Assembly (NCBI RefSeq): GCF_013185065.1
Contig: NZ_JAAVTO010000011.1
Coordinates: forward strand, 1-57,556
Length of the DNA stretch: 57,556 nucleotides
DNA from: Adlercreutzia sp. ZJ473
GTDB taxonomy: Bacteria > Actinomycetota > Coriobacteriia > Coriobacteriales > Eggerthellaceae
Reading direction: 5' to 3'
Part shown: positions 1 through 57,556 of the stretch, in pieces
How positions within the stretch are numbered: position 1 is the first letter of the stretch
Layout of the letters: every line of letters starts with the position of its first letter
Notes under the pieces: generated by a model
Databases searched by the model: none
Told to the model about the DNA's origin: nothing
Seen by the model: only the letters and a program-made list of their open reading frames with translations
Translations under genes and position numbers: made by a program

Positions 1-36
1 CGCGAGTACTTCGCCAAGAAGAAGCAGGCTGGATAG
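1..36 (+). CDS. C-terminal end of an unidentified protein (partial)
   Basis: The first reading frame runs open from the window edge and ends REYFAKKKQAG followed by TAG. The basic tail and the adjacent GGTACC-box repeats would fit the helper-ATPase gene of an IS21-type element, but eleven residues are too few to identify the family. It is on the opposite strand to the conjugation genes that follow. Confidence 0.35.
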   Translation, partial: REYFAKKKQAG

Positions 37-125
37 CGGTACCACGCACGTTTACTCGCGGTACCAAAAATCGTTGACCACGGTACCAAGTCAGTTGATT
101 GGCGGTACCGCGAGCGTTTATTACT
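37..125. repeat. Four GGTACC boxes, probable insertion-sequence terminus
   Basis: GGTACC occurs at 39, 60, 80 and 103, spaced 20-23 bases. The boxes alternate between two contexts: GCGGTACC followed shortly by CGTTTA (38 and 102), and GGTACC followed by GTTGA (60 and 80). Multiple short terminal repeats downstream of the helper gene are a hallmark of IS21-family elements, so this is read as one IS end and as the left limit of visible conjugative-element DNA. The family assignment is an inference. Confidence 0.45.
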
Positions 126-173
126 CACCTCGCCATCGGGAGGGAGCGCGTCTCGTGTCGGGGAGGCGGCTCG

Positions 174-1535
174 CTACGCGATCTCGAGGTCCCTGGGCTT
201 CGGCGGCCTTGGCTCGAGGGGGCGTTTCTCGCGGCTCTCTTGAGCCTGCCTTGCGTGCTCGGGGCGGTGAATCCTCATGCTCGTCTTGGCTACCATCGTC
301 TGGTCCTTCGGCATGGCCTTCGTCATCGCCCTCATGTACGGCAGGCGCCGGGCCGCGTCCGCCTTGCCGTTGAAGTCCTCGACGTCGAGGTCGATCGCGG
401 CGTTCAAGTCGAAGGCGCCGTCGTGAAGTCCGGCAACGGCCTCGCGGGCCTCTGGCAACGTGACGTCGGCTTCGAGCACCCCGCCGTCGACCTCGGCGAA
501 GTCGCAGTCGTAGAGCGTGTAGTCCCAGCCCCCGTCGCGTTCTTGGACGTGGAGGTAGCCGTACTCGGGGATGAAGAGAGCCTGCTCCTTCAGGGATGAG
601 TCCCTGGCCTGCTCGAGGGAGAGCATCTCGCGGTCAAGGTCGGTGATGATCTGGTCGGTGGCAGCTCTGATGTCGGCCATGCTTTCCTTCAGCTCCGGAG
701 CCTGCCTGCCGGAGGACCAGCCGGCGATGTAGCCGAAGGAGTAGTCGGACGTGTCGACGCCGTAATGGTCGGCGACGGCGAAGGCCACGCTCTCGGCCTG
801 CACTTCGCGGGTGAGGCGATCGGGCCTCTTCTCCCCGTCCTTCGCTTCGGTGAAGTCGTGCATGTGTGCGTGCGCCAGCTCGTGCATCGCAGTCTTGACC
901 GTCTGCGTCTGGCTCATTCCCTCCTGGATGGCGATCCTCTTGTCTTCGGGATTGTGGGAGAAGTATCCTTTCGCGCCGCCTTCGATTTGCTCGAAGACCA
1001 CCGGGCAGGGCGCGATGTTCTCGATTGCCCGCATGACGTCCTCGTATTTGCGGACGTCTCCCTCAAGCGACTCGACGCCCAGGGAGGGCAGCTCGCGGCC
1101 CGTGGTCTGGCTTACGTCGAAGACGTTGCTCACCTTGAAGCGCTGCCTGACGCTGACGGTCTCGTCGATGATGGGCTGTCCGTCGTCGTCGAGCTGGAGT
1201 TGGCCTTGCTCGTCGACGCGTGGCTCGTAGCTTCGCACCTTCTGCGGAGCCGGTGCGATGATCTGGATGGCCTTCTCGCCTTTGCTCACCTGGCGTCCGA
1301 ACTTGCGCTGCCAGGCTCGGTATCCGGCGACGAGGGACGCGTCGGGCTTCTGCAGCGCGATCAGGATGCAGTTGTTGAGGGAGTAGTTGTGGAAGCGGCC
1401 CATGACGCGCAGGTACTCCGCATAGCGGCCGGAGGCGAAGATTTCCGACACTCCCGCTTCCAGGCGGTCGAGGGTCTCTTGGAGCTTGGTCTTTCCAGAG
1501 TCGCGTGCGTTGCCGCTGGTTGCTTCGTCTGCCAC
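174..1535 (-). CDS. ArdC-like antirestriction protein with zinc metallopeptidase motif
   Basis: This 453-residue protein has an N-terminal ArdC-type single-stranded-DNA-binding region (about 15-100, including the LNNCILIALQ and GYRAWQRKFGRQV segments). A zinc-protease segment follows with HELAH at 218-222 and a downstream glutamate in REVQAESVAFAV that would be the third metal ligand. ArdC-type proteins travel with conjugative DNA and shield the entering single strand from host restriction. The start is GTG with AAAGGAG seven bases upstream; no ATG alternative has a comparable site. It is the last gene of the conjugation cluster and is separated from the DUF4366 gene by a strong hairpin. The last 150 residues are acidic and not recognised. 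The family is clear; the antirestriction role is taken from relatives. Confidence 0.82.
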   Translation of the reverse strand: MADEATSGNARDSGKTKLQETLDRLEAGVSEIFASGRYAEYLRVMGRFHNYSLNNCILIALQKPDASLVAGYRAWQRKFGRQVSKGEKAIQIIAPAPQKVRSYEPRVDEQGQLQLDDDGQPIIDETVSVRQRFKVSNVFDVSQTTGRELPSLGVESLEGDVRKYEDVMRAIENIAPCPVVFEQIEGGAKGYFSHNPEDKRIAIQEGMSQTQTVKTAMHELAHAHMHDFTEAKDGEKRPDRLTREVQAESVAFAVADHYGVDTSDYSFGYIAGWSSGRQAPELKESMADIRAATDQIITDLDREMLSLEQARDSSLKEQALFIPEYGYLHVQERDGGWDYTLYDCDFAEVDGGVLEADVTLPEAREAVAGLHDGAFDLNAAIDLDVEDFNGKADAARRLPYMRAMTKAMPKDQTMVAKTSMRIHRPEHARQAQESREKRPLEPRPPKPRDLEIA

Positions 1536-1555
1536 GGCATGCTCCTTTCAACGGC

Positions 1556-1581
1556 GCAGGCGCCGGAAGACCGGCGCCTGC
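1556..1581 (-). terminator. Hairpin between ardC-like and DUF4366 genes
   Basis: An 11-bp perfect stem (1556-1566 with 1571-1581, GCAGGCGCCGG/CCGGCGCCTGC) closes an AAGA loop. No long T-run follows on the minus strand, so it may act as an attenuator or RNA-stability element rather than a classic terminator. It would reduce readthrough into the ArdC-like gene. Confidence 0.4.
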
Positions 1582-1603
1582 TTGGGGTGGGTGGGGGTTG
1601 TCT

Positions 1604-2293
1604 CTAGCCGTTCAGCGGATCGTCGTCCGTGTCAAACGGGATGGTGCTTCCGGGGCCTGAGGCAGCGGGGCTCATGAACTCCTGGACTCGCCTCTCCTCG
1701 ACTTTGCGCTCGTTGCGCTCGGGCTCGAGCTTGATCTTGTAGTAGGCGAACGCGCCGCCTGCTGCCAGGGCGACGATCACGGCCCAGGCGGCTCCGGCGG
1801 GAATCTGGGGTTGGGGCTCCTCGGGCTCGCTGCCGGTCTCGGCTGCCTCTGCGGGCTGCTGGGCGCTGTCGCTTTGGATCTGGCTCAGGCTGTCGGAGAT
1901 GCTGGCGGTGCCGCCTTTTGACAGGGCGGCCAGGTCATCCTCGTTGACCTGGGTGAGCAGGTACACGTTGTCGTTGGCGGCCTTCTCGTCGACCACGAGG
2001 TAGAAGACGCTGTTGTCGGGGGACTTGATGGTGTAGAACTTCATGCTTTCGCCGTCGACGACCTCGTCGACCGTGCTGCCGGTGCCCGCGAAGGAGAGGG
2101 AGCCTTCGTGGAGCTTGTCTTCTTCGGCCTGAGGCGCCGGGGCGACGGGGGCCTCCTCGACCTGCTCTGCCCCTGCGGGCTCGGCTTCGCCGGGAGGGTC
2201 TGTGTTGGCGAAGGCGAGGGCGGGGACGGCGAGGGCTGCCGCCAAGGCGAGGCAGGCGAGAGCCGCGCTGGCCCTTTTAATCGAGGCTGACAT
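1604..2293 (-). CDS. CD1107-family (DUF4366) mobile-element membrane protein
   Basis: The ATG at 2293 is preferred over the longer open frame because AAGGAGGG lies just upstream and it yields a proper signal peptide (SIKRASAALACLALAAALAV). The 229-residue product then has an acidic Pro/Glu linker, the DUF4366 core (FYTIKSPDNSVFYLVVDEKA, then NDNVYLLTQVNEDDLAAL), and a single transmembrane helix near the C-terminus (AAWAVIVALAAGGAFAYYKI) with a basic cytoplasmic tail. Proteins of this family sit beside the NlpC/P60 and VirB4 genes in Tn1549/CTn-type elements and are assumed to be part of the envelope-spanning transfer apparatus. It overlaps the DUF4315 gene by 17 bases, which points to translational coupling. 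Confidence 0.85.
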   Translation of the reverse strand: MSASIKRASAALACLALAAALAVPALAFANTDPPGEAEPAGAEQVEEAPVAPAPQAEEDKLHEGSLSFAGTGSTVDEVVDGESMKFYTIKSPDNSVFYLVVDEKAANDNVYLLTQVNEDDLAALSKGGTASISDSLSQIQSDSAQQPAEAAETGSEPEEPQPQIPAGAAWAVIVALAAGGAFAYYKIKLEPERNERKVEERRVQEFMSPAASGPGSTIPFDTDDDPLNG

Positions 2294-2498
2294 GTTCGGG
2301 TCCCTCCTTCTCGAGTCGGGCAAGCAGGGAGAGCAGCTCCTCGGTGGTGGAGGCCTTGCTGCGGAAGACCTTGACGATCTCCTCGTCCTCAAGGAGCCTC
2401 AGCTGGTCCTCCTTTGCCTTGAGCAGCGACTTTCTCTCGGCGATCTCGTTCTGAATGCGCTTGATGTCAGACCTCAGTCGTTCGATCTTCTTGTTCAT
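2277..2498 (-). CDS. DUF4315-family mobile-element protein
   Basis: The start is the ATG at 2498 (MNKKIERL), with AGGAGGTG six bases upstream; the longer open frame is not supported. The 73-residue product is charged and predicted to be coiled-coil over residues 1-45 (IKRIQNEIAERKSLLKAKED), typical of DUF4315. This small protein is almost always found between the NlpC/P60 and DUF4366 genes in Tn1549-type elements, exactly the order here. Its function is unknown; a structural or chaperone role in the transfer complex is plausible. It ends inside the start region of the DUF4366 gene. Confidence 0.85.
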   Translation of the reverse strand: MNKKIERLRSDIKRIQNEIAERKSLLKAKEDQLRLLEDEEIVKVFRSKASTTEELLSLLARLEKEGPEHVSLD

Positions 2499-2571
2499 AC
2501 GCACCTCCTGGAATTGGTTTGGGCTGACTTGGTAGGGACGCGGCGCCTTCTGGTTGGAAAGCGACGCCTGG

Positions 2572-4356
2572 TCATCCGTGGAGTCGGCCGAATGCGAGGA
2601 AGTGCTGCTGCCAGTAGCTGGTCTCGATGGACGCATACTGGATGGGATCGCCGCAATGGATCATCATCCCGCCGCCCACGTAGATGCCGACATGGCTTGC
2701 GCCTACCTCGGGGTAGGTGTTCTGGAAGAAGACGAGGTCGCCGGGCCTCGCCTCGCTCGGGCTGACGTAGCTGCAGCGGCCGCGAAGGCCCTCTGCCGTA
2801 GTGCGGCCAACGTCGCCGACGGAGTGGTTGACGACCCAGCAGACGAATCCCGAGCAGTCGAAGCTGGTGGATGGGCTGGAGCCGCCCCATACGTAGGGAT
2901 AGCCCAGGTACTTCTCGGCTTCTTCGACCATCGCGGCGAACTGAGCGTCCTTGAGCGCTTCAGCAGGGATGCTGTATCCGAAGCCTCCCGTTGACGGGTT
3001 GGTTGTCCAGGAGCCCTTGAACAGGTCGTCGCGGTTGCCCTTGGTGGCCGCGAGCAGCTGGTAGTGCGGGATCTCGTCGTCAGTCAGGAGCTTTGCCGCA
3101 GCGCCGGCGATGCCCGTGTTGCTGAGCGAGACGGTCATGATGCGGGCTGTGTGGGTTTCCTTGACGGGATTGCCTGACTCGTCGAGTAAGGGGTTTCCGC
3201 TTTCGTCAACCACGTCGCGCTGCTCGGTCTCGGTGCTGGCCGCATAGGTCAAGGCGTACTGCGCCGAGGCGATCTGGTCTAAGAAGCCCCTTGTCTTGGC
3301 GAGGTCGTATTCGCCGTAGCGAGCCGTGAGCAAAGCCGCCAGCGCGTACGGGTCGTGCCCGATCTCGTCGATTCGGTAGCGGTACTCGTCATAGCCGGGA
3401 TAGCGCGACTCGGCGCCGGTGGCCTCGGCTTCGACTTGGGCTTCGAGCGCCGAGTAGGCGGCGTCGACGTCTTTGATGCTCTGGTCGGCCGACGCATAGG
3501 AAGAGGCCACCGAAGTCTGCATGAGCGATCCTGCGACCGGCATGGCGACGGCGCCGACGGCAAACGCCGCAAGCAGAGACAGGGCCAGCGCGATCGCAAC
3601 CGCCTTGGCGCCACCGCTGCTCCCGAGGGCGACGAGTCGCTTCGCAGCTGATGCCCGGGCCATTCGAGCTGCGTCGGCTGCTGCCGAGCTCGAGCTGGCG
3701 ATGCCCCTTGCGATCGCAGCCGTGTTCGTCGGCGTGCCCTTCGCCGCACAGGCTCGCATGAGCTCCTTCTTGGCTTTCCTGCGTGCCGCTCTTGACGCGC
3801 TGCTCGCCGTCCCTCCCGCGCCCTTGGCGTTCGCCGCGCCCGGTGCCCCCGCAGACTTCCTGACTGCCCGAGCTGCCTGCCTCATGTCGGTTGGTCTGGC
3901 CCCGTGCGCGGAATGGGGGCGCAGCCGGGTGGCGGCAATGCGGTCTTCGGCCTCCGTCACTGCCTGCTCGCTGGCGTCGTCATCGTCGTCATCGCCTCGA
4001 TTGGACTTCGAGCCGAGGCGGTGCGTCAGGGCGGCGCCTTCCTCGATGAATCGCAGGGACGTCCGGCGCAGCTCTCTGGATGCCGCCGGTTTTTCGCTCC
4101 TCGCGTTTGCGGAGGGCGGGTTGGCTTGGATTCTCGATGCCGCCGTGCCGCAACCCGCCTCTGATCTCATGCGGCGCTTCGTGCGTCGATTGCGTCGAGC
4201 ATCCGTCCCGTTCCTCACGCTGTCCTGCCTGGAGGAGGAGCTTCTCAGCCTGCCGCCGGCTGCCTTCGGCGATTCGGGGCTCGGTTCGGGGGAGGCCCTC
4301 CGCTCGAGGCCCTCCCCGGCTGCCTCGACGCGATCCTCTGTCTCGAGCTTGCTCAT
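2572..4356 (-). CDS. CD1108-family NlpC/P60 cell-wall hydrolase of the conjugation apparatus
   Basis: This 594-residue protein locally opens peptidoglycan so that the mating channel can cross the wall. The N-terminal third is charged and cytoplasmic, followed by one transmembrane helix (AVAIALALSLLAAFAVGAVA), an extracellular linker, and a C-terminal NlpC/P60 domain with catalytic Cys501 in FDCSGFVCW, His555 in SHVGIYVGGG and a further His567. The start at 4356 (MSKLETED) overlaps the VirB4 stop as ATGA, so it is translationally coupled. The longer open frame to 4665 is only VirB4 read in another frame. No separate lysozyme-like domain is evident, unlike many two-domain relatives. Confidence 0.87.
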   Translation of the reverse strand: MSKLETEDRVEAAGEGLERRASPEPSPESPKAAGGRLRSSSSRQDSVRNGTDARRNRRTKRRMRSEAGCGTAASRIQANPPSANARSEKPAASRELRRTSLRFIEEGAALTHRLGSKSNRGDDDDDDASEQAVTEAEDRIAATRLRPHSAHGARPTDMRQAARAVRKSAGAPGAANAKGAGGTASSASRAARRKAKKELMRACAAKGTPTNTAAIARGIASSSSAAADAARMARASAAKRLVALGSSGGAKAVAIALALSLLAAFAVGAVAMPVAGSLMQTSVASSYASADQSIKDVDAAYSALEAQVEAEATGAESRYPGYDEYRYRIDEIGHDPYALAALLTARYGEYDLAKTRGFLDQIASAQYALTYAASTETEQRDVVDESGNPLLDESGNPVKETHTARIMTVSLSNTGIAGAAAKLLTDDEIPHYQLLAATKGNRDDLFKGSWTTNPSTGGFGYSIPAEALKDAQFAAMVEEAEKYLGYPYVWGGSSPSTSFDCSGFVCWVVNHSVGDVGRTTAEGLRGRCSYVSPSEARPGDLVFFQNTYPEVGASHVGIYVGGGMMIHCGDPIQYASIETSYWQQHFLAFGRLHG

Positions 4357-6959
4357 GGCCGCCCAACCTTCGCTTCGCCGGGCTTCGTGGTCATCAGGTG
4401 ATACAGCTGCGTGTCCGTGTCGAAGCGGTTCTCGAAGGGGACGATGATGTCGCCGAAGAAGAGAAGGCCCTCGCCCGGGCTGGTGTTCGTCACGTAGGAG
4501 AGCTGCTGCTTGGAGATGCTCAGATGGTCGGCCAGGATCGCCCGATCGCCTGCGGACTGGGCCAGCATCATGATGAAGTCGGAGTTGTCCAGGATGTTCT
4601 CGATCTCGCGGCTGCTCAGGAGGTCCTTCACGTTTTGGGTGATTCCGGTGGGGATGCCGCCCCACTTGCGGAAGCGCTTCCAGATCTCGACGGTGTAGGC
4701 AGCCGTCTGCTCCTCGCGCAGCATGAGGTGCATCTCATCCATGTAGTAGCGGGTATGGCGGCCCCTGTCGCGGTTGACGGTCACGCGGTTCCATACCTGG
4801 TCCTGGACGATGAGCATGCCGATCTTCTTCAGCTGCTTGCCCAGCTCCTTCGTGTCGAAGCAGACCAGCCGGTTGCTCAGCTCCACGTTGGTGCGGTGGT
4901 TGAACACGCTGAGGGAGCCGTGGACGTAGGGTTCCAGGGCGTCGCCGATGCGCTTTGCCTCGACGGTGCCCTGGCGGTACAGCTCCTCTTGCAGGTCTCC
5001 CAAGACGGGCATGTTCTCGGGCTGGGGGTCGTCCATGTACCTTTGGTACGTTGGGCGGATGCAGCGGTCGACCGCGGCTCGCTCCAGGGGATCCAGGCCG
5101 TCGCGCGAGCCCATGACGAGCTCTACCAGGGAGAGCAGGAAGTCCGCCTTGAACGCGAGCGGACTGTCCTCGTCGGAGTAGTTGAGGTTCACGTCCATGG
5201 GGTTGATGTGGTCGCTGCTGGTCGAGGAGACGACCACGACCTGGCCCTTCATGCCCTCGATCAGCGGGCGGTATTCGCCCTCGGGGTCGCCCACGATGAT
5301 GTCGTCGTCGGTGTACAGGCGCGCGTATGCCATCTCGCTCTTCGCTGAATAGGATTTTCCCGACCCCGGAATGCCCAGGATCAGTCCGTTGGGGTTGCTC
5401 AGCTTCGTGCGGTCAGCCTCGATGAGGTTGCGCGTGATGGTGTTCACGCCGTAGAAGATGGCGTCGCCTCCGGTGCTCAGCTCTGCGGCCACGAAGGGGA
5501 TGAAGATGGCTGCGGCCTTGGTGGTCAGGATGCGCAGCTGCTTCTCGTGCAGGCTGAACGAGCCGACGGGAACGACGGATCGAAAGCCCGCCTCCTGCTG
5601 GTAGCTCAGGGTCTTGAGCTTGCAGTTGTGCTGCTGGGCCACGGCGTCGGCTGCGAAGAAGGCGTTGTCCAGGTCCTGGAGGGTCGCTCCTTCGACGACG
5701 ATGACGAACGCGGCCTTGAACAGGCGCTCGTTGTGGTTTTCGAGCTCGTGGTTCAGGTTGCGGGTGTCGTTGGAGAGCGTCACCAGGTCGGGCGGCAGGA
5801 TGTCCGGGTCGTAGCCGGCGCGAATGGCCTTCTTCTGCTCCTCGATCTTCACCTTGTCTATGTCCGACACCTTGCTCTTCACCATCTTCTTGGCAGCCAG
5901 TTGGTCGAGGGGCTCGAGGTGAAGGTCGATGGTGATGGGGCATTCCAGCGCCAGGAAGTCGGCGAGGATCTTGTCCGAGAGCTCCGGGGCGTCGATTATC
6001 AGGTAGGCTGCTCGCTTGTAGGCGCCGTCGATTCGGAACCAGTCGCCGTGGCCGAAGTCGAACTCGTTGGGCGTGGCGGCGTCCTTGGCGATGTCCGCCC
6101 TCCCGTGGTCTGGGGCGAAGACGGCCTCTTGGGCGTTGGGGCCGGCGCAGACCTCGGCGATGAGCTTCGTGCGCTCTTTGCCGTTGAGGACATGGGCGTG
6201 GACGCCGATGGCGTGGAGTCGCGAGATCGCGTCGGAGGCTATGCGGGACAGGCGCCCACGTGCCTCGAAGGGATCCTTCGCCTCGATGGTGAGGGTGACG
6301 TAGTGCTCCTTCATCAAGCCTCCCGATGCCTGTGCGTTGCGAAGCGCGAGCATGTCGGAGTACTCCTCGCGGAACGCGTCGAGCCCGTCGTCCTCGCGTT
6401 TGTCGACGATGGCGCAGGTGCGCTCGGCTCCGTGGGGCTTGCGGTTGATGCAGGTGATGTCCACCTTCACGGAAGCGTCGAAGTGGTTGAGGAAGTCGCA
6501 CCACTTGTCGAAGATGTCCTCGCGCTCCTCGCGACGTGCCAGCTGGTAGTCGATGGAAGTGAAGAACACGGTCTCCGAGTAGGTGCTGTCGCCTGCCATG
6601 ACGATGCCGTCCTTGGCGATGGCGACGAAGGGCAGGGTGTCTTGCGCCGTGATCTCAACCTGCTTTGCCTTGTTCTTTGGGCCGGGTTTTCCCGCAGCGG
6701 CGCCGTGGGCTCCTCGCGGGACTCCCTGCCTGATGGCGGATGGCGCGTTGCCTCTCGGGGCGGCAGGTTGCGGGTCGGCATTGCCGCGCGGAATGGTGAT
6801 GCACTCGCCGGTCCTCCGTGCGCGGCGCTCGGCTCTGCGGTCGGCCTTGCGGGCTTCCCGCTCGGCTTCGCGACGTGCGGCCTTGGCGCGTCTTCCCTCC
6901 TTCTTCTCGGCTCGTACCTGCTCTCGGGTCTTCGCGTGCCGGGGCTTCTTGAGCAGCAT
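4353..6959 (-). CDS. VirB4-like conjugation ATPase
   Basis: The 868-residue protein is the motor ATPase of the type IV secretion channel. It opens with an unusually basic, Arg/Lys/Ala-rich coiled stretch (1-55), then the TraC/VirB4 N-terminal domain (about 105-480). The ATPase domain follows with Walker A GIPGSGKS near 529-536, the GDPEGEY segment and Walker B YYMDEMH near 738-744. The frame DEMHLMLREEQTAAY is typical of Firmicute and Actinobacterial VirB4/TrsE. It lies 14 bases downstream of the PrgI gene and overlaps the NlpC/P60 start. It is full length for the family and all nucleotide-binding residues look intact. Confidence 0.94.
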   Translation of the reverse strand: MLLKKPRHAKTREQVRAEKKEGRRAKAARREAEREARKADRRAERRARRTGECITIPRGNADPQPAAPRGNAPSAIRQGVPRGAHGAAAGKPGPKNKAKQVEITAQDTLPFVAIAKDGIVMAGDSTYSETVFFTSIDYQLARREEREDIFDKWCDFLNHFDASVKVDITCINRKPHGAERTCAIVDKREDDGLDAFREEYSDMLALRNAQASGGLMKEHYVTLTIEAKDPFEARGRLSRIASDAISRLHAIGVHAHVLNGKERTKLIAEVCAGPNAQEAVFAPDHGRADIAKDAATPNEFDFGHGDWFRIDGAYKRAAYLIIDAPELSDKILADFLALECPITIDLHLEPLDQLAAKKMVKSKVSDIDKVKIEEQKKAIRAGYDPDILPPDLVTLSNDTRNLNHELENHNERLFKAAFVIVVEGATLQDLDNAFFAADAVAQQHNCKLKTLSYQQEAGFRSVVPVGSFSLHEKQLRILTTKAAAIFIPFVAAELSTGGDAIFYGVNTITRNLIEADRTKLSNPNGLILGIPGSGKSYSAKSEMAYARLYTDDDIIVGDPEGEYRPLIEGMKGQVVVVSSTSSDHINPMDVNLNYSDEDSPLAFKADFLLSLVELVMGSRDGLDPLERAAVDRCIRPTYQRYMDDPQPENMPVLGDLQEELYRQGTVEAKRIGDALEPYVHGSLSVFNHRTNVELSNRLVCFDTKELGKQLKKIGMLIVQDQVWNRVTVNRDRGRHTRYYMDEMHLMLREEQTAAYTVEIWKRFRKWGGIPTGITQNVKDLLSSREIENILDNSDFIMMLAQSAGDRAILADHLSISKQQLSYVTNTSPGEGLLFFGDIIVPFENRFDTDTQLYHLMTTKPGEAKVGRP

Positions 6960-6973
6960 TTGTCATCCACCTC

Positions 6974-7279
6974 CTAGCTCTTGAATCGCTTCTTGCGGAT
7001 GGCGGGCTTGCGGTAGCGCACGTCGATGAAGTTCGTCAGCGCGGCTTCCAGGGGCAGGCCGTTCTTCTCGTACAGGCCGAAGGCGAAGCCGGGGACCATC
7101 AGCAGCGCCATGAGGGCCACTGCGAGGGTGTTTCCCAGGCAGGGGCGGGCAATGAAGAAGAACGGGAGGCCTACGGCTGCGGCGATGCCGAAGCAGATGA
7201 GCTGGCGTCGCGTAAGGCCGAAGGCGACCTTCGATTTGATGGAGTTCAGGTCTTTGGGCACGTCGACGTAGCCGGGCAT
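6974..7279 (-). CDS. PrgI-family (TcpE-like) conjugation membrane protein
   Basis: The true start is ATG 7279 (MPGYVDVPKDL), preceded by AAAGGAG; the longer open frame to 7525 has no ribosome site and is a shadow. The 101-residue product has two hydrophobic segments (LICFGIAAAVGLPFFFIA and TLAVALMALLMVPGFAFGLY) between short charged ends and finishes RKPAIRKKRFKS. PrgI proteins are small inner-membrane parts of Gram-positive type IV secretion channels and are encoded directly before VirB4, as here. The product corresponds to VirB3 in function by position; that equivalence is inference. Confidence 0.88.
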   Translation of the reverse strand: MPGYVDVPKDLNSIKSKVAFGLTRRQLICFGIAAAVGLPFFFIARPCLGNTLAVALMALLMVPGFAFGLYEKNGLPLEAALTNFIDVRYRKPAIRKKRFKS

Positions 7280-7299
7280 TTTCGGGTCTCCTTTCGTCT

Positions 7300-8181
7300 C
7301 TAGTGGGCCGCGAACACGGAGCGGGCCAGGCTGGATGTCTTGAACAGCGAGAAGCAGAGCAGGATGGTCATGCCGGCGATCTCGAAGAGGGCGGCGTGGA
7401 TGTCGGAGGAGTCGGGGATCTGCGCGACGAGCACCGCGTAGATCCCGACGCATACGATGATGAAGAAGCCCTGCGCGGCCAGCGCGGCCATGCCCCTGAG
7501 GTAGTTCGTGCCGATCTGGCCCCATTCGCGGTTGGCGAGCGTGGCCATGGGGATGGGCGCGATGGACGCGGTGAGGTAGATCTCGATCATGCGGCCGTAG
7601 ATGATGACCGTGATCAGAACCGAGAGGATCTTCATGCCGAGCGACACGAGCGCCGACTCCACAGCCAGCATGAGCAGCTCGCCGATCTCCATGTCCTTGA
7701 GGGACTCGTCGATCCTGTCCAGCACTGAGGCCGGGTCAACGGAGGTCTGCGTTCCGATGAGCCCGGAAGCCTGCGTGACCATGTGCTGGCCCACGTCGAA
7801 GAGGGCCATGATGATGGTGAACGTGTTGCTCAGGACGAGGACGGCGACAAGCGCCTTGAAGAAGTACGCGAAGAAGTCGAAGGTCTGCATGTCGTGGAAG
7901 TTGTTCTTCTCAGTGATCATGGTGATGAGCTCGACTACCAGCACGTAGGTGATCACGATGCCCGCGATGGGCAGGACCACGTTGTCGGAGAGGCTTTGGA
8001 CTAGGGAGAAGATGCTCGCGTTCCAGTCGGCAGGTGAAGCCGAGACCTCGCCTGCGATCGATGCCGTCTTGTCGTTCACTTCCAAGAACATCGAGCTCAC
8101 GTTGGAGTCGATCATTCCCGTAAGCGTTTCCCTGGCCCAGGTCTCGATGGCGTCAAGAACGCTATCAAACACCGGAATCAC
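7300..8181 (-). CDS. VirB6/TrbL-like polytopic conjugation channel protein
   Basis: The 293-residue protein has a soluble N-terminus (about 1-60) followed by five or more strongly hydrophobic segments, for example LPIAGIVITYVLVVELITMI, ALVAVLVLSNTFTIIMALF, KILSVLITVIIYGRMIEIY and QGFFIIVCVGIYAVLV. This layout and the position between Maff2 and PrgI are those of the VirB6-like CD0411/CD1110 protein of Tn1549-type elements, which forms the inner-membrane pore. The start is GTG at 8181 (MIPVFDSVLD), only eight bases after the Maff2 stop, with a weak GCGGG site, so coupling from Maff2 is likely. Confidence 0.86.
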   Translation of the reverse strand: MIPVFDSVLDAIETWARETLTGMIDSNVSSMFLEVNDKTASIAGEVSASPADWNASIFSLVQSLSDNVVLPIAGIVITYVLVVELITMITEKNNFHDMQTFDFFAYFFKALVAVLVLSNTFTIIMALFDVGQHMVTQASGLIGTQTSVDPASVLDRIDESLKDMEIGELLMLAVESALVSLGMKILSVLITVIIYGRMIEIYLTASIAPIPMATLANREWGQIGTNYLRGMAALAAQGFFIIVCVGIYAVLVAQIPDSSDIHAALFEIAGMTILLCFSLFKTSSLARSVFAAH

Positions 8182-8189
8182 CCCGCAGG

Positions 8190-8402
8190 CTAGAAGAGGT
8201 TGGCCAGCAAGGGGATGAGCTGCGTGCCGATGAGGATGACGCCGCCGCCGCTCATGAGCTGCTTGATGCCCTGGCTCTTCGCTCCGGGGTTGTCGCCGCC
8301 GTAGCCTTCGAGCAGGTTGATGGCGCCCCAGGCCCCGAGGCCTGCGCCAAGTGCGGTGACGAGCGTTTGAAGAATGCCGATGGCAGAGGTGAAGAATTCC
8401 AT
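8190..8402 (-). CDS. Maff2-family mobile-element membrane protein
   Basis: The 70-residue protein begins MEFFTSAIGILQTLVTALG, carries the conserved GAINLLEGYGGDNPGAKSQG loop, and ends with a second hydrophobic helix (GGGVILIGTQLIPLLANLF). This two-helix plan, with NPGAK between the helices, is diagnostic of the Maff2 family, which is found only in Tn1549/CTn-type conjugation modules. It resembles a VirB2 pilin-like subunit in size and topology, although that role is not proven. AGGAAG is just upstream of the start. A hairpin separates it from virD4. Confidence 0.9.
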   Translation of the reverse strand: MEFFTSAIGILQTLVTALGAGLGAWGAINLLEGYGGDNPGAKSQGIKQLMSGGGVILIGTQLIPLLANLF

Positions 8403-8436
8403 ATGCTCACTTCCTCTCTTGAATTCGGGATGGAAG

Positions 8437-8475
8437 CCTTCCAGAGAGGGATGAGGCGCCGGCTCTCTGGAAAGG
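8437..8475 (-). terminator. Hairpin in the virD4-Maff2 spacer
   Basis: CCTTCCAGAGAG (8437-8448) pairs with CTCTCTGGAAAGG (8463-8475) with one bulged base and a 14-base loop. It sits in the only sizeable spacer of the transfer operon. It may partly terminate or stabilise transcripts so that the channel subunits downstream are made in a different ratio from VirD4. No T-run is present. Confidence 0.4.
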
Positions 8476-8511
8476 CCTTTTCGGCGAATCGGGGGAAGTG
8501 TCCTTGGTCGG

Positions 8512-10293
8512 CTAGTCGATATCGGGGAGGTCCCCGTCGAGGAAGACGAGCTCCTCGTCCAAGTCGATGACCGCTTCGCTCAGGTGCTTCTGGCCGTAGT
8601 CGTAGCGAAGCCTCGGGTCGGACTCCGCATGTTGGCGGTATCGCGGATGCTGGGTGATGTCGTATTTCTTGGAGCGGAAGGGGCGCAGGCCGCGAACCAT
8701 GAGTATGCACTCGTCGTTGGGCAGGACGGCGATCTCGTCCTTGGTCATGAGCTCGCGTCCGAGCGTCTGGTAGTTCTGTCCGTAAGATCGGTTGGACCCG
8801 CGCGTGTCGGACTCGTTCATGAGCTCGATGGTCTCGCGGCCGAGCGCCTCGCAGATGTCCCTGAGGGTCTCCTCGTCGCGTCCGCCCAAAAACAGGCGCA
8901 TGTCGCAGTTGCCGATGATGGTCGCGGCATGGTCCTTGTAGATGGCCTTCAGCTGGCTTTTGTTCTGAACGATGATGGTGGCGGAGATCTCGCGGCTGCG
9001 GATGGTGCTGATGAGCCGCTCGAAGTTGGGAATGTGCAGGTTGGCGAACTCGTCCAGGAGGAAGCGCACGTGATAGGGAAGGCGCCCGCCGTGCACGCGG
9101 TCGGCGCGCTCGGTCAGCAGGTTGAACAGCTGCGTGTAGACCATGGCCGCGACGAAGTCGAAGGTGCGGTCGTTGTCTGACGTCTGGATGAAGAGCGCCG
9201 TGGGCTCGTCGCCGACCATGTCGAGGTTCAGCTCGTCGTATCTCATGAGGTCGCGAAGCTCTTGGATGTCGAACGGCGCCATCCGTGCGCCGACTGATAC
9301 CAGGATGCTCTTGGCTGTCTTGCCGGCGGCCAGCTTGTACTTGCGGTACTGGCGGACGGCGAAGCAGTCGCCTTCGCGGCTCGCCAGCTCCTCGAACAAG
9401 ACGTCAACTGGGCTTTGGAACTCCTCGTCGTCCTCACGGGCTTCGCACATGTTGATCATGTCCAGCACGGTGATGATGTTGCGCTCGCTCTCAGGCGCGA
9501 AGTTGACGACATAGGACACGAGAGCGCACAGGAGGAGCCGCTCTGCCTTGGTCCAGAAGTCCTCGGTCGAGCGCTCGCCTGTGCCGATTGTGTTGCAGAT
9601 GATGACGTTGACGAGCTTCAGCACGTCGCTTTCGGAGCGCACGTAGCTGAGCGGGTTGTAGTGGAGGGACTTGGGCATCTCGATGAGGTCGAGACATTTG
9701 ATGCGAAAGCCCTCTGTCTCCAGGATATGCCCGACGTTGGGAAGGATGCTGCCCTTGGGGTCGGTGGTGACGTAGCTTACCCCGGGAGAGGCCTGCATGA
9801 GGTTGGGCTCCACCACGCCGCGGGTCTTCATGGAGCCGCTGGAGCCCTCCACGAGCAGGTTGTTGTTGCGTGCGGTGAAGTAGTCCTTGGGCCGCGTGTT
9901 GATGGTCTTGCCCTCGGTGCGGGTGAGAAGGATGTTGCGGTAGGGATTCGGGTCTGTGTACGGCTTGAAGTCAGCGGGGACGGACCAGCGGGCGGAGCCG
10001 TACTCGACGCCATCGCGGAGCTTCCTCTGTCCGTTGAGCTTCAGGTAGAGCAGGCCGCTGGCGGCGATGCCTGCCACGGCGCCGGTCATGAGGTCGGCGG
10101 GCGCGAGGGAGGGCCAAGGCGGGCTGAACGCGCAGCGGGCGTTGGCCAGCGCGGTCGTCCACTGCTCAAGCGGGTTGCCTGGCAGCTGGCTCGCAAGCCA
10201 GCTGAGCCTGTCGGCCACTGCAAACGAGGCCAATCCCGCCGCGCCGATCCCGGCAGCGCGGGCTGAGCGCCGGTTGAGCTTGGGCTTGGGCAT
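8512..10293 (-). CDS. VirD4/TraG-type type IV coupling protein
   Basis: This 593-residue ATPase links the relaxase-DNA complex to the secretion channel. It has an N-terminal membrane region (hydrophobic around 13-27 and 66-88) and then the TraG/VirD4 ATPase: Walker A GSSGSMKT at 150-157 and Walker B FLLDEFANL around 411-419, followed by IVQNKSQLKAIY and the FLGGRDEETL segment. The Walker A is slightly unusual, with Ser-Met where most relatives have Gly-Ser-Gly, but the Lys-Thr pair is kept. The C-terminal tail is acidic. The start overlaps the PcfB stop by one base (TGATG), so the two are translationally coupled. Confidence 0.94.
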   Translation of the reverse strand: MPKPKLNRRSARAAGIGAAGLASFAVADRLSWLASQLPGNPLEQWTTALANARCAFSPPWPSLAPADLMTGAVAGIAASGLLYLKLNGQRKLRDGVEYGSARWSVPADFKPYTDPNPYRNILLTRTEGKTINTRPKDYFTARNNNLLVEGSSGSMKTRGVVEPNLMQASPGVSYVTTDPKGSILPNVGHILETEGFRIKCLDLIEMPKSLHYNPLSYVRSESDVLKLVNVIICNTIGTGERSTEDFWTKAERLLLCALVSYVVNFAPESERNIITVLDMINMCEAREDDEEFQSPVDVLFEELASREGDCFAVRQYRKYKLAAGKTAKSILVSVGARMAPFDIQELRDLMRYDELNLDMVGDEPTALFIQTSDNDRTFDFVAAMVYTQLFNLLTERADRVHGGRLPYHVRFLLDEFANLHIPNFERLISTIRSREISATIIVQNKSQLKAIYKDHAATIIGNCDMRLFLGGRDEETLRDICEALGRETIELMNESDTRGSNRSYGQNYQTLGRELMTKDEIAVLPNDECILMVRGLRPFRSKKYDITQHPRYRQHAESDPRLRYDYGQKHLSEAVIDLDEELVFLDGDLPDID

Positions 10294-10778
10294 CAGCGGC
10301 TCCTCTCAGGCTCGCGCAGGTGGTCGCGGGCCTTGTCTTTGGGAAGCGACTTCGCGATCTCTCGCAGGCGCTTCACGACGGAGGGACGCTTGTCGGGATC
10401 GAGCTCGAGGGCGGTGTACTCCTTGAACGCGGCCTCGAGTTGGGCGGCCTGCTTCGCGTGGAAGTACACCAGGTACTGCGGCGGGTCCTTGGACTTGTCC
10501 TTGAGAAGCGCGTAGGTGACCTGGTGTCTGCGGGCGATGCGCCCGAAATCCGCGATGCCGCTTTTCGCGATGGGGATCTGGGAGAGCTCGGCACCGTCGG
10601 CAGACAGCTGGCGGAGGGTCTTCTTGCCGGGGCGGGGTGCCTTGTCTTTCTGGGAGGCCTGCTTGGCGCCTCGGTTCCGGTACATCCAAAGGCGCATGAC
10701 GGACAGCAGCATCTGGGATCCCGTCCTCGTGGTGGTTGCGCAGAACGACACGGAGCGGTCGTCGACTTCCTCTTGCAT
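10293..10778 (-). CDS. PcfB family (DUF3801) conjugation protein
   Basis: The 161-residue protein carries the DUF3801 pattern: GKKTLRQLSADGAELSQIPI, then DFGRIARRHQVTYALLKDKS, then QYLVYFHAKQAAQLEAAFKEY. PcfB is an accessory factor for relaxase or coupling-protein function in enterococcal pCF10 and is always encoded next to VirD4/PcfC, as here. AAAGGAGATC precedes the ATG at 10778. The product is soluble, basic and full length. The precise role in this element is taken from the pCF10 system. Confidence 0.85.
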   Translation of the reverse strand: MQEEVDDRSVSFCATTTRTGSQMLLSVMRLWMYRNRGAKQASQKDKAPRPGKKTLRQLSADGAELSQIPIAKSGIADFGRIARRHQVTYALLKDKSKDPPQYLVYFHAKQAAQLEAAFKEYTALELDPDKRPSVVKRLREIAKSLPKDKARDHLREPERSR

Positions 10779-10798
10779 CTGATCTCCTTTCGAGAAGC

Positions 10799-10871
10799 CC
10801 CCGGCACGCCCAGCCTGAGCATCCGTCTTGATCTGGAGATTCGGTCGGGGATGCGTTGCTGCGTGCCGGGG
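10799..10871. other. Long-range inverted repeat upstream of pcfB-like gene
   Basis: CCCCGGCACGC at 10799-10809 is matched perfectly by GCGTGCCGGGG at 10861-10871, giving an 11-bp stem around a 51-base loop in the spacer before the PcfB ribosome-binding site. It could be an attenuator separating surface-protein genes from transfer genes. The function is not known. Confidence 0.35.
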
Positions 10872-10939
10872 CCGAGCGGGTCGGTCTCTTAGTTAGAGGG
10901 GCATCGTCCTCGCCCGAAGCTGGCGATCGTCGGTGTCGC

Positions 10940-11086
10940 CTAGCTCCTCTCCTTGGTACCTGCCGCGTATCTTGCAGCAGTTGTCTCGGCGTCACGCTCG
11001 GCGCTGGAGCCGACATACAGGCAGCACCAGGCGACGAAGGCGTTTCCCGCCATGAGCAGGACGATGAGGGCGACGGCTGGAAACAT
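10940..11086 (-). CDS. Small single-pass membrane protein of the conjugation cluster
   Basis: This 48-residue open frame begins at an ATG (11086) with a near-perfect AAGGAGG seven bases upstream. It reads MFPAVALIVLLMAGNAFVAW followed by CCLYVGSSAERDAETTAARY and a short basic end. The N-terminal 24 residues form one hydrophobic helix with a Cys-Cys pair at its end, and the rest is charged. It begins 11 bases after the sortase stop codon, so it belongs to the same transcript. I do not recognise the family. The strong ribosome site and position argue that it is real. Confidence 0.6.
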   Translation of the reverse strand: MFPAVALIVLLMAGNAFVAWCCLYVGSSAERDAETTAARYAAGTKERS

Positions 11087-11097
11087 GGAGGGCCTCC

Positions 11098-11817
11098 TTA
11101 TTGGCAGAACACGAGCGTTCTCTCGTTTCGGTAGGTGGTGTATGAGCAGGTGCAGAGCGTGAAGGTCTGCCTGGATGGGTCGAGGCTCGCAAGGGTCGCG
11201 CAGGATCGGTCGTTGGTCTTCGACACCCAGTCGGCGTAATCCTGGGAATCGGCGAACTGGGTCGTTGCGAGCTCAGATGAGCCGTCGATGATCTGGGCGC
11301 CTTTGACCTTGAGCTCATAGGTCCTCTCCCTCGTGTAGATGAGCACGTCTCGGTGCTCTTGCGCGAACTCGGATCTTGAGAAGCCGGCTACGTCGGCGAA
11401 CATGCTTCCGTCGTCCATGTGGTGGGCGCAGATGATCACGTTCGGGGAGTCGATGCCCTTCTCGCATCCAGCTGCGATGAACGGAATCCCGTAGACGTCG
11501 TATTGCCCGTATTGGTCGTGGGTCAGGTAGTAGTCGGGGCTGCTCGGGGAAGCCTGCACGACGGGGTAGTCCACGCGGGTTCCTGGTATCTCTATCCAGG
11601 CCACGACCTCCTCTGGCTGCCCATCCCAGTCGATCGGGCTCGCGAGGTCGATCCCGGAAAGGTCTTTCAGGTCGCAGATGAGGTTGTCCGCCTCGTGACG
11701 GAGGACGGAGCGGTTCTGCCCGTCTGCTGCCACGAACGCGGTGCCGGCGGCCAATGCGAGGGCGAAGGCGGCGAGCAGCGCACCCGCCGCCTTCCTGAGG
11801 CTAGGCCTCTTCATCAT
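11098..11817 (-). CDS. Class B sortase
   Basis: The 239-residue protein is a membrane-anchored transpeptidase. An uncleaved N-terminal signal anchor (KAAGALLAAFALALAAGTAFV) precedes a sortase fold with WIEIPGTRVDYPVVQ, the catalytic histidine in CAHHMDDGSMF (His132), the cysteine in TLCTC (Cys224) and the arginine in the YRNERTLVF segment (Arg233). The class B pattern fits the YPKTG sorting signal of the adhesin encoded immediately upstream. The two frames overlap by 17 bases, so the enzyme and its presumed substrate are made together. All three catalytic residues are present. Either of two adjacent ATGs could start it. Confidence 0.92.
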   Translation of the reverse strand: MMKRPSLRKAAGALLAAFALALAAGTAFVAADGQNRSVLRHEADNLICDLKDLSGIDLASPIDWDGQPEEVVAWIEIPGTRVDYPVVQASPSSPDYYLTHDQYGQYDVYGIPFIAAGCEKGIDSPNVIICAHHMDDGSMFADVAGFSRSEFAQEHRDVLIYTRERTYELKVKGAQIIDGSSELATTQFADSQDYADWVSKTNDRSCATLASLDPSRQTFTLCTCSYTTYRNERTLVFCQ

Positions 11818-14800
11818 CAGCCCGACCCATGAGCTTCGCGCCTTTGCGGGCAGCCAAGGCTGCGGCGCAGCCGCCGCAGACTACCAGGGCCAAGATTCCT
11901 CCAGCTACGGCTGCGCCGGTCTTGGGGTAGCCCGCCTTGGGAGATGCGGGCTCCTCCGGGTTGCTGGGAGGATTGGGGCTGTCCGGGGCGTCGGGCCCGC
12001 TGACGACGACCGTCTGGGCGGCGTCCTCGATGTCCGCGTGGGCTGCGACCTCGACGCCGTCCTTGGTGAGTGCCTCGAATGCGACGACGGTCTTCTCGGC
12101 AAAGCCCGTCGCGTCGAACTCGAAGACGACGTCGACGGCGCCCCCTGCCGTCTCGGGGGTGAACGTGGCGGAGGATCTGATCTCGTTGCCGTCCGCATCT
12201 GTCAGAGGCTCGCCGGTTTCCTTGTCCATCAGCGTGCCTGCGACGGTGTACTCCTTGCCGGGGATCAGGTTATTGAACGTCACCGTGTCGATGACCATGG
12301 CCTTCTCTCCCGCCAAGACGTTCTTGTCTCCGTCCGCGCCGTCTGCGGCGCTGGTGGAGATTTCCGCGAAGCGGATGGTCTGGCCGTCGTCGTCGATGTC
12401 CTCGTGCTTTGCCACGGTGGCCTGCTCGGCATTTGCCAGCTGCTCGAACACCACGATGCTCTTGCCGGCCAGCATGCGGGAGTCGATGGCGAACTCGACC
12501 TCAGCCGCTCCGTCGGGCTCTTCTGGGATGAAGGTCGCCTGGGAGACGATCTGGTCGCCGTCGGCGTCGAGCAAGGGCTCTCCAGTGGCCTTGTCCATGA
12601 TGGTTCCAGTGAGCGTGTACTCGGCGCCGACGGTGAGGTTGGTGAAGGCGACGGTGTCGATGATGGAGAGCTCGTCATCGAGGGCGCCCTGGTTGTCGTT
12701 GGTCGAAGAGTCGATGGCGGTGGTGCGAATGTCGATCACCTTGATGGTCTGGCCCTCGTCTTCGATGTCGGCATGAGCCATGTACTCGACGCCCTCGTGG
12801 GTCATGGTCTCGAATGCGACGATGTCGTGGCCGGCGAGGTCAACTCCGTTGAACGTGAAGCAGATGCTCGCGGTGCCGTTGTAGCCCTCGGCGACGAACG
12901 TGGTCTGGGAGGTGATCGCGTTGCCCTCGTGGTCAACTGCGGCCTCGCCTGTTGCCTTGTCCATCAAGGTGCCGCTGACGGTGTACTCTTCGCCGGGAAT
13001 GCAGCCGGTGTAGTCGACGACGTCCACGATGGACATCTGCTCGGCTGCCTGGGACTCATGGGTCCCGTTTGCCTCGTCGGTCGCTGTTGTCTTCATGGTC
13101 TTGGGCATGTTCTCCACGCTGAGCTCGAGCGCTGCGGTCATGGCGCCGTCCTCGAGCTCGACCATGCCCTGGTCGTTGACGGTAAAGTCGTAGACCACAG
13201 GCTCGCCCTCGGCGTCAACCTCGTTGATGACGTAGCCTTCAGGGGATCCTGTCTCTTGGATGTGCCAGCGGCCATGGGTCGCGTTCCTCACTTCGATGCA
13301 GCCGTTCTCGTCGGTCGTCATCTCGTCGTCGAAGGTGCGGTCATCGTTCCATACGTGGAACTTCGCGCCGACGACGGGCTTCTCGGGGTCGAGGGCGTCG
13401 ACCTTGCGGAGCTTGATCTCGGTGGGCTCGTCGACAACGTCGACGGGTTGGTCGAAGACGTCGATCTCCTGGCCCTGGTATTCCAGGGCCACGGTCTTCT
13501 CTGTGACGTCGAGGGCGTATCCGTCCTTGGCCTTCGCTTCGTAGACCGTGTAGGCGCCCAGGTAGAGCTCGCCGGTGGAGGCGGTGCCGTCCTTGCCGGT
13601 CTCAAGGGTTGCCACGATGTCGCCGGCCTTTGCGCGGATGGTGCCGTCAGGCGTGACGATGTCGGTGGCGGCTTTGACGACGTAGACGGAGTCGTCTACG
13701 GGCTCGCCGTTGTCGGAATCGGTCTTGGTCACGTTGATGATGCCCTTCTGCGGCATGTCCTCGAAGGTCACGACGATGGGGTCATCCCAGTTGTTGTAGG
13801 CGGAGCCGACCTCGACGGTCTTTCCCTCCAGCGCGAGGACGTAGCCTTCGGGAGCCTGAGCCTCGGTGATGGTGTAGGTTCCCTGCTCAAGCAGCATGGG
13901 GAGCGTCACCTCGCCATTGGCGTTGGTGGTCCAGGTGTCGAGAACCTGCTCGTCGGGGTAATGGCTGGTCCAGGTTGCAAGGTTTCCGTCTGCGTCAACC
14001 AGCTGGAAGCTGCAGGGCAAGGGGATCTGCCTGCCGGACTCGGCGTCGACCTTGACGACCTTCAGAGGCGTCTGGGGGATGTGGTTGTTGACCAGAGGAG
14101 GGTTGTCGTACTGCCCTTCGTCGGAGATGGTGATCTTCCAGTCGTCGACGGGGATCAGGTCGCAGCCGTGCTCGGCCTTGAAGCTCTCGGAGACGGAGCT
14201 GGGGATGACCTCGTGCACGTTGTAGGAGCCGAAGGCGAGCGCGCCGGTCCAATCGTCGGGGATGCCCAACGCCTTCGTGGTGGCCAGGCCGTCTTCGTCG
14301 GTGACGATGGTGCAGACGATGCTGCCGGGAGAGACCTCTTCTCCGGTCTCGGGGGAGACGACGGGGTTGGCGGAAGCGTTGATGATCTGGAACTGCACGC
14401 CCTCGAGGACGATGCGCTGCTGCTCCTGGTCGATGCCGCTCTCGCTCTCAGCTTCGACGGGGACCTCCTTGACCAGGCGGTAGTCGCCGCGCTTCACGGA
14501 GTTTTCCGCCGTGGGCGTGTGGTAGGTGGTCACCACGGGGCTGTCGGCTTGGTCGGAGACGATCTGGGCGGACTGCTTCCTGGGCGCGTTTCCGCAGCCG
14601 TCGTCGAGGTTGTAGCCCAGAGGCGCCTTCACCTCTTCGACGACGACGGTGCCCAAGGGGATGACGGGGTTGCCGTCTTTGTCGGCGTAGAGCGCGTCAC
14701 CGGCGACCTTGTGCTCTGCGTCGAAGAGCGCCCGCCCGCTTTCGTCGGTGGCGAAGGTCCAGCTGCGCAGCTGCTTGCCGGACTGCTCGGCCTCGTCGGG

Positions 14801-15808
14801 GCTGTCGTAGTAGCCGTCGTAGTAGTCGACGACGAACTGGGCGCCTGCAAGGGACGCGTCGCCTTGGGGGACGTCGCCGGCGGATGCGTCTGCCTTGGCG
14901 ACGATGACTCGGGGGGTTCCGTACTGGGGCTCGTCGGAGACGGCGCCGGAGTTGACCTTCGCGGTCTTGCCGGCCTCGACCTTTACGGGGTAGGTCTGGG
15001 GGTCGAGGGCGTAGCCGGTCGCCGCGACGGTCTCCTTCACCCAATAGCCGCCGCGCGGGACGCCGCCGAGCTCGCCGTGGCCGTCAGCGTCGGTGACGAT
15101 GGCGCCGAACGCCTCGGTGCAGCTCTCGTCGGAGTACACGGTGTAGGTCGCGCCGCCCAGGCCGTAGCAGTCGTTGCCGCCTGAGATCTCGGTGCGGGCG
15201 CTGGTCTTGCAAAGCTCGATGCTGCCCGGGCGCTCCTTGACCTTGACGCTCGTGCACATGTTCTGGCTGTTGGGGCTGGTCCATTCGACGCCAGTCGCCT
15301 CGTAGGAGTCCTTGTTGTCCTGGTAGAACTTCTTCGCGGCGTCGAAGACGCCGTAGAAGTCGCCGTACTCCGGGGTGACGTACGCGCTCATGTAGCCAGG
15401 GGTGTAGGTGCACCAGATCATGTACTGCAGGTAGCCCATGCGCTTGTACGCAGACCAGTCGGAATGATGCCCTTCGAGGTACTTCTCGTACAAGCCGATC
15501 TTCAAGGCGGTGCCTTCGTCCATGGGGCTTGAGCTGTAGCTGGACCCGGGATATGCGGTGGTCGTGATGTCGATGCAGTAGGCGTATTCGCCGTCGATCA
15601 TGAAGACGGAGTCGGCCCAGGTTGCCCCGGTGCTGCTGTCGTGCACCTGGAAGTCGAACTTGTCCCCGGTGTCGACGAGGGTCGCCGTGGCTGCGTGGGC
15701 TTGCCGGGCTGCGCCCTGCAGGAGCACGGACAGGCCCGAGAGGACGAGTGCCAGAGCGAGGAGGCATCGCAGGCACTTGTCGGGAGTCTTTCTTGCTTCA
15801 GTTGCCAT
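11801..15808 (-). CDS. Thioester-domain VaFE/Cna-B repeat surface adhesin
   Basis: The start is ATG 15808 (MATEARKTPD), with AAGGAGGG upstream; the longer frame to 15934 is a shadow. The 1335-residue product has a signal peptide ending QAHA, then a thioester-domain pattern with Cys78 in YAYCID and Gln128 in YLQYMIW, the pair that forms an internal Cys-Gln thioester able to bond covalently to host surfaces. Several prealbumin-like Cna-B/SpaA domains follow. Near the C-terminus are three VaFE repeats (IVAFETM, IVVFEQL, VVAFEAL; each preceded by YT(V/L)(S/T/A)GT(L/I)MDK). A YPKTG sorting signal, hydrophobic helix and charged tail end it. VaFE proteins are usual cargo of Tn1549-type elements and probably aid donor-recipient or host attachment. 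Confidence 0.9.
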   Translation of the reverse strand: MATEARKTPDKCLRCLLALALVLSGLSVLLQGAARQAHAATATLVDTGDKFDFQVHDSSTGATWADSVFMIDGEYAYCIDITTTAYPGSSYSSSPMDEGTALKIGLYEKYLEGHHSDWSAYKRMGYLQYMIWCTYTPGYMSAYVTPEYGDFYGVFDAAKKFYQDNKDSYEATGVEWTSPNSQNMCTSVKVKERPGSIELCKTSARTEISGGNDCYGLGGATYTVYSDESCTEAFGAIVTDADGHGELGGVPRGGYWVKETVAATGYALDPQTYPVKVEAGKTAKVNSGAVSDEPQYGTPRVIVAKADASAGDVPQGDASLAGAQFVVDYYDGYYDSPDEAEQSGKQLRSWTFATDESGRALFDAEHKVAGDALYADKDGNPVIPLGTVVVEEVKAPLGYNLDDGCGNAPRKQSAQIVSDQADSPVVTTYHTPTAENSVKRGDYRLVKEVPVEAESESGIDQEQQRIVLEGVQFQIINASANPVVSPETGEEVSPGSIVCTIVTDEDGLATTKALGIPDDWTGALAFGSYNVHEVIPSSVSESFKAEHGCDLIPVDDWKITISDEGQYDNPPLVNNHIPQTPLKVVKVDAESGRQIPLPCSFQLVDADGNLATWTSHYPDEQVLDTWTTNANGEVTLPMLLEQGTYTITEAQAPEGYVLALEGKTVEVGSAYNNWDDPIVVTFEDMPQKGIINVTKTDSDNGEPVDDSVYVVKAATDIVTPDGTIRAKAGDIVATLETGKDGTASTGELYLGAYTVYEAKAKDGYALDVTEKTVALEYQGQEIDVFDQPVDVVDEPTEIKLRKVDALDPEKPVVGAKFHVWNDDRTFDDEMTTDENGCIEVRNATHGRWHIQETGSPEGYVINEVDAEGEPVVYDFTVNDQGMVELEDGAMTAALELSVENMPKTMKTTATDEANGTHESQAAEQMSIVDVVDYTGCIPGEEYTVSGTLMDKATGEAAVDHEGNAITSQTTFVAEGYNGTASICFTFNGVDLAGHDIVAFETMTHEGVEYMAHADIEDEGQTIKVIDIRTTAIDSSTNDNQGALDDELSIIDTVAFTNLTVGAEYTLTGTIMDKATGEPLLDADGDQIVSQATFIPEEPDGAAEVEFAIDSRMLAGKSIVVFEQLANAEQATVAKHEDIDDDGQTIRFAEISTSAADGADGDKNVLAGEKAMVIDTVTFNNLIPGKEYTVAGTLMDKETGEPLTDADGNEIRSSATFTPETAGGAVDVVFEFDATGFAEKTVVAFEALTKDGVEVAAHADIEDAAQTVVVSGPDAPDSPNPPSNPEEPASPKAGYPKTGAAVAGGILALVVCGGCAAALAARKGAKLMGRADDEEA

Positions 15809-15821
15809 TTCGCTTCCCTCC

Positions 15822-16211
15822 TTAGAATGCGATGTCCTCTTCGTATGCTTCGTCGGGGCCGTGCTCGTCGAAGATGCGCTTGATCTCGCGCGGGTCCACG
15901 TCCTTGCGGCGCCTGATCGCCTTGCCCGCGTCATCGCGGATGACGTGGCCCTCTTCGTCCAGCTCTGCCTTGGTCAGCCACACCAGGCGGTCTGCCAGCA
16001 GGGGAAGGGAGCAGAGACGGGGGTCTCCCTTGACGGGGTTCACGAACTTGGGGCTGAACTCCCAGCCGGACACGTCTTCGCCGGCGATGGCGGATCCGGG
16101 GGGCAGCGCCACCTTGAAGAAGCTGTCGGGCTCGCCCTGCTTGTTGGTGTACCCGATCTCGTTGATCGCTTCGGCGCCGACGATCACGTCGACTGTCTCT
16201 CGCTTTGCCAT
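15822..16211 (-). CDS. Hypothetical protein of the conjugative element
   Basis: The 129-residue protein begins at an ATG with AAAGGAAA nine bases upstream and ends 13 bases before the adhesin start. It contains no signal peptide or membrane helix. The first half (VDVIVGAEAINEIGYTNKQG and SFFKVALPPGSAIAGEDVSG) looks like a small all-beta fold, and the second half is highly charged (KAIRRRKDVDPREIKRIFDE). I do not recognise a family. Its place between the replication genes and the adhesin suggests an element-maintenance or single-strand-binding role, but nothing in the sequence shows this. Confidence 0.65.
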   Translation of the reverse strand: MAKRETVDVIVGAEAINEIGYTNKQGEPDSFFKVALPPGSAIAGEDVSGWEFSPKFVNPVKGDPRLCSLPLLADRLVWLTKAELDEEGHVIRDDAGKAIRRRKDVDPREIKRIFDEHGPDEAYEEDIAF

Positions 16212-16242
16212 GGCGTTTCCTTTCGTTTCTGGGGGCGGACGG

Positions 16243-16269
16243 CAATGGAGCCGACGGGCGGCTCCATTG
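16243..16269 (-). terminator. Hairpin after the dnaC-like gene's downstream neighbour
   Basis: CAATGGAGCCG (16243-16253) pairs perfectly with CGGCTCCATTG (16259-16269) around a five-base loop, in the 96-base gap between the DnaC-like stop and the next ribosome site. No T-run follows on the minus strand. It is a possible attenuator dividing replication genes from surface genes. Confidence 0.35.
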
Positions 16270-16307
16270 GGGGATGGCGTGCTTGGGTTTTGGAAATGAG
16301 AGGGCTT

Positions 16308-17132
16308 CTACTCGAAGAGCAGGCGGGCCTGCGCTTGGGCCGCAGCTGCGATCTCGGTGCGCCAGTTGCGCTCGGGAAACGCCAGGGGGCGGCAGCGCTC
16401 GAGCAGGCGCTCGTAGATGCGCTGGGAGCTCATGCTGTCAGGGGCCTTCATCTCCTTTAGCGAGAGGTTCGTGGTCACGACGAGCGCGGCTTGGGAGCGG
16501 TAGATGGAGTCGATCAGGGTGAACATCTGCTCGCGGGTGAAGTCGGTGATGCGCTCGGAGCCGAGGTCATCCAGGACGATCAGGTCGAATCGGGCGATGG
16601 AGTCGATGAGGTTGTTGCGGTTCTTCGCGCGAAGGTCCTGCAGCTCGTTGAGGATGCGCGTAGGCGCGGTGACCAGCACCCTGTGCCCCGCCTCCTCGAC
16701 TTTGCTTGCCAGGTAGCTTGCCCCGTATGACTTGCCGCAGCTTGGCGGGCCGAACAGCAGCAGGCCGACGCGCGAGGCCTTCATCTTCGGGAAGCGCTCG
16801 GCGTACTTGGTCAGCTTGTCGTAGGGCGGTGCCGTCGTGCAGAGGCCGCTGAGGTCGGCGCGCCAGCCGGGCAGCTCGATGTTCTCGGGGGCGCCTGAGG
16901 CCCTGCGCCTGCGCATGGCCTCGCGGCGGGCAGCCGCCTGCTGGCGCTCGTGCTCCTCGCTCTCGCATCGGCATATGCAGGGCAGCGTCTTGGTCGTGCC
17001 GAGCCATTCCAGCCTGACCTGCTTGGCACCGTGGCACTTGCCGCAGCGGAGAAGCCCGTCTTCGCCGACGTAGGTCCCAGGGGCGCCGGGCTCGGTTTCC
17101 TTGAACTCGAGGTTGCTGAGGTCGATGTCCAT
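16308..17132 (-). CDS. DnaC/IstB-like AAA+ helicase loader
   Basis: The 274-residue protein starts at ATG 17132 (MDIDLSNLEF), which overlaps the stop of the preceding replication gene as TGATG; GAGGTG lies upstream. A zinc-binding N-terminus (CGKCHGAK, then CICRCE) precedes an AAA+ domain with Walker A GPPSCGKS and Walker B LIVLDDLGSE, followed by sensor TTNLSLKEM and a basic (S)QRIYERLLERC element. This is the plan of DnaC-type loaders that deposit DnaB helicase on a replication origin. With the winged-helix initiator next to it, the pair would allow rolling-circle or theta replication of the excised element. Confidence 0.88.
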   Translation of the reverse strand: MDIDLSNLEFKETEPGAPGTYVGEDGLLRCGKCHGAKQVRLEWLGTTKTLPCICRCESEEHERQQAAARREAMRRRRASGAPENIELPGWRADLSGLCTTAPPYDKLTKYAERFPKMKASRVGLLLFGPPSCGKSYGASYLASKVEEAGHRVLVTAPTRILNELQDLRAKNRNNLIDSIARFDLIVLDDLGSERITDFTREQMFTLIDSIYRSQAALVVTTNLSLKEMKAPDSMSSQRIYERLLERCRPLAFPERNWRTEIAAAAQAQARLLFE

Positions 17133-17830
17133 CACAGCACCTCGCATTCGTCGAACGAGTAGTCGGGCTTCTTGGACGCCTTGGCCTCCTGGGCGCGCTG
17201 CCTGTCCGTCCGGGCCCATCTGCGAATCACGGCGAGGTGGTTCTTGTAGGACTTCCCCGAGCAGGCGATGTACTCGCTCAAGCGCTCGATGCGCACGGCC
17301 CAGTCTGCGGGGAACTCTTCCTGAAGGGTGCGGTAGTCGCCGTCGGAGAGCAGCACGTTTTCGTACTGGCCGTAGCGGCTGCGAGCCTCGCTTGCGCCTT
17401 TCTTGGGCTTAGTGGTTGATGAGTACGTCTTTCCCTCGCAGTGCGTACTTGTTTCCGTCGGGTTCTCCGTCATGGTGCAGCCCGTCGTCGGCTTTTCCGA
17501 CGACGGCGAATCCGCCGGCGCAGGCGCCGTGTTGTTCTGGGGGATCTCGTAGATGGTGTAGTCGTAGCCGCAGAACCTGCCCTCGTCGTCGTGGGCTTGG
17601 GTGCGCACGACGTAGCCGGCATCCTCGAGCTCCTCGATTCCGGAGCGCACGGCGTCCTTGCCGTCTTTGGACAGCGCGGACAGGCCGGCAATGGAGTACT
17701 CCCAGTTGTTGGGGAAGGAGAGGAGCTGGGACATGAGCCCCTTGGCTTTGAGGGACAGGCTCTTGTTTCGGAGATGGTGGTTGGACATCACGGTGAAGTC
17801 CCTGGTCTTGCTTACGCGGATCACGGGCAT
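17132..17830 (-). CDS. Winged-helix replication initiator-like protein
   Basis: The 232-residue protein has an N-terminal winged-helix domain of the RepA/DnaD type: NHHLRNKSLSLKAKGLMSQL, then NWEYSIAGLSALSKDGKDAV and IEELEDAGYVVRTQA. A low-complexity Thr/Pro/Ser linker leads to a C-terminal segment, VLLSDGDYRTLQEEFPADWA and RIERLSEYIACSGKSYKNHL, that is widespread in mobile-element initiators. It probably binds the element's origin and recruits helicase with the DnaC-like partner whose start overlaps its stop. The start is ATG 17830. The origin itself was not located. Confidence 0.77.
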   Translation of the reverse strand: MPVIRVSKTRDFTVMSNHHLRNKSLSLKAKGLMSQLLSFPNNWEYSIAGLSALSKDGKDAVRSGIEELEDAGYVVRTQAHDDEGRFCGYDYTIYEIPQNNTAPAPADSPSSEKPTTGCTMTENPTETSTHCEGKTYSSTTKPKKGASEARSRYGQYENVLLSDGDYRTLQEEFPADWAVRIERLSEYIACSGKSYKNHLAVIRRWARTDRQRAQEAKASKKPDYSFDECEVL

Positions 17831-17948
17831 GGCTGACCTCCCGTCATCGGGCTGGGTTTGGGCATGGCAAAGCCCTCCTTTCGACTTGGGTTCACGCAGG
17901 GTGCGCTTGGCCGAGGGACGGAAGGAGGGCTGGTTGGAACGGGCGGGC

Positions 17949-18074
17949 CTAGAGGTACTTCCAGATCATGCGCAGGAGGGCTGCGCCGAGCGCGATCGCT
18001 GCGTTGACGGCTGCGGCGACTGCGAAGGCGATCAGCGTCAGGGTCCCTTTCAGGAGCGAGGCGACGATCCGCAT
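17949..18074 (-). CDS. Small hydrophobic protein downstream of the recombinases
   Basis: This 41-residue frame begins at ATG 18074 with AGGAGGTG about nine bases upstream. It reads MRIVASLLKGTLTLIAFAVA, then AAVNAAIALGAALLRMIWKY and a final Leu. Nearly the whole chain is one or two hydrophobic helices. The start lies just beyond the recombinase stop, so it is likely co-translated. I cannot assign a family. The strong ribosome site makes it a probable gene, perhaps a small membrane regulator or toxin-like peptide. Confidence 0.55.
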   Translation of the reverse strand: MRIVASLLKGTLTLIAFAVAAAVNAAIALGAALLRMIWKYL

Positions 18075-18076
18075 GT

Positions 18077-19663
18077 TCAGCTCACCTCCTTCTGGAAGAC
18101 GTCCTCAAAGGCGAAGGACAGCGTTATCGATCCGTCGGAGTGTAGCCGGACCTGCTTCACGAACCGGTGGATGACCTCGCGAGTCATCGGCTTGTCGGGC
18201 TCGACGATGCCGAGCTGCTCGATCAGGTCCGCAACGCGCCCCTCGTCCCGCAAGGCAAAGTCCAGGCTGCGACGCTCGTCCTTGAGGGAGCATTCGCGTG
18301 CCGCCAGGTCGCATAGCGCGTCGGCAACGCGCTCCTTCTCTTCGAGGTAGCGGCTCTCGGTCAGTCGGCCCAGGGAGAACGCCTCGTAGAGGCGGAGCTT
18401 CTCTGACTTGACCCTGGACCTTTCCGCGTCGAGCTCCGACAGGCTTCGCGCGATGCCCGACTGGCGAAGCTGGATGCTCTCCGCCTTGCTCTCGAAGGCG
18501 AGCTTTGCCGCCTGCGCGACTTGCAGCTGCCTCTGCAGGGCGGCTCGCACGATTTCCTCGAGCTCTGCCTCGGAGACGGTCGCGTCGCAGCCGCATGGGC
18601 AGTTTGCCACGTAGTGGGTGACGACGCGCTCCTCCCTGAGCGTCTTCGGGGCCATGTTGCACGTCGGGCAGACGATGATGCCCGAGAACAGGCCCTTCAG
18701 CGGCTTCCTGCGGGGAGCGCATTTCTTCGACCTGATCACCTCGTTGGCTCTCGCCCATTCATCAGGCGTGACCAACGCGGCATGGGCGTCTTCGACGTAG
18801 ATGCGGTCTTCGGGCCGAACGAGGCGCTTCTTCCTGGCTCCGACGCCGATGACTTCGGTCTTCCCAGCCTCGAGGGTGCCCTTGTACGTGACGTTCTGGA
18901 GGATGTGCCGAACCTTTCCCGAGGTCCAGGCCGTCCACTTGCGCTTCCCGTTGGGGATGCTCCCGCGCTTCCCGATCATCTCGTGGTAGACGCTTGGGGC
19001 CGGAACGCCTTCCTCGTTGAGGGTTGCCGCGATGGTTGCGGTGCCGTATCCCTGCACGGCCAGGTCAAAGGTTCGGATGACCCACTTGCCGGCCACGGGG
19101 TCGATGCGCAGGTTGCCGCGGGCCTCCTTGTCGTAGAAGTAGCCGAAGGGCGCTGCCCCTTGCACATGCTTGCCGTTGAGCCAGTTCGCCTCAATTCCGC
19201 TCTTCACGCTCTTCGACACGTTGAAGCTGTACCCGGCGTTGATGATGTTCTTGAACCCCATGACGAAGTTGTCCTCGGACGCGTTGCCGAGACGTGCGGA
19301 GTCGTAGTTATCCGCCACGGCGATGAAGCGGACTCCCAGGAAGGGGAACAGGTTCTCGACGAGGGAGCCTGCGTCGACGTAGTCGCGGGCTAGCCGGGAG
19401 AAGTCCTTCACGATCACGGTCGAGACCGCCCCGTCCTTGCACAGCGCTATCATCTCCTGCAATGCCGGGCGCTCGAAGCTGGTGCCGCTGTAGCCGTCGT
19501 CTACGAAGAAGCGCACCTCCTCCCCGATAAGCTCGGGCTCGTCGGCGATGAAGTCCTCGAGGAGGGTGCGTTGGTTTTGAACGGAGTTGCTCTCCTCGTC
19601 CGGGGGCTTGTCCTTGTCATGCTCGTGATCGGATACCGACAGTCGGACATAGCAGGCGATCAT
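18077..19663 (-). CDS. Large serine recombinase (third in the set)
   Basis: This 528-residue enzyme has the resolvase catalytic domain with YVRLS (Ser9), the DDGYSGTSFERP segment and DFSRLARDY carrying the two catalytic arginines. A recombinase domain (about 165-290) follows, then a zinc ribbon (CPTCN, then CPCGC) and a long C-terminal coiled coil. Large serine recombinases integrate and excise elements at short att sites without homology. Its ATG overlaps the preceding recombinase stop (ATGA). The active site is complete. Confidence 0.93.
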   Translation of the reverse strand: MIACYVRLSVSDHEHDKDKPPDEESNSVQNQRTLLEDFIADEPELIGEEVRFFVDDGYSGTSFERPALQEMIALCKDGAVSTVIVKDFSRLARDYVDAGSLVENLFPFLGVRFIAVADNYDSARLGNASEDNFVMGFKNIINAGYSFNVSKSVKSGIEANWLNGKHVQGAAPFGYFYDKEARGNLRIDPVAGKWVIRTFDLAVQGYGTATIAATLNEEGVPAPSVYHEMIGKRGSIPNGKRKWTAWTSGKVRHILQNVTYKGTLEAGKTEVIGVGARKKRLVRPEDRIYVEDAHAALVTPDEWARANEVIRSKKCAPRRKPLKGLFSGIIVCPTCNMAPKTLREERVVTHYVANCPCGCDATVSEAELEEIVRAALQRQLQVAQAAKLAFESKAESIQLRQSGIARSLSELDAERSRVKSEKLRLYEAFSLGRLTESRYLEEKERVADALCDLAARECSLKDERRSLDFALRDEGRVADLIEQLGIVEPDKPMTREVIHRFVKQVRLHSDGSITLSFAFEDVFQKEVS

Positions 19664-21348
19664 CCCAGCACCTCCTTCAGCGCGTTGAGCCTCGTGGCGT
19701 AGTCTTCGAACTTGAACGTGATCCTCAAGGTCTTGTCGGGGAAGACGTCGACCTGCTTGACCATGGCCTCGATGATCTCAGGTGAGATGTCGGGCATGCC
19801 GTCGAGGCCCTTGATCAGAGAATCCACCTCAGACGAGGGGCTTCTGAGGCTTGAGATGGCGTCGATCCTCTGGCTGAGCTGAGCGACCTTGCCCGACAGC
19901 TCCTCAGCTTGCTCGTCCAGCGGCGCCTTGCCTGACTCCCATGTCGCTCGGCTGATCGCGCCGCTGGAGAAGCTCTCGTAGAGGTGGCGGCGAGACTCGT
20001 TGCATCTTGCCAGCTCCAGCTCCAGGACCGAGGCCTCTCGGGCCAGCGTCGCCTCTGCCTCGAGCGACTTCTCGACGAGTCGGGCGCTGCCGCGCTCGCC
20101 GGTGAAGGCTCCGTGGAGCGCGAGCTGCGCCCTGAGGGCGTCGGCCACTGCCATCAGGACGTACGGCTCGGCAACCGTGGGGCCGTCGGGGCAGGTGATG
20201 CGCTGCTTCTTCGCGGTGCAGGCGTACGTGGGCGCCTTGACGACGTCACCTCTGCCGATGTCCCTCACGAAGCCCATGTAGCTGCCGCAGACGCCGCACC
20301 TGAGCATTCCCGAAGGGAAGAAGCTCGGCATGGCGTCGCGGATCTCCTTGGTTCGCGCCTGCTTCTCTTTGGACGCTTTGCTGCGGGCGTCGTAGCTGGC
20401 GTTGACTTCGTCGAAGACCTCGCGCGAGACGATCGCCTCGTGGGCGTCGCGGATGATGATGCGCTCGCTTTCGTCTCGCGGGCCGCGATGCTCGGAGAAG
20501 ACGCTCTGGTCGCTCTTGTTCAAGACGAGGTCGCCGGCGTAGGCCCTGTTCCTGACGATCTTCATGACGGCTCTCCAGTCCCAGGCGAAGAAGCTCTCCT
20601 TCTTGCCGGCCCAGTCGCCGCCGGCTTCTTTGGCCATCCCGGGCGTGGGGATGCCGCAGTCGTTGAGCTTGTCCGCGATGCGCTTGAAGCTGGTGCCTCG
20701 GAGGGCTTCCCCGAAGATGAGCTCGACGACGGGAGCCAGGTCGGGGTTTACCACGTAGCGCGTCACGTCCTTCGGGTTTCGCAGGTACCCGAAGGGCGCG
20801 TTGCACAGGGCGAAGGTGCCGGCATGCATGCGGGCCAAGTTGGAGTTGCGGATCTTCCGGGAGATGTCGCGCGAGTACATCTCGTTGACCAGGTTCTTCA
20901 CGGGGATGATCAAGCGAGACGCGTCGCTGCCGGCGTCGAGGGTGTCGATGTCGTCGTTGACGGAGATGAAGCGCACGTTGAGGTGGGGAAGGATCCGCTC
21001 GATGAGGACCCCTGCCTCGAGGTAGTTGCGGCCGAAGCGGGAAAGGTCCTTCACCGCGAGGCAGGTGATGCGGCCGCTTCTGATGTCGTCGAGGAGCTCC
21101 TGGAACGCCGGACGCTCGAAGTTCGTGCCCGTGTGCCCGTTGTCCCTGTAGACCTTGACGACCTTGACGTCGGGAAGCTTGGCGATAGCCCGCTCGACGA
21201 TCTCGACCTGCGTCTCTATGCAGCCGTCCTCGCGGTTGTTGTTCTCGTGCGACAGGCGGGTGTAGATTCCGCACAGCCACCTGCCTGCCTTCGCGGGGGC
21301 CTTCCTCGGCTCGCTGCTCGCAGAGGGCTTCCTGCTCTTACGCGCCAT
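19660..21348 (-). CDS. Large serine recombinase (second in the set)
   Basis: The 562-residue protein has a basic N-terminal extension before YTRLS, then DNGHTGTNFERP and DLSRFGRNYLE. These carry the nucleophilic serine, catalytic arginines and acidic residues of the resolvase domain. The recombinase domain has NAPFGYLRNPKD. A zinc ribbon (CGVCG, then CTAKKQRITC) and a C-terminal coiled-coil region complete a full-length enzyme. It overlaps the degenerate recombinase gene upstream by 11 bases and the next recombinase by four, so all are read from one message. Multiple recombinases may be needed together, one for each att half-site, or may serve integration and excision separately; that is inference. 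Confidence 0.93.
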   Translation of the reverse strand: MARKSRKPSASSEPRKAPAKAGRWLCGIYTRLSHENNNREDGCIETQVEIVERAIAKLPDVKVVKVYRDNGHTGTNFERPAFQELLDDIRSGRITCLAVKDLSRFGRNYLEAGVLIERILPHLNVRFISVNDDIDTLDAGSDASRLIIPVKNLVNEMYSRDISRKIRNSNLARMHAGTFALCNAPFGYLRNPKDVTRYVVNPDLAPVVELIFGEALRGTSFKRIADKLNDCGIPTPGMAKEAGGDWAGKKESFFAWDWRAVMKIVRNRAYAGDLVLNKSDQSVFSEHRGPRDESERIIIRDAHEAIVSREVFDEVNASYDARSKASKEKQARTKEIRDAMPSFFPSGMLRCGVCGSYMGFVRDIGRGDVVKAPTYACTAKKQRITCPDGPTVAEPYVLMAVADALRAQLALHGAFTGERGSARLVEKSLEAEATLAREASVLELELARCNESRRHLYESFSSGAISRATWESGKAPLDEQAEELSGKVAQLSQRIDAISSLRSPSSEVDSLIKGLDGMPDISPEIIEAMVKQVDVFPDKTLRITFKFEDYATRLNALKEVLG

Positions 21349-22276
21349 TTCGGGACCATCCTTCCTTTCGCGCCGCCGCTCCGGGCCAGTGCTCGCTGCG
21401 CTTCTTCCGGGTTTCCGTCACCTCTTTGAAGAGGGACTTGCTGACGAGCGGCTCGTGGTGGCCGGCCACCGTCGGCTGCCTGTCGGCAGGGAGGCGCTCG
21501 GAGGAGACGATCTTGTTGTCCTTCTTCCTTCGGACCACGCGGCGCAGAACGTAGCTGCCCGTGTACATGGGGTTGTCGACGATGCACTTGATGGCGCTGG
21601 CGGTCCAGCCGCGATCTTCGCGGGCCTTGTCGCCGTAGAGCTGCGCTCTTCTCTGGCTCGGGGTCACGTAGCCTCTGCCGTTCATCTTTTCAGCGACGGA
21701 GTGGAGGCTGACGTCTTCTTTTGCCAGCTCGAAGATCTCCTGGACGACAGGGGCCGTCTCCTCGTCGACTCGCATGCATGATTCGATCGAGGCATCGTAC
21801 ACGTAGCCGAAGGGGACGCTCTGGCGTCGAACCACGAGGTCGCCGCCGGGCTTCACGGACCGCTTGTTCTTCGAGTTGACGCGATGAAGGTAGTCTGACA
21901 GGTCGCAGGTGCTCAGGTCGAAGCGCTCGGCCGCATCGAGGTAGCGGATGCCCAGGGGCTCCATCACGTCTCGGACCCACTGGTAGGCCAGGGAGCTGTT
22001 GGAGCAGAAGGTGGTGATGCTGGGCACTGCCACGCAGTCGACGTGGCGGTTGATGACCAGGCGGCGAAACTCGTGGAACACCGGGTCAAAGGGGTATGGC
22101 TCGCCTGCCGACCTGAGCACTGCGCTGACCTTCAGGCCCGGCTTGCGCCCGACGAGCTTGAGGCACTTCTGGTAGTTCGCCTCGACTCGATCCGCGTCGA
22201 GCGTCTTCTTGATGCGCCAGTCGTAGGCGGACAGGTAGACGAGCACCTTGCACTCGCCCTGCTTGCTCCTTGCCAT
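21338..22276 (-). CDS. Catalytically degenerate serine-recombinase paralogue
   Basis: The 312-residue product starts at ATG 22276 (MARSKQGECK), overlapping the upstream stop as TAATG. The recombinase domain is well kept (SVPFGYVYDASIESCMRVDE, GRGYVTPSQRRAQLYGDKAR, WTASAIKCIVDNPMYTGSYV). In the resolvase domain the usual YxRxS is YLSAY, so both the arginine and the nucleophilic serine are replaced, and the usual SRxxR helix reads SITTF, losing the catalytic arginines. The zinc ribbon and coiled coil are absent. It therefore probably cannot cut DNA but could still bind att DNA or partner recombinases. The intact frame and overlaps on both sides suggest it is maintained, not decaying. Confidence 0.86.
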   Translation of the reverse strand: MARSKQGECKVLVYLSAYDWRIKKTLDADRVEANYQKCLKLVGRKPGLKVSAVLRSAGEPYPFDPVFHEFRRLVINRHVDCVAVPSITTFCSNSSLAYQWVRDVMEPLGIRYLDAAERFDLSTCDLSDYLHRVNSKNKRSVKPGGDLVVRRQSVPFGYVYDASIESCMRVDEETAPVVQEIFELAKEDVSLHSVAEKMNGRGYVTPSQRRAQLYGDKAREDRGWTASAIKCIVDNPMYTGSYVLRRVVRRKKDNKIVSSERLPADRQPTVAGHHEPLVSKSLFKEVTETRKKRSEHWPGAAARKEGWSRNGA

Positions 22277-23898
22277 TACGCAGCACCTGCCTCGGCGAGC
22301 ATCAAGTCTGAGAACAGGAACTTGATGCGCACGTTGCGGTCGGAGTCGACGGTGATGCGGTCGACCAGCTCGGCCAGCATGCGGCGATCGACCCCGGTCG
22401 CGTCGCGCCAGCACTCGAGCGTGCTCGCCCATCGGCTTGCGTCGTTGGATTCGGCAAGCGCGATGCGCTCTGCTTCAAGCGCCTTGATCTGGCTCTCGCA
22501 TTCCGAGGCGCGCTCCTCGTAGGCGGCCTTGTACTCAATGAGCTCGTCTTTGGTGATCAGGTCCTTGGAGAAGTCGTCGTACAGGCGGCGGCCCATCTTC
22601 CGGCACCGCATCATCTCCGCCTCGGCGGCACGCTGCCGGCTGGCGAGAAGCCTGTCCTTCTCCGTCGCCGCAGTCGCCTGGCTGGTCTTCGACCAGGCCT
22701 CTTTCGTCTCGAGCATGTGGCGGATTGCCGCGAGGATCGAATCGGTGACGATGGCGAGCAGCTCCTCGTCGCGGATCGAGTGGGAAGTGCAGGATTTGCA
22801 GTCCTTCCGGTAAGAGGAGCAGCAGTAGTAGGCGTACTTCTTGCCTTTTGACGTGTTCGTGTGGCGGCAAAGCGTGTCCCCGCATTCCTCGCAGAACACG
22901 AAGCCCGAGAGAAGGCCGAGCTTGTCCTTGCCGGGCGCGGTGCGGGTGTCGCGTGACATCAGGTTCGAGACCATGCGGAAGGTGCGTTGGTCGATGATCG
23001 GCTCGTGCATGTCTCTGACGACGGTCCACTCCTCGCGCTCGCGTTGCACGACTGCCTTTGAGCGGAAGCTGGGCTTGTACGTCTTTCCCTGCACCGTGGC
23101 TCCGGTGTAGGTCTCGTTTGACAGGATGCGGATGACCTCGCGGGCGTGCCATTTGCAGCGGAGGCCCTTCTTGAAGTGGGAGTGCTGCTTGCAGTCTCGG
23201 GATTGCTTGAGGTCGTGGGGCGTGAGGAACCCGAGATCGTTGAGCTTTGCCGCGATGCCGTTGGCGTTGAGGCCGTCGATTCGCCACTCGAAGATCATGC
23301 GGACGACCTGGGCGCCTTCTTCGTCAACGACCAGATGCCGCTTGTCCTTCGGGTCCTTGAGGTAGCCGTAAGGCGCGAAGTTCGAGACGTACTCGCCGCG
23401 CTTGCGCTTGACGTCGAGATGGGCCTTGACCTTCGCGGAGGTGCTGGCGCAGTAGTTGTCGTTGACCAGGTTCTTGAAGGGGACGATGAGGGCGTCGGTG
23501 AAGTCATGCTCGCGGTTGCTGTCATAGTCGTCGTTGACGGCGATGAAGCGGACGCCCAGGGAGGGGAAGATGCTCTCGATGTAGCGGCCGACTTCGAGGT
23601 AGTTGCGGCCGAACCGGGAGAAGTCCTTCACGATGACGCAGTTGATCTCGCCGCATTCGACGGCATCCAAAAGCGCCAGGAAGTCGGGGCGGTCGAAGTT
23701 GCTCCCGGTGAAGCCGTCGTCGGCGTATTCCCGGACCAGCTGCATGTCCGGATGGCCGAGGACGTAGTTTGCGATGATCTGCTTTTGGTTCGAGATCGAG
23801 TTCGACTCGGCTTCCCTCTCGCCGTCGTCACGCGACAGGCGGGAGTACGAGGCGACTCTCCAGGGGACGCCTTTGGTGAGATTTGTCTTGGAGGACAT
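22276..23898 (-). CDS. Large serine recombinase (first in the operon)
   Basis: The start is placed at ATG 23898 (MSSKTNLTKG), which has AAAGG about 11 bases upstream; an ATG six codons earlier lacks a site. The 540-residue protein carries YSRLS, DDGFTGSNFDRP and KDFSRFGRNYLE, so the active site is complete. The recombinase domain has NFAPYGYLKDPKDKRHLVVD, then a zinc ribbon (CEECG, then CSSYRKDCKSC) and a C-terminal helical tail. It is the promoter-proximal gene of the four-gene recombinase cluster, with about 110 bases between it and the divergent DUF6870 copy, where one att site or the element end might lie. Confidence 0.93.
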   Translation of the reverse strand: MSSKTNLTKGVPWRVASYSRLSRDDGEREAESNSISNQKQIIANYVLGHPDMQLVREYADDGFTGSNFDRPDFLALLDAVECGEINCVIVKDFSRFGRNYLEVGRYIESIFPSLGVRFIAVNDDYDSNREHDFTDALIVPFKNLVNDNYCASTSAKVKAHLDVKRKRGEYVSNFAPYGYLKDPKDKRHLVVDEEGAQVVRMIFEWRIDGLNANGIAAKLNDLGFLTPHDLKQSRDCKQHSHFKKGLRCKWHAREVIRILSNETYTGATVQGKTYKPSFRSKAVVQREREEWTVVRDMHEPIIDQRTFRMVSNLMSRDTRTAPGKDKLGLLSGFVFCEECGDTLCRHTNTSKGKKYAYYCCSSYRKDCKSCTSHSIRDEELLAIVTDSILAAIRHMLETKEAWSKTSQATAATEKDRLLASRQRAAEAEMMRCRKMGRRLYDDFSKDLITKDELIEYKAAYEERASECESQIKALEAERIALAESNDASRWASTLECWRDATGVDRRMLAELVDRITVDSDRNVRIKFLFSDLMLAEAGAA

Positions 23899-24011
23899 AA
23901 GAAAACAACCTTTCATGATTCTGCCGTTAGCCAGAACCTCGAAAAGCTGCTTGCTGGTTATTGCGTTGTCTGCTGAACGAGGTAACTATAGCAGAATGCG
24001 CGGGTGGCGCG

Positions 24012-24272
24012 CTAGTGGGTGCTGGACAGGTAGTGCGCGCAGCACTCCTCCAGCGTCGACTCGCCGGCGAACTCAACGCGCACGATGTGCTTGCCGTGCC
24101 GGTAGAGGTACGGGTTGCCGATCTGGTCGATGTAGCTGCGGAGGCGCTCCTCGAACGGCAGGTTGGGGTCCACCACGACGTCGCGGATGTCCCTCAGCGC
24201 GTCGATGTCGATCTGGTCGTTGGGCAGCGCGGCTGCCGCCTTCGCCTTGCCCAGCTTTGTTGTCGTGAGCAC
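24012..24272 (-). CDS. DUF6870-type small protein, copy 1
   Basis: The 86-residue product begins at GTG 24272, preceded by AAGGGA at a suitable distance. The start matches the second copy at 33076 (MLTTTKLG here, MLTQTKIE there). The core is acidic: LPNDQIDIDALRDIRDVVVD, then LPFEERLRSYIDQIGNPYLY and FAGESTLEECCAHYLS. Such proteins are common in conjugative elements of gut Firmicutes and Actinobacteria. Their function is unknown. The central 203 bases are repeated in inverted orientation 9 kb away with only two differences. Confidence 0.75.
   Translation of the reverse strand: MLTTTKLGKAKAAAALPNDQIDIDALRDIRDVVVDPNLPFEERLRSYIDQIGNPYLYRHGKHIVRVEFAGESTLEECCAHYLSSTH
24025..24227 (-). repeat. 203-bp inverted repeat, arm 1 (inside DUF6870 copy 1)
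   Basis: Reverse-complemented, these bases match 33121-33323 at all but two positions by direct comparison. The two arms bound the AbiE/NACHT/sigma-like cargo. Confidence 0.9.
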
Positions 24273-24485
24273 TGTCTCGTCCCTTCGGTCACGGAAAGGC
24301 ACGTTCCTTTCTCATGCGGGGGATTGATCGAGGCGGTTGTGGAAACCTGTCAGCCCGAGTTCCATCAGGAGCTCGGGCTCGGTGCGTCCGGCGCGAGCAG
24401 AGTGCCGAAAACCGGCTGCTGTTTCTTCTGAATCTGGATCCGATGCTTCATGTTGCGTGGGCGTTTCAATAACTCCTCTAACACT

Positions 24486-24516
24486 CTGCAATTTTATTTA
24501 CTTATGAGTGTATAAT
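24486..24516 (+). promoter_or_regulatory. Putative leaderless promoter of the first abiE operon
   Basis: A perfect TATAAT (24511-24516) ends six bases before the ATG at 24523, and a weak -35 (CTGCAA, 24486-24491) lies 19 bases upstream of it. Transcription would start at or next to the start codon, giving a leaderless mRNA. No Shine-Dalgarno sequence is present. Confidence 0.5.
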
Positions 24517-24522
24517 CTCGCT

Positions 24523-25560
24523 ATGTCAAAGAGAGGGAACATCCAGAACGTCTATGACCTCGCCGCTGGCCAGTGGGGTTTGCTCACCTCTGCCCAGGCC
24601 ATCGACATCGGCATCAGCAGAACCCAGCTCAACCGGATGTCCGCAGACAGGCGGCTGGAGCCCATCTGCTACGGAGTTTATCGCGTGGCCGCCGGCGAGG
24701 AGACGATTAATGTCGGCGCAAAGGCGGCGTGGCTCTCCCTCTATCCGAAGAAGACCGCCTACGAGCGCCTCGGGGCTCAACCCCATGACGCAGTCGCCAC
24801 GGGACGCACCGCGGCCTGGATGCACGGCTGTGGCGACTTCCACGCGTCTCCCTACTGCTTCGCCGTCGCACGCGAGAAGCGCTCCGCCCGGACCGACCTC
24901 GAGCTGCTTCACGATGTGGTGGACGAACGCGACGTCACGCTCTCCTTCGGCATCCCCACGGCAACGATCGAGCGCACGGTCGCCGATCTCGTCAGGCTCC
25001 ACGAAGACCCCAGCCTGGTGGACGGCTTCATGTCCGATGCGGCGGCAAGCGGCCACCTTTTCGACGAGGAAAGGCTCTCCGATCTGCTGAGCCCTCTCTC
25101 AAAGGAAAACGGCTTCGCGTCGGGAGGCGAGTTCGCGAGGCACCTCATTGAAAAGAACGCGGCGCATGTCGCAACCGCAAGGGCGATCAGCGACTTTGCG
25201 AAGGCCGTCATGGCGTCTGGTGCGTTCGACCAGGCCCGGCACCTCTCGGAGAGCATGCGAGATACCATGCTCGCAAGTCTTTCCCAGCTGTCAAGCGAAA
25301 TGGAGAAGATCGCCCCGAACACTGAGCTTCCGACAGAGGCGCTCCTGACGCTCAAAGAACTGATGGACGCCCTGGCAATCCCGCATTCTGCAATCGGCAA
25401 AGACGAGGCGTCGAAATCGGCGGGCTTGCTAGCGGATGCGTCGGAAGAGTTGGATCGACACGCAGCCCGCGCTGACAGAGCGAGTGATGATGTACGCTAC
25501 GAGAAGAAGGAGCAGGGATGTCCCGATACGCAAGCGCCCGGGCCCTCGAGCAAGCGATAA
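24523..25560 (+). CDS. abiEi: AbiEi-type antitoxin/transcriptional regulator
   Basis: The start is ATG 24523 (MSKRGNIQNV); the earlier GTG would overlap the -10 box. The 345-residue product has an N-terminal winged helix (GLLTSAQAIDIGISRTQLNR, then LEPICYGVYRVA) and an AbiEi C-terminal region (FGIPTATIERTVADLVRLHE). AbiEi is the antitoxin of the type IV AbiE abortive-infection system and normally represses its own operon through the winged helix. It overlaps the AbiEii gene by 43 bases. An additional C-terminal stretch beyond residue 220 is helical, making the protein longer than typical AbiEi. Confidence 0.88.
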   Translation: MSKRGNIQNVYDLAAGQWGLLTSAQAIDIGISRTQLNRMSADRRLEPICYGVYRVAAGEETINVGAKAAWLSLYPKKTAYERLGAQPHDAVATGRTAAWMHGCGDFHASPYCFAVAREKRSARTDLELLHDVVDERDVTLSFGIPTATIERTVADLVRLHEDPSLVDGFMSDAAASGHLFDEERLSDLLSPLSKENGFASGGEFARHLIEKNAAHVATARAISDFAKAVMASGAFDQARHLSESMRDTMLASLSQLSSEMEKIAPNTELPTEALLTLKELMDALAIPHSAIGKDEASKSAGLLADASEELDRHAARADRASDDVRYEKKEQGCPDTQAPGPSSKR

Positions 25561-26411
25561 GAGAGGCGGCCCGCAAGTCGCCTCGAGATACGAACAGGGC
25601 AATCGAGGGCTTTTACCTCGACAGGCTCCTGTGCCGCGTGTTCTCCGAAGCCAAGCCGGCCTTCATCCTGAAAGGCGGCCAGAGCCAGCTTGCCAGAAGA
25701 ATCGACGCGAGGGAAAGCCGCGATACAGACCTGGTGGGAACCTCTGCGGAAATCGAGGAATCACTCGCCAAGCTCAAAGAGCTCGCGTCGATCGACCTCG
25801 ACGACTTCTTCGAGTTCAGGTTCATCAAGGCAGACCCCATATCGGTATCACAGGAGTACCGCACGGGATACCGCGTCGAGTTCCTGCCCGTAATCGGGCG
25901 AACCAAGCGGCTCAACCCCCTGCACGTGGACCTCGTCGTAGACCAAACCCCGCCAGAGAACTGGATGCTCGTATCTCCCGCGAGCAGGCTTGAAGTCGAA
26001 GGGCTGCCCGTCTACGACTACGCGCTCCAAACCGTGGAGGAGAGGATAGCCGACAAGGTCTGCGCAACCATGCAGCTTTACGACGGCAGGCCGTCCTCGC
26101 GTGTGAAAGACCTGGCAGACCTTGCCGTCGCGATGTGCACCGACGTTGTCGACGCCGACATCCTGGCGGAGAAGATCAAGCGCGAATCCATCTTGCGCGG
26201 CATGAACGCGATCGAGCGATTCGAGGTGCCGGGCGAATGGGTGGCCTTCCGAGGACAGACATACGCGAAAGAGGCCCGCGCCTGCTCAGCGTCCAACATG
26301 CCAACCAGTATCGAGCAGGCAGTCCAGATGGTCGCCGACTGGCTCGCGCCCGTCATGAGCGGAGCCGCCCGAGGCAAGACCTGGCTCCCGGATAAGGGGC
26401 GGTGGCGGTGA
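25518..26411 (+). CDS. abiEii: AbiEii nucleotidyltransferase toxin
   Basis: The 297-residue protein begins at ATG 25518 with AAGGAG seven bases upstream, inside the end of abiEi. It has the AbiEii motifs: FILKGGQSQLAR (usual KGGTxL), the acidic RDTDLVG pair, EERIADKVCA and the DLADLAV segment near the C-terminus. AbiEii is a nucleotidyltransferase toxin; related enzymes modify tRNA 3' ends to halt growth during phage infection. The Gln in GGQS in place of the usual Thr is mildly unusual, but the Gly-Gly and Asp residues are kept. It is convergent with the NACHT gene, 48 bases apart. Confidence 0.88.
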   Translation: MSRYASARALEQAIREAARKSPRDTNRAIEGFYLDRLLCRVFSEAKPAFILKGGQSQLARRIDARESRDTDLVGTSAEIEESLAKLKELASIDLDDFFEFRFIKADPISVSQEYRTGYRVEFLPVIGRTKRLNPLHVDLVVDQTPPENWMLVSPASRLEVEGLPVYDYALQTVEERIADKVCATMQLYDGRPSSRVKDLADLAVAMCTDVVDADILAEKIKRESILRGMNAIERFEVPGEWVAFRGQTYAKEARACSASNMPTSIEQAVQMVADWLAPVMSGAARGKTWLPDKGRWR

Positions 26412-26459
26412 GCGCGGAATCCTGGTTTTCGACTTGACCCCGCCGGAAGCCTCTCGCTG

Positions 26460-29400
26460 CTACCGGCTCGCGAGGACATTCGGTTGCTCATCGATAACTG
26501 CGCCGTTCTCCTCGAGGATATTGGGCGTGTCGGCGTCTTCGAAAACGGCGTTTCGGAAGCTCGCCTTGAAGACTCTGATGGAAGGCAGGACCTGAGAGTA
26601 GGCGATCTTGCCCGACTTGACGTCAATCGTTCCGAGACCGTCTTCGCCGTATCGAGCGAAGAGGCGCGCGTCGTCGTGCGAGAACTGAAGCGAGTCGACG
26701 GTTGCCGTGTGCGCCTTGTCTGCCTCGAACTCGATCGCCTTGCAGGTAAAGTCATCGAGATCGGCGATGACGATGGCGTACGTACCCCCAGGGTGGCTCG
26801 TATCCAGCGTATACGCATAGTACCTGGAGGATGGAGACATGGCGCTGAACGTGACTTCGAGGTTCAAGTTTTGAACGGCGTCGAAGATTCGCTGATCGTC
26901 GTCTACCAGATTGTGGGCAACGTCAAAGCTGAAGCTCTCGTCGAATGCGGTGATGGTGTCGAAGGGCCCCATGCAGACAATTCGGTTGTTCGGGAGGCTG
27001 GCGTCGATGGTCGTGCACTCATGCCAGACTTCGTTTGAGGCGACGACGCCAACGAAGGTCAGGCGCGAGTCCTCAACCTGGTATCGAATCGTATGAACCG
27101 TATTGCCCAAGTCTGCGACAAGCAGCTGAGACTGCGGAATCGGGCAAATCGATTCAGGCCTGATTGCGTCAGGCAACAGCTCACTGAGGTCTCCCTCGTA
27201 GAGGAGGGTGAGGTCGTCTGCGTCGAAGGCAAGGATATTGTCTCTTTCGGTTGAGACGAATATGATCCTTAAGTCTGTTGAGTACCTGATTCGATCGGGA
27301 CTGTACAGGCACTTAACCGAGCTCAAAGGAGTGAAGCCGTCTTTGCTGATCGAGTAGAGATGCAAGTCAAGATCATCGGTGGCGAGGAGCAGGCGACTGC
27401 CGTCAGGGCTGATGGCAAAGGCCTCTATCCTGCAGTCCTCGAGTTCGAAGTCTCCGCACTCGTCAATCCTTCCTGCGTTTGGGTTAAACCAATAGACCAA
27501 TCCCTTCGAAGTCATCAGGAGCAGCCTTCCGCCGAGGGACTCGATGTGCGACAGCAGTTCCGCATCGGAGCCAAACAGGACCTTCAAGGGCTTCTTGGCG
27601 CCAAGGTAGTTCGCCTGAGTCAGGTCCCATATGCTCACGGCGTCCGTTGCGTGGGAGCACAGAAGGTAGCTTTCGTCAGACGAGAACGCGAATGCCTGAA
27701 CCAGCGCCGCAGAAGCGTCGGTCAACAGCTCTTGGTTGAAGGAGTCGACGAGTCGGCCGCTGAACGAATCGTAGATGCGAATCTCGTCTTCGAGTCCAAC
27801 GGCCAGGTATCGGCCGGTGGGAGAGAACGCCGCGCCAAAAGGATGCTGACCGATTCCGAACAGCGACTCCTCCGCGTTGGTTTGGTAGTTGTACCGCACT
27901 ACGTTGTTTCTTTTACTTAGGAGGCAGAGAACCTCGGGGTGGTTGGTGTCGAAGTGGGCGGTGGTGACTGTGCTCTGGAAGGTGTGCTTCCAACACTGCT
28001 CGACTTTTCCTTCACTCCAGTCGATTTTCCACTTGTGGAGAGTGTCTGACGTGAAGGAAAAGAGCTCGGTTGCGTCGCTGCTTCCGAGGTGGAACATTCT
28101 GTGCTTGGCGAATGCTCCTCCGGATTCAAGCTCGGCGTGAAGGCCTGCGAGTCTGGACTTTGCTTGGCCGGGGATGATGTCCAGGCTGCTTCCTCCGATC
28201 ATCATACGCAGGCAAGAGGACGGGACGGGGATGGATGAGACTATTTCTGCCCCACCGTACTCCTCTGTGGTTCGCCCTTTCGTGTCGATCGTGAAAACGC
28301 GGCTCGTCGTCACGAAGCCGATGAGGTCGGCATCTCCATACGGCACGAGCTGTTGAATGCTGCCTTCGTCCTCTGTCAGCTTTCTGTACCCGAGAATCGA
28401 GCCCGTCAGGGAGTTCCAGACAAACACTGCGCTTTCTGATGCGGTGGCGAACATGGGGCTTGCGCCAGAGGCTCCGAGGAACGAGATCAGGTCGACGTGC
28501 TCGTTCGACGCCGCTGACGCAAACGTGTCGCTGCCGATCACCGCAGAGTCGAAACGGCAGCCTCGAAGGTCGCATCCGTACGTGTAGAAGTGAACGCTGC
28601 GCAGGTCCTTTCCCGTGTAGTCAAGAGACCCGAAATCGACGTTCAGCCTTCTGTACAGCTCGAGCATGTGAAATGCCGAATAATCGTCTTCGTTGCCGTT
28701 AAGCCGTCTTGATGAGCAGCGGGCCCATGCCTCGTCGAGCTCGCGCTTGGTGAAGAGCGGCGCGAGAAGGTTGAGGGTCTCGGTCTCCTTGGCCTCAAGG
28801 CTCCACTGCTGCGAGGTTGAAGGATCGGCGTTCGTCGAGTAGGGCCTCAGGGAGACACGCATGCAAACTGCATCGAAGAAGTCCCTGAACTTCTGGTGCA
28901 TGAACGCAAAGCTGATCTCACCATCGCCCAGCTCAACCTCATGGAGGATCTTCGTCTGGTCGCAGAGGATGTGCAGGTAGGCTCTGTAATCCCAATGCGG
29001 AGCTTGCGTGATGTCTGCGGGTCTTGAGAGGCAGTAGTCAGAGTCAAACCAAGAATCAATCCTGCCTTCGGGCTGGCTTTGCAGCAGGTTGGCAGCTTCG
29101 CCTCTCGTCATCTCGAAGCGACCCGACTGCTTCATCGCCGCGCCGATGACGGATGACGCGTAGATGAGCGCCGTGGAAATATCGAGAGGCGTCAGCCTTG
29201 CGTCTTGGGAGAACTTCGCAATTTGGCATTGGATGAAGTTCCAGATGATCGCGGCTTGGGTGCTGATATTCGGCTCCTCGGCAATAAACCTAAGGCCGCG
29301 TGGGTCGCCGATGTAGCTCTGCTGCTTCAGCGTGTTGGTGTAGAGCGTGATCATCAGAGGGTTCGCCAGCGTCTCCCACATGTTGCTGCTGTCGGCAGGG

Positions 29401-30599
29401 ACCGGGGCTTGGTGGTCTTCCAAGTATTTCCTGATGTTGGCTTTTTCCAAGGGAAGAGCCTCGATGTATTCGAGCTTCTTCGACCAGAACGACACTTTGT
29501 CAGCCTGCTCTCGCCCGGTAATTACGATTGTGAGGTTGGGATAATGCATCCATTGATCCTCAAGCTCTTTTTGTATGTAGAGAGAAGCGTTGTTTGTGGC
29601 TGACGATATCTCGTTCCATCCGTCGAGGAACAGGAAGGCCGGCTTTTCGGCATGCTCGTCGTCGCATTGCGCGAGGAAGGCCTCCCAGCAATTCTCGGCG
29701 TTTCTGAAGGCGATCTCCCTGATGTAGTTGGCGAGGCAGTTGCCGCCCTCAACGGCTCGCCAGGTGAAAACGTTTAAAGGGATCAAGGCCGACAGGTATC
29801 CCTCTGACAGCGCGGTTCTCGCTGCCGTCTGGACGGAAACGGTCTTGCCGATTCCGCCTTCCCCTACAAGCATGGCATGGCGGTTCCTCTTGAAACCGCC
29901 GTCGTCGAACAAGAACGACCAAACCGACGGGTAGTCGGATCCACGAGACGAGTACTGGCGGGTCTCGATGTCGGACCTCAAATCAGGGAACAGCTCCCTT
30001 GACACGCTGTCGAGGTAATACGTTCCGCTGTTCTTCTCGATGTTGGCCAAGTGGTTCTTGAGGACCTCAATCGCTTCGGCGCTGCCGCCGAAGCGGGCGA
30101 GGCTTGCCTCAAGCGTCTCGAGGCCTTGGGAGAGGCGAGGCGAAATCACGTCGCTCCATTCGGCGCCTTCCAGGCTTAGCTGTGCGCATATGCCGTCGAG
30201 GACGCTCAACCAGAAGGTCTCGATGATTGATCGGATCTCGGGGTTGCTGGTGTTTGCATGCTCGCGAATTTGAGCAAGGTCGGCTGCTTCTTCGCCATAC
30301 CAGCTCGATAGCAGAGCAGAGCAGTTCGAGGAGAATGCGCTGAGCGTGAATCTCTCGGAGCCTTTCGACCTGATCGCTGCCTCGGATATGGTCCTTACGC
30401 GACTTGCGCACTTCCCGTCGATGGGGGAATCGCCCCTTATCTTGTTGGGAAAATAGTTCTCGCTGGGCCATTCCTCGTGGCTGACATCTTCTCTCGAGAT
30501 GCCGTATCGGCTCCAGTTTCCTATGTACGTCGTTCCGAAGGCTCCTCTTAGGTATTCGGCTAGCAAGCTGGCTTTGTTGCTGGGAAACACGCTAATCAC
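26460..30599 (-). CDS. NACHT-like STAND NTPase with C-terminal beta-propeller
   Basis: The 1379-residue protein has an uncharacterised N-terminal effector or sensor region (1-215). A NACHT-like NTPase follows with Walker A GEGGIGKT near 246-253, Walker B FLFLDGWNEI near 323-331, a VITGREQ sensor and NPLMITLYTN of the winged-helix part (about 235-600). From about 680 to the end are WD40-like blades, for example ASESAVFVWNSLTGSI, GLEDEIRIYDSFSGRL, HATDAVSIWDLTQ and ATDDLDLHLYSISK. NACHT/STAND proteins of this build act in bacteria as NLR-like phage sensors. The start is GTG 30599 with a poor ribosome site, so an internal start is possible. Its neighbour is an AbiE pair, consistent with a defence island. 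Confidence 0.86.
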   Translation of the reverse strand: MISVFPSNKASLLAEYLRGAFGTTYIGNWSRYGISREDVSHEEWPSENYFPNKIRGDSPIDGKCASRVRTISEAAIRSKGSERFTLSAFSSNCSALLSSWYGEEAADLAQIREHANTSNPEIRSIIETFWLSVLDGICAQLSLEGAEWSDVISPRLSQGLETLEASLARFGGSAEAIEVLKNHLANIEKNSGTYYLDSVSRELFPDLRSDIETRQYSSRGSDYPSVWSFLFDDGGFKRNRHAMLVGEGGIGKTVSVQTAARTALSEGYLSALIPLNVFTWRAVEGGNCLANYIREIAFRNAENCWEAFLAQCDDEHAEKPAFLFLDGWNEISSATNNASLYIQKELEDQWMHYPNLTIVITGREQADKVSFWSKKLEYIEALPLEKANIRKYLEDHQAPVPADSSNMWETLANPLMITLYTNTLKQQSYIGDPRGLRFIAEEPNISTQAAIIWNFIQCQIAKFSQDARLTPLDISTALIYASSVIGAAMKQSGRFEMTRGEAANLLQSQPEGRIDSWFDSDYCLSRPADITQAPHWDYRAYLHILCDQTKILHEVELGDGEISFAFMHQKFRDFFDAVCMRVSLRPYSTNADPSTSQQWSLEAKETETLNLLAPLFTKRELDEAWARCSSRRLNGNEDDYSAFHMLELYRRLNVDFGSLDYTGKDLRSVHFYTYGCDLRGCRFDSAVIGSDTFASAASNEHVDLISFLGASGASPMFATASESAVFVWNSLTGSILGYRKLTEDEGSIQQLVPYGDADLIGFVTTSRVFTIDTKGRTTEEYGGAEIVSSIPVPSSCLRMMIGGSSLDIIPGQAKSRLAGLHAELESGGAFAKHRMFHLGSSDATELFSFTSDTLHKWKIDWSEGKVEQCWKHTFQSTVTTAHFDTNHPEVLCLLSKRNNVVRYNYQTNAEESLFGIGQHPFGAAFSPTGRYLAVGLEDEIRIYDSFSGRLVDSFNQELLTDASAALVQAFAFSSDESYLLCSHATDAVSIWDLTQANYLGAKKPLKVLFGSDAELLSHIESLGGRLLLMTSKGLVYWFNPNAGRIDECGDFELEDCRIEAFAISPDGSRLLLATDDLDLHLYSISKDGFTPLSSVKCLYSPDRIRYSTDLRIIFVSTERDNILAFDADDLTLLYEGDLSELLPDAIRPESICPIPQSQLLVADLGNTVHTIRYQVEDSRLTFVGVVASNEVWHECTTIDASLPNNRIVCMGPFDTITAFDESFSFDVAHNLVDDDQRIFDAVQNLNLEVTFSAMSPSSRYYAYTLDTSHPGGTYAIVIADLDDFTCKAIEFEADKAHTATVDSLQFSHDDARLFARYGEDGLGTIDVKSGKIAYSQVLPSIRVFKASFRNAVFEDADTPNILEENGAVIDEQPNVLASR

Positions 30600-30913
30600 T
30601 CACTAAGTACTTCAGGGACAGGCCCGTGCGGTTGCGGTGTGGTCCTGTGCGGTTTCCGCGATCTGCGCGCTGGTCTATCGTTTTTCTTGTAATGAAGCCA
30701 TTTTACCAAGGAGCCTGAAATGAAGACCTAATCCGATTTAGCGACACCCAAAAATCGGTAATCCACCCAGGAAGACTGCAGCTCCTTGGCGTGATTGCCA
30801 GCAATTTCAAGACATGTTGAGATAGCTGGAATCCCCAAACAGAGTCTTTGGTCGCGCCGCCGCGCCTGGGTGGCCTGGGTCCTGCTGTCTCAACTCGAGA
30901 CAAAGGACTCAAG
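30600..30913. other. Divergent spacer between NACHT and sigma-like genes
   Basis: This 314-base divergent region must contain promoters for both neighbours, but no strong -10/-35 pair stands out. A three-codon frame (ATG AAG ACC TAA at 30720) follows AAGGAG and might be a leader peptide or coincidence. Nothing else is recognised. Confidence 0.4.
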
Positions 30914-31537
30914 ATGAGCTTTCGCAATCCTGGTGCCTTCCTTGGCACAAACGGCGCCTCCCGCACCCGCCCCTCTGCAAAGGTCCTTCGCGAATCAGGC
31001 ACGCAAACCTGGTCGATCTGCTTCGAGGGAACCGTTGAGTCTATCACGGCCTACGACTTCGGCGACGGCTTCATGGTCGTGGTCAACGGCAGCGGCGCGG
31101 CGACGGTGGCGAACCTCGACCATGACCTCGTGGTGGACAGGGACGCGGATCATGATCGATTCTGCGAGCAGCTGCGCACAGCCTACTACCGACTGGAATG
31201 GAACAACGACGATCGCGAAGCCCACCATCGTACCGGCTACGGCAGCTCGGAATGGGGAAGCGACGAGGACTTCCATGATCCGATGGAGCGCTATCCGGTA
31301 GTTGGCTGCTTCGACGATGCCGACTTCCGGCTGAACTACCTTCCGCTGTTCGAACGGGTATTTGCTGAGATCGATGATGCGGTGACCGCTGAGATATTCG
31401 TGAGGCACTGCTTCGAGGACTGCACGTTTCGCCATCTCGGCGAGATGTTCGGCATGAGCCACACTGCTGCGCGCATGCGCTACAACAAGGTGGTCGCGCT
31501 GATGCGCGAGATCTTTGGCGATTACTTCGGCGGCTAG
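30914..31537 (+). CDS. Sigma-70 region-4-like regulator
   Basis: The start is ATG 30914 (MSFRNPGAFL), with AAAGGA nine bases upstream. In the 207-residue product the last 45 residues form a helix-turn-helix resembling sigma region 4 (HLGEMFGMSHTAARMRYNKV followed by VALMREIFGDYF). The centre is acidic and His-rich with no clear region 2 core-binding motif (DHDRFCEQLRTAYYRLEWNN). It may be a DNA-binding regulator related to sigma factors rather than a full sigma factor. Proteins like this accompany conjugative elements in Coriobacteriia and may control excision or transfer. A hairpin follows the stop. Confidence 0.65.
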   Translation: MSFRNPGAFLGTNGASRTRPSAKVLRESGTQTWSICFEGTVESITAYDFGDGFMVVVNGSGAATVANLDHDLVVDRDADHDRFCEQLRTAYYRLEWNNDDREAHHRTGYGSSEWGSDEDFHDPMERYPVVGCFDDADFRLNYLPLFERVFAEIDDAVTAEIFVRHCFEDCTFRHLGEMFGMSHTAARMRYNKVVALMREIFGDYFGG

Positions 31538-31638
31538 CACGAGCGCGGCTCGGATGTGCCCATCCCGCCCGCCCTTCGCGCCTGCCTGAGGAACCGAGAA
31601 TGCGCCCCTGGGGAGTGATCTCCAGGGGCTTTGGTTCG
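31534..31638 (+). repeat. Imperfect inverted repeat, arm A (end and 3' region of sigma-like gene)
   Basis: The bases covering the stop codon and 3' region are repeated in inverse orientation at 32579-32664. The shared core includes GCGCCTGCCTGAG, CCGAGAATGCGCCCCT and GGGGCTTT. This arm has about 25 extra bases. Within it CCCCTGGGGA and TCTCCAGGGG (near 31606-31628) form a hairpin followed by CTTTGG, probably a terminator. Confidence 0.7.
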
Positions 31639-32181
31639 TTGGCCTCCTGGCTTGCGGACCGGGGTTGGCCTGTGGCAGAGCGCGGCCGCTTTTCGCCGAT
31701 GATGGTTGGCGTCGAGGCTGCTGTGGGCGCATCGGCTCTTCGGGATTGCCGGGCGCTGCGCCATCGAGGGTCCTCTTGCCGGATTGTGGCGGGCTGGTTC
31801 GGCTGGGCGCTTCCACGTGCGGCGTTCCACCTGCAGCGATGCGCCGGGCCTCTGCGGTGTGCGGGCCTGTTCGCAGCCCTGGTCGGAACGCGGTGCTTTG
31901 GCATTGCGATCGGGCTGTCCGACGCCCTACCCCCTTGTGCTTCTACGGTGGGGCGCCCATGTCTTTCCGTTGTCCCTTCGCTTGCGGCGAATCTTCGCAA
32001 GCCCGCTCCCTGCGCCCGCAAGGGTCGCAAAAACTTTCCGTAGACGAAAACTCGACTGGCGCCGCCGTCCCGGTTTTGCCTTCCTCCCTTGTTGGGCAGT
32101 CGCCGGCTTGCGGACTCGCGGCCACAAGGGCAACGGGCCATGGGGGCCACCGCCCACGAATACGTACAGGAGGTACGTGTT
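31639..32181. other. 543-base spacer without a recognised gene
   Basis: The spacer is GC-rich and contains overlapping open frames on both strands, but none has a ribosome site or a recognisable protein motif. It ends with the AGGAGG ribosome site of the YraN-like gene. I see no RNA gene or repeat other than the flanking inverted arms. Confidence 0.4.
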
Positions 32182-32556
32182 ATGACTACCAGCATCCTTT
32201 CCGATCGCATCAATGCCGCAGCCATCAGGTTCCTGGAGCGCCAGGGCTACAAGATCATCGACCCCGCCTGGGACATCGCAGAAGGTCAGACCGGCATCGT
32301 CGCCGACGACAAGGGAACCCTCGTTTTCGTGGAGACGGCAGCTTCCCAGGCCGGTTCCGACATGCCCGCCGAGGACGAATCCGACGAGAGCCGCAGGGCT
32401 TCTGAGGGTGCAGTGGCTCGGTGGCTGGCAACCCCTCAAGCAGCGGAATTCGAGGACATCCCGATTCGCTTCGACGTCATCAGGGTGCTCGTCATCGGCG
32501 CTGACCGCGCACTGCTCCGCCACCACATCGGCCGCTTCGGCATCGCCGCATGCTAG
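32182..32556 (+). CDS. Degenerate YraN (UPF0102)-like protein
   Basis: The start is ATG 32182 (MTTSILSDRI), with AGGAGG eight bases upstream. The 124-residue product follows the layout of YraN-family nuclease-fold proteins: AAIRFLERQGYKIIDPAWDI, then GQTGIVADDKGTLVFVETA. The catalytic-looking residues differ: the usual GEIDLI is GQTGIV and the usual VEVKxR is VETAAS. It is therefore probably inactive as a nuclease or has another role. The rest is acidic (DMPAEDESDESRRASEG), ending VIRVLVIGADRALLRHHIGR. The relationship is by eye and moderate. Confidence 0.5.
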   Translation: MTTSILSDRINAAAIRFLERQGYKIIDPAWDIAEGQTGIVADDKGTLVFVETAASQAGSDMPAEDESDESRRASEGAVARWLATPQAAEFEDIPIRFDVIRVLVIGADRALLRHHIGRFGIAAC

Positions 32557-32578
32557 CATGTCAGGAAGTCTGAGCAAA

Positions 32579-32664
32579 CGAACCGAAAGCCCCTTGCAGG
32601 AGATCCCTGCGAGGGGCGCATTCTCGGTTTCTCAGGCAGGCGCGACGAGCCGCGCTCGCGCTAG
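32579..32664 (-). repeat. Imperfect inverted repeat, arm B
   Basis: Reverse-complemented, this matches 31534-31638 apart from about 25 missing bases and scattered changes, including the CTAG of the sigma-like gene's end. An internal hairpin (CCCCTTGCAGG with CCTGCGAGGGG) is conserved. Confidence 0.7.
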
Positions 32665-32696
32665 ACGTATCCGCAGCGGCGGCGCTGCGGATACGT
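32665..32696. terminator. Perfect 13-bp hairpin
   Basis: ACGTATCCGCAGC (32665-32677) pairs with GCTGCGGATACGT (32684-32696) around GGCGGC. No T-run follows. It directly adjoins repeat arm B and may be a terminator-like or recombination-related structure. The next 380 bases to the DUF6870 start hold no recognised gene. Confidence 0.45.
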
Positions 32697-33075
32697 TGCC
32701 TCGCGTTATCGGTTGTAAAATATCGTTTGTGCTTGAAGCTGCCGCGCTGGTGTCCACGTTGCCGACTATCGTGGCTGTGCGGGAGATTCTGCCTTGTTGC
32801 CGACGGCGTCCCAGGAGCTGTCCGCCCCTGGACCCCGAGCAGAGGAAATGATCCCTCTGCACTCCCATGTCTGTTCGCACGGGCTCAGCCTGCGAGTAAA
32901 GGGCCCCGCAAAATCCTTTCGCGATTTGCTGCGCAAATTGACGCAAGCACCGCGCTGCTTTTTGCAGGTCTTCCTTGACACGGTCTTCGTCCGTGCGCGG
33001 CGGCAATCAGGGATTGCGATGACGAACCGCAATCCGCAGGCGGATTCGTAAGCCAATCCTGAAAGGAGACCAAAC

Positions 33076-33420
33076 ATGTTAACCCAGACGAAGATTGAAC
33101 GTGCGCGTGAGGCCGCCGCACTGCCCAACGACCAGATCGACATCGACGCGCTGAGGGACATCCGCGACGTCGTGGTGGACCCCAACCTGCCGTTCGAGGA
33201 GCGCCTCCGCAGCTACATCGACCAGATCGGCAACCCGTACCTCTACCGGCACGGCAAGCGCATCGTGCGCGTGGAGTTCGCCGGCGAGTCGACGCTGGAG
33301 GAGTGCTGCGCGCACTACCTGTCGAAACTCAGTGGACTGAGGGCTAGCTCATGTGCGAGTTCTCACGTCAAGGTGGTTTCCGATTCCACTCTGCGGCGTC
33401 CTGAAGCCAGGACGGCATAG
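33076..33420 (+). CDS. DUF6870-type small protein, copy 2 with replaced C-terminus
   Basis: The ATG at 33076 follows AAAGGAGA. The first 83 residues match copy 1 closely (LPNDQIDIDALRDIRDVVVD, FAGESTLEECCAHYLS). After YLS the sequence diverges abruptly into a 31-residue tail (KLSGLRASSCASSHVKVVSD and onward) not seen in copy 1, which ends YLSSTH. The tail is probably read-through past a rearrangement breakpoint near 33323, so the C-terminus may be non-native. Function is unknown. Confidence 0.65.
   Translation: MLTQTKIERAREAAALPNDQIDIDALRDIRDVVVDPNLPFEERLRSYIDQIGNPYLYRHGKRIVRVEFAGESTLEECCAHYLSKLSGLRASSCASSHVKVVSDSTLRRPEARTA
33121..33323 (+). repeat. 203-bp inverted repeat, arm 2 (inside DUF6870 copy 2)
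   Basis: Identical to the reverse complement of 24025-24227 except for two bases (one changes His to Arg, one is silent). Homology stops sharply at both ends of the stretch. Confidence 0.9.
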
Positions 33421-33568
33421 GCCGTTCGCGATCGGACGGGCCTTGGAATCCATCTCGAAAAGGCAGGGGCATGAAGATGGTAGCAACTTGCTCATACACG
33501 GTTTTCCACGACGCAGCCTCGGACGCTGGCGGTGTTCCTCTCCTCATTGACAACAAGGTTGGCTAATC

Positions 33569-33916
33569 ATGACCGAAGATAAAGCAAACTTCATGTTCTT
33601 CATTGACCGCGCTGCTCGCGACGAGGCAAAGGACCTGTTCGGGTATTTGGGCTTTGGCATCAACGCCGCAGTGGCGATGCTCATGAGCCGCATTGCTCAC
33701 GGCAGGACGGTTCCCTTGGATTTCTCGCTTTACGTAGACCCTGCGATTGCCTACAGCAGGGACAAGGTGAAGGTGACCGTATGCTTGGATCGCTACGTGC
33801 GAGACGAGGCGACAAAGGTTATTCGCGACTTGTCTCTTGGTAACACCGAACTCATGGAGCACTTCATCAACGAGTGCCTGGTGAAGCAGGCGATCCCGTT
33901 TGCGGTGAGGAAGTAG
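33569..33916 (+). CDS. Tandem RelB/DinJ-like antitoxin
   Basis: The 115-residue protein seems to contain two consecutive ribbon-helix-helix half-units of RelB/DinJ type. The first is FFIDRAARDEAKDLFGYLGF then NAAVAMLMSRIAHGRTVPLD; the second is VTVCLDRYVRDEATKVIRDL then ELMEHFINECLVKQAIPF. Ribbon-helix-helix antitoxins normally dimerise, so a covalent tandem could form the DNA-binding unit from one chain. No RelE/YafQ toxin is visible within 1 kb on either side. The ribosome site is weak. A terminator-like hairpin follows. Confidence 0.65.
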   Translation: MTEDKANFMFFIDRAARDEAKDLFGYLGFGINAAVAMLMSRIAHGRTVPLDFSLYVDPAIAYSRDKVKVTVCLDRYVRDEATKVIRDLSLGNTELMEHFINECLVKQAIPFAVRK

Positions 33917-33978
33917 ACTGCCGAGCGGTTAGTCGAGCGAGCCGAACGTTAAAGAAATAGATTGGCTGGTTCATGAGA

Positions 33979-34013
33979 GCCCCAGGAAACCGCGCACGCG
34001 CCTGGGGCCTATT
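33979..34013 (+). terminator. Rho-independent terminator after the RelB-like gene
   Basis: GCCCCAGG (33979-33986) pairs with CCTGGGGC (34001-34008), with further pairing CCGCG/CGCG inside, followed by CTATTT. It lies 63 bases after the stop. Confidence 0.5.
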
Positions 34014-34233
34014 TGCGTTTGTCAAAGATGGCTGTCCTATCGGCTTCTTGCAGATGCTCGCGTCAATTCCTTTCTGCCTGACGTGATTCCGATGCCAATT
34101 TCTGAGCACTGTTTCGCAATATGCTGAGCGGTATGATGCTAATTCTTGAGCATAAGCGCGTCATTTGTTGAACGCTCCCGGTATACCAAAGAGCTCGTGT
34201 CAAATCGCCTGACCCCCGACATCCCCTGCAGCT
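34014..34233. other. Spacer with no recognised gene
   Basis: AT-richer sequence without a supported gene. The remains of the AlbA_2/HATPase-type pseudogene begin immediately after it. Confidence 0.35.
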
Positions 34234-34853
34234 TCAATCGATGCTTAAAAAAGCTCCGCTTTGGCTATGAGCGGGATGCGCAGAGCCCCCGCCCTTGCGC
34301 GCTTGCCGATCCTGCACGCTGTACGTTATGGATCGTTTGTTGCCCGTCGCCTTGACCAGGTTCCTTCTCTGCAGCCTCTTCAACATGTTCGACACAACGT
34401 CCGGCGTTGTATTCCGGTTTCACCGGATATGGCCGAGGCGCCTGAGCAGGGGTTTTCGCGGAGGAATTCATACACGCCAGCTCATTTTTAGGGCGATCGG
34501 CAATGTCGTCGCCCTTTTTTGCCGGAATCTGCTGGAAGAACAGCTCGGTTGGTGTCCTGGCTATCCTCGAACCAATTCGGGTGCATGAAGCGGATGACGG
34601 TTCCCTGCATCCCGGTTGCATATTCGAACGCAATGCCCGCACCGGCGCACAGGTCCTTGATCCGATGCGGTCCCGTTCCGTACGATTCGATGTCGCGCGA
34701 TCGGCAGAGCGTTTGCGCGATCAGCTTGTCGGAGTTTTTCGAGTAGGGTATCGCATCGTCGCGCAGCAGCTGCTCCGGGGTGACTCCGGACGGGAACCAC
34801 CCGGGGCTGAAGATCTCGATCTTGTCGCCGAATATGTCCACCTGGATTGCCAA
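34234..34853 (-). pseudogene. Remnant of an AlbA_2/HATPase_c_4 transcriptional regulator
   Basis: The upstream part reads VDIFGDKIEIFSPGWFPSGV, LIAQTLCRSRDIESYGTGPH and RIKDLCAGAGIAFEYA. This is the C-terminal half of an HATPase_c_4 domain as found in RecG-like/AlbA_2 regulators. After VIRFMHPNWF the frame is lost, but a winged-helix end reappears in another frame near 34290-34400 (TTPDVVSNMLKRLQRRNLVK, ATGNKRSITYSVQD). The N-terminal AlbA_2 domain is missing. The gene has therefore suffered truncation and frameshifts. An intact relative lies at 35772-37265. Confidence 0.65.
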
Positions 34854-34995
34854 TTCCGACGTGCAGTCCCTGCGTTATCGGAAGTCAGACATTATCAGAA
34901 GTCACCGGAAAGGCCCGCAGGCTGAACTGAACCCCGATAGGGGCTGCAGCAGAATCCCTGAACAGCCGTTTTGAGCCGCTATATTATGAAAGGAA

Positions 34996-35199
34996 ATGCA
35001 AGAAACCCACCGCATATTCGAGATGCTACAGAAATGTGGCATTGAAAAGGGAAAGGCGTGGGAGTTTGCCAACACCCGCAAGGCTTATTGGCATATAGCA
35101 GGAAGCCCGATTATAAATGTAGCAATCAAAACCGAGCAGCTATGCCGTAAAAGCTACTTGTTTTTCTCAGGCTATTACGAGCAAGCACATGTATGTTAG
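34996..35199 (+). pseudogene. C-terminal remnant of a group II intron reverse transcriptase/maturase
   Basis: The 67-residue frame contains GIEKGKAWEFANTRKAYWHI, AGSPIINVAIKTEQL and YLFFSGYYEQAHVC. The NTRK-YW-IA-SPI pattern followed by a Tyr-Tyr-His end is characteristic of the last domain of LtrA-type intron-encoded proteins. The reverse transcriptase core and RNA domains I-III are absent upstream, so only the 3' end of the intron is left. Confidence 0.7.
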
Positions 35200-35282
35200 T
35201 GGAAACGCCGTATACCGAACGGTACGTACGTGTTGCGAGAAGACGGGATACCAACTAACGACATCCCTCCTACTCGATTGAG
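35196..35282 (+). ncRNA. 3' end of a degraded group II intron (domains V and VI)
   Basis: Immediately after the maturase stop, CGCCGTATACC and GGTACGTACG form the domain V-like stem with a GAAC loop and a two-base bulge. This is followed by GAAGACGGGAT and ATCCCTCCTAC pairing as domain VI. The end CTACTCGATT resembles common bacterial intron 3' boundaries. The domain V lower stem has lost a base, in line with decay. Confidence 0.55.
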
Positions 35283-35771
35283 TTCTAAGGCTCGTGTTCC
35301 GGTGGTTCATGTGACGCGCGGGACGATGAGGGCCGCGCCAACGGTACGACAAGCAGGATGATTCCTGTTCTGCCACAGGGCGCATGCATTGCCAGCGGAA
35401 CTGCAATCCCTTACCCAGCATAAGTCCAAGTAGACAAGAAGCCAATGAATAAGCAGCCGCACAGCTACGATCGTGACCTGGCCTCCGCATGGGGCTTCTG
35501 GGCTGTAACCAGATTAGCTTTATCCGCCTATGCCCACCGTCCGAAACGGCCAGGCGCTAGCCCGTCGAGGCCCGTCCGCACCCATCATGCACGCCGGGCT
35601 GGGCAAGCCGCCTGCCGTGCACGGCGCGTGGAAGTCTCCCTGGCAGCGCGCATGCTGGGTGCTGCGTTATCCCGGGCAGCCGCGCCTGTCCTTTCGGGTG
35701 CCAGCGGCGGGCATGGGTGGATGGTCAATGCATCGCAGACCGTTCGATGTGATTGCGCCGCTGCTCCGAAG
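35283..35771. other. Spacer without a recognised gene
   Basis: A frame at 35530-35808 (+) is open but has no ribosome site or motif and runs into the AlbA_2 gene on the other strand. I see no RNA or repeat. This is probably flanking DNA of the inserted intron. Confidence 0.35.
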
Positions 35772-37265
35772 TTATTCCGAAAGCCTGTACTCGCGGTTCC
35801 TGGCCTGACCTTCCGCCCGAACCGTCCCAGCGGCGATCATCTCACGCAGAATCTGGTTTGTGCGCGTGACCTTCAGACCTACTGCCGCTGCAATATCTGA
35901 CGATTTCGAAGGGCCACTCGTTGTCAGATACTCCACTATCGCTTTCTTGTTCTGCGCCGTTCTCCCTGTTCGCATATCCATTTCACCCTCAGAAGAATCT
36001 GACGATTTGATCTGACGATAATTGTCAGATTCCGCTTGCAAGGGCAATGTGAGCGTCGTGCGGTCGGGGCCGTACTCCACCTCGTAGATCGGCTCCGCAT
36101 AGCCGGCCCATTCCCATCCGTTGAAGATCTTGTCCATGCCGCTGCCCGCACGCTCGCCAATCTCGACCATGGCGAACATCTTCATGATCACCTCGTTGCG
36201 CGGATCGGACTTGCCGGGCTTCCTCGCCTCTTCCAGGGGCATGCGGAAGTCGCCCGGATTCTCGATGGTGATGGCCTCGTTTCGCCACACGCAAACGATC
36301 CCGCGCCGGTCGAACCAGTTGGCGTTCGTCAGCGCGTTCACGATCGCCTCGCGCAGCGCCTCATGGGCGGGCGTGTCGTCTACCCGGTCGACGCCCTCAA
36401 GACGGAAGGGTACTTTCAGTGCGGCCTTGAGCTTGTTGTACACCCGCATGTAAAAGTCGTAGACGTTGCCAGTCCAGTCTCCGGGTTGGCTGGTGAAACG
36501 GTCATCCCAACGCGTCTCGCCACTCGTCTCCTGCCGGTAGTCGAGGAAATAGTGGGGGAACTCGCGCGATATCCACCTGTCCTCGCCGAACATGAGAAGT
36601 CCCGCGCGCGTTGGCTTTAAAACCCCGTTCTTATCCTTGTCGAGCGCTCCTATGTTGGAAAGGAACTCCTCGTCGTCCAAACCGCTCCATACATGGTTCT
36701 CATTGCGTTCGTTGAAGCGCCTGCGATAGCGCTCGACGGTCTCGCGGTTGATGTATCTGAGCTCGGCGGATTCCGCCAGCGCCGCATCCTGGCTCGATGT
36801 GTCGGAGTCGCGCACCATGGAGAGGACTTCCTCGCGGTCGCATCGGTGGTCGCCGGTATGGGTTCTGCGGAAGGTTCCGCCGAAGAGGTCGTTGTCGATG
36901 AACACGGGGCGGGTGTAGCGGTCCACCCACGGCACACGGATCACCACCACCCTCTTGCCGTCAACATCCTCAACGGTCGCGTCTTCGTCCTTCAGAAAGC
37001 GGGCGCTCACCTTGTCCTTGGAAAGGGCTGTGTTCCAGAAATCGTCGAGAACCTTGTCGGCCTTCTTGATGCCTACGACGTTGAAGGTGCCATCTTTGAG
37101 CTCCTCGACACCCAAGACAATAACGCCGCCCGATGTGTTGGCGAATGCGGAAAGGGTCTCCCAGACGCTGCGCGGCAAAGAGCCATTGCCATCGCGTCCC
37201 TGCGCCGCCTTCATCTCCAGGCGGTTGCCCTCCTTGAATTGTCCGAACTCGCTAAGGTCCAACAT
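35772..37265 (-). CDS. AlbA_2 domain / HATPase_c_4 transcriptional regulator
   Basis: The start is ATG 37265 (MLDLSEFGQF), with AGGGGTG upstream; the longer frame to 37364 lacks a site. The 497-residue product has an AlbA_2 (Schlafen-like) N-terminal domain (about 10-130: EGNRLEMKAA, AFANTSGGVIVLGVEE, RVVVIRVPWVDRYTRPVFID). The middle linker is followed by HATPase_c_4 (HEALREAIVNALTNANWFDR, IENPGDFRMPL, GERAGSGMDKIF). A C-terminal winged helix (SKSSDIAAAVGLKVTRTNQI, LREMIAAGTVRAEG) ends it. Such proteins are common near phage-defence genes and act as nucleic-acid-binding regulators. It is divergent from the AAA/DUF4143 gene across a spacer of about 730 bases. Confidence 0.88.
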   Translation of the reverse strand: MLDLSEFGQFKEGNRLEMKAAQGRDGNGSLPRSVWETLSAFANTSGGVIVLGVEELKDGTFNVVGIKKADKVLDDFWNTALSKDKVSARFLKDEDATVEDVDGKRVVVIRVPWVDRYTRPVFIDNDLFGGTFRRTHTGDHRCDREEVLSMVRDSDTSSQDAALAESAELRYINRETVERYRRRFNERNENHVWSGLDDEEFLSNIGALDKDKNGVLKPTRAGLLMFGEDRWISREFPHYFLDYRQETSGETRWDDRFTSQPGDWTGNVYDFYMRVYNKLKAALKVPFRLEGVDRVDDTPAHEALREAIVNALTNANWFDRRGIVCVWRNEAITIENPGDFRMPLEEARKPGKSDPRNEVIMKMFAMVEIGERAGSGMDKIFNGWEWAGYAEPIYEVEYGPDRTTLTLPLQAESDNYRQIKSSDSSEGEMDMRTGRTAQNKKAIVEYLTTSGPSKSSDIAAAVGLKVTRTNQILREMIAAGTVRAEGQARNREYRLSE

Positions 37266-37892
37266 GCACCCCTGTATTCTCGATATTCCAGACGTGTTTG
37301 GAATATGTTGCTGTTGCTCGCGTCTTACTTGGCGAATTCCTCGCTGAAACGCACAGTCATCCATTTTACCAGTGCCGAGCAGCGGGAAGGTGAAGGCGCC
37401 GCCTGTTGTCGGTCATCACTTCCGATTCCAGCCCCAAGGCCAGTTGCACCGGCTCGTCCTCGTCCGTGCAGGCCATCACCTTGCGCGGGCGCATGCGCTC
37501 GGGCACGCGGTAGAGCACCTGGGCCAAACGCTTCGCGCATCCCACTCCGCCAAGAGCCATAGTCGGTTGGGAGTGCGGCGGAGACATCCGCTCGTTCCAC
37601 AACGGCGACGCAAGCCCCTTCGGACGTCATTCCTTGTTGCGCACGGCGCCATGGCTCACAGTGCGCACTATGCAGTAGTTCGCGCTGTCGCATTCGCGGC
37701 CGGTAAAGAACGGTATCACGATGAACCCCAGCGCCTCAGGCTCGCACACAGAGAACTCGGGCATGATCTCCTTGGGGTGCCGACCGGAATGAGCCTACGA
37801 TTGCCTTGACGTGGCAAGAGTATTACGGAAGCATAATACTTTTGCCATTCGGTGCGTATGACAGCCAATCTCTCGGAGTGAGAATTAGCCAA
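37266..37892. other. Spacer with degraded coding traces on the minus strand
   Basis: Besides the 45-codon frame described separately, a second minus-strand frame (37366-37602) reads VLYRVPERMRPRKVMACTDE, which looks like coding sequence out of frame with its surroundings. The region is probably a decayed gene. No family can be named. Confidence 0.35.
37627..37764 (-). CDS. Possible small protein or gene remnant
   Basis: A 45-residue frame begins at ATG 37764 directly after AAGGAGATC, a good ribosome site. It reads MPEFSVCEPEALGFIVIPFF, then TGRECDSANYCIVRTVSHGA. It is not recognised and may be the N-terminus of the decayed gene that seems to continue, frameshifted, towards 37366. Confidence 0.3.
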   Translation of the reverse strand: MPEFSVCEPEALGFIVIPFFTGRECDSANYCIVRTVSHGAVRNKE

Positions 37893-37929
37893 TAGTTAAA
37901 AATTCCGTGTCTAAACACGCTTTTTTGGA
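37893..37929 (+). repeat. 37-bp direct repeat with hairpin, copy 1
   Basis: This copy contains CGTGT-CTAA-ACACG between an A-run and TTTTTT, so it reads as a rho-independent terminator in both directions. It is repeated at 37956-37992 with two base differences. Confidence 0.75.
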
Positions 37930-37955
37930 ACAGGGCTTGTTGCTATACTTCACTC

Positions 37956-37992
37956 TAGTTAAAAATTCCGTGTCCAGACACGCTTTTTTGGA
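37956..37992 (+). repeat. 37-bp direct repeat with hairpin, copy 2
   Basis: The stem here is CGTGTC-CA-GACACG: the two differences from copy 1 lengthen the stem rather than break it. The copy ends in TTTTTTGGA and runs straight into the GGAG ribosome site of the ATPase gene. A -10-like TATACT (37944-37949) lies between the two copies. The arrangement could act as an attenuator or operator for the gene downstream. Confidence 0.75.
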
Positions 37993-37998
37993 GTGGAA

Positions 37999-39243
37999 AT
38001 GAGCATACCAAGACCACGATATCTTGAAAGCCTTATTGCAAAGAAAGGCAACGGCCTCGTGAAGGTGGTGACGGGCGTCAGGAGGTGCGGCAAGTCCTAC
38101 CTCCTGTTCAACCTTTTCAAAGAGCATCTGCTTTCCGAGGGCGCGCCTGCCGAGAACATCGTCGAGGTCGCATTCGACGAGTACGAATCCAAGAAGCTCA
38201 GGGATCCTGAGGTGTTCTACCCTTGGGTGAAGGAGCGCCTGGCGGCAGACGGGAAGCACTACGTCCTCCTCGACGAGGTTCAGCTCCTGGGCGACTTCGA
38301 GGAGGTCCTGATCGGTTTGATGCGTATGCCCGGCGTTGACGTGTACGTCACCGGGTCGAACGCCAAGCTGCTGTCAAAAGACGTCATCACGGAGTTTCGC
38401 GGCCGTGGCGACGAGGTGCGCGTGCGACCCCTGTCCTTCTCCGAATTCATGGGAGCCTACGACGGCGACGTCCGCAGGGGCTTCGAGGAGTACTCCGTCT
38501 ACGGCGGCATGCCCGCCACCGTCGGGATGGAAGCCCAAGCCAAGGCGTCGTATCTGGAGGGCATCTTCTCGGAGATCTACGTCAACGACATCGCCGAACG
38601 AAACAACATCCGCGACGCTGGTGAGCTCGAGGCGCTGCTGAACGTCCTCTCCTCGGGGATAGGATCGCTTACCAATCCGAAGAAGGTTTCCGACACGTTC
38701 AAGTCCAAGGGCTCCACCTTATCCCCCAAGACCGCACGAGCCTACATCGACCAACTCATCGACGCGTTCGTCATCGAGGAGGCCAAGCGCTACGATGTCA
38801 AGGGCAGGGCCTACATCGGCTCGCCCTTCAAGTACTACTTCTGCGACCTGGGCCTGAGAAACGCACGCATGAACTTCCGCCAGGTCGAGCCGAGTCATGC
38901 CATGGAGAACGTCATCTACAACGAGCTTGTGGGGCGCGGGTTCGGAGTGGACGTGGGCATCGTGAACGCCTTCTCAAAAAACGCCGAGGGTAGAAGCGTC
39001 CGATCCTCGCTCGAGGTCGACTTCGTGTGCAACAAGGGCGACCGCCGCTTCTACATCCAGTCGGCGTACGTCATCTCCAGCCAAGACAAGATGGATCAGG
39101 AGCTTGCATCCCTGCGGAGGGTGGGCGACTCGTTCGAGAAGATCGTCGTGGTGAGAGACCCCATCGTGCCCCGCAGGGACGAGTCAGGCTTCCTGTTCGT
39201 CGGCGTCGAGGACTTCCTGCTGGACGAGTCCTTCCTCAGCTAG
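37999..39243 (+). CDS. AAA ATPase with DUF4143 (archaeal-type AAA_14 family)
   Basis: The ATG at 37999 (MSIPRPRYLE) is chosen over a GTG two codons earlier because GGAG lies at a suitable distance. The 414-residue product has an AAA_14 domain with Walker A GVRRCGKS and Walker B YVLLDEVQLL, and a DUF4143 region in the C-terminal half (GLRNARMNFRQVEPSHAMEN, then VIYNELVGRGFGVDVG, LEVDFVCNKGDRRFYIQ). The EVDFV and Q motifs resemble a PD-(D/E)xK-like nuclease fold. Family members are abundant in gut bacteria. Their role is not established, and links to toxin-antitoxin or defence are suggested only by context. Confidence 0.9.
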   Translation: MSIPRPRYLESLIAKKGNGLVKVVTGVRRCGKSYLLFNLFKEHLLSEGAPAENIVEVAFDEYESKKLRDPEVFYPWVKERLAADGKHYVLLDEVQLLGDFEEVLIGLMRMPGVDVYVTGSNAKLLSKDVITEFRGRGDEVRVRPLSFSEFMGAYDGDVRRGFEEYSVYGGMPATVGMEAQAKASYLEGIFSEIYVNDIAERNNIRDAGELEALLNVLSSGIGSLTNPKKVSDTFKSKGSTLSPKTARAYIDQLIDAFVIEEAKRYDVKGRAYIGSPFKYYFCDLGLRNARMNFRQVEPSHAMENVIYNELVGRGFGVDVGIVNAFSKNAEGRSVRSSLEVDFVCNKGDRRFYIQSAYVISSQDKMDQELASLRRVGDSFEKIVVVRDPIVPRRDESGFLFVGVEDFLLDESFLS

Positions 39244-39356
39244 GCGGCTGGCATCCGCTTTCAAAGCTTTGGGAAGAAATGTCGAAGCCGCTGCCTCGAT
39301 GCCGTCATCATTTCGGTTCGGAATGTCCGTCAGGCGAAGCGCGGCACCCTCTTTCA

Positions 39357-40283
39357 CTACTGCGGCGACAACGATCGCTCGCTCAGAAAATCGGCAATCA
39401 AGCACAGCGACTTAATTGCCTCTTCGTAGGCAACGGGCTCGTTTAGTAGCTTCGAGGTTACTTCGCGATAGTCTGAGGCGTAGTATCTGCTATCAATAAA
39501 CTCGTTAAGCACCTCGCTCAACACCACCCCGTCCTCAGCCGAGAGGCAATAAGGAAGGGATTTTCGCTGCAAGCGCACCTTCGCGAAAAGGTCGCGCATC
39601 TTCTCGTCGAGGGCCACCATGGGCAGCATCTTGTGCAGATCGTAGATGTGCCTCGAGCAACGCTCGGAGGGGCGCTGTCCCATGTAGTAGTCGCATATCG
39701 CATAGACTTTGTCGCAGAAGCAGCGCTCGAGCGACGTTACTGCCAACGACAGCGGAGCCAGGTCAAAGCGCTCGAGAAGTTCCTCGCTTCCGGTCCTATC
39801 CTTGAGACACTCGTAGATGAAGCAGCTGAACGTCTTTTCAACGCTAGGGGAAACGGGGGTCATGAACGCAGTCTCGACAACCAAGTCCTCTTTCAGGCCC
39901 GCAGCGCTCAAAGACTCAGGGAGTCTGACCAGGTACTTGTTGTATTCGCGTCGGCTTCTGATCTCATCGAGGTTAGAGATGGCAAGTCCAAGATCCGCGA
40001 TAGCGTCGACAACTGCGGCCTTGATCCTCTTCCTCTGGCCCTCCGTGAGATGCTCCGCCTCGACGCCCAAGTCAATGTCTTCGGAGAATCGGTCAATCAC
40101 GCCATGGCATTTTGACAGGCTCGTCCCACCTTTGAAGATGATGTCGGGATAACGCGCCGTGATACCCTTAAGCACCATGTAGATGAAGTAGTCCTTGGTG
40201 ACGAAGCCTGGAACGAGCTTCAGCTCGCTTGCCGTTGTCAAAACCGCAGCGTTGAACAGTTCGGAGTCGTTATGCAAATACAC
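39357..40283 (-). CDS. abiEii: AbiEii-type nucleotidyltransferase toxin (second system)
   Basis: The 308-residue protein starts at GTG 40283, 14 bases inside the end of the antitoxin gene. It has the nucleotidyltransferase motifs IIFKGGTSLSKCHGVIDRFS and EDIDLGVEAE, and the DKVYAICDYY and SRHIYDLHKM segments of the AbiEii/AbiGii family. Family toxins modify tRNA or otherwise block translation when the antitoxin fails. It is distinct in sequence from the AbiEii at 25.5 kb, which has GGQS and no GGTSLSK. This second AbiE pair lies about 15 kb from the first and points the opposite way. Confidence 0.88.
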   Translation of the reverse strand: MYLHNDSELFNAAVLTTASELKLVPGFVTKDYFIYMVLKGITARYPDIIFKGGTSLSKCHGVIDRFSEDIDLGVEAEHLTEGQRKRIKAAVVDAIADLGLAISNLDEIRSRREYNKYLVRLPESLSAAGLKEDLVVETAFMTPVSPSVEKTFSCFIYECLKDRTGSEELLERFDLAPLSLAVTSLERCFCDKVYAICDYYMGQRPSERCSRHIYDLHKMLPMVALDEKMRDLFAKVRLQRKSLPYCLSAEDGVVLSEVLNEFIDSRYYASDYREVTSKLLNEPVAYEEAIKSLCLIADFLSERSLSPQ

Positions 40284-40896
40284 CGAGCATCTCGCTTTCT
40301 ATCAGACGGCGGGTGGTTTTCTGAGGGTAGGCTATGGAAAGGCTCAGAAGATCGTCCTTGGACAGGCCCTCTGCCAATCTCTTCACAGCATCACGCTGAC
40401 CATCGGTGAGCTCCCTGGGCTTGCGCCTGGTCAGCACATCTAGGAACCGCAAGGCATCAACGTTATCCTGAGCGACATCGACGCGCGACTTGTACACCAC
40501 GCATTTGACGTATCCGCCGATGGTGACTTCCCTTTGCGCACATGATGCGTTATTCGTCACAACCTCGTATCGCATGGGAACTTGCTCGGAGATACCCTCG
40601 CTGTTATCTAAGGTGGCCCCACTCCAAAATCCGCAGACGCCGCCTTCATGATCGCGAAGGTACTTTCTCTCGATCACCTTCAACGGATTGAGAGGAGTCT
40701 TGCCGAGCATTGTCGTAGAAGCGATGTAGTAAACACCCGTTTCGTAGCGTTCAATCGCACCCGATTCGATCAGGCGATTCAGCCTAGAGTAGATGGTCCT
40801 CCTGGGAACATCGGGAAAGGCCTCCTCCAGATCGCAAGCTAGGATGGGCGTGTCGTAGCCGAAGCGTTCAACCAATATGTCGAGGGTCTTTTTCAT
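40270..40896 (-). CDS. AbiEi-like / DUF6088 antitoxin regulator (second system)
   Basis: The 208-residue protein has an N-terminal winged helix (LVERFGYDTPILACDLEEAF, RRTIYSRLNRLIESGAIERY, then ETGVYYIAS). It then has an AbiEi-like domain (NPLKVIERKYLRDHEGGVCG, FWSGATLDNSEGISEQVPMR, YEVVTNNASCAQREVTIGGY). It is the presumed antitoxin and autorepressor of the adjacent AbiEii toxin, whose start it overlaps. The ATG at 40896 has no ribosome site but a TATAAT seven bases upstream, so the message is probably leaderless. Confidence 0.8.
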   Translation of the reverse strand: MKKTLDILVERFGYDTPILACDLEEAFPDVPRRTIYSRLNRLIESGAIERYETGVYYIASTTMLGKTPLNPLKVIERKYLRDHEGGVCGFWSGATLDNSEGISEQVPMRYEVVTNNASCAQREVTIGGYVKCVVYKSRVDVAQDNVDALRFLDVLTRRKPRELTDGQRDAVKRLAEGLSKDDLLSLSIAYPQKTTRRLIESEMLGVFA

Positions 40897-40903
40897 GAAT
40901 CAA

Positions 40904-40932
40904 ATTATAGGTTAAGTTGCACAAATTTAGAA
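40904..40932 (-). promoter_or_regulatory. Putative leaderless promoter of the second abiE operon
   Basis: On the minus strand, TATAAT (40909-40904) ends seven bases before the ATG at 40896; TTCTAA 17 bases further upstream is a poor -35. The TTAA-rich stretch around it is a likely autoregulatory operator. Confidence 0.5.
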
Positions 40933-41445
40933 TATCTGTAAGTTAAAAGGATGCAGCATCAGAAGATCGCCACAACAGACGGTCTTTCGATAAATCTGCG
41001 TCGATGCGCACTCCCGAATAACTCCTTCAAGTGTGGTAGAGCTGTGTCGCTAATGTCACGCTGAAAGCCAGCATGACACCAAATTTGGCTATCGGGCCCT
41101 GCTCGGAGCCAGGGAGGAATTGCGGTTTTCGTATCGCGAATACGAATCTCACAAGTAACCGACTTTTACGAAACAAACTACGCTGCCGATTTGGACTTCT
41201 GCGCAGGCTGTAAAGAGTTAGAATACAAAAAAGCAATCAGCCATGATGCGGCTTTCCGCTTCATGGTTGACTGATAAATCGCGGAATCAAATGATTCTAT
41301 GCGCAGTTTTTTCTTTTTCTGAGTTGTGAGATATTTCGCTCTAAGGTAGTGGAATTACGAGCAACATTTATTTTCGCCGTTCTGGCGATACGCAGTTGAC
41401 CTGCGTAAACTCTCCCAGTTCCTGGTTGTGCAAAGCTTGACTTAA
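40933..41445. other. AT-rich spacer with an imperfect hairpin
   Basis: No supported gene is seen in these 513 bases. An imperfect stem of about 15 bp (TCAGCCATGATGCGG with CCGCTTCATGGTTGA, about 41236-41270) may be a terminator. Promoters for the polysaccharide locus could lie here. Confidence 0.4.
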
Positions 41446-41886
41446 TCGGACGGGAGGGACGGCAGGGTGTTTCGGGTCTACAAGTTCCGCTCCATGTACG
41501 CCGACGCCGAGGCGCTAGGCGCCCGCTGGGCGGCCGACGCCGACCCGCGCGTCACGCCCTTCGGCCGCTGGATGCGCGACCACCGCGTCGACGAGGTCCC
41601 GCAGTTCTGGAACGTCGTCAGGGGCGACATGTCCCTCATAGGCCCGCGCCCGGAGCGCCCCGCCTTCTGCGAGGCGTTCGAGGAGAGGATCGTGGGCTGG
41701 CGCTACCGCACGAAGGTGCGCCCGGGCCTCTCCGGCCTCGCGCAGGTGAGCGGCGGCTACGACCTGCTGCCGAGGGAGAAGGTGGTGCTCGACCTGGAGT
41801 ACATCGAGAAGAGGAGCCTCGCGCTCGACCTCAGGCTTGTCCTGCGCACCCTCGGCGTCCTCGGCACGGGGGAGGGCGCGAGGTGA
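41446..41886 (+). pseudogene. 5'-truncated polyprenyl-phosphate sugar-1-phosphate transferase (WbaP/Bac_transf)
   Basis: The open frame begins abruptly inside the conserved region SDGRDGRVFRVYKFRSMYAD and carries VRGDMSLIGPRPERP and VRPGLSGLAQVSGGYDLLPR to the natural C-terminus. These are the cytoplasmic catalytic motifs of enzymes that load the first sugar phosphate on undecaprenyl phosphate. The membrane segment and start of the protein are missing, and upstream DNA is AT-rich and unrelated, so a deletion or insertion removed the 5' half. It is unlikely to be functional, although a GTG at 41467 could start a short product. Confidence 0.75.
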
Positions 41887-41930
41887 GCCTCGGCGAGCTG
41901 CCCGCCGGCTTCCCCAGGCGCGGTCTCTAA
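41883..41930 (+). pseudogene. Stub of the gene formerly following the sugar transferase
   Basis: A GTG overlaps the transferase stop as GTGA and opens a GC-rich 15-codon frame, MSLGELPAGFPRRGL, before TAA. Composition changes to AT-rich immediately afterwards. It looks like the first codons of the next gene in the original GC-rich operon, cut off where the AT-rich cassette joins. Confidence 0.4.
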
Positions 41931-42095
41931 GCGAAATGCTGGGCAGGAAAGGGACGGAACCGCACTAAATTCTCAGCATTCCGAATGCGGGGTACGGAAC
42001 AAGAGAATTGATGCGACCGCAACCGAAAGAAAGAGTATTAGGTTTACTTGGGCGCAAGACGAATTAGATGTAGTCCATTGTGAAGGAGCTGAAGC

Positions 42096-43067
42096 ATGAT
42101 TTGGGTTACTGGAGCAGGCGGCATGATTGGATCTCATATGATGGAATTCTTTGCCGAAAGATCATTGCCTGCTTTCGGCACTTTCTATATGCCGACAACG
42201 GATATTACGGAGCTTTGTTCCTCTATCGAGATGCATGAGTGTGATATTCGAAATTCTGCTAAGGTCGATGCATTTGTTTGCTACCGAAAACCCGACGTAA
42301 TATTTCATCTTGCCGCGCAAAGTTTTCCCGCAGTGTCATGGGAAAAACCGCTGGAAACCATTGAAACGAACATCGGTGGAACAATAAATGTTTTCGAAGC
42401 AGTAAAGCGGGTTCGCGCGATTGACTCATCGTACGATCCAATGGTGGTCGTTGCGTGCTCCAGTGCAGAATACGGATCAACGTTAGATAATCTTACCGCT
42501 CCAGTAACAGAGGATACTTCTTTTGAACCAGTTCATCCGTACGGCGTGAGTAAGGTTGGCCAGGATTTGCTCTCACGGCAGTACTTTGTCAACGATGACA
42601 TTCGATGTATTCGTGCGAGGATTTTCAATACTACAGGAACGCGAAAGGTAGGGGATGTTTGCTCCGATTTCGTAAGAAGGGTTGTTGAACAGGAATACAC
42701 CGAAGGAGCGATTAATCTTAGGGTTGGAAACGTCGAGACATATCGCGCAATTTTGGACTGCAGAGATACAATATCCGCTCTCTATCTTCTAGCTCAAAAG
42801 GGAATAGCGGGAGAAGCTTACAATATATCCTCAACTAAAGTATACCAGATTAAGGAAATAATAGATGCTCTTGAAAGGCTGACAAAAAGACCGATAGAAA
42901 GGAGTGTTGATTTATCTCTACTTAGACCTACGGATGAGAGGGTTATTACAGGTGATGTAAGAAAGCTTGTACTGCATACCGGCTGGAGTCAGTCGATAAC
43001 ACTCGAAGAGACGCTGAAGGATATGCTTGACTATTGGAGGAAGAAAAGTCATGCGCCAAATCGGTAA
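42096..43067 (+). CDS. NAD-dependent epimerase/dehydratase (GDP-mannose 4,6-dehydratase-like)
   Basis: The 323-residue enzyme is an extended SDR protein that remodels a nucleotide sugar. It has the dinucleotide-binding GAGGMIGSH at 6-14, HLAAQSFPAVSWEKP typical of the GDP-mannose 4,6-dehydratase branch, CSSAEYG with the catalytic Ser and Glu, and YGVSK (149-153) as the YxxxK. Position and motifs fit GDP-mannose dehydratase or GDP-6-deoxyhexose reductase; these cannot be told apart here. AAGGAG precedes the ATG. It is the first gene of the AT-rich cassette and overlaps the glycosyltransferase gene by 17 bases. Confidence 0.88.
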   Translation: MIWVTGAGGMIGSHMMEFFAERSLPAFGTFYMPTTDITELCSSIEMHECDIRNSAKVDAFVCYRKPDVIFHLAAQSFPAVSWEKPLETIETNIGGTINVFEAVKRVRAIDSSYDPMVVVACSSAEYGSTLDNLTAPVTEDTSFEPVHPYGVSKVGQDLLSRQYFVNDDIRCIRARIFNTTGTRKVGDVCSDFVRRVVEQEYTEGAINLRVGNVETYRAILDCRDTISALYLLAQKGIAGEAYNISSTKVYQIKEIIDALERLTKRPIERSVDLSLLRPTDERVITGDVRKLVLHTGWSQSITLEETLKDMLDYWRKKSHAPNR

Positions 43068-44133
43068 AGGCGAGACGGTATGTTTGGTCTGTCTGTCCGA
43101 CAACCCTGATCATCAAGAGGTTATATATTCCCTTTATCGGAAGATGAAAGACGCTGGATTTAATGTTCATACTATTGGAATAGAAAAACCCAAGACGCCT
43201 CATGCTTGTTTTGATGAAAACAACCATTATGTAAAATGCCCTTGCAGACCAGGTATATCTGCCGCAACGTTTGATATTGCGGGTCTCAGGAGGGTTATTG
43301 ATGAAGTGAAGGCTCTCAATCCTGACTTTCTATACTTTGAATCAGTACATACGTGGAATATCCCTATAGCATTTACTCTGAGGAATCAGGCAATAATACT
43401 CGAGGTCATACATGACGTCGATCCTCATGATGGAAGCAGAGCTGTTGAGGTTGCAAATTGGTGTTGCGCGAGAAGCGCTCATTATGTGGTCATTCGCAAT
43501 GGCAAGGATCGGGATTTATGCGCGTCAAAGTATGGTCTAGACCATAGCCATGTGATCACGCTTGATTCTTGGCGTGCATTTCCGCCTTTTGACCCACCGA
43601 CAAAAAGCGGCGAGGCTTTGTTTTTTGGTCGTCTAAGGAAATACAAAGGCCTATCAGCTCTCTTGTCTATTGCGCAAAAGGCACCCGAGGTCACATTTAA
43701 CGTGATGGGGCAAAGTGATCAAGAGTCTCTTGAAACCATTCAAGCACTTTGCAGGCTTCCAAACGTGAGGGTCACGGAAGGCTTCATAGAATCTCGCCAG
43801 ATGGATGAAGCTTTCCATAATGCAGATTGCGTCGTGGTCCCGTATGAGAGCGCAAGTCAATCAGGCATCATCATGGATGCATACCGTTATTCCAGACCAG
43901 TGGTTGCTTACAATGTGGGAGCAATTTCTGAGCAGGTGGAAAACGGAAAAACCGGCTTCCTCGTCACGTCAGGTGATGAAGACGGATTTGTGGGTTCTAT
44001 TCGCGGTATCGTCCATTCCGAACCTGATTCGCTGGCTGCATGGTCTCATCGTGCATATAAATTCGGTTTAAAGAAATACTCAGCGCAGGAAGCGGTGTCT
44101 CGTTTTGTCGCAATGTTGTCTCAGCTAAATTAG
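43051..44133 (+). CDS. Glycosyltransferase (GT4-like)
   Basis: ATG 43051 (MRQIGKGETV) follows TTGGAGGAAG. The 360-residue product has the two-Rossmann GT-B fold. The C-terminal donor site contains FFGRLRKYKGLSALL, VTEGFIESRQMDEAFHNAD and CVVVPYESASQSGIIMDAYR, the last matching the E-x7-E region of GT4 enzymes, and then VAYNVGAISEQVENGKTGFL. It would add one sugar of the polysaccharide repeat unit at the inner face of the membrane. The sugar is not predictable. It is followed 11 bases later by the polymerase gene. Confidence 0.88.
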   Translation: MRQIGKGETVCLVCLSDNPDHQEVIYSLYRKMKDAGFNVHTIGIEKPKTPHACFDENNHYVKCPCRPGISAATFDIAGLRRVIDEVKALNPDFLYFESVHTWNIPIAFTLRNQAIILEVIHDVDPHDGSRAVEVANWCCARSAHYVVIRNGKDRDLCASKYGLDHSHVITLDSWRAFPPFDPPTKSGEALFFGRLRKYKGLSALLSIAQKAPEVTFNVMGQSDQESLETIQALCRLPNVRVTEGFIESRQMDEAFHNADCVVVPYESASQSGIIMDAYRYSRPVVAYNVGAISEQVENGKTGFLVTSGDEDGFVGSIRGIVHSEPDSLAAWSHRAYKFGLKKYSAQEAVSRFVAMLSQLN

Positions 44134-44144
44134 GAGAGATTCTT

Positions 44145-45878
44145 TTGGCTCCCTACGCGGTTCTGCTGTTATTTATTCTGGTGCTTGGATTAATTGCTCG
44201 TGAGGCAGCATTTGTTGGCAAGCGCCTGTCGAAGCACGTTACAGCGGTGGGATGCTTTGCTATCGCATTGATGGCGGCTTTACGTTCGCCAACAGTTGGT
44301 GCGGATACGAGTAATTATCAGAATTATTTCAGCTGGATTGCAGGCATTCCATTAACGGATATCGCATCAACGGACACTGCATATTGGAACTCTCAGGGCA
44401 CTGAGATTACGTACAAACTCTTCAATAAATTCGTGTCCATGTTCTCGGTAGATCCCCAGGCGATCACGATAGCTTGTGCAATAGTGCTTGGCGTTGGGCT
44501 TTATTGCCTCTGCTGCCAATCAAAGGATTCCTGGTTGAGTCTCTTGCTTTTTGTCTGTTTCGGGTTGTTTCAGACCGCGATGAACATCGCCCCGTCGTGT
44601 CTTGCATCGATTATCGCAACTGTTGGATTGAGATACATACCACAAAGAAACCCCAAAATGTTTTTTCTCTGTATCGCACTTGGCTTGATATTCCACTATG
44701 CATCACTGATGTTTATTCCCTTGTATTTTCTCGGTAGGATTGGGTATCGGCTGAAAGGCGTAGTTATCATACTTATAGTGGCATTTGCAGCCATTCCTGT
44801 TCTTTATACCAGCATTGTTCCTCTTATTGCACTCGTCGTTCCATCTCGTTGGGCCCAGTATTTACAAGTAGAGAGGGTGTCTCTTTCTCAGCTGGGTGTT
44901 TGGACCTTTTACGCGGGTATGTTTATGCTTGCGGTTCTATTTTCCAATAGTCGAGATGATGACCGTAGCGAACGGATCAATCTTGCGAACATGTTATTTT
45001 TGGTCGTGGGAATTGCGTATGCATTCACGCTATGTAGTATGAGCTTTTCGAGAATCGCAATTCTCTTTGCTCCTTACCTCGTTGTTGCAATTCCAGAGTA
45101 TCTAGCCGATGCGAAAGAAAGCATGCGTAACTCTAGGATAACTCGCAGGACGATGACATACCTTGATTGGACTGTACATGCGAGCCATGCGAAAACAGTG
45201 ACTGTGTCTGTTGCGACAGCAGTATTTGTTTTGAGGCTCGCTATCAACAATATCGGGCTCACGATTCCTTATGAATTTTTTTTTCTAGGAGACAAAATGA
45301 AAAGGTATCTGCTAATAATCAAGTTAATGCTTATGAGAGACGGATATAAACGCGCTGAATACTTGCGGAAGAGAAAGTACTTTCACCGTCAAGGTGAAAA
45401 CTGTTTTTTTCAACCCTTTAATTTTGGTACAGAGCCCCATTTAATTTCTATGGGATCGAACGTTTATTTTGCTGCGGGCGTCCGATTCCTGACCCATGAC
45501 GTTATTGCGTTAATGCTGCGCACAAAGCTTGGTCGCGAGGATATCAACGAGAGAGTTGGAAGCATCGAAATTGGAAACAACGTGTTTGTCGGTGCGGATA
45601 CAACGTTGCTTTACGACATCAAGATCGGCAGCAATGTTATTGTTGCCGCTGGGAGCTTGGTTTCGAAGGACATTCCCGATAACTCTGTATGCGCTGGAAG
45701 ACCAGCGAGGATAATCGGCACGTTTGTCGACTACGAGAAGCGCATGCTTGAGTATTCAGAATTAATGCCTTGGAAGCAATGGGAGCAAAGGCGTGATCAG
45801 ATCGTTCACATTGAAAGAGAGTACTTTTGGAGCGGCAAGAGGAAAAAGCCTTTTTCATCAAAAACGAACAACAAATAA
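44145..45878 (+). CDS. EpsG-family polysaccharide polymerase fused in frame to a hexapeptide acyltransferase
   Basis: Starting at TTG 44145 after AGGAGA, the first 375 or so residues form an EpsG/Wzy-type polymerase with about ten membrane segments. They include MAALRSPTVGADTSNYQNYF and GLIFHYASLMFIPLYFLG, ending at IPYEFFF. The frame continues from Met385 (MKRYLLIIKLMLMRDGYKRA) into a left-handed beta-helix acyltransferase (GSIEIGNNVFVGADTTLLYD, IKIGSNVIVAAGSLVSKDIP, NSVCAGRPARIIGTF). The fusion rests on a nine-T run at 45276-45284: with eight T's the polymerase would stop at a TAG just before an AGGAG site for Met385. Two separate proteins are therefore the likely ancestral state. Confidence 0.85.
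   Translation: MAPYAVLLLFILVLGLIAREAAFVGKRLSKHVTAVGCFAIALMAALRSPTVGADTSNYQNYFSWIAGIPLTDIASTDTAYWNSQGTEITYKLFNKFVSMFSVDPQAITIACAIVLGVGLYCLCCQSKDSWLSLLLFVCFGLFQTAMNIAPSCLASIIATVGLRYIPQRNPKMFFLCIALGLIFHYASLMFIPLYFLGRIGYRLKGVVIILIVAFAAIPVLYTSIVPLIALVVPSRWAQYLQVERVSLSQLGVWTFYAGMFMLAVLFSNSRDDDRSERINLANMLFLVVGIAYAFTLCSMSFSRIAILFAPYLVVAIPEYLADAKESMRNSRITRRTMTYLDWTVHASHAKTVTVSVATAVFVLRLAINNIGLTIPYEFFFLGDKMKRYLLIIKLMLMRDGYKRAEYLRKRKYFHRQGENCFFQPFNFGTEPHLISMGSNVYFAAGVRFLTHDVIALMLRTKLGREDINERVGSIEIGNNVFVGADTTLLYDIKIGSNVIVAAGSLVSKDIPDNSVCAGRPARIIGTFVDYEKRMLEYSELMPWKQWEQRRDQIVHIEREYFWSGKRKKPFSSKTNNK
45276..45299 (+). promoter_or_regulatory. Homopolymer T9 tract and internal ribosome site at the fusion point
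   Basis: Nine consecutive T (45276-45284) are followed by CTAGGAGACAAA and ATG (45297). The TAG here is out of frame only because of the ninth T. AGGAGA is placed correctly for starting the acyltransferase at 45297. The tract is prone to slippage in replication, transcription or sequencing. Confidence 0.7.
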
Positions 45879-45887
45879 GGTGGATTT

Positions 45888-47069
45888 ATGGGCGGAAAAA
45901 TCGGAATCGTTACGCTCTATCACGATAATCTCAACTTCGGTGGACTGTTGCAGGCGTTTGCCCTCCATCATGTTGTTGAAACGCGCGGCTATGAATGCGA
46001 GTTGGTGACTTTCGATCTTGACTTGATGGGGCACTACACGCGTAGACTCGTGCACTTCAAACCTTCTCAGGCTTATGACGCAATTAAAAGGAACCTCTCG
46101 TTCCGATTCTGCGGGGCTGACTTGAAGCGGATGCGCAAAGAACGCATCCATGCATTCAAGCAGTTCGAAAAGTCGATACCGCACTCGAAGATTGTTACCA
46201 AAAGCGACTATCGTACGCAAATCGAAGATTACGATGTCGTATTGGTGGGAAGCGATCAGGTTTGGAATCCGGCATGGTGGAACGACATTCTGCTTCTCAA
46301 TGGGGTGGACGGAGCGAAAATCGTTAAGGCGTCCTATGCTGCAAGCATGGGATGCTCGTCGCTTGATGCACGTGACTCAAAAGAGCTTGCGTACTCCTTG
46401 GCGGATTATGCGTTCTTGTCCGTACGCGAAAAAAGCGCAGCAGATATTATTAGATCAGCAATTAATGACAAGGCAGATATCGAGGTGGTGCTAGATCCGA
46501 CGTTGCTCCTTTCGAGAGACGAATGGTTCAAGGCTCTGCCAAGTTTTGCTGAAGCACGAATTCCTGACAGTCCATATGCCTTCATTTATATGGTAGACAA
46601 GCAAGATCGATATACGGAGAAGAGCATACGTGCTTGCGCGGATGCAGGTTTGATTCCTGTGGTTGTGACATATGGATTAGATAAGAATTATAAGGAAGAG
46701 TTTGGGGGTAGAGCACTCATTCTTCATGACTGCTCTCCTGAGGAATGGGTTCGTTTGCTCGATGGTTCAGCAGTCATCATTACTGATTCATTTCATGGCA
46801 TTGCTTTTTCTTGTAATTTCGAAAAACGTTTCTGGTGTTTCCGGAAGGCAGAAACGCTCAATGGCTCAAACAAAGACGATCGACAAGAGGCGCTGCTGAG
46901 CCGTCTTGGGCTTTCAACGCGCATTATCGATGCAGAAAAGGATCTGACAAAAACAATGCTGCTCAGTGAACCGCGCTTTTTAAAGTGTTCTGAAGAGCTA
47001 AAAGTTGAAAAAGAATCATCTTTCGTTTATCTCGATAGATGTCTTACTGCGGCCTCGATATCAAGATAA
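45888..47069 (+). CDS. Polysaccharide pyruvyl transferase family protein
   Basis: The 393-residue protein starts MGGKIGIVTLYHDNLNFGGL with AAGGTGG upstream. Conserved features of the WcaK/CsaB/PssM family are the N-terminal NFGGLLQAFAL, the VLVGSDQVWNPAWW segment, ASYAASMGCSS, FLSVREKSAADII and DSFHGIAFSCNFEK near the end. These enzymes add pyruvate ketals, or act as GT-B transferases, on cell-wall or exopolysaccharide sugars, giving negative charge and sometimes an anchor for surface-layer proteins. It lies between the acyltransferase and the flippase in the same operon. Confidence 0.9.
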   Translation: MGGKIGIVTLYHDNLNFGGLLQAFALHHVVETRGYECELVTFDLDLMGHYTRRLVHFKPSQAYDAIKRNLSFRFCGADLKRMRKERIHAFKQFEKSIPHSKIVTKSDYRTQIEDYDVVLVGSDQVWNPAWWNDILLLNGVDGAKIVKASYAASMGCSSLDARDSKELAYSLADYAFLSVREKSAADIIRSAINDKADIEVVLDPTLLLSRDEWFKALPSFAEARIPDSPYAFIYMVDKQDRYTEKSIRACADAGLIPVVVTYGLDKNYKEEFGGRALILHDCSPEEWVRLLDGSAVIITDSFHGIAFSCNFEKRFWCFRKAETLNGSNKDDRQEALLSRLGLSTRIIDAEKDLTKTMLLSEPRFLKCSEELKVEKESSFVYLDRCLTAASISR

Positions 47070-48507
47070 TTCTAAAACGGGCACTCTAGGAAAAAATATT
47101 TCAATGTCGCTCCTTGCGAACGGCATTTCTATGTTTCTTGGTATGCTGGCCGTCATCGTGTTGCCTAAATATCTCAGCCTTGAGCAATACGGTTTGTACC
47201 AACTCTATTTACTGTATGTAGGCTTTACCGCCATGCTTGCATTAGGGGTTCCTGAAGGCATCTACCTTGCGCTGGGCGGCAAAAAGAAAGTCGACGTTGA
47301 TCGACGTGATGTCAGATTTCAGTTCAGTCTTCTGGCTGTATTGGATTTATTGGTGTTTTTCGTAATCGCGCTATTTACCTGCCTGACGGAAAGTGATGAA
47401 TTACGGCGCGCTACGCTATTATGGGTTGTTCTTTCGGGGCTAATTAACTGCGTGAGAAATTATCCGCTCTTCGTTTTGCAGGCAACGGGCAAAATTAGAG
47501 AATACTCTATCTCGGTTATTCTTGAGCGTGTTATCTCAATAGTTCCTATTGTAACAATGGTGTGCATAGGGTTTTCAAACATTACCTTCCTGCTGTTTTT
47601 TGACGTATTCGGACGAGCTGTCTCCTTTGTGTACGTGATGGCAGCATTTGTGAAGCTTGACTCTGGGCTGTTTTCGGACTGCTGCTCGGATGACGTCTCG
47701 GTTTTCACGAAATTAAGGGCTTTCCTATCGCAGACGCAATCTGGCTTTCAGCTGATGATTGCTTCGTACGCGAGTACTGCAATTATAGGTATTGCTCGTA
47801 TTGGCGTGGAGGAGGGATGGGAGTTCGCTCTTTTTGCCCAGATTTCCCTTGTGATAAGTATCGCCAACATGCTAACTCGGTTGATTAACGCAGTAGCTAT
47901 TCCCATTTTCCCTATGCTTAAAGATTTATCGGTTTCAGCGATTAAGGTGTTATACCGAAATGCATCATTTGTCATCACGTTGGCATTCCTTCTTCTCAAT
48001 GTGTTTGTTCAGCCTCTTGTTCAGGTTCTTGCTTGGTGGGTTCCAAACTACAGCGAAGCGCTGGGCTACGTTGCGCTCCTTGTTCCTATGTGCTTGTTTG
48101 AGAGCAAAACGGCCGTGTTAGTTATGAGCCTCTGCAAGTCTTTGCGTCGAGAGGAGATTCTTTTTGCAATTAATGTCACTTCGATTGCCTTGGCAGCGTT
48201 GGGGACAATGCTGTGTGTTATTTTCAGTGATGGTATTGCCACTCTTCTCGTTTTCCTTGTTGTCATTATGGGAGTTCGATGCTTTGCCGGGGAAATGTAT
48301 TTGTATAGGACATTTTCTTTTAGATCTGATGGGGCAATTATTTGGGATGTTGTGATTTCTTGCGGCATTTGCATAGTCTGGTGCATGCGTCCAAGTCTCT
48401 TGTCGGTAAGCAATGTCATGGTACCGGTGTTGTTTTCTATTGCTAATCGGAAAAAAATACTCTCTATAGCGAATAACTTCTGGGACATGAAGCGTTCCTC
48501 TCGCTAA
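47005..48507 (+). CDS. Polysaccharide flippase (Wzx/RfbX, MOP superfamily)
   Basis: The 500-residue protein has 12-14 hydrophobic segments and the N-terminal flippase signature TLGKNISMSLLANGISMFLG, then VLPKYLSLEQYGLYQLYLLY. Wzx proteins turn lipid-linked repeat units over the membrane for the Wzy polymerase. The assigned TTG start overlaps the preceding gene by 65 bases; the signature begins soon after, so the start must lie close to it, and ATG 47104 would cut the first helix. No domain is missing. It is the last gene of the AT-rich cassette. Confidence 0.88.
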   Translation: MKKNHLSFISIDVLLRPRYQDNSKTGTLGKNISMSLLANGISMFLGMLAVIVLPKYLSLEQYGLYQLYLLYVGFTAMLALGVPEGIYLALGGKKKVDVDRRDVRFQFSLLAVLDLLVFFVIALFTCLTESDELRRATLLWVVLSGLINCVRNYPLFVLQATGKIREYSISVILERVISIVPIVTMVCIGFSNITFLLFFDVFGRAVSFVYVMAAFVKLDSGLFSDCCSDDVSVFTKLRAFLSQTQSGFQLMIASYASTAIIGIARIGVEEGWEFALFAQISLVISIANMLTRLINAVAIPIFPMLKDLSVSAIKVLYRNASFVITLAFLLLNVFVQPLVQVLAWWVPNYSEALGYVALLVPMCLFESKTAVLVMSLCKSLRREEILFAINVTSIALAALGTMLCVIFSDGIATLLVFLVVIMGVRCFAGEMYLYRTFSFRSDGAIIWDVVISCGICIVWCMRPSLLSVSNVMVPVLFSIANRKKILSIANNFWDMKRSSR

Positions 48508-48874
48508 AGGGCTAAAGATGAGCGAGTGCACAGGAGCTTCAGGATTAAGTGTGGACGATCCGAGCATATTCTCACTCTGAACTACAACGATGAATGCAAA
48601 ACATATAAGAATCAATGGTTGTCTGATTGAATCGACTAAATTACGAGCGTATCCTCCCAGGCTCTCGCAGAGCCATTTAAAAATGCTATCGAAGCTTAAA
48701 AATTATCAACAGGAGGCTACCGAGTATTGGAAACTATTGAACCGCGTGAACCTATGCTTGCGGCTCTATCGACGCTGCGAAATTCACCGCCATGCCTATA
48801 AAGCTTGGATTCTTGATCCAAGTTTACTTGCTGGCGGAGCGCCTGTTGGTAACTATTGAATGGAAAGGAATCAA
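48508..48874. other. AT-rich junction spacer
   Basis: No supported gene. An open frame at 48590-48859 lacks a ribosome site and motif. Base composition switches from AT-rich to strongly GC-rich within the first codons of hddA, marking the right end of the inserted cassette. Confidence 0.4.
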
Positions 48875-49876
48875 GTGGTCATAACGCGAACACCGTTTCG
48901 TATGTCGTTCTTCGGCGGCGGGACGGACATGCCGGAGTTCTTCCGCGAGCACGGGGGCTCCGTCATCTCCACCACGTTCGACAAGTACTGCTACGTGACG
49001 GCGAGGCACCTGCCGCGGTTCTTCGACTACAGAAACGAGCTGGTCTACTCCAGGATCGAGCGCGTCGCCGACCCCACCGACTTCGAGCACCCCGCCGTGC
49101 GCAACGCCATGGCCATGCTCGACATGCGCGAGCTCCGCGTGACCTACGAGGCCGACCTCCCGGCGCGCTCGGGGCTGGGGACCTCCTCCTCCTTCGCCGT
49201 GGGCATGCTGAACGCCTTCCACTGCATGAAGGGCACCTACGCGTCCAAGGAGCGCCTCGCCAGGGAGGCGATACGCCTAGAGCGCGACCTTTGCGTCGAG
49301 GCGGGCGGCTGGCAGGACCAGGTGGCCGCCGCCTACGGCGGGCTCAACCGCATCGACTTCACGGGCGACGGGTTCAGCGTGAGGCCGGTCGTGATGCCGG
49401 AAGAGCGGAGGCGCGAGCTGGAGGGCAGCCTGATGATGTTCTTCACCGGGTTCACGCGCTTCTCGTCCGACGTGCAGAAGGCCAACAAGGCGGCTGACAA
49501 GACCGCGCAGCTCAAGGAGATGCTGGCGCTCGTGGACGAGGCGGAGGCGGCGCTGACGGACAAGGCGAGGCCGCTGGCGGACTTCGGGAGGCTGCTGGAC
49601 GCCACGTGGCGGCTGAAGCGCGGCGTCGGGCCGGGCGTGTCCAACGACTCGATCGACGCGCTGTACGCGCGGGGGACGGCCGCGGGCGCCCTGGGCGGGA
49701 AGCTGCTCGGCGCGGGCGGCGGCGGGTTCCTCGTCTTCTACGTCGAGCCCGACGCCCAGGCGAGCGTGCGGGAGGCGATGGGCGGCCTGTTGGAGATCCC
49801 GTTCGAGTTCGAGGGGGACGGCGCGACGGTGGTCTACTACGAGGCCGAGGACTACGACCCGGGGGAGGCCCGATGA
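48875..49876 (+). CDS. hddA: D-glycero-alpha-D-manno-heptose 7-phosphate kinase
   Basis: The GTG at 48875 (MVITRTPFRM) is preferred to ATG 48860 because AAGGAA lies just before it and family members start at this position. The 333-residue GHMP kinase has the N-terminal RTPFRMSFFGGGTDMPEFF, the phosphate-binding loop LPARSGLGTSSSFAVG and the C-terminal KLLGAGGGGFLVF. It phosphorylates heptose 7-phosphate at carbon 1 with alpha configuration, the GDP-heptose branch rather than the ADP-heptose one. It overlaps gmhA by one to four bases. Confidence 0.92.
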   Translation: MVITRTPFRMSFFGGGTDMPEFFREHGGSVISTTFDKYCYVTARHLPRFFDYRNELVYSRIERVADPTDFEHPAVRNAMAMLDMRELRVTYEADLPARSGLGTSSSFAVGMLNAFHCMKGTYASKERLAREAIRLERDLCVEAGGWQDQVAAAYGGLNRIDFTGDGFSVRPVVMPEERRRELEGSLMMFFTGFTRFSSDVQKANKAADKTAQLKEMLALVDEAEAALTDKARPLADFGRLLDATWRLKRGVGPGVSNDSIDALYARGTAAGALGGKLLGAGGGGFLVFYVEPDAQASVREAMGGLLEIPFEFEGDGATVVYYEAEDYDPGEAR

Positions 49877-50532
49877 TGGACGCCAGGTGCCCGCAGACGA
49901 GGGCCGAGGCCCTGGGCTCGCTGTTCGAGCGCTACCCCGAGGCGGCCGCATGCGAGGACGAGGTCCGGGCCGCCTGCGACCTGCTTGCCTCCGCCTTCAG
50001 GGCCGGCGGCAAGCTGCTCGCGTGCGGCAACGGCGGGTCGGCCGCCGACTCGGAGCACGTCGTCGGCGAGCTCATGAAGAGCTTCCGGCTCAAGCGCCCC
50101 GTCGACCCCGCGTTCCTGGACGCCTACCGCGCGGCCAACGGGGAGGAGGCGCCCGCGTGGCTGGAGGGGGCGCTGCCCGCCATCTCGCTCGTCTCCCAGA
50201 CGGCGCTCTCGACCGCCTTCGGAAACGACGAGGCGGCGGTCGGGGTCTTCGCCCAGCAGGTCTACGGCTACGGGAGGCCCGGCGACGTGCTGCTGGCGAT
50301 CAGCACGTCCGGCAACTCGGCGAACGTGGTCGAGGCGGCCAAGGTGGCCCGCGCGAGGGGGATGCGGGTCGTCTCCCTCACCGGCTCCGCCGAGTCGGAC
50401 CTCTCCGCGCTCTCCGACGTGTGCGTGCGGGTTCCGAGAGACGAGGTCTTCCGGGTGCAGGAGCTCCACCTGCCCGTCTACCACTGCCTGTGCGCCGCCG
50501 TCGAGGCCGAGCTGTTCGGGGGCGCGGAGTGA
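49873..50532 (+). CDS. gmhA: Sedoheptulose 7-phosphate isomerase
   Basis: The 219-residue SIS-domain enzyme converts sedoheptulose 7-phosphate to D-glycero-D-manno-heptose 7-phosphate, the entry step of heptose synthesis. Visible features are CGNGGSAADSEHVVGELMKS (substrate and metal pocket), FRLKRPVDPAFLDAYRAANG, SLVSQTALSTAFGNDEAAVG and AISTSGNSANVVEAAK, with VQELHLPVYHCLCAAVE near the end. Two adjacent ATGs (49873, 49876) could start it; the second is better spaced from GGGGGAGG. Its stop overlaps the start of the fused downstream gene (GTGA). Confidence 0.92.
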   Translation: MMDARCPQTRAEALGSLFERYPEAAACEDEVRAACDLLASAFRAGGKLLACGNGGSAADSEHVVGELMKSFRLKRPVDPAFLDAYRAANGEEAPAWLEGALPAISLVSQTALSTAFGNDEAAVGVFAQQVYGYGRPGDVLLAISTSGNSANVVEAAKVARARGMRVVSLTGSAESDLSALSDVCVRVPRDEVFRVQELHLPVYHCLCAAVEAELFGGAE

Positions 50533-51722
50533 CGCGGGCCGAATATAGGGGCACCGCGGGCCGCGCGCGCGAGGCGGTCGTCCTCGCGGGCGGCTTCGGC
50601 ACGCGCCTCGCGCACGTCGTCCCGGGCGTGTGCAAGCCCATGGCCCCCGTGGCCGGCGAGCCCTTCCTGCGCCGCGTGCTCGACCAGCTCGACGCCGCCG
50701 GGTTCGCCCGCGTGGTCATCGCCGACGGCTACCGCCGCGAGCAGGTGGAGTCCTTCTTCATGGGGACGTACCGGGGCCTGGAGGTCGACTACAGCCCCGA
50801 GGACGCGCCGCTCCTCACGGGCGGCGCCCTCAAGAGGGCCCTGGCCCTGTGCGCGCGGCCCGAGGTCTTCGTGCTCAACGGCGACACGTACCTCGACGCG
50901 GACTTCGCCGCCATGGAGCGCGCCCTCGCGGCGGACCCCGGGGCGGAGTGCGCGATCGCCTCCAAGCGCATGAAGAACTTTGACCGATATGGCACTTTGG
51001 ACATCGCCGTCGATGGGCGCATCCTGGCCTTCCGCGAGAAGGCGCCCTGCCCCGACGGCCTCATAAACGGGGGGACGTACCTAATCCGCCGCGGCGCGCT
51101 CGAGGGGGAGCCGGACGTGTTCTCGCTGGAGAGTGACTGGTTCGCCCGCGTCGTCCATGACGGCGCGCTCGTCGCCGTCGAGGCCGGCGGGGGCTTCGTC
51201 GACATCGGTGTGCCCGAGGACTACGAGCGCGCCCAGGGCCTCTTCGCGCCCGGCGGGGGGTGCGCGGGAGGGCCCGGGCCCGCGCGCTTGGCGATGTTCG
51301 ACCGCGACGGTACCATCAATGTCGATACCGGGCACTTGCACGAGATCGATGGGTGCGAGCTAGTTCCCGGAACTGTCGAGGCGATGCGGCTCTACTCGCA
51401 GGACCCTGCGTGGAGGATCGCCGTGGTCACCAACCAGGCGGGCGTCGCCAGGGGGATGTACTCGGTGGCCGACATGCGCGCGCTGCACCGCGCGATGGCA
51501 GTGGAGCTGCGTGCGCTGGGCGCGCGCGTGGACGCCTGGTACTTCTGCCCGCACCACCCGGACTTCACGGGGGAGTGCGGGTGCCGCAAGCCCAGCCCAG
51601 GCATGCTCGTCCGCGCCATGCGCGACTTCCGCGCCGACCCGGCGCAGTGCGTCATGTACGGCGACTCCGAGAAGGACCGTCTGGCTGCAGACCGGGCAGG
51701 GGTTCGATTCGTGAGCGTTTAA
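50529..51722 (+). CDS. hddC-gmhB: Fused heptose 1-phosphate guanylyltransferase and heptose 1,7-bisphosphate phosphatase
   Basis: Starting at GTG 50529, this 397-residue protein joins two steps of the pathway. Residues about 18-240 are a nucleotidyltransferase (VVLAGGFGTRLAHVVPGVCK, FVLNGDTYLDADF, FVDIGVPEDY), which activates heptose 1-phosphate with GTP. A Gly/Pro linker (APGGGCAGGPG) leads to a HAD phosphatase (about 252-397) with catalytic Asp258/Asp260 in FDRDGTINVDTG and GmhB-type zinc ligands in CPHHPDFTGECGCRKPSPGM. That domain removes the 7-phosphate. Separate genes are usual; fusion would channel the intermediate. With hddA and gmhA the GDP-heptose route is complete. Confidence 0.92.
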   Translation: MTRAEYRGTAGRAREAVVLAGGFGTRLAHVVPGVCKPMAPVAGEPFLRRVLDQLDAAGFARVVIADGYRREQVESFFMGTYRGLEVDYSPEDAPLLTGGALKRALALCARPEVFVLNGDTYLDADFAAMERALAADPGAECAIASKRMKNFDRYGTLDIAVDGRILAFREKAPCPDGLINGGTYLIRRGALEGEPDVFSLESDWFARVVHDGALVAVEAGGGFVDIGVPEDYERAQGLFAPGGGCAGGPGPARLAMFDRDGTINVDTGHLHEIDGCELVPGTVEAMRLYSQDPAWRIAVVTNQAGVARGMYSVADMRALHRAMAVELRALGARVDAWYFCPHHPDFTGECGCRKPSPGMLVRAMRDFRADPAQCVMYGDSEKDRLAADRAGVRFVSV

Positions 51723-51749
51723 GGGTTTTAAACCTGAATCATGGTGACG

Positions 51750-51793
51750 AGAAAGCGGTTTCGAGCCAAAATGTTGGCAAGGAGCCGCTTTCT
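51750..51793 (+). terminator. Terminator-like hairpin after the heptose operon
   Basis: AGAAAGCGG (51750-51758) pairs with CCGCTTTCT (51785-51793), with a short inner GCCA/TGGC pairing. It lies 27 bases after the hddC-gmhB stop. The T content downstream is low, so termination strength is uncertain. Confidence 0.4.
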
Positions 51794-51832
51794 TGCCATT
51801 AGGCGCGCATCAAGCACAGGGGAGAAGACAAG

Positions 51833-52408
51833 ATGAATTCAAGTGAGATCGAGTTCAACAGCCTATGCAACGCGAGGATCTCCGAGGCGATAAACCAAGC
51901 GAATGCGATGGAATTCGAGATCGACGACATTTTGGCAGGCGCGCATTTCAGAGAAAACGGGGAGGCTTTTTCTGAGCAATCCTATCTCGACTACGTCGGA
52001 GGTCATCTGCAGGGAAGCTCGCTGAGCCGAAAGTGCAATGACCTGCTCGAGCTGTCGGAAGCTGAAGTGCTGATTGAAGCCGCAGGCATGCGTCGCGAAG
52101 ACGCCGCAAAGACAATGAGCGCATGGCGTGCGTCGAGAAACAGATTCGCCCACGGGTTTCTCGTCATCAACTCGAGTTCCGACAAGGTGCTCTACCACAA
52201 GGGCTGTTGCTACGACGTCGGATCCCACGTTGACGAGTTTTTCGATCTCAATGCCAAGGTGTTGGGCATCATGGGAGCTGTCAGCTCCTTGCACACGGAA
52301 CACTGGGGCAAGCCTGCCCTTCGCGAGGAAGGAGGCGATCCCGATCACCCTGTTGTAGCGAGAGCGATGAGACCAGCTTCGAGTGATCTCAAAAGCGCTG
52401 AAGCGTGA
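51833..52408 (+). CDS. HEPN-like protein with R-x4-H motif (first of a pair)
   Basis: The 191-residue protein follows GGGGAGAAG and looks all-helical. At 102-107 it has RNRFAH within AWRASRNRFAHGFLVI. This R-x4-H with Asn second and Ala-His-Gly end is the signature of HEPN ribonuclease domains. A second polar patch, HLQGSSLSRKCNDLLE, precedes it. HEPN proteins act as RNA-cutting toxins or defence effectors and often form dimers. The family is not identified beyond the motif, and the motif could be coincidental. The next gene, 31 bases on, carries a matching motif. Confidence 0.55.
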   Translation: MNSSEIEFNSLCNARISEAINQANAMEFEIDDILAGAHFRENGEAFSEQSYLDYVGGHLQGSSLSRKCNDLLELSEAEVLIEAAGMRREDAAKTMSAWRASRNRFAHGFLVINSSSDKVLYHKGCCYDVGSHVDEFFDLNAKVLGIMGAVSSLHTEHWGKPALREEGGDPDHPVVARAMRPASSDLKSAEA

Positions 52409-52439
52409 TTCGGCGTCGACCATTGGGAGGTTTACTGCG

Positions 52440-52889
52440 ATGTTAGACTCAGATGCGATAAAGAGGGCGTTGGCTCGAGGCGAGGAGGGCGTCCTCAACT
52501 CAGTCCGCTATGCTATCGACGAGCGTACTGCCCGGGAATGTGAAACCGCGTTTCAAAAGGGACTTGAAGTCGGCATCGAGAACTCGGTGCGCTCAATGAT
52601 CGCGATTTCCGCTAAAGATGATGCGATGGTGACAGTGCTTCACGATGTGTGGGGGTTTTCGAGGATCGAGGCCGTGGACAGAATTGTTTGGGTGAAGCGG
52701 AGGATTGCCGTGGAGGGACTGGACGAGGTTCTTGCCTCGAAGGGCAAAAGCCCTCGCGAGATTGAGGACTTCCATCGCGCTTATGCGGTTCGCTCAAGAC
52801 TTGCTCATGAGAATGCGCTTTTTGTTCTCTGGAGCGAACCTGACCAGCTTTATCGAAAGCTGGTTGAGATGGGAGAGCCCAAGCGGTAA
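52440..52889 (+). CDS. Second small helical protein with R-x4-H motif
   Basis: The start is ATG 52440 (MLDSDAIKRA), preceded by GGGAGG; the in-frame ATG at 52383 overlaps the previous gene. The 149-residue protein reads helical throughout. RSRLAH at 118-123, in AYAVRSRLAHENALFV, parallels RNRFAH of the preceding protein. Other segments (SVRSMIAISAKDDAMVTVLH, SRIEAVDRIVWVKRRIAV) are not recognised; the latter recalls DUF4351 or helix-turn-helix-like pieces but too weakly to name. The two genes probably form one operon, possibly a toxin-antitoxin or effector pair. Confidence 0.55.
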   Translation: MLDSDAIKRALARGEEGVLNSVRYAIDERTARECETAFQKGLEVGIENSVRSMIAISAKDDAMVTVLHDVWGFSRIEAVDRIVWVKRRIAVEGLDEVLASKGKSPREIEDFHRAYAVRSRLAHENALFVLWSEPDQLYRKLVEMGEPKR

Positions 52890-53235
52890 ACCTGCCCTTG
52901 TTTTGCGTTCGCGCGTTTTTCCTTCGCGAATCTATCTTCTCGTCAAGCGCGAGGTCGTCTTGGGCGCCTCATAGGTGGTGCCGGTCCCGCGGGAGCTCCC
53001 CCGCGTCTGCGGCAGCCTCGCCAGACGGTCCGCCTGCGCAGTGTGCGCAAGCGCGGGCAAGTCTTACAACGTGTGGGATAAATCGTTAAATCCTATGTCT
53101 GATCAGGTAAGAGTTGAAGGGCGAGGCAGGCTCGCTTAAGCTCATCTGCCCTGCTGATCTCAAGGGGTTCTAGACAAAATGTTGGGTAGATAATCGCGAT
53201 AATCAACTCGCCATCAGGCAAAACTCTCTGAATTG
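52890..53235. other. Spacer with no recognised gene
   Basis: The segment contains the motif TGATCAGGT at about 53103, which also recurs at 53321 beside the tandem repeats. No gene or RNA is supported. Confidence 0.35.
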
Positions 53236-53313
53236 AGGCCTTTCCGAAAATCGTGTTGGCGATAGGCCTAAAACAGGCCTTTCCGAAAATCGTGTTGCCG
53301 ATAGGCCTAAAAC
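53236..53313. repeat. Two tandem 39-bp repeats
   Basis: 53236-53274 and 53275-53313 differ at one base. Each unit begins AGGCCTTTCCGAAAATCGTG and contains AGGCCT at both ends (about 28 bases apart), giving palindromic sites. They lie just outside the ISL3-like end and could be protein-binding iterons or slippage duplications. Confidence 0.85.
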
Positions 53314-53528
53314 ATTAACTTGATCAGGTGATTTACATGAGAGCTAATGCGGCAACACCAGATCCAGAAGAAAAAGTGATAGGTTTTTGGCCGTACTGTC
53401 AGATGCCCTCTAAGCTGAGGGTTAAAAAACAAGCTATGAGATGCAGCTTTACAACTAAAAAGACAACATCATGTGACCTTAAGCTCAGGCGGGCTTCTAG
53501 GTACAGGCAGGTGTGCCATGTCCTGCCC

Positions 53529-54233
53529 CTAGCGCTTCTTCTTTCGTTTGGAAGGCTTGGAGGCAAAGGCGGCGGCTTGGGCTTTCTTTCTCCTTGTGTA
53601 GGCAGTGGCACCCTCAACGGCATCCGGTGCCCCGAAGGCCAGAAGCAGCCGTCTTCTGGTCTCCTCGAAGGTGCCGAACCCGCGGCTCTTGCGCTTGAGC
53701 TCTTTGATCTTGTCGTTAGTCGATTCTGCGCGTGCGGTGTTGACATGGCTTGTCGTGGCGGTCACCAGGTACTGCTTGTATCTCGATACGGTCTTGCCAA
53801 AGCGTCGCATCTCGGGAACCTCGAGCCCGCACGCCTTGCCGATCCAGCTGTCGAGAGCCTTCTCGCATTCCTGTCCGTCTGTCCAGTGATGGTCCTGCCA
53901 TATGTAGTAGGGCTGAAGTGTCAGGTAAGCCTGCCGCAGGTGAGAGTGCTTGGAGTCGCAGATGGCGAGCATGCCGCATATCGTCTTCTTCTCTGCCTCA
54001 ATCCACGGTGCGTCTTTGAACTCGCGTCTTCTCTTGCCGCGGTTGGCCGCGAGCTTTCGGTGACGTCTTTTGATGTCGGCCCCGTTGCTCGCGCCCTTCT
54101 GCAGGCGGCGTCGGGCATCATCCATGCAGGAAACGCCCGTCTTTGCGACATGGAACCGGTCAACTCCCATGCATGCGAGCTGGCACCACTTCTTCGCTGC
54201 GTTCAGGTAGACGTCGTACATGTCCGAGCGCAT
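53529..54233 (-). pseudogene. C-terminal half of an ISL3-family transposase (split by insertion)
   Basis: The 234-residue frame holds the DDE_Tnp_ISL3 second half: DMYDVYLNAAKKWCQLACMG then VDRFHVAKTGVSCMDDAR, and AESTNDKIKELKRKSRGFGT with FEETRRRLLLAFG near the C-terminus. The matching N-terminal half lies at 55861-56501, separated by the IS110-type element, so the original gene was one of about 440 codons. The MRSDM methionine is an internal residue, not a native start. Confidence 0.82.
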
Positions 54234-54262
54234 ATGTCCATCGGGATGTCAAGCGGCAATAT

Positions 54263-54301
54263 GAGCCTAACCCCTGATTTTCGCAGACAGGGGTTAGGCT
54301 C
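54263..54301. other. Perfect 14-bp hairpin inside the element's 3' non-coding region
   Basis: GAGCCTAACCCCTG (54263-54276) pairs with CAGGGGTTAGGCTC (54288-54301) around an 11-base loop. It sits 13 bases inside one terminal repeat. In IS110-type elements this region may encode a guide (bridge) RNA, of which this could be one stem, or it may insulate the element from outside transcription. Confidence 0.6.
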
Positions 54302-54584
54302 CGATCCGTTGGATTCAGCGCGATCAAGCGCATCCGTTCAGTGGCTATCTATCGATAGTTTCTCCCGGTCGCTCAAGCGATCCAGTCACATATTCGTGGA
54401 TACAGCACAAGGCTGCCCACATGTTGATCTCTTCGGCAGGGGCAGGGCCGCAGAGCCGCGGAAAGCGACAGATTCAGAAGTCGTACGTAGCAAAGGAGAG
54501 TACTTTGCCGTACATGCTCGGAACGCGGGTTGCCAAAACGCGTCAACGGCACTGAACCAGGGGCGGGATATGTCGATTCGAGAA

Positions 54585-55724
54585 CTAGGGAAGACCCAGT
54601 TCCCGGTCTACCTGACGTCCGATGACCCAGATCCACTTGATCATTTCGGAGGCTACGGCCACTTTCGCCGCATTGGGGCTTTTGCCCAGGTCGTCGACCA
54701 TATGCAGGTATCTCTCGAAAAGCCGCCTGTTGGCCTTTGCGGCGATGGCCTCTACTTCGCCGGAGACGGGCCTTCCCTTGAGAAGGTATTTCTTGTGGGG
54801 CTGGCGCAACCGCATGGGGGCGTTGCATTCGATAGGTGCCCGGCGAAGGCGGCCGTCTCCCTGCTTGGTGATGGGACCAGGGGACCTGCGGTTTCCGCTG
54901 GAAGACTCAGAGGGAGCAGTTCCAAGCCAAGAGGAAAGGCGCCTGGGCGACTTGAAGCGCCTGAAGTCGCCGATCTCCGCCACTGCGAGAAAAGCCGTCT
55001 GGACGTTGACGTCCTTGAGCCCGCGCAAGCCGTCGACATAGGGTTTGAAGCGGGGCGTGTCGGCCAGATCCGCGATCTTCTCCCTGAGCGCTCTGTTCTC
55101 CTGAATCCTCTGGTCGAGCAGCGTCAAGAGGCCGTCCAGGACTTGCTGGGAGACGGGATCGTCGAGGTCGATGGACTTTATCCAGGCCATGTGGTCTTTC
55201 CCCCAAGGGGCCTTCGGTCTTCCGCTTTCGGTGGTTTCTTGCCAAACGTGGCCGTATTTGAGCAGAAGGGCGCTGATGCGCAGCTTCGCCGCCTTGACTT
55301 CGTCGGTTGCGGTCACCCGAAGCCTCGCAAGGTCTCTTGCCCCTTCGATCTCTTCGCTGGGAACCCACACGCAGGAGTATTTCTTGACCGGATTGGTGAT
55401 TTCTCTTCGAATGGCGCAAGCGTCGATCTTGTCGCTTTTTCGACGCTTTTCGATGGAGGTTCTTGCCAGGGAAGATACGGCGATGATGTCGCAGTCGATG
55501 TCTTCGGCTCTGAGTTTTCTCGCCAGGTCAAAACCAGTGCATCCGGATTCATAGGCGCAATAGACAGGGCCGGGCAATTGGCTTGCCCATCGGATGAGGG
55601 CGCAATCCTTGTCGGGTCCTTTGAATACTTTGGAATACTCTTGGCCGTCGTTGATGTTTACGCCTTTGCAGGCCAAGGATTTGGCATGAACGTCGATTCC
55701 TACGTAGGTTGCATGCTGCTGCAT
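54585..55724 (-). CDS. IS110-family transposase
   Basis: ATG 55724 (MQQHATYVGI) follows AAGGAG. The 379-residue enzyme has the N-terminal DEDD nuclease domain: Asp in YVGIDVHAKS, Glu in YESGCTGFDL and Asp in KSDKIDACAI. A C-terminal transposase_20 domain follows, with GLRGLKDVNVQTAFLAVAEI and the serine-containing SSGNRRSPGPITKQGDGRLR. These combine RuvC-like and serine chemistry for seamless insertion. It is full length and apparently intact, so the element may be active. Confidence 0.92.
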   Translation of the reverse strand: MQQHATYVGIDVHAKSLACKGVNINDGQEYSKVFKGPDKDCALIRWASQLPGPVYCAYESGCTGFDLARKLRAEDIDCDIIAVSSLARTSIEKRRKSDKIDACAIRREITNPVKKYSCVWVPSEEIEGARDLARLRVTATDEVKAAKLRISALLLKYGHVWQETTESGRPKAPWGKDHMAWIKSIDLDDPVSQQVLDGLLTLLDQRIQENRALREKIADLADTPRFKPYVDGLRGLKDVNVQTAFLAVAEIGDFRRFKSPRRLSSWLGTAPSESSSGNRRSPGPITKQGDGRLRRAPIECNAPMRLRQPHKKYLLKGRPVSGEVEAIAAKANRRLFERYLHMVDDLGKSPNAAKVAVASEMIKWIWVIGRQVDRELGLP

Positions 55725-55860
55725 AGAGAGGCTCCTTCCAGGCATCGTGTGATTGTCAAATCACGGGAATTGAGACACCTAGATGCTAATCCAGCTTTCG
55801 GGCTGGATAAACCGTTTCTTCAGGTCGGAGCCTCTTTGCGCAACATCCCGATGGACATAT

Positions 55861-56501
55861 CATCAGAAAAACGAGACGCATCTGCGCTCATCTGCTCCGA
55901 ACTGCTTGAACCACTGATCCATATCATCTGCGTCTCTGCCCTCTATGACATCTATCAGATATCCGGTAGCACCGTCATAAGCACAGGCCCAAAACACGCA
56001 GACCTGCTTTCCCGTGTCGGATTCCCGGTAGCTCATGGCATGTATCTCGTCTGTGAGCAGTATGCAGGGAAGTGCTGGCTTTTTGATATGCACGCTGTTT
56101 ATGACGAGGCGCACCGTGTCGTGCGAGACGTTGCAGGCGTGAGCCACCTCGGTTATGGTCTGCCTTCTCCTCAAAAGATCGATGACGTGTTCCTCGAGCG
56201 CATCGGTGATGGTAGGGCTTACGACAGAAGCGAAGGGGACATCCGCACTTTGGGTAGTCCCGCATCTTTTACACCTGAGTCTTTTGACTTTGACGGTCAA
56301 GGTGCAGGGAGTCTCACCTACGACGTGCGCCATGCGCTTGGCGTAGCTGCCATGCCCTGTCATGGTGCGCCCGCACCCAGGGCATGCAAGATCGGGGGCA
56401 TCGATAGTGACGTGGAGGTCGGTAAAGCCGGCGCTGGCTCCCGCCTTATCGACGCGGACGCTGTTTGGCAGGCCAACATCTGCTGGGCGTATCCTGCTCA
56501 T
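55861..56501 (-). pseudogene. N-terminal half of the split ISL3-family transposase
   Basis: Starting at ATG 56501 (MSRIRPADVG), the frame has the ISL3 zinc ribbon (CPGCGRTMTGHGSYAKRMAH, then RLRCKRCGTTQSADVPF). A helix-turn-helix (RRRQTITEVAHACNVSHDTV) and the first DDE segment (LTDEIHAMSYRESDTGKQVC, DVIEGRDADDMDQWFKQFGA) follow. It is cut after DERRCVSFF by the IS110-type insertion; the rest lies at 53529-54233. Confidence 0.82.
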
Positions 56502-56635
56502 GAGGCCGTCACCCAGCCCTCGAATCCCAAGATGGCAAGCCTGCACCACCCGGGGCAGTCTTCAATTGCACCGTCATTAAAGGCGCATCCGCGTGAGAAG
56601 CACTTTTCTGAGAGTGCCTCAACACACAGCACGTC

Positions 56636-56803
56636 TCATGCGCTGTGCTCGTCTTGTTCGATTCTTTTCAGCGCGGCGAGCTCGACTTCGTGTGCGGCGA
56701 GAACACTGCCGTCGGGCTTTTCGCGCTCATTTGCGTATGTGCCGGGCAAAAGACCCTGCGTATACGCAAGCCTTCTTTTCCTGTTGGCCTCTCTGCTGTT
56801 CAT
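56636..56803 (-). CDS. Possible small protein upstream of the ISL3 transposase
   Basis: A 55-residue frame begins at ATG 56803 with GGAG upstream. It reads MNSREANRKRRLAYTQGLLP, then NEREKPDGSVLAAHEVELAA. It is charged and not recognised. It could be a passenger or chance frame within the ISL3 element. Confidence 0.25.
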   Translation of the reverse strand: MNSREANRKRRLAYTQGLLPGTYANEREKPDGSVLAAHEVELAALKRIEQDEHSA

Positions 56804-56841
56804 GGAGTCGCTCCAATCCTCCGATGACGCAGATGCCGCAA

Positions 56842-56885
56842 GGAGGATGCGAGGTGTTGCCGGCACCTCGCATCCTCCGCTTTTT
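56842..56885 (+). terminator. Strong rho-independent terminator-like hairpin
   Basis: GGAGGATGCGAGGTG (56842-56856) pairs perfectly with CACCTCGCATCCTCC (56864-56878), followed by GC and TTTTT (56881-56885). In the plus direction this is a classic terminator. It faces transcription coming from outside into the ISL3 element and may protect the transposase gene. Confidence 0.55.
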
Positions 56886-57007
56886 CGCTTCCGATACGCT
56901 CTTGGATCCGCGCTATCGGAAATCGCTGTCAATAGACTTGCTCGGAAGCTCGAGACAAGCATGAAAGTGGTCGCATGAAATCGCAATACCCCAGGTCAGG
57001 GCAGGTG

Positions 57008-57040
57008 AGCAACACAACTCTCCACAAGAGTTGTGTTGCT
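57008..57040. other. Perfect 14-bp hairpin near an ISL3 end
   Basis: AGCAACACAACTCT (57008-57021) and AGAGTTGTGTTGCT (57027-57040) are exact inverted repeats around CCACA. It lies between the two ISL3-related sequences and may be a terminus or terminator of one of them. Confidence 0.5.
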
Positions 57041-57295
57041 AGACCCAAAATGGAGGCAGAAATTGGCAAAACAACACCAGATTCAGAAAGGCCTGAATTG
57101 AACGTATCTTTGACAACTAAAATCCCTGTTCAAACCCGATTTTGGGTACAGCAACCTATGCCCTCGGCAGGGCGAATTTTCGCGGATTCAGTTTTCAGCG
57201 CCCTAGGGGCGCAGATCGCCCAGGGGCGTCACCGCCTTCTTGCGCGGCAGCGCGGCGTCGGTCAAGCGCATCGCCTCCGCTTCACGGGTTGTCCG

Positions 57296-57487
57296 CTAGC
57301 CCCTCGGGTCCTCGAGCTTGACGCCGTTGATCCTGACGCCGCGCTCGACGATCCTCATGCAGCCCAGGGACAGCAGGCAGCGCCTGCGCATGCGCTCGAA
57401 GGTCTCGAGCCCGCAGCTCATGCGCTTCATCACCTTGATGGAGTTGTTGAGTCCCCATATGACCCGGATCCTGTCAAGCGGGCGCAA
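57296..57487 (-). pseudogene. C-terminal fragment of a second ISL3-family transposase
   Basis: RIRVIWGLNNSIKVMKRMSC, GLETFERMRRRCLLSLGC and the end RINGVKLEDPRG match the last segment of DDE_Tnp_ISL3 enzymes. At the position where the family has the catalytic Glu (IEGLN) this copy has Trp (VIWGLN). No complete frame to the window edge is evident, so the copy is probably inactive. Confidence 0.65.
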
Positions 57488-57556
57488 GGAGAGGCCCCTC
57501 GTCCGTCGGCGAGGGATCTCTCTCCATATGCATCGACCCTGTGGTGCGGATCCCGT

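Follow-up and report, generated by a model that had tools for sequence, protein, structure and literature searches.

We propose that an IS110-family insertion sequence of the IS1111 type in Adlercreutzia sp. ZJ473 encodes a bridge RNA (seekRNA) in the non-coding region downstream of its transposase gene, and that this RNA would guide the element to its target in the manner outlined below. We estimate the probability of this reading at about 94 %. Such an RNA had been suggested by an earlier sequence-only reading of the window, by which we mean the whole stretch of 57,556 nucleotides that was analysed, and it is now supported by a structure conserved among relatives and by loops that match both target and donor.

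The element occupies positions 54231-55863 of the minus strand (1633 bp), with its left end at 55863 and its right end at 54231, as defined by empty ISL3 sites (L047, L048 and L050) and by the ends of relatives. No second copy was found in the draft genome, which comprises 119 contigs. The transposase frame (54585-55745, minus strand) has 386 codons from the listed start, or 379 aa if translation starts at 55724, and includes the stretches VGIDVHA, YESGCTG, KSDKIDA and GTAPSESSSG. With a DEDD transposase and a Transposase_20 C-terminal domain, the element belongs to the IS110 family in the broad sense: PF01548 scores 29.1 bits (cut-off 29), PF02371 52.8 bits (cut-off 21.3) and NCBIfam NF033542 160 bits (cut-off 140). 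The subterminal inverted repeats are indeed perfect over 18 bp (18/18), as first read, and lie at 55843-55860 on the left and 54232-54249 on the right. The 335 non-coding bases noted earlier are likewise confirmed, running from 54584, next to the end of the transposase frame at 54585, to the inner repeat edge at 54250. Counted to the right end at 54231 the 3' region measures 354 nt, while the 5' non-coding region measures 118-139 nt depending on the start codon.

The proposed target, an ISL3 transposase gene, is split by the element into a 5' part (55863-56549, minus strand), whose frame closes at the junction, and a 3' part (53529-54233, minus strand). Pfam matches identify both: one part has PF01610, the other PF13542 and PF14690, each scoring under its gathering threshold. 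The uninterrupted sequence at the place of insertion, ..CTTCTTCTG CTCGGACATG.., is present in two intact ISL3 copies of the window genome and in one of a congener, and the copies in the window genome give TTCTG^CTCGG as the empty site. After insertion, the left junction is ..GTTTTTCTG-ATG-ATATGTCC.. and the right junction ..GGACATAT-G-CG-CTCGGACATG... Comparison of these junctions with the empty ISL3 copies yields the end plan, which consists of left target, a 2-nt core (TG), a 3-nt extension, inverted repeat and element on the left, and of inverted repeat, a 1-nt extension, core and right target on the right. Compared with the empty sites, the left target and core (..TTTTTCTG) fall at 55864-55875 and the core (CG) with the right target CTCGGACATG at 54219-54230, both on the minus strand of the ISL3 gene. 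The stretches in which guide matches had been anticipated, 54225-54235 and 55861-55870, overlap those found at 54230-54219 on the right and from 55864 upwards on the left.

Further observations concern this region. At 54229-54230 the right-end core is CG where TG stands in the left end, in the donor guide and in the three right ends of close copies known from Adlercreutzia sp. ZJ304 (G013); the CG may stem from mutation or from an imperfect exchange. A 1216-codon open frame (53328-56978, plus strand) runs antisense across both ISL3 parts and the whole element; it has no Pfam match and is probably a by-product of coding on the opposite strand. Past the 3' end of the ISL3 gene, at 53237-53310, there are two near-identical tandem stretches, GGCCTTTCCGAAAATCGTGTTG[GC]CGATAGGCCTAAAACA.

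Transposase matches at E <= 1e-20 were found in 34 of 138 family genomes, the window's included. The same end plan, with both ends and both flanks set by one rule, is seen in 35 of 44 processed loci (again including the window's). Their repeats lie at or near (A)TATG, a feature that is partly a product of selection since the rule itself called for TATG on the left. The 3' region of these 35 elements is 300-402 nt long, and the transposases of the other elements have 355-384 aa, plus one partial match of 315. No close relatives were found on viral contigs. One genome holds three copies (L055, L056 and L057), all at CGCTCAG^GATGAC and with matching guides. Related elements in two genomes of another family (L110-L114 and L120) are inserted at CTAG^AGTC sites and have the guide loops AUUCGACU and AUGCGACU.

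Aligned 3' regions display a conserved backbone interspersed with variable patches. We built a covariance model, R1, from the window and nine relatives. It places the core of the RNA, target loop followed by donor loop, at 54366-54540 on the minus strand with 165.3 bits, a score that holds by construction as the window is one of the ten sequences of the model. The consensus fold has a stem at its base, then a hairpin-capped internal loop and a second loop with its own hairpin. In the window the apical hairpin between the two target guides (helix 3) lies at 54482-54514 and the donor-loop hairpin (helix 5) at 54396-54420, both on the minus strand. Conservation among relatives, on which the earlier suggestion had been staked, is borne out: over the ten sequences, 93.9 % of cells in the 27 pairs are paired, compared to 24-44 % with the partner slid, and 13 of the pairs show double changes. 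For this alignment the covariation score is 0.416, and shuffled alignments give 0.201 +/- 0.021; the count of further pair types, 20 where shuffles have 24.1, is the sole measure that does not exceed the shuffles. Among 29 rows fitted to the model, 94.7 % of cells are paired and 22 of 27 pairs show double changes.

Searched over 61 sources, R1 gives 36 matches at E <= 1, of which ten are the building sequences and 26 are in loci outside the model. Every match lies on the strand of a transposase and downstream of it; there is a single one in the window. Of the ISL3 and left-end loci included in the search (L042-L044, L047, L048 and L050), none has an R1 match, nor have L071 and L073-L075. At E <= 1 it misses five of the 35 elements, all with full 3' regions (L020, L026, L029, L030 and L060), and it gives L025 and L027 values of only 0.2 and 0.55. 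Rfam has no match in the window at gathering score and none in 53300-56600 up to an E value of 5. In the wider class, 28 of 296 genomes contain an RNA-model match at E <= 1e-4. Twenty class loci were fetched, and a TATG-type repeat pair surrounds the match in 15 and is absent in 5. Against shuffled sequences, the whole 3' region of the window has the better fold in 99 of 100 cases (z -2.97). Taken by itself, the 175-nt guide core has no such advantage (z -0.43), and 65 of 200 shuffled versions equal or surpass it; we therefore rejected its folding energy as evidence, and the case rests on covariation and on guide-target matches.

The right target guide UCCGAGCA (54515-54522, minus strand) makes up the 5' side of the first loop and would pair with TGCTCGGA, the core and right target of the empty ISL3 site; opposite this guide the filled site reads CGCTCGGA on the right. 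The left target guide CUUCUG (54475-54480, minus strand), on the 3' side of the same loop, has the same sense as the left target and matches it over 6 nt in intact ISL3 copies and over 5 nt in the window's own flank. The second loop matches the ends of the element. Its 3' side carries the left donor guide AUAUGUG (54387-54393, minus strand), which matches the right end of relatives, ATATG-TG in the G013 copies; the window itself has ATATG-CG. AUCA (54425-54428, minus strand), which pairs with TGAT of the left end, is a candidate right donor guide with weak statistics. The complementarity of the loops to target and donor that had been predicted is thus found.

To measure how far guides follow targets, we compared each element's own target with targets swapped between elements. 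When the loops are read off the structural alignment (24 of its 29 rows, reduced to 20 representatives; L002, L003, L005, L010 and L023 are without a paired target), the right guide scores 120 on own targets against 63.3 +/- 5.5 swapped and the left guide 97 against 63.6 +/- 3.8. The two guides sum to 217 against 127.0 +/- 7.6 with a maximum of 160, a score reached by none of 20,000 swaps, and the own target is strictly best in 15 of 20. The pairs L015/L054 and L063/L064, each one group at 80 % protein identity elsewhere, have differing guides and were counted separately here. The loop columns span whole loop strands and were fixed after a print that also showed the targets. The right-guide match is 4 nt or shorter in 5 of 24 rows (L009, L052, L064, L063 and L021), the left-guide match is 3 nt or shorter in 4 of 24 (L051, L063, L019 and L058), and some counted left-guide matches do not touch the core.

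An unpositioned search of the whole 3' region, covering 35 of 44 loci in 24 groups (the ends of L007, L009 and L051 set by hand), gives 273 for own targets against 170.3 +/- 18.8, with a maximum of 234 and none of 20,000 swaps reaching 273; the own target is strictly best in just 5 of 24. As controls, the reverse guide order gives 234 against 168.9 (reached by 0 of 20,000 swaps), and the opposite strand gives 177 (reached by 7,053 of 20,000) and 223 against 174.8 (22 of 20,000). Single matches lift the controls too, and the expected arrangement is still the highest. A later set comprised seven lineages from the 20 class loci, five of which (L107, L108, L115, L116 and L119) are without such ends, the rest being copies. 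Own sums of 69-73 compare with means of 43.9-46.0. One lineage has several targets, and the own sum is attained by 1 to 3 of 5,040 permutations, the count varying with the choice among its five copies. This lineage was first represented by L111, a good match, and the test was repeated with each of the five; leaving the lineage out gives 1 of 720 permutations. A first positional swap test, on 23 representatives drawn from 32 of the 44 loci, scored 205 where swaps gave at most 146; it was set aside because its windows had been picked after inspecting the matches.

The donor-loop test covers 18 representatives; for L055 the right end was placed manually. In 14 of the 18, the second loop has on its 3' side the last four bases of the own right end, core included (TGTG, TGAG, TAAG, TGAA or TTAA), against 6.8 +/- 1.8 when swapped, a result reached by 3 of 20,000 swaps. 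On the 5' side, agreement with the left end is seen in 8 of 18 (4.0 +/- 1.5 when swapped; 243 of 20,000 swaps reach this). The window is one of the four right-end misses, as its donor guide predicts TG and its core reads CG.

One could argue that such matches arise by chance from searching with short words. Individual matches are short (4-9 nt), the first positional windows were chosen after inspection and the loop columns were set with the targets already visible. Against this stand the 20,000 swaps, none of which comes near the own score with structural loops or reaches the expected arrangement in the unpositioned search, as well as the few permutations that do so in the later set, and we find chance hardly credible as an explanation. 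We also consider it very improbable that the conserved 3' region works purely at the DNA level or as the 3' end of an mRNA, serving end recognition or termination, with the protein picking the site. The region does hold a strong conserved hairpin and a conserved -35-like box, and the core RNA alone folds no better than shuffles, all of which would fit such a role. On the other hand, the loops change with their own target and the stems are kept by paired changes. The closest comparison is with G013. The guide CCGAGCA of the window faces the target TGCTCGG, whereas both G013 right ends that reach the guide (L002 and L003) have CAGAGCA and the G013 ISL3 target is TGCTCTG (L003 and L037). The 3' regions of the window and L003 are 93 % identical, and their guides differ as their ISL3 sites do.

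The hairpin in question, near the right end (54263-54301, minus strand), has the perfect 14-bp stem described in the sequence-only reading (arms 54263-54276 and 54288-54301). The idea that it is itself the guide RNA was rejected: the guide loops lie upstream (about 54540-54366) and the hairpin is a separate conserved structure 3' of them, kept with changed arms in relatives between the RNA and a TTGACA box. That it is a terminator is a guess. The TTGACA, a -35-like box at 54248-54253 (minus strand) in the right end, could form a promoter with the left end at a circle junction. Joining the window's ends gives TTGACA, a 17-nt spacer and GATGAT, the latter with 4 of 6 bases of TATAAT. In 33 of 35 elements TTGAC[AG] precedes the end of the right-end core by 24-26 nt, and likeness to a -10 box is weak, at 1 to 4 of 6 bases over the set. 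The arrangement in the window fits the circle-junction promoter proposed for the IS1111 group by Siddiquee et al. 2024 (PMC11187229).

Modelled on published accounts of IS1111 and IS621, the mechanism that we envisage starts with an excised circle whose joined ends, predicted to read ...GGACATATG-TG-ATGATATGTCC..., would create the promoter from TTGACA of the right end and GATGAT of the left end. The RNA would be transcribed from it together with the transposase, processed, and folded into a target loop and a donor loop. The 5' strand of the target loop, UCCGAGCA, would pair with the top strand to the right of the cut and the 3' strand, CUUCUG, with the bottom strand to its left, both over the TG core; the donor loop would read the joined element ends in the same arrangement. 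We infer that the transposase binds this RNA and catalyses recombination between circle and target, with strands exchanged at the core, and that the window copy may be active. Such an event would have put the element into the ISL3 transposase gene, beside its SDM codons.

In its repeats, the 3' position of its RNA and its guide order the element agrees with the IS1111 group. The repeats, perfect over 18 bp and following the same plan in relatives, compare with subterminal repeats of 7-17 bp given for IS1111 by Durrant et al. 2024 (PMC11208160). A long non-coding region lies downstream of the transposase gene, and the segment matching the top strand is 5' of the one matching the bottom strand in the guide RNA, the order that PMC11187229 describes for IS1111, reversed within the loop relative to IS110. 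For the motif GL-P----S(t)G the window reads GTAPSESSSG, a G--P----SG form; among the 35 elements, 21 have GL-P, 8 another G--P form and 6 no match to the pattern. The transposase, at 379 aa, is longer than the 330-350 aa stated in PMC11187229, a range we regard as the usual IS1111 spread rather than as defining. Among the tblastn matches listed it is nearer to ISSso6 (30.8 %, E 1e-35) and ISEc45 (31.2 %, E 2e-34), the nearest named transposases, known by the RefSeq labels of plasmid matches, than to IS5708 (6e-11). ISEc45 (L071) has TATGACC-type 10-bp repeats, a short left end and a 250-nt 3' region and, unlike the window, gives no R1 match.

The element resembles the IS1111 seekRNA elements ISEc11, ISPa11 and ISKpn4, as portrayed in PMC11187229, in its subterminal repeats, long 3' non-coding region, guide order and proposed circle-junction promoter. 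It differs from them in its target, an ISL3 transposase gene, and in that its RNA is predicted from sequence. With the bridge RNA of IS621, as described in PMC11208160, it shares target and donor internal loops whose left and right guides take in the core dinucleotide; here the guides covary with target and donor, the right donor guide being weak. In contrast, IS110-group elements such as IS621 have the RNA in the left end and no long repeats. In the literature searched, no paper names both IS1111 and Eggerthella, and one, PMC11934113, contains IS110, ISL3 and bridge RNA together. Because the group, the position of the RNA and the guide order are already published (PMC11187229 and PMC11208160), we claim no new kind of system; what is new is a further IS1111-type guide-RNA element.

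How specific the guide is for ISL3 is a separate question. G013 has three left and three right ends of close copies, all at contig edges and 93-94 % identical to the window element. Two copies are at the same ISL3 site as in the window (right target CTCTGACATG). The third (L002/L044) is inside a gene that we take to belong to the EcsC-like family, at AAAACTG^TTGCTCTG, where the right-guide match TGCTCTG is 3 nt out of register with the position used; tolerance of a bulge is possible. A relative of the gene, L077, aligns through the insertion site without a gap there (a 7-residue gap lies just before), so the extra TTG probably belongs to the EcsC-like gene, and a 3-nt footprint of the insertion is unsupported.

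It is therefore conceivable that element and RNA are real and the ISL3 landing incidental, the guide reading a short word found elsewhere and insertions into ISL3 being well tolerated. We see this as a serious possibility, if short of an even chance. One of the three G013 copies lies outside ISL3, and the guide-length word TTCTGCTCKGA occurs 14 times in four genomes, six of them in the window's genome, with 3 of the 14 at intact ISL3 copies. Since the guide alone does not single out ISL3, we withdrew the idea that it is in effect ISL3-specific. Pointing the other way, three of the four known insertions of the subgroup formed by the window and G013 are at the same ISL3 position, and the longer word TTCTGCTCKGACATG occurs three times in the four genomes, always at an intact ISL3 copy. 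Longer pairing, or tolerance too, may be reflected in these three insertions, and a preference for ISL3 is not proven.

Among the 11 relatives with ATATGAG(C/T)AG repeats, five (L020, L021, L029, L058 and L060) have a right flank made up of an A-run and then a hairpin (hairpin z -2.1 to -7.5 against mononucleotide shuffles), which corresponds to the U-tract of an intrinsic terminator read in the opposite direction. The other six (L018, L019, L025, L026, L027 and L030) have no such flank. The guide loop of L019/L058 is U-rich (UAUUUUUUU), and this subgroup may aim at terminators.

Tentatively, and with more doubt than belief, we hypothesize that the subgroup of the window is a specialised parasite of ISL3 whose guide changed with the ISL3 allele, within a wider RNA family that was repeatedly re-aimed. 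The bridge RNA would read codons of the ISL3 transposase that lie at, and immediately ahead of, its SDM motif, which presumably holds the catalytic Asp, with CCGAG for CTCGG in one host and CAGAG for CTCTG in the other, the prey being tracked by guide mutation. The wider family would be the one present in 28 of the 296 class genomes, with one subgroup re-aimed partly at intrinsic terminators.

With these elements, relatives of Adlercreutzia and their class contribute a coherent group of bridge RNAs for which the sequence reveals guides, targets and ends alike. The natural guide/target pairs, among them a single-base guide change matched by the target, are ready tests of the targeting rules of the less studied IS1111 type, and in the window they would represent one transposon interrupting another by means of an RNA guide.
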